13,730 nt of DNA from Acidimicrobiia bacterium (GTDB lineage: Bacteria; Actinomycetota; Acidimicrobiia; Spongiisociales; UBA5794), in assembly GCA_013001485.1 (NCBI GenBank), contig JABDMN010000113.1, positions 1-13,730 on the forward strand, read 5' to 3'. Below, piece by piece: positions 1 through 13,730 of this stretch. The notes beneath the pieces were generated by a model. That model saw only the letters and a list, made by a program, of their open reading frames with translations, did not search any database and had not been told where the DNA came from. Positions within the stretch are counted from its first letter, which is position 1. The number at the start of each line of letters is the position of its first letter. A program made the position numbers and the translations under genes.

Positions 1-69
1 CTCTTCGTGGCTGTCGGGCTCGGGGTGTTCTACGGCGACTTCATCACCGCAACGGGGACGACACCATGA
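1..69 (+). CDS. mraY: MraY C-terminus (phospho-MurNAc-pentapeptide transferase), partial
   Basis: Only the last 22 codons and the TGA stop are in the window; the 5' part lies upstream. The frame reads a hydrophobic end, LFVAVGLGVFYGDFI followed by TATGTTP, which resembles the last membrane helix and short tail of actinobacterial MraY (a GLGVALFYGEW-like ending, from memory). MraY transfers phospho-MurNAc-pentapeptide to undecaprenyl phosphate in the membrane to make lipid I. The stop overlaps the murD start in ATGA, and MraY directly before MurD is the standard dcw order, which supports the call. The fragment is too short for certainty on sequence alone; position carries much of the weight. 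Confidence 0.8.
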   Translation, partial: LFVAVGLGVFYGDFITATGTTP

Positions 70-1358
70 ACGTGCTCGTTCTCGGCGCGGCGGTGAGCGG
101 TGAAGCGGCGGCCCGTCTTGCGCGTGGCCGGGGTCACCATGTCGAGGTGTACGACGCGCGGGCGGCCTCTCTTGCCGGGCTTCGGGAAGATGCGTTCGTC
201 GTCCACTCCGGCGCCTGGTCGCCGGACCACCTTCGCAACAAGGACCTTGTGGTCACCAGCCCTGGGTTCGCCGAGCATTCGCAGCCGATCACAGATGCAC
301 TGGCTTCGGGCATCCCGCTGGTGTCGGAACTCGAATTCGCAGCTTCACACCTCGACGCCGACCAAATCGCCATCACCGGTACCAATGGCAAGACAACGGT
401 GACCGGTCTGGTCGCCGACATGCTGGTCGCATCGGGGATCGATGCGGTCGCAGCGGGAAACATCGGCACTGCGCTATCGACGGTCGCAGCCGACCCAGCA
501 GACGTCGTTGTCATCGAAGCCTCCAGCTTCCAGCTGCGTTTCATCGATCGCTTCGCCCCTCGCATCGCGGCCATCGTCAACGTCGCTCCGGATCATCTAG
601 ATTGGCACGGCACCTTTGACGCGTACGTGGCGGCCAAGGCGCGAATCTTCGAGAACCAGGGTCGAGACGGAGTCGTCGTCGTCGATGCTGACGATCCCGT
701 CGCAGCCGATTTGGGCAACCGCAGTCCGGGCCGCGCCATCGCAGCATCTGGTTCCGCCGTGACTGGCGATGGGGTGGGTGTCGACGATGACGAGGTCGTC
801 CTGGGTGACCACCGTTTCCCGGCTCCCGATGTCGGCCCCTCGTTCCTGCTCGATCTCGTCATGGCGGGTGCCGTTGCCCTCGAGGCAGGAGCCGTGCCTG
901 CGGCGGTTGGAGGAGTGATCGCCGGGTTCACGACCGGGCCACATCGGAGAAGGACCGTCGGCGTCTGGGGAGGCGTTCGCTGGGTTGATGACTCCAAGGC
1001 CACAAACCCTCATGCTGCTGTTGCCGCTGTCGCGTCCTTCCCCTCGGTGGTACTCATCGCAGGCGGCCGGAACAAGGGTCTCGATCTGACGCCGCTCGTG
1101 ACTCATCGGGCGGTGACCGCAGTCATAGCCATCGGCGAGGCCACAGACGAGATCACAGCAGTCACCGATGCCCACGTTGCATCGTCTCTCCCCGAGGCGC
1201 TTGCGATTGCCGATGAGTTGGCAACTGCCGGGGATACAGTCCTGCTCGCACCGGGGTGTGCCAGTTTCGACATGTTCGACAACTACGCAGCGAGGGGGGA
1301 TGCGTTTGCGACCGCGGTGCTTTCGCTGAAGGAGGAGAGTTCGTGGCCGGCCGCGTAG
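66..1358 (+). CDS. murD: UDP-N-acetylmuramoylalanine--D-glutamate ligase MurD
   Basis: Cytoplasmic ATP-dependent ligase adding D-glutamate to UDP-MurNAc-L-Ala. The 430-residue protein is near the short end of the family. Visible motifs: N-terminal UDP-binding Rossmann start (VLVLGAAVSG, residues 3-12), ATP loop GTNGKTT (105-111), GNIG (131-134), EASSFQLR with the magnesium-binding Glu (151-158), DHLDWHG with the carbamylated-Lys-type region just after (176-182), DDSKATNPHA (308-317), GGRNKG (333-338) and the C-terminal LLAPGCASFDMF...NYAARGDAF (393-414). The ATG overlaps the mraY stop (ATGA), which fixes the start. By eye the usual HNxxN motif before the GxPHR segment reads SFLLD (259-263), so both Asn are missing, and PHR is followed by RR instead of the common hydrophobic-Glu. 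All other family landmarks are present, so the enzyme is expected to be active. Confidence 0.97.
   Translation: MNVLVLGAAVSGEAAARLARGRGHHVEVYDARAASLAGLREDAFVVHSGAWSPDHLRNKDLVVTSPGFAEHSQPITDALASGIPLVSELEFAASHLDADQIAITGTNGKTTVTGLVADMLVASGIDAVAAGNIGTALSTVAADPADVVVIEASSFQLRFIDRFAPRIAAIVNVAPDHLDWHGTFDAYVAAKARIFENQGRDGVVVVDADDPVAADLGNRSPGRAIAASGSAVTGDGVGVDDDEVVLGDHRFPAPDVGPSFLLDLVMAGAVALEAGAVPAAVGGVIAGFTTGPHRRRTVGVWGGVRWVDDSKATNPHAAVAAVASFPSVVLIAGGRNKGLDLTPLVTHRAVTAVIAIGEATDEITAVTDAHVASSLPEALAIADELATAGDTVLLAPGCASFDMFDNYAARGDAFATAVLSLKEESSWPAA
1331..1338 (+). promoter_or_regulatory. Ribosome binding site for ftsW
   Basis: GGAGGAGA lies inside the 3' end of murD, with about 7 bases between the GGAGG core and the GTG at 1343. 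It is the strongest Shine-Dalgarno match in the first half of the window, and it decides the ftsW start against a longer in-frame reading from GTG 1256. Confidence 0.8.
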
Positions 1359-2509
1359 CCCACATCCCAACGACGCACCGTCTGGAATGGGCCAGAAGCC
1401 GTCGGCTCGCCGGAGATCGGAGAGCCGTCCTGGTCCTGGCACCGGTGGTGATTCTCGTCGTGATCGGTGTCGGTGCTCTCTCGTCAGCGTCGTCGGTTCT
1501 GGCTCTGGAGATCCAGCAGAACAGCGACAACCTCTTCTACGTCAAGCGCCAGCTTGCGTTCATCATCGCCGGCGTGGTCGCGCTCTTTGTCGCCGCTCGC
1601 ATCCCGTACCGCCTCTATTCACGACACGCGTTGATCATCCTCTGCCTTTCCGCCGGCTCGCTCATCGCCACGCTGATGGTGGGCTCCGTTCGCAATGGGG
1701 CCAAGAGCTGGCTCGAGTTCGGCTCGTTCACCCTGCAGCCCTCCGAGTTCGCCAAGTTCGCGGTCGTCGCGTTCCTGGCAACTGCGCTCACGCGCAAGGA
1801 GCAGTGGCTCGGAGTGTTCTCACACTTCTTCTGGCCTGTGGCGGCGTCGCTCGGCCTGGTCGGGGCGCTCGTCATGGCTCAGCGTGACTTCGGCACCGCA
1901 ATGATCATTGGTTCGGCCGGTCTTGTTGTTCTCCTCGCCTCGGCAGCTCCGTTGCGCTTTGTCCTCGGATCTGCCGGAATCGCCTCGATCCTCGCCGTGA
2001 CCGCGGCGATGGCCGTCCCCTATAGACGCCGCCGTCTCTTGTCGTTTCTCGATCCGATGGCCGATCGCCTCGACAGCGGCCTTCAGGTGGTCCAGGGGCT
2101 GGTCGCGCTGCAGACGGGAGGGCTGTTTGGTGTCGGGCTCGGCGCCAGCCGTGCACGTTGGATGTTCTTGCCGAACGCCCACAGCGACTTCATCTTCGCC
2201 ATCATCGGAGAAGAATTGGGATTTGCCGGTTCCGTGTCGGTGGTGATCCTGTTCATGGCCTTCGCCTTCGCTGGTGTCCTCATTTCGTTACGCGCCCCCG
2301 ACCGGTTCGGGCGGCTTCTCGCCATCGGAATCGTGGCCTGGATCACGGTCCAGGCGTTCATCAATATCGGCGGTGTGGTCGGTGTGGTGCCGGTCACCGG
2401 CGTTCCGCTGCCATTCATCTCGGCCGGGGGGAGCGCGATGCTTGTCAACCTCGCGGCGATGGGAGTCCTGGTGAACATCGCAAGGACAGCCGGCAAGGGC
2501 ACCTCGTGA
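1343..2509 (+). CDS. ftsW: Septal peptidoglycan polymerase FtsW (SEDS family)
   Basis: Multi-pass membrane glycosyltransferase that polymerises lipid II at the septum together with a class B penicillin-binding protein. From GTG 1343 the protein is 388 residues, beginning with a basic cytoplasmic stretch (RLEWARSRRLAGDRR) before the first helix. SEDS signatures: NGAKSWLEFG (118-127), QPSEFAK (132-138), QRDFGTAM (180-187), LPNAHSDFIFAIIGEELG (276-293), and VPVTGVPLPFISAGGS (349-364). D282 in the HSDF motif matches the catalytic Asp of FtsW/RodA (D297 in E. coli FtsW). The HSDF/VPVTGVPLPFIS wording and its place between murD and murG favour FtsW over RodA. It overlaps murD by 16 bases. A longer in-frame start at 1256 would add 29 hydrophilic residues encoded within murD and has no comparable binding site, so it was not used. 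Confidence 0.95.
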   Translation: MAGRVAHIPTTHRLEWARSRRLAGDRRAVLVLAPVVILVVIGVGALSSASSVLALEIQQNSDNLFYVKRQLAFIIAGVVALFVAARIPYRLYSRHALIILCLSAGSLIATLMVGSVRNGAKSWLEFGSFTLQPSEFAKFAVVAFLATALTRKEQWLGVFSHFFWPVAASLGLVGALVMAQRDFGTAMIIGSAGLVVLLASAAPLRFVLGSAGIASILAVTAAMAVPYRRRRLLSFLDPMADRLDSGLQVVQGLVALQTGGLFGVGLGASRARWMFLPNAHSDFIFAIIGEELGFAGSVSVVILFMAFAFAGVLISLRAPDRFGRLLAIGIVAWITVQAFINIGGVVGVVPVTGVPLPFISAGGSAMLVNLAAMGVLVNIARTAGKGTS

Positions 2510-3588
2510 CCTTCGCCTTTGCCGCTGCTGGCACCGGCGGGCACATCTTCCCGGCACTTGCGGTTGCCGAAGCCCTGGTCGCACAGGGGGTGTCACGTGA
2601 CGACATCGTCTTCTTCGGAGGTGACCGGCTCGAGGCCCGTGTCGTGCCAGAGGCGGGTTATGAGCTGATCAAGCTTCCGCTGAGGGGGCTCGAGCGTCGG
2701 ATCACGACCAGCAACCTCGCCATCCCCGGCATGGTGCGCAAGGCGGCATCTGTTGTTGCCACCGAGCTCGCCCAGCGCCAGGCGACGGCGCTTCTCGCTT
2801 TCGGCGGCTACGTCACCGTGCCCACCGTCTGGGGCGCTCGCCGGGCGAAGGTCACGGCGATGCTTCACGAGCAAAACGCAGTGCCGGGATTGGCGAACCG
2901 GCTCATGGCCCGCTTCTCCAAAGAGGTGTTCGTGGCGTTCGATGAAGCGGCCGGCACATTGAAGGGCGCCACCGTCGTCGGGAATCCGCTTCGTCCCGCG
3001 TTTGACCACTTTGATCGTGACTCCCTGCGATCTGATGGGAGGAAGCGATATGGCATCGATGGGTCGGCATTCGTCGTCGGAATTCTCGGAGGAAGTCAGG
3101 GTGCGGCGGTCCTCAACGCCACCGCAACGTCGCTTGCGGGTTCGCTCGGCGAGGGTGCAGCGTTACTGCACCTGACGGGACGGGCGAAGGTAGACGAGGT
3201 CAGTGCCGTTGCCGCCGACAACGATCGATGGGTCGTCGTCGACTTCGAGCCAGACATGGAGCACTTCTACGCAGCGTGTGACCTCGTCGTCTCTCGAGCC
3301 GGGGCGTTGACGATGTCCGAGGTCGCCGCAACAACGTCGCCGGCGATCGTCGTTCCCTACGCCGCCGGGACCGCCGGCCACCAAGCAGCGAATGCGGCCG
3401 CGCTGGCGACAGCCGGTGGAGTCGTGGTGATCCCGGAGGATCGGATCGGAGACCTGGTCGGTGTCGTCGCCGGGATCATCGAAGACCAGTCGCGACTCGA
3501 TGCGATGCGCACAGCACTCCTGCCTCTGGCGAGACGTGATGCCGCCCGAGTACTGGCCACGGCGATGATCGACGCAGGTCAGCGATGA
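2506..3588 (+). CDS. murG: Lipid II synthase MurG (UDP-GlcNAc transferase)
   Basis: GT28-family glycosyltransferase that adds GlcNAc to lipid I on the inner face of the membrane, giving lipid II. The GTG at 2506 overlaps the ftsW stop (GTGA); an in-frame upstream extension to 2158 lies wholly inside ftsW and has no family match. The protein is 360 residues, a normal length. Motifs: GTGGHIFPALAVAEAL (9-24) with the conserved His13, FGGYVTVP (99-106), HEQNAVPGLANR (121-132), VVGNPLRPAF (157-166), GILGGSQGAAVLN (192-204) at the donor domain, and SRAGALTMSEVAA (263-275) followed by GHQAANA (291-297) that bind UDP-GlcNAc. The segment before HQ reads PYAAGTAGHQ rather than the more usual P...A.DNHQ, a mild variation. 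Product feeds FtsW directly. Confidence 0.97.
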   Translation: MTFAFAAAGTGGHIFPALAVAEALVAQGVSRDDIVFFGGDRLEARVVPEAGYELIKLPLRGLERRITTSNLAIPGMVRKAASVVATELAQRQATALLAFGGYVTVPTVWGARRAKVTAMLHEQNAVPGLANRLMARFSKEVFVAFDEAAGTLKGATVVGNPLRPAFDHFDRDSLRSDGRKRYGIDGSAFVVGILGGSQGAAVLNATATSLAGSLGEGAALLHLTGRAKVDEVSAVAADNDRWVVVDFEPDMEHFYAACDLVVSRAGALTMSEVAATTSPAIVVPYAAGTAGHQAANAAALATAGGVVVIPEDRIGDLVGVVAGIIEDQSRLDAMRTALLPLARRDAARVLATAMIDAGQR

Positions 3589-4958
3589 GTGATCGCATCC
3601 TCGCCGACGTCGACAGCGTGCACATGGTTGGCGCCGGGGGAGCGGGGATGAGTGGCCTGGCCAAGCTTCTTGCTCGAAGCGGTCACACGGTGACTGGATC
3701 CGACCTCAAACCGGGACGCATGCTCGACTCGCTGGCCGAGGTCGGCATCGAGACGTGGATCGGTCATCGACCCGACCGCGCCTCCGGGTGGGACCTCGTC
3801 GTCGCGTCTTCGGCGGTGCCGGGCGGTGACCCCGAGCTGGCAGCTGCCCGTGATTCGTCGGTACCCGTGTGGGAGCGGCCGCAGCTGCTATCAGCACTCA
3901 CCCGTTTCATGCCTGCGGTCGGCTTTGCCGGTACGCACGGCAAGACCACCTGCACCGCGCTCATGGTCACCGCTCTGCGCGGGATGGGCCTTGATCCGAG
4001 CTTCCTTGTCGGAGGGACCCTCGTGGATCTCAACACGGGTGCCCACCTCGGGACCGGTGACCGGTTCGTACTCGAAGCCGATGAGGCGTTCGGCACGTTC
4101 CTGTCCCTGTCGCTCGAGGGCCTGCTCGTGACCAACATCGAGGCCGATCATCTCGACCACTACGGAGACATCGAGTCGCTTCACGAGGCCTTCGCGGATG
4201 TTGCGAGCGCGGTCGACGGGCCTGTGGTGGTGTGCGCAGACGATCCTGGCTCTGCCGGCCTCACCAGTCCCGGGGGAGTGGTGACGTACGGATTCAGCCC
4301 GAACGCAGACTGGAAAGTCGGCGACGTCGTTCACGACGGATGGTCGACCCGATTCACCCTTGTGGATCCGGCAGGCCGCGACTACTCGGTGACCGTACCC
4401 AAGCCAGGCACTCACGTGGCTTTGGATGCCGCAGGCGTCCTGGCGCTGTGTGGGCAGCTCGAAATCGACGTTGCCGATGCAGCTGCCGCGCTCGCGGGTT
4501 TTGGGGGCGTGAAGCGCCGGTTCGAAGTGCGGGCTCAGACCGCCGGGGTGACGGTCGTCGAGGACTACGCCCATCATCCAACGGAGATTGCGGCCACGAT
4601 CGAGGCAGCGCGGCTCGGCAGCGACGGAAGGGTCTGGGCGATCTTTCAACCTCACCGGTACTCGCGGACCGCCGAGCTCGCCGATGAGTTCGGTCCTGCG
4701 CTCAGCGGGGCCGACAGGGTCATCGTCACCGCCATCTACCCGGCAGGAGAGACTCCCATCCCGGGGGTGACCTCGCAGCTCATCGTCGAGGCGGTGCGCC
4801 GGTCCGGAGGCGATGCTCTCGGGATCGGTGGCTTTCCCGAGCTCACCCGGCGCCTTGTCCCGGAACTCATGGAGGGCGACCTCGTGTTGCTTCTTGGCGC
4901 GGGCGACATCAACCAGACAGCAGAACCGATCGCCGCAGCGCTCGGGGGCCTCCGGTGA
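3585..4958 (+). CDS. murC: UDP-N-acetylmuramate--L-alanine ligase MurC
   Basis: ATP-dependent cytoplasmic ligase adding the first stem residue, L-Ala, to UDP-MurNAc. 457 residues, usual length. Domains: N-terminal UDP-binding fold with VHMVGAGGAGMSGLA (12-26), ATPase centre with GTHGKTT (116-122), EADE (164-167) and NIEADHLDHYG (184-194), and C-terminal domain with GVKRRFEVR (308-316), DYAHHPTEI (327-335), FQPHRYSRT (354-362) and a late GAGDI. The HHPTE and GAGDI wording separates MurC from MurD/E/F. Two spots are odd: the usual EADESD reads EADEAF, and the usual PGxHNxxNA reads PGTHVALDA (275-282), so the second conserved Asn is Asp281. The ATG overlaps the murG stop (ATGA), fixing the start. 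Confidence 0.97.
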   Translation: MSDRILADVDSVHMVGAGGAGMSGLAKLLARSGHTVTGSDLKPGRMLDSLAEVGIETWIGHRPDRASGWDLVVASSAVPGGDPELAAARDSSVPVWERPQLLSALTRFMPAVGFAGTHGKTTCTALMVTALRGMGLDPSFLVGGTLVDLNTGAHLGTGDRFVLEADEAFGTFLSLSLEGLLVTNIEADHLDHYGDIESLHEAFADVASAVDGPVVVCADDPGSAGLTSPGGVVTYGFSPNADWKVGDVVHDGWSTRFTLVDPAGRDYSVTVPKPGTHVALDAAGVLALCGQLEIDVADAAAALAGFGGVKRRFEVRAQTAGVTVVEDYAHHPTEIAATIEAARLGSDGRVWAIFQPHRYSRTAELADEFGPALSGADRVIVTAIYPAGETPIPGVTSQLIVEAVRRSGGDALGIGGFPELTRRLVPELMEGDLVLLLGAGDINQTAEPIAAALGGLR

Positions 4959-5860
4959 CCGCGATCCTCGAGGCTCTCGTCGTCGATGGCTTGGTCACCG
5001 AGCGGTCGGCGCTCTCGGACTTCACGACGTATAAGTTCGGCGGCCCGGCCCGGTGGCTGGCCGAGGTAGGCGACAGCTCCTCGCTCGATCGAGTGGTTGA
5101 GGCCGTCACCGACCAGCCAGACCTGGAGGTCGCCGTCGTCGGCAGAGGAAGCAACCTCGTCGTCAGCGATCGTGGCTTCGATGGGCTCGTCCTGCGCCTC
5201 GTTGGAGGGTTCCTCGACGTGGCTATCGAGGACGACCTCGTGGTCGCCGGTGGCGCTGCCCCTCTGCCTCGAGTGGCTCGCGAAGCCGTGAAGGCGGGTC
5301 GCGGAGGGCTGGAGTTCTACGTCGGTATCCCCGGATCAGTCGGGGGAGCGGTGCGAATGAACGCCGGATGCCATGGCACCGAAACCGACGAAGTGCTTGT
5401 CGCCGCCGATGTGGTGAACATCCGTTCGGGGGAGCGGTCCACCCGCACCCCGGCCGAGCTCGAAATGGCCTATCGCCACAGCAACCTTCAGCCTGACGAA
5501 ATGGTCGTCAGCGCCCGTTTCCAGACCTCGGATCAGACTTCGGAAGTGGGCGAACGGAGGCTGCGGGAGATCACTCAGTGGCGCAAGGAGAATCAACCTG
5601 GCGGCACATTCAACGCCGGAAGCGTCTTCAAGAACCCTCCCGACGATCACGCGGGGCGGATCATCGACGAACTCGGTCTGAAGGGATTACAGATCGGCGG
5701 TGCCTCGGTCTCGGAGCGCCACGCCAACTTCTTCGTCGCCGAACCCGACACCAGTGCTCAAAACATCCACGATCTCGTTGCAGAGGTACGCCGTCGAGTT
5801 GCCGAGGCCACTGGAGTGACTCTGGAGCCCGAGATCATGTTCATCGGGGACTTCTCATGA
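4955..5860 (+). CDS. murB: UDP-N-acetylenolpyruvoylglucosamine reductase MurB
   Basis: FAD- and NADPH-dependent reductase that converts UDP-GlcNAc-enolpyruvate into UDP-MurNAc, the substrate of MurC. 301 residues, matching the shorter type II MurB. Motifs: TTYKFGGPARW (24-34), FAD-binding VVGRGSNLVVSD (61-72), FYVGIPGSVGGAVRMNAG (121-138), YRHSNL with catalytic-type Arg174 (173-178), GGTFNAGSVFKNP with catalytic Ser223 (216-228), and the C-terminal EPEIMFIG with the third active-site residue Glu293 (291-298). The GTG start overlaps the murC stop (GTGA). Adjacent murC and murB encode successive steps. Confidence 0.97.
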   Translation: MTAILEALVVDGLVTERSALSDFTTYKFGGPARWLAEVGDSSSLDRVVEAVTDQPDLEVAVVGRGSNLVVSDRGFDGLVLRLVGGFLDVAIEDDLVVAGGAAPLPRVAREAVKAGRGGLEFYVGIPGSVGGAVRMNAGCHGTETDEVLVAADVVNIRSGERSTRTPAELEMAYRHSNLQPDEMVVSARFQTSDQTSEVGERRLREITQWRKENQPGGTFNAGSVFKNPPDDHAGRIIDELGLKGLQIGGASVSERHANFFVAEPDTSAQNIHDLVAEVRRRVAEATGVTLEPEIMFIGDFS

Positions 5861-6615
5861 ACACGATTGATCGACGGATCGCTCTTCGTCGGCACGAGGT
5901 TGCCGAAGATCATGCCCGCAGCCGGCTGTGGCTTGTCTTGTGGGGAATCGTCGGGGCGGTGCTCATCGGCGCCTTGGTCTGGGCGGCTCAATCGCCTCTT
6001 CTCGACGTCGACCAGGTCGAGGTGAGCGGTGTGGCTCGGTCGAGCACCCTGGAGACACTCACTGCGCTCGATGTCGAGCCAGGCCTCCCGATGGTTGCGG
6101 TCCGTTCGGGATCCATCGCCGAGGCCGTCGCGTCGGATCCGTGGGTGGCGGACGCAACCGTCCGGGTCGTGTGGCCGAATCGGGTCGAGGTTCGCGTCTC
6201 CGAACGAGTTCCTGTTGCGGTCGCCACAGTTGGGGGGGCCACATGGCTGATGTCGACTGACGGCGTCGTGCTGGCGCCGGCTGCCGGAGAAGCCTTGTCC
6301 TCGATCCTCGTCGAGGTTCCGGTCGACCTCGAGGTCGGAGCAGCCGTGGAAGACGGGTTGGCAGCAGCCATCGTTCTCGCCGCCGCGCTCGATCCGTCCC
6401 TGGCGTCGACCACAGCGATCACCGTTGCCCCAGACGGCTTGTCAGCGGTCGTCGGAGGCTACGAGGTTCGACTCGGCCCGCCGGTCGACCTTGCCGAAAA
6501 GGCTCGCGTCGTCTCGGCACTGGTGGCAGCCGACCCACCTGAGGGCTCCGTCATCGACGTTCTTGCTCCCTCGCGGCCATCGGTCGTGGCGCCCGCCACC
6601 CTCTCAGGGGAGTGA
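5857..6615 (+). CDS. ftsQ: Cell division protein FtsQ (POTRA domain)
   Basis: Bitopic membrane protein that links early and late divisome components, in complex with FtsL and FtsB-type partners. The 252-residue protein has a short basic cytoplasmic tail, one membrane segment (about 24-43, LWLVLWGIVGAVLIGALVWA), then an extracytoplasmic POTRA domain (about 47-118) beginning SPLLDVDQVEVSG and including DPWVADATVRVVWPNRVEVRVSERVPVA, followed by the FtsQ beta domain. The POTRA wording plus its place between murB and ftsZ makes the call secure although the family diverges fast. The ATG overlaps the murB stop (ATGA). An in-frame upstream reading to 5578 is inside murB and lacks any family match, so it is not used. 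No FtsA gene follows, as is normal in actinobacteria. Confidence 0.92.
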   Translation: MNTIDRRIALRRHEVAEDHARSRLWLVLWGIVGAVLIGALVWAAQSPLLDVDQVEVSGVARSSTLETLTALDVEPGLPMVAVRSGSIAEAVASDPWVADATVRVVWPNRVEVRVSERVPVAVATVGGATWLMSTDGVVLAPAAGEALSSILVEVPVDLEVGAAVEDGLAAAIVLAAALDPSLASTTAITVAPDGLSAVVGGYEVRLGPPVDLAEKARVVSALVAADPPEGSVIDVLAPSRPSVVAPATLSGE

Positions 6616-6622
6616 CGGAGCC

Positions 6623-6651
6623 ACCTTCAACGTCAACTCGAGGTTGAAGGT
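6623..6651. promoter_or_regulatory. 9-bp inverted repeat between ftsQ and ftsZ
   Basis: ACCTTCAAC (6623-6631) is matched exactly by GTTGAAGGT (6643-6651), with an 11-base spacer that contains CTCGAG. It starts 7 bases after the ftsQ stop and lies 66 bases before the ftsZ start, in the only sizeable gap in the mraY-yggT block. It may be an operator for ftsZ transcription or an RNA hairpin in the ftsQ-ftsZ transcript; there is no T-run after it, so a classical terminator is unlikely. In Streptomyces and mycobacteria ftsZ promoters lie in this same gap, but I see no convincing -35/-10 pair here (TACCAT at 6683-6688 fits a -10 box weakly, with no partner). The rest of 6616-6717 shows nothing else besides the ribosome binding site. 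Confidence 0.5.
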
Positions 6652-6704
6652 TTCGGATGGCGCGCCTCTCGACCTCGTGTTTACCATCACCTCGGCCAGC
6701 CTTT

Positions 6705-6710
6705 GAGGAG
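6705..6710 (+). promoter_or_regulatory. Ribosome binding site for ftsZ
   Basis: GAGGAG lies 7 bases before the GTG at 6718. Because it overlaps the alternative in-frame TTG at 6703, it argues for translation starting at 6718. Confidence 0.75.
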
Positions 6711-6717
6711 ACTTATC

Positions 6718-7761
6718 GTGAACGATTCCAGAACCCCCCACAGCTACCTTGCCGTCATCAAGGTGGCAGGCATCGGTGGCGGTGGGGTGAACGCCGTCAA
6801 CCGGATGGTCGATGCCGACGTCTCCGGTGTCGAGTTCATCGCAATCAACACCGACGCTCAGGCCCTGTTGATGTCCGATGCCGACGTCAAGCTCGATATC
6901 GGCCGGGAGGCGACCCGAGGGCTCGGCGCAGGCGCCGACCCGGAGGTGGGTCGTCAGGCGGCCGAGGAACACCGTGACGAGGTCGAGGAAGCGTTGCGTG
7001 GCGCTGACATGGTCTTCATCACGGCAGGCGAAGGTGGCGGCACCGGTACCGGCGGCGCCCCTGTCGTTGCCGAGATCTCACGGTCTATCGGCGCGCTCAC
7101 CGTTGGTGTTGTGACCCGGCCCTTTGGCTTCGAAGGTCGACGCCGGTCAGTACAGGCCGAGCAGGGCATCCAGGCGCTGAAGAGCGCCGTCGACACCTTG
7201 ATCATCATTCCCAACGAGCGCCTTCTAGAGATCGCCGATCCCAAGACGCCAGTTCTCGAAGCCTTTCAGCTAGCTGACGACGTGTTGACGAACGGAGTGA
7301 AGGGGATCACCGATCTCATCACCACTCCCGGCTTGATCAACGTCGACTTCGCCGATGTGCGCACCGTGATGTCCGAGGCAGGCTCGGCGGTGATGGGGAT
7401 CGGCCGTTCGTCCGGCGAGAACCGGGCGGAGCAGGCAGCAGAGAAGGCGATCTCGTCGCCACTTCTGGAGACTTCTATGGAAGGTGCCCGCGGAGTGCTG
7501 CTCTCGATTGCCGGTCCCGGCGACATGAGCCTTCACGAGGTCAACACCGCCGCCAATCTCATCGCCGACCACTGCGATGCCGACGCCAACATCATCTTCG
7601 GATCCGTCATCGACGACACGCTTGACGGGGAGATGAAGGTCACCGTCATCGCCGCCGGGTTCGATCGGGGCCGCCGCAGCTCGTCTTCGGCCGGCATGGA
7701 ATTCAGCCCGAGCCCTGACGACGGAGGAGATCTCGACATCCCCGGCTTCGTCCAGGGATGA
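6718..7761 (+). CDS. ftsZ: Cell division GTPase FtsZ
   Basis: Tubulin-like GTPase that polymerises into the cytokinetic ring on the inner face of the membrane. From GTG 6718 the protein is 347 residues. GTP-binding features: [16 protein letters not shown] (15-30), NTDAQAL (44-50), the tubulin signature GGGTGTG (106-112), [11 protein letters not shown] (133-143), and the catalytic T7 loop NVDFADVR (208-215). The C-terminal tail [10 protein letters not shown] (338-347) fits the conserved peptide that binds SepF in actinobacteria. Oddities: the residue before the signature is Glu105 (usually Met or another hydrophobic residue), the one after is GGAP rather than GAAP, and the linker between the GTPase core and the tail is only about 23 residues. 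A TTG at 6703 would add five residues but overlaps the binding site. The gene may have its own promoter in the upstream gap. Confidence 0.98.
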
Positions 7762-8384
7762 CCGTGAGCTTTCGGGGCGCGGCCTTCTCCGCCGCCCCGG
7801 ATGGTGATGTCCGCCACGACTCTGAGGCGCGTTCTCGGTTCTCGAATGGCGCGGCAGCACCGTTGCGGTGGGCAACCCTCGACCAGGTTCACGGTTCGGT
7901 AGTGGCTGTTGCCGTGGACGAAGGCCCGCAAGGGCGTGGAGATGCCCTCATCACCGAGATACCGGATCTGACAGTCGCGGTGTTCACCGCTGACTGTGTC
8001 GGTGTCGTAGTCGAGGCCGCCGACGCCGTTGCAGTCATTCATGCGGGATGGCGAGGTGCCGCTGCCGGTGTCGTCGAGGCCACGCTGCAGGCTCTGCGGG
8101 ATCGAGGACATCTACCCGAGCGGGCGGAGATCGGTCCCGCCATCGGGCCGTGCTGCTACGAGGTAGGCGACGAGGTCGCCAGCCGGTTCCCCGGCCACGT
8201 TTCGTCCACCACCTGGGGGACGACCAGCGTCGACCTGCCCGCGGTCGTTGCCGACGCCATGGCCGGAGTCGATGTCGCCCGTGCAGATTCCTGCACCCGC
8301 TGTGACGACCGCTACTTCTCACATCGCCGTAACGGCACGGCGCACAGACAGGCTGCAGTGGCATGGATGCGCTCGACCGGCTGA
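7758..8384 (+). CDS. pgeF: Laccase-domain peptidoglycan editing factor PgeF (YfiH/YlmD family)
   Basis: Cytoplasmic zinc enzyme of the DUF152/YfiH family. In E. coli the homologue edits peptidoglycan precursors that carry the wrong first residue, and relatives have purine nucleoside phosphorylase and deaminase activity, so the exact substrate here is open. The 208-residue protein, slightly short for the family, shows QVHG (43-46), GDALITE (61-67), FTADCVGV (76-83), [11 protein letters not shown] (94-104), [10 protein letters not shown] (128-137) and the closing [20 protein letters not shown] (179-198). His45, Cys80 and His95 match the family zinc ligands. The ATG overlaps the ftsZ stop (ATGA). 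Its place between ftsZ and yggS is the classic ylmD-ylmE arrangement of Gram-positives. Confidence 0.93.
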
Positions 8385-9010
8385 ACGAACGCGTGGCCGC
8401 CGCTGAGCGGAGAGTGGGCCGCGAGCCTGGCTCGGTGACCGTGGTTGCCGTCTCCAAGGGACGGTCTATCGAGCAGATCCTCGAGTGCTACGAAACGGGG
8501 CACCGTGATTTTGGCGAGAACCGGGCCAACGAGTTGCTGGAGAAGGCCGTCGTGCTCCCGGCCGACATCCGCTGGCACTTCGTGGGCACCTTGCAGTCGA
8601 ACAAGGCAAAGAAGGTGCAAGACCAGGTCGATCTCCTTCATTCACTCGTCGGTGATCGGCTCGCCGAACGATGGGCCGCGTCGGGCCCAGAGACGCCGCC
8701 AGTCCTCATCCAGGTGAACATTTCAGGCGATCCCGACAAGCACGGCCTCTCCGTCGCCGACGTCGCGGCATATGCAACGCGGTGTCGCCAACTCGGGCTC
8801 GATGTGCGCGGCCTGATGACGATCCCGAGGCGTGGCAACGACGATGAGATCCGAGCCTGGTTTCGGAGCCTTGCCACGCTGCGGGCCGATATCGCGGTTG
8901 GGCCCGAACTGTCGATGGGCATGACCGACGACTTTGAGATCGCCATCGAGGAGGGCGCGACCATCATCCGCGTCGGACGGGCTATCTTTGACCCTCGGTC
9001 AGGGAGTTGA
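8363..9010 (+). CDS. yggS: Pyridoxal phosphate homeostasis protein (YggS/YlmE/PROSC family)
   Basis: Single-domain TIM-barrel protein that binds PLP and helps keep vitamin B6 and amino acid pools balanced; no catalytic reaction is established. 215 residues. Motifs: VAVSK with the PLP-binding Lys32 (28-32), FGENRANELLEK (50-61), WHFVGTLQSNK (71-81), QVNISGDPDKHGL (117-129), GLMTIPR (150-156), and LSMGMTDDFEIAIEEGATIIRVG (183-205), the phosphate-binding end. It begins inside pgeF, overlapping by 22 bases; this ATG gives the usual length of about 30 residues before the VAVSK motif, whereas the next in-frame GTG (8393) would cut into the first helix. No strong ribosome binding site is seen, so coupling with pgeF is likely. 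Confidence 0.95.
   Translation: MDALDRLNERVAAAERRVGREPGSVTVVAVSKGRSIEQILECYETGHRDFGENRANELLEKAVVLPADIRWHFVGTLQSNKAKKVQDQVDLLHSLVGDRLAERWAASGPETPPVLIQVNISGDPDKHGLSVADVAAYATRCRQLGLDVRGLMTIPRRGNDDEIRAWFRSLATLRADIAVGPELSMGMTDDFEIAIEEGATIIRVGRAIFDPRSGS
9001..9006 (+). promoter_or_regulatory. Ribosome binding site for sepF
   Basis: AGGGAG at the very end of yggS lies 8 bases before the ATG at 9015. It supports that start over an in-frame GTG at 8934 that lies within yggS. Confidence 0.65.
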
Positions 9011-9014
9011 GCGT

Positions 9015-9602
9015 ATGGCTTCGAGTTGGCAAAAAGTGATGTTCTTCCTCGGGTTGGTGGATGAAGAGGAATCCGCCACCGCCGAGGAGGTTCCCGCGTT
9101 CGATGAGATCGAACCGTCCGTCGGCGAACCGTTGGCTCCCGGAGAACCAGATGCCCCGGCAGCTCCTCAGGCGGCTCCACCGCCAGAGCCGGCTCAGGTG
9201 AAGACCCACGGCGGTGTCGCGGGACGCCGCGTCGAGCCTCCGTCGCGCCGGCGTCGCAGACTGCTCGGCGACGGCGATGTCGACGCGACTGCCACTGTCA
9301 CCCCGATAGCGGGCGGCGCCACCGAGGTGATCGTCGCCAAGGTGTTCGGTGACGCTCAGCGCCTCGCAGACCTCATCAGGGAGCGGCGAGCCGTCGTTCT
9401 CGACCTTCGGTCAACCGAGCCCGAGATGGTCCGCCGTCTTGTCGACTTCTCGTCCGGGCTCACGTACGCGCTCGACGGCACGATGCGCAAGATCGCTCAG
9501 GGCGTGATCCTCGTTGCCCCGGGATCGTTTGCGCTTCCCGACCAGGAGCGTGACCGCCTCGTCGGTCTTGGGCTGTATGCCTCTGGAGCCTCCGACAGCT
9601 GA
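9015..9602 (+). CDS. sepF: Cell division protein SepF (FtsZ membrane anchor)
   Basis: Cytoplasmic protein that ties FtsZ filaments to the membrane; in actinobacteria, which lack FtsA, it is the main anchor. The 195-residue protein starts with an amphipathic helix (MASSWQKVMFFLGLV, 1-15) typical of the membrane-binding end, followed by an acidic and proline/alanine-rich linker (about 16-75), an arginine run (RRRRR, 78-82), and the SepF fold (about 94-174) with EVIVAKVFGDAQRLADLIRE and then VVLDLRSTE, DFSSGLTYALDG and VILVAPG. Starting at ATG 9015 puts the amphipathic helix first; starting at 8934 would bury it behind 27 extra residues. Four bases separate it from yggS. Its expected partner is the FtsZ tail encoded upstream. 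Confidence 0.94.
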   Translation: MASSWQKVMFFLGLVDEEESATAEEVPAFDEIEPSVGEPLAPGEPDAPAAPQAAPPPEPAQVKTHGGVAGRRVEPPSRRRRRLLGDGDVDATATVTPIAGGATEVIVAKVFGDAQRLADLIRERRAVVLDLRSTEPEMVRRLVDFSSGLTYALDGTMRKIAQGVILVAPGSFALPDQERDRLVGLGLYASGASDS

Positions 9603-9859
9603 TGATCTGCACGATCCTCAACGTCCTCCTTCTCATCCTCTTCGCCTGGGTGATCCTTGGGTGGGTCGTCGAGCTCGGCAGGATTCCGGCCGGTCATCCC
9701 GTGCGCAGTCTGTATGACCTCATCGGTCGGGGAGTCAATCCGGTGTTGCGGCCCATCCGCGCCGTCCTGCCCCCGGTTCGCATCGGCAACGCAGCCCTCG
9801 ATCTCTCTGTGATCGCGGTGTTCGTGGCCCTGTGGATCGTCATGAGCGTGGTCTGCTGA
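9602..9859 (+). CDS. yggT: YggT family membrane protein (YlmG/SepG-like)
   Basis: Small protein of 85 residues with two predicted membrane segments (about 4-25 and 66-84) flanking a loop with the family motif NPVLRPIRAVLPP (46-58) and a following AALDLSV. In Streptomyces and other Gram-positives the gene sits between sepF and divIVA, and the homologue (YlmG/SepG) affects division and nucleoid organisation; the biochemical role is unknown. The ATG shares its first base with the sepF stop (TGATG), so the two are translationally coupled. Most family members have one or two copies of this unit; this one has a single copy. Confidence 0.9.
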   Translation: MICTILNVLLLILFAWVILGWVVELGRIPAGHPVRSLYDLIGRGVNPVLRPIRAVLPPVRIGNAALDLSVIAVFVALWIVMSVVC

Positions 9860-9888
9860 CCTCCAGAACGCGCGCTCTCCGTTGGCGT

Positions 9889-9894
9889 TACTAT
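9889..9894 (+). promoter_or_regulatory. Probable -10 box for a leaderless transcript of the DivIVA-like gene
   Basis: TACTAT fits the actinobacterial TAnnnT -10 consensus. Normal spacing puts the transcript start at about 9901-9905, and the ATG of the next gene is at 9905. No Shine-Dalgarno match precedes that ATG. Together these suggest an mRNA with little or no leader, a common arrangement in actinobacteria. No clear -35 is visible 16-18 bases upstream. The rest of the 45-base gap 9860-9904 shows nothing else. Confidence 0.55.
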
Positions 9895-9904
9895 CTCTGC
9901 GCAC

Positions 9905-11509
9905 ATGGACTTCACGTCGTACCAGGCGGAAGCGGAACGGTTCGCAACCGTCCGCAAGGGGCTCGACGCCGGTGAAGTAGCCAGGTTCCAGGCCAAGGCT
10001 GCTCGCGCGTTGCGCACCTACGAACGCGAGCTTGGTATCGCCACTCAACGGATCCGCGAGCTCGAGGCGAAAGTAGCGACCATCGATGGTCGCGTCGCCC
10101 AGTCCGAGCTTGCCTTTCTTCACGCTGCCGATGCCCGCCAGGACCTGCTCGCCAAGTCACGCAAAGAGGCTGAGCGCATCGGCGCAGAAGCCGAAGAGAT
10201 ACGGGCAGAAGCTGCTCGTTTTCGCGATCGAGTGTCAACGGACCGCCGGCATTCGCTCGAGACCGCCGAAGCTGAGCGCACGGCCCTGCTCGCCGAAGCC
10301 CAGAGTCATCTAGATCAAGCCGTCGCATTGAAGGCCGAAGCCGAAAGAGCCGCCGCCGAGGTCGTGGTCGCCGGCCGTCGCGGACTCGAGGGGGAGCGGA
10401 GTGACCGGCTCGGGGACATCGCTGAGCGAGAGAACACACTCGATGCACGCGAGGCCGAGCTCGTGGAGGAGTTGGCGCACCTGAGGTCGGCAGCAGAGAC
10501 CGATCGACGAGCTTTGCTTGACGGCGCGGAGGCCGAAGCCCGGGATGCCGTGGCCGCAGCTCACAGCGAAGCTGCGGCGATGCTGCAATCGGCGATGGGT
10601 GAGTCGGTTGAGGCCGGCCGCCGAATCGAGGCCGAGAGCTTGGCGATGCAAACCGAACTCGACCGACGGTCGGCGACGACCAACAGCGAGGCCGCCAGGA
10701 TCGTCGGCGAGGCGAACGACCGGGCGGCTGCGATCGTCGGCGACGCCGCGACGGAAGCTGCGTCGATGCGGTCCGAGATCGACGCTGAACTCAACGATCT
10801 GGACGCGGAGATCGGTCGTCGTCGCCAGTTGGCGACCGATGAGGCAGCCGAGATACTGGGAGACGCAAGCGCAATAGCCGAGTCGACCCTGGTTGACGCT
10901 CGGGGCAGAGCCGAGGAAGACGAGCTGGGTGCCCGGCTCGCCAGGGAGCAGGCCGAGTCGGAGACCCGCGAGCTCCTGGAGTCGTCACGGGCGGTTGCCG
11001 CTGCCGTTCTCGAGGATGCTCACGAGAACAGTGACGAGATTCGTGAGGCTGCCGCATTGCAGATCGCCGCAGCAGAAGACGAGGCCAACCGCCGGATGTC
11101 ACAGATCGAGGCGGAGCGTGCCGGTGAGCTTCGTGCACTCGAGCAACGCCTCGCCGCGCTTCGCTCAGTCATATCCGACACCGAATCTCGATTCCGGTCA
11201 GTCACGGCATCGTCGCTCGACGATCTTGCCACGGTGGGGGCCTCTCCTGCCGGTGTCGTTCCGGAAGCGCCCGTGGACGCGGAGCCTCATGTCGTGGTTG
11301 AGCTGGAGGGCCCGGATGTCGTCATCGACCTCACTTCGGAGGTGGGCACGCCACCGGCCGACGCTCTGCTGGACCGTCGCGCGGCGAAGGCCATCGCCGG
11401 TGCAACGGAGGAAGACGAGAACGATCTCGACGCCTTGCGGCAGCGTCCCGGCTTCTATCAACGACGGCTAGCCGGCCTTCGGGAGCGCATCGAGCGTTAC
11501 GAGGACTGA
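9905..11509 (+). CDS. DivIVA-domain coiled-coil protein with 51-residue repeats
   Basis: Probable polar or septal cytoskeletal scaffold, by analogy with DivIVA/Wag31. The gene sits after sepF-yggT, exactly where actinobacteria carry divIVA. Residues about 13-58 fit a divergent DivIVA domain: F13, RKG, then D21, EV (24-25), F28, and LEAKV (53-57) line up with the B. subtilis FTKSFRGYDEDEV...LEAKV segment, but the Tyr after Gly is Leu and the loop that inserts Phe/Arg into the membrane is altered. Residues about 60-430 are an unbroken Ala/Glu/Arg-rich coiled coil, with a 51-residue periodicity clearest from 211 to 414. Residues 446-485 are a Pro/Val-rich acidic linker, and the end (506-534) is a predicted helical module with RPGFYQRRLAGLRERI. 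At 534 residues it is longer than typical DivIVA (about 250-400). No signal peptide or membrane segment is seen. Scy/FilP-type proteins are the main alternative. The stop overlaps ileS tail to tail. Confidence 0.75.
   Translation: MDFTSYQAEAERFATVRKGLDAGEVARFQAKAARALRTYERELGIATQRIRELEAKVATIDGRVAQSELAFLHAADARQDLLAKSRKEAERIGAEAEEIRAEAARFRDRVSTDRRHSLETAEAERTALLAEAQSHLDQAVALKAEAERAAAEVVVAGRRGLEGERSDRLGDIAERENTLDAREAELVEELAHLRSAAETDRRALLDGAEAEARDAVAAAHSEAAAMLQSAMGESVEAGRRIEAESLAMQTELDRRSATTNSEAARIVGEANDRAAAIVGDAATEAASMRSEIDAELNDLDAEIGRRRQLATDEAAEILGDASAIAESTLVDARGRAEEDELGARLAREQAESETRELLESSRAVAAAVLEDAHENSDEIREAAALQIAAAEDEANRRMSQIEAERAGELRALEQRLAALRSVISDTESRFRSVTASSLDDLATVGASPAGVVPEAPVDAEPHVVVELEGPDVVIDLTSEVGTPPADALLDRRAAKAIAGATEEDENDLDALRQRPGFYQRRLAGLRERIERYED
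10535..11146 (+). repeat. Four 51-residue (153-base) degenerate coiled-coil repeats
   Basis: Within the DivIVA-like protein, units at residues 211-261, 262-312, 313-363 and 364-414 line up without gaps. Landmarks recur at exact 51-residue spacing: IVGEA (266), ILGDA (317), VLEDA (368); AAAML (223) and AAAIV (274); I241 and I292; E251 and E302; RR at 254-255 and 305-306; EAA at 262-264 and 313-315. Inside each unit 11-residue steps are visible, for example EAARIVGEAND, RAAAIVGDAAT, EAASMRSEIDA (262-294). The conservation is at protein level; the DNA copies have diverged, so this is an old repeat. Confidence 0.7.
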
Positions 11510-13730
11510 ACCCGGCTCAGACGCAACTCGAGCGTCGCCCCTTCGACGTCTATCGCCGTCGCCGCTTCACCGCTTCCTTCGCTGATGCTCACTGCCAGCA
11601 CCTCGTCTGCGATGAGATCGGCGTGCTTCGACATAGCGGCGGTCACGTTCTCATCGCTGGAGGTCCATTCGATCTCGATTCGATCGGTGACCTCGAGAGC
11701 CTCTTCGCGGCGCATGCGCTGGATGCGGCTGATGATCTCTCGCGCCACTCCTTCGGTCCGGAGCTCCTCGTCCACATCCGTGTCGAGCGCGACCGCTACA
11801 GGCCCGGACGACGCCACGACCACTCCGTCTCGCGGTGTCCGTTCGACCACCACATCGGTGGCAGAGATCTCGTGGTCGAGCACGGTCAACGTGCCACCGT
11901 CGAGCAGGCTGCCGATATCAGTGTCTGTGAGGTCGTTGAGGGCACGAGCCAACTCCTTGACCGCACCACCCAGGCGGGGTCCGAGCTCCTTGTAGTCGGG
12001 CTTCACGGAGAGGTGGAGCAGATCTCCCTCGTCGGGAGAGACGACGACGTCCTTGACGTTCAGCTCGTCGGCGATGAGCTCCCGGTGTGAAGCCACGGCA
12101 GCCGTGACCTGGGCGTCACGAGTGATGACGGTCAACGATCGCAGTGGCTGGCGGACCCGGAGTTGATGCTCCTTGCGAAGCCCGCGGCCCAGGTTCACAA
12201 CGGTGCGGATGGCGTCCATTGCCTGCTCCAGGTCGCGGTCGATCGATGGCTCGTCGACCGTCGGGTAGTCGAGCAGGTGCACGCTGTCGCCGGCGCTGTC
12301 GTCGACCGAGACGGCGAGGCGCTGATACAGGTCTTCAGTTATGAACGGGATGACCGGCGCAGCCACAGTGGAGAAGGTCACCAGGACGTCGTACAGAGTG
12401 GCGAACGCGGCGAGCTTGTCGGCTTCGGTGGCGTCGCTTCGTTGGGACCAGAAGCGGCGCCGGTTGCGACGGATGTACCAGTTGGTGAGATCGTCGATGA
12501 ACCCGAGAATGGGCGGGACGACGGCGTGGAGCCGGTACCCCTCCATCTCGTCGTTGACGGCCCCGATCAGGCTCTGCAACGAGGAGACGATCCACCGATC
12601 CATTTCCGGTCGCTGGTGGAGCGGTGGCGCGGATCGGAGGTCCTCGTAGGAGACGCCGTCGGCGTTGGCGTACGTCGTGAAGAACACGAATGCGTTCCAC
12701 AGCGGCAACAGAACGGTGCGGACGACCTCGCGCACACCGACCTCGGAGAACCGAAGCGGATCGGCTCTCACGACGGGCGAGTTGATCAGATAGGCGCGCA
12801 GTGCGTCGGCGCCGAACTCATCGAGCACATGTACGGGGTTGGGGTAGTTCTTGAGGCTCTTGGACATCTTTCGCCCGTCCTCGGCGAGGATGAGACCGGT
12901 GACGACGCAGTTCTGGAAGGGTGCCTCGTCGAAGAGCGCCGTCGACAGGACGAGCAACGTGTAGAACCACCCCCGTGTCTGGTCGAGTCCTTCGGCGATG
13001 AAGTTGGCCGGGAATCGTTGGGAAAACCGGTCCTGGTTCTCGAACGGATAATGGATCTGGGCGTACGGCATCGAACCCGACTCGAACCAACAGTCGAGAA
13101 CCTCGGGCACCCGGTGGGCCGTCCCGTCACAGGCAGAGCAGGGGAACGTGACCTCGTCGACGAAGTGCTTGTGGAGGTCGTCCAGCCACACACCAGAGCG
13201 CTCCTGGAGCTCCTCACGCGAACCGATGCACACCAGCTCATCGCACGAGTCGCACTCCCAGACCGGTATGCACGACCCCCAGTAACGATTGCGGCTGATC
13301 GCCCAGTCGCGGGCGCCGGCAAGCCAGTTGCCAAACCGCTTCTGACCGACCGACTCGGGAACCCAGTGAATGGTCCTGTTGAGCTCGACCATGCGGTCGC
13401 GAAAGGCCTCGACATTGACGAACCAGGTGGGGATCGCCTTGTAGATCAGTGGGGTTTCGGTGCGCCAGCAGAAGGGATAGGAGTGGCGGATCTGGGTGTG
13501 CGACAGGATCTTGCCCGATTCCTTCAGCAGCCCGATCAGCGTGCTGTCGGCCTCCTTCACGTTCATCCCTGACACGTCCGACACGGCGTCGGTGAAGTTG
13601 CCGACAGCGTCAACGGGGTCGACGAGGACATCGAGGCCTGCCGACTGCAGCGCGACGAAGTCGGCCTCGCCGTAGGCGGGTGCCATGTGGACCAGGCCGG
13701 TGCCTTCTTCCGTGTTGACGTCGCTTGAGG
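11497..13730 (-). CDS. ileS: Isoleucyl-tRNA synthetase (type 2, eukaryote-like), 5' end beyond window
   Basis: Class I synthetase charging tRNA-Ile. The window holds the C-terminal 743 codons and the TAA stop; about 300 N-terminal residues with the HIGH motif are off the edge. The reading continues to the window end: codons before the apparent Met at 13686 spell SSDVNTEEGTGLVH, joining the editing-domain motif GTGLVHMAPAYGEADF with the conserved Asp. Also visible: HSYPFCWR, WAISRNRYWGSCIPVWEC, CxxC pairs (CDSC and CSAC), DCWFESGSMPYAQ, DQTRGWFY, KMSKS (12856-12870), and the anticodon-binding NWYIRRNRRRFW. ISRNRYWG, NWYIRR and the absence of a C-terminal zinc finger point to the type 2 form found in eukaryotes and many actinobacteria, which as a class tolerates mupirocin. 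The gene converges on the DivIVA-like gene with a 13-base overlap. Confidence 0.97.
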   Translation of the reverse strand, partial: SSDVNTEEGTGLVHMAPAYGEADFVALQSAGLDVLVDPVDAVGNFTDAVSDVSGMNVKEADSTLIGLLKESGKILSHTQIRHSYPFCWRTETPLIYKAIPTWFVNVEAFRDRMVELNRTIHWVPESVGQKRFGNWLAGARDWAISRNRYWGSCIPVWECDSCDELVCIGSREELQERSGVWLDDLHKHFVDEVTFPCSACDGTAHRVPEVLDCWFESGSMPYAQIHYPFENQDRFSQRFPANFIAEGLDQTRGWFYTLLVLSTALFDEAPFQNCVVTGLILAEDGRKMSKSLKNYPNPVHVLDEFGADALRAYLINSPVVRADPLRFSEVGVREVVRTVLLPLWNAFVFFTTYANADGVSYEDLRSAPPLHQRPEMDRWIVSSLQSLIGAVNDEMEGYRLHAVVPPILGFIDDLTNWYIRRNRRRFWSQRSDATEADKLAAFATLYDVLVTFSTVAAPVIPFITEDLYQRLAVSVDDSAGDSVHLLDYPTVDEPSIDRDLEQAMDAIRTVVNLGRGLRKEHQLRVRQPLRSLTVITRDAQVTAAVASHRELIADELNVKDVVVSPDEGDLLHLSVKPDYKELGPRLGGAVKELARALNDLTDTDIGSLLDGGTLTVLDHEISATDVVVERTPRDGVVVASSGPVAVALDTDVDEELRTEGVAREIISRIQRMRREEALEVTDRIEIEWTSSDENVTAAMSKHADLIADEVLAVSISEGSGEAATAIDVEGATLELRLSRVQSS

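Follow-up and report, generated by a model that had tools for sequence, protein, structure and literature searches.

DivIVA, FilP and Scy are already known to have a common head (PMC9858780). Scy and FilP carry this DivIVA-like head together with hendecads, and FilP is proposed to have arisen from DivIVA through duplication and expansion of the rod; Scy begins right before the RGYD motif, and Scy and some FilP clusters have a genomic context near crotonyl-CoA reductase, the contexts of FilP being more diverse (PMC9858780). DivIVA-like heads dimerise via the helix C-terminal to the motif loop (PMC9858780), and a study on Streptomycetaceae describes the DivIVA head as a membrane-targeting structure and links the second coiled coil to oligomerisation (PMC12585849). 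In a limited literature on DivIVA in Acidimicrobiia and on the hendecad rods of Scy and FilP, no title or abstract among the matches listed describes the protein family considered here. A 51-residue repeat of Scy was reportedly recognized by Walshaw and colleagues.

The window, i.e., the whole stretch of 13,730 nucleotides that was analysed, comes from an Acidimicrobiia bacterium (GTDB lineage Acidimicrobiia; Spongiisociales; UBA5794) and contains open reading frames which we take to be murD, ftsW, murG, murC, murB, ftsQ, ftsZ, pgeF/yfiH, yggS, sepF, yggT, the gene of a coiled-coil protein (P0001) and ileS. The P0001 gene adjoins yggT and lies before ileS, downstream of ftsZ-sepF, which is the location of DivIVA/Wag31 (hereafter, the divIVA slot; Table 1), and its end overlaps the 3' end of ileS by 13 bp. 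The protein consists, in this order, of a DivIVA-type head, a rod, a tail helix, a VIDLT linker and the C-terminal GFYQRRLAGLRERI. A protein search with P0001 returned 2 relatives, namely P0002, from a MAG of an Acidimicrobiia bacterium, which is the closest (62% over the full length of P0001), and P0003 (371 aa), which has a short rod. When 119 genomes of the class were searched directly at the protein level, 5 yielded matches, the own genome counted, and the other loci encode, as far as inspected, DivIVA-type proteins outside the slot.

Table 1. Features of the P0001 locus, in positions of the window.
Feature	Position (nt)	Strand	Basis
sepF, locus marker	9015..9602	+	ORF; counterpart in 48 of 50 family genomes
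yggT, directly upstream of the P0001 gene	9602..9859	+	ORF; counterpart in 47 of 47 family loci fetched
Coiled-coil protein P0001, 534 aa, in the divIVA slot (positional DivIVA)	9905..11509	+	Open frame, gene order, P0002, slot survey
DivIVA-like head, residues 1-60	9905..10084	+	Profile and HMM matches
Motif RKGLDAGEV, counterpart of RGYDxxEVD	9953..9979	+	Alignments; motif definition from PMC9858780
Rod stretch 1, residues 71-210, without 51-residue signal	10115..10534	+	z51 0.64, rank 32
Rod stretch 2, residues 211-414, self-similar at 11, 40, 51	10535..11146	+	Self-comparison
Tail helix ALEQRLAALRSVISDTESRF..., about residues 405-445	11117..11239	+	Alignment across slot proteins; tail HMMs
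Linker motif VVIDLT, residues 472-477	11318..11335	+	By-eye alignment of slot proteins
C-terminal peptide GFYQRRLAGLRERI, residues 516-529	11450..11491	+	Alignment; peptide search of family genomes
ileS 3' part, convergent	11497..13728	-	ORF; counterpart in 43 of 47 family loci fetched

sepF could be located in 48 of the 50 genomes of the window's family, here called UBA5794-type, and we surveyed the region beyond it, from yggT up to ileS, in the 47 of them other than that of the window; the 4 loci without ileS show contig ends or other genes in its place. A DivIVA-like protein occupies the slot in 20 of the 48 genomes (the window included; 2 of the 20 are cut by contig ends). It is missing from 28, comprising 27 empty slots and the locus L057, where the frame in the yggT-ileS gap was rejected as a slot protein, being glyoxalase/VOC-like by eye and unrelated. 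Occupancy follows genus, with 8 genera having the protein and 12 lacking it. A wider scan located the same SepF locus in many Acidimicrobiia MAGs. Of its 63 loci, 20 were read, 17 of them from beyond the family set; among these 17, the slot is taken by a short DivIVA of ordinary type in 8 and has none in 9, and emptiness of the slot is therefore not specific to the family. The slot proteins range from 227 to about 650 aa, with rods varying in both length and sequence. When 16 of the 20 were aligned with P0002 and P0003, F13, V25, F28, L36 and L525 proved invariant, and VDLT, IDLT or VIDLT can be seen by eye in many of the aligned proteins. The best conserved stretch of the alignment is the GFYQRRLAGLRERI region: the peptide is present in 17 of the 20 slot proteins, 1 other is cut by a contig end, and L051 and L064 are without it. 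The tail of P0001 matches an HMM of slot tails (10 proteins) with 29.1 bits and one of Wag31 tails with 12.7 bits, and gave no match to the FilP-tail or sister-tail HMMs; the tail of P0002 scored 3.1 bits against the FilP-tail HMM.

At the profile level, the head of P0001 is homologous to the N-terminal domain of DivIVA. A profile of 11 of the 20 slot heads matched the DivIVA structures 2wuk (E 5e-6) and 2wuj (1.6e-5) as well as GpsB (1.6e-4 and weaker), and a profile combining slot heads with three sister DivIVA heads gave stronger matches, including Wag31 6lfa (8e-4); when the P0001 head was used alone, no DivIVA structure was matched. A Pfam scan of the window produced chance-level matches only, with none to PF05103, and the best NCBIfam match of P0001, to NF050102 (DivIVA_Wag31), is weak (25.8 bits, residues 309-447, against a cutoff of 260), whereas the slot relative L043 passes PF05103 (36.2 bits, cutoff 28). 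The NF050102 cutoff is a narrow one, since it is passed in 4 of 149 genomes of the phylum. In direct comparison, the P0001 head scores 44.8 bits with the HMM of slot heads (own genus left out), 21.8 with sister DivIVA, 18.8 with FilP and 16.7 with canonical DivIVA. Its motif, RKGLDAGEVA, keeps G, D, E and V of RGYDxxEVD, with the Tyr and the last Asp missing; L043 has RGYDPAEVE. In the tree of heads, P0001 is joined with L042 and P0003 (100/96) and, less firmly, with the slot protein L043 and the own-genome paralogue C77 (93/84). A FilP clan (98/93) holds the own-genome protein C119, with P0001 outside. The backbone is poorly supported (32/62), the remaining slot-type rows (16 of 20) lie with weak support towards FilP, and AU tests rejected neither the grouping of P0001 with FilP (p 0.35), nor a single slot clade (0.20), nor the placement of the sepF-locus proteins on one side (0.21). 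The phylogeny of the head is compatible with kinship of P0001 to FilP. The preliminary description of this DNA had looked to family HMMs and phylogeny to place the protein. The HMMs put the head with slot heads and the tail with slot and Wag31 tails, albeit below the curated DivIVA cutoffs; the phylogeny separates P0001 from the FilP clan on a backbone without resolution.

The slot copy is not the sole DivIVA of its genome, because paralogues are present. Five other places in the own genome match PF05103, 4 of them above the cutoff, and at least 1 such place occurs in 49 of the 50 family genomes, with a maximum of nine. The head of C119 scores 46.4 bits with FilP against 29.4 with DivIVA; that of C319 scores 43.9 against 27.9, but the tree does not place it within the FilP clan. 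For paralogue heads from other family genomes (20 frames taken; L236, L237 and L241 left out as wrong or partial), the canonical DivIVA HMM gives the highest score in 12 of 17 cases, and their genomes include some with and some without a slot protein.

According to the preliminary description, residues 211-414 of P0001 (nucleotides 10535-11146) comprise four successive 51-residue units, with IVGEA, ILGDA and VLEDA beginning at 266, 317 and 368; the coordinates are correct and the periodicity is real, though partly trivial. In a BLOSUM62 self-comparison of this stretch, 51 (z 5.4) is second of 129 shifts, after 40 (6.3) and before 11 (5.2), and its z was matched at any shift by none of 2000 shuffles; in the rod of P0002, the same comparison puts 51 at rank 1 (z 4.9). 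When large hydrophobics alone are considered, 51 comes third and is weaker (z 3.35; 9% of 400 shuffles match it somewhere). Nulls that keep a heptad, hendecad or 18-residue register leave z51 at about 5. Under the sternest null, in which shuffling preserves the phase of the helix for the period that fits best, residues 211-414 retain a z51 of 3.9-4.3 (family-wise p 0.003-0.008), so that the self-match noted by eye holds. Under the same null, P0002 has a z51 of 2.3-3.0, with p at about 0.01 pointwise and at 0.2-0.8 family-wise, and Scy falls to 0.1-3.3. When the comparison is extended to residues 71-440, P0001 has 2.1-2.5 and P0002 2.7-3.0, none of them family-wise significant. Residues 71-210 of P0001, with a period of 3.605, have no signal at 51 (Table 1).

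The best-fitting periods of 15 stretches, which include Scy, FilP and DivIVA rods, are 3.615-3.660 residues per turn (1 of the stretches, from DivIVA L124, has little spectral power). Because 40 and 51 residues amount to 11 and 14 turns of 3.64, much of any signal at 51 would come from a nearly straight coil, and the shifts 11, 40 and 51 all fit such a coil with about 3.63 residues per turn. What exceeds helical phase is the match of unit 1 with 2 (p 0.002) and of 2 with 4 (p 0.011); units 2 and 3 (p 0.07) and 3 and 4 (p 0.15) do not match beyond the phase null, and "four successive units" was to this extent an overstatement. The adjacent-unit total of P0001 nevertheless has p 0.0003. In P0002, the pairs 1 and 2, 2 and 4, 2 and 3, and 3 and 4 yield p values of 0.0007, 0.0013, 0.09 and 0.13, and the total was reached in 0 of 3000 shuffles; the two proteins are related and hence not independent. 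At the DNA level, a search for repeats returned no family at 153 nt, and a recent tandem duplication was accordingly rejected as the source of the 51-residue pattern.

Rods of other proteins were scored over Pro-free stretches against a composition null with 300 shuffles. The control Scy and FilP proteins were assigned by length, adjacency and N-terminus; antisense frames labelled Scy/FilP in L106, L109 and L110 were left out, and those of L114 are doubtful. All 7 Scy rods have the 51-residue shift (z 5.5-8.7), at ranks 5-18 behind 11, 22, 40 and others. The 7 FilP rods have a z51 of 2.8-3.6, with family-wise p < 0.05 in 1, and further FilP-like frames from other genomes, some of them doubtful, are significant at 51 in 2 of 7 (L115 and L116). 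The preliminary description had named canonical DivIVA rods as the place where the same repeat might turn up. None of the 10 scored rods of the DivIVA_Wag31 model is significant at 51 (lowest p 0.68); these come from 16 rows, taken from the 30 loci of the NF050102 search, 6 of which were left out because the Pro-free stretch was too short (four of them are probably wrong frames). L118 and L119 alone among the scored rows exceed the NF050102 cutoff, L122, L123 and L127 nearly duplicate one another, and L130-L132 stem from weak matches. A plain series of 11-22-33-44-55 is seen in 5 of the 10 (L118, L119, L121, L124 and L132), and Streptomyces-type DivIVA rods (n = 3, near-copies) have peaks at 11 and 22, with 51 being weak and non-significant (z 2.2, rank 6). 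Slot homologues from five other genera are significant at 51 in 0 of 16 scored (lowest p 0.46), most of their rods having about 110-160 residues and hence low power; 18 rows were taken, and the 2 too short to score are from two further genera. In the own genus, p at 51 is 0.010 for P0001, 0.007 for P0002 and 0.020 for L042, and 1.0 for the short rod of P0003. P0002 and L042 are nearly identical by eye. Restriction of the 51-residue shift to the own genus among the rods scored has to be read against the short rods of most slot homologues and the weak 51 of Streptomyces-type DivIVA.

Local alignments of rods, each judged against 60 phase-preserving shuffles, were made with three Scy, one FilP and two DivIVA targets. 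Residues 211-414 of P0001 align with Scy no better than their own shuffles (z 0.2-1.2), and their z with FilP L106 is 3.6. The z values to Scy are higher for residues 71-210 (z 1.4-5.6; two of the three Scy, 5.6 and 3.2), the P0002 rod (2.3-5.6), the slot proteins L043 (2.6-4.0) and L045 (2.8-3.0), the paralogue C121 (5.7-7.0), FilP L112 (4.1-7.3), and DivIVA L119 (3.4-3.8) and L124 (1.5-2.8). Since slot, paralogue, FilP and DivIVA rods align too, similarity to Scy is superfamily-wide, and the stretch with the 51-residue shift has no special share in it. The likeness to Scy/FilP proposed in the preliminary description stands for the period and, in residues 211-414, for the peaks, whereas similarity in sequence is mixed and not specific to residues 211-414.

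P0001 shares with DivIVA/Wag31 (NF050102, PF05103) the sepF-yggT-divIVA-ileS place, the head at profile level, a coiled-coil rod with a tail helix behind it, and a weak NCBIfam match. It differs from them in a much longer rod that lacks the 11-22-33-44-55 series, a degenerate motif, scores under both curated cutoffs, and the C-terminal peptide. The period of about 3.64 and the peaks at 11, 40 and 51 are those of Scy, but Scy has 1244-1298 aa (seven controls), begins at the motif and adjoins FilP, its strong 22 and 33 peaks are weak in P0001, and specific sequence similarity, of which residues 71-210 have some, is absent from 211-414. FilP resembles P0001 in head superfamily, hendecad-rich rod and expected dimer, but neither its head profile nor its tail profile fits P0001, its rods show 51 weakly, and a FilP-type head is encoded elsewhere in the genome; moreover, the P0001 gene is at the dcw/sepF locus rather than near crotonyl-CoA reductase or a scy-filP pair. 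With the UBA5794-type slot DivIVAs (L042-L088), P0001 has in common the locus, head, tail helix and, for most of them, the C-terminal peptide; the rods differ in length and sequence, and among those scored the 51-residue shift is confined to the own genus.

We consider it probable that P0001 is the divIVA of its lineage, in the usual place, strongly diverged and with an expanded rod, whose Scy/FilP-like 51-residue shift most likely had a separate origin. This reading is supported by the slot, the slot-HMM score of the head, the profile-to-structure matches, the weak DivIVA_Wag31 match, the lack of a significant 51 in the scored DivIVA and other-genus slot rods, the FilP-type C119 in the same genome and the C-terminal peptide. 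Counting against it are the missed Pfam cutoff, the degenerate motif, the lack of a DivIVA structure match for the single head, the higher score of the head with FilP than with canonical DivIVA, the poorly supported backbone, the AU test that does not reject P0001 with FilP, and the rod alignments to FilP and Scy above shuffles. Several of these points would suit a FilP/Scy-type protein that took the place of DivIVA in the slot, its 51-residue rod being inherited from a Scy/FilP ancestor, which would account for the Scy-like shifts at 11/40/51/91/102, for the alignment of residues 211-414 with FilP, and for those of residues 71-210 and of the P0002 rod with Scy. Such a replacement is unlikely given that the head fits the slot HMM best, the FilP clan holds C119 without P0001, and the tail matches slot and Wag31 HMMs and not FilP; the N-terminal stretch of P0001 is absent from Scy (PMC9858780), 51 is missing in the slot homologues of other genera, and L043, L045, DivIVA L119 and C121 also align with Scy above shuffles.

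The preliminary description was right that a single protein of the divIVA locus, P0001, unites a DivIVA-like head with a long rod, whose shifts (11/40/51/91/102) are Scy-like. Its two interpretations, a fused scaffold or an ancestral form, do not carry over: head plus rod does not imply fusion, because Scy and FilP themselves bear the same DivIVA-like head (PMC9858780). Both lack support, since 51 is confined to the own genus among the slot homologues scored, none of the 10 scored DivIVA rods has it significantly, and a FilP-type head is separate in the genome. That P0001 retains a primitive DivIVA-plus-rod from which DivIVA, FilP and Scy separated later might be argued from the co-occurrence of head and 51-residue rod at this locus, and from the host class, which we take to lie outside that of Streptomyces. 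We regard it as highly improbable in view of the observations just listed, of the 8 loci outside the family whose slot has a short DivIVA of ordinary type, and of the published scenario, in which a duplicated DivIVA became FilP as its rod lengthened (PMC9858780). More likely than either a fusion or an ancestor is a Scy-like rod specific to this lineage. It is conceivable, if not our preference, that there is no repeat at all and that 51 and 40 stand out because, in an Ala/Glu-rich sequence, a coil with 3.64 residues per turn completes almost exactly 14 and 11 turns over these distances. The narrow range of best periods over the 15 stretches (L124 with little spectral power), the drop of z once phase is kept, both over residues 71-440 and in Scy, and the failure of units 2 and 3 and of 3 and 4 to exceed the phase null are all in line with this. 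On the other side are the z51 that residues 211-414 keep under the phase null and the adjacent-unit totals of P0001 and P0002, two related proteins.

If P0001 is indeed a diverged DivIVA, its plan, by analogy with the described heads, might be that of a membrane-facing dimeric head, a spacer rod, and a tail and peptide serving assembly or recruitment. The N-terminal DivIVA-like head would most likely form a parallel dimer and sit on the membrane at the septum or pole; the Phe-Arg loop pair of Bacillus subtilis DivIVA would presumably map to Arg17-Lys18. From the head, the rod would project as a long, nearly straight coiled-coil spacer, and the tail helix, together with the cationic amphipathic GFYQRRLAGLRERI, might serve oligomerisation or the recruitment of a partner. 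In length and sequence, the rod appears to evolve fast and, if the direction of change is read correctly, would have grown in the own genus by steps of about 11 and 7 residues into a coil that, as judged from the sequence, is underwound, with about 3.63 residues per turn. Such a coil would produce the self-match at 11, 40 and 51, plus the extra similarity between 51-residue units. More speculatively, the divIVA slot of the family could be a testing ground for rod designs, in which rod length and register vary between genera, 12 of 20 genera have no copy in the slot, and one genus convergently gained a Scy-like, intermediate-filament-like 51-residue rod, joined to the lineage-specific C-terminal peptide as a recruiter, DivIVA and filament scaffold thereby becoming one molecule.

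If the preferred reading is true, DivIVA can give rise to Scy-like periodicity repeatedly, and a rod of this kind does not mark descent from Scy/FilP; slot proteins of different genera, when compared, would then tell which rod lengths DivIVA tolerates. The more useful leads are the gain or loss of the gene in the slot and the C-terminal peptide. The former, with the gene missing from the slot in many genera, bears on the essentiality of the locus copy where paralogues exist; the latter is a defined target for finding a DivIVA partner in a little-studied actinobacterial class. Peptide searches indicate that it is lineage-specific: with a cutoff of E ≤ 0.001, matches were obtained in 2 of 198 genomes of the class, both from family members, and in 2 of 149 genomes of the phylum, namely that of the window and one in which it lies in a 27-aa frame, the single occurrence found outside the family. 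Within the family, 19 matches (E ≤ 0.01) were obtained in 18 of the 50 genomes, 17 of them in the slot gene; the 2 others are in G150, on another contig, the slot gene being cut, and in G128:C519, elsewhere in the genome.

Within the proteins encoded between yggT and ileS, the slot occupied in the window by the 534-aa DivIVA-like gene, the most conserved segment is a C-terminal peptide, GFY[QE][RK]RLAGLRxR[IL], which in the samples searched is nearly exclusive to the UBA5794-type family. A weak off-slot match to it (E 0.0055) lies in another family genome, at G128:C519:45576-45626 (L228), in a frame of 312 aa. The C-termini of 2 DivIVA paralogues from the window's own genome, C121 and C77 (IYQRRTGGLRRRL and RYERQLGGLKQRL, respectively), resemble the slot peptide by eye, and both were absent from the matches of the peptide motif search at E 0.01. 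The slot gene and ileS overlap tail-to-tail by 13 bp (window 11497-11509).

DivIVA is missing from the slot after yggT in 28 of 48 family genomes (loci L044, L047, L050, L052, L054, L057, L059, L060, L062, L063, L065-L075, L078-L080, and L082-L085), in a pattern that follows whole genera, with an unrelated gene taking its place in L057. Nearly all family genomes lacking the slot DivIVA still carry DivIVA-like paralogues elsewhere. Outside the family set, the slot was devoid of DivIVA in 9 of 17 loci.

Peptide and own-genome (G000) proteins, including those with heads (N-terminal DivIVA-like domains) scoring highest with FilP, a Streptomyces cytoskeletal protein
Feature	Locus	Position	Remark
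C-terminal peptide	window; slot loci L042-L088	11450-11491 (window)	conserved among slot proteins
DivIVA paralogue C121	L089	6546-8180	
DivIVA paralogue C77	L091	4140-4898	
Protein C119	L093	2044-3975	head scores highest with FilP
Protein C319	L090	10955-11698	head scores highest with FilP

Downstream in C119, inspection by eye showed a Pro/Glu-rich stretch followed by an extra C-terminal region that does not resemble a coiled coil.
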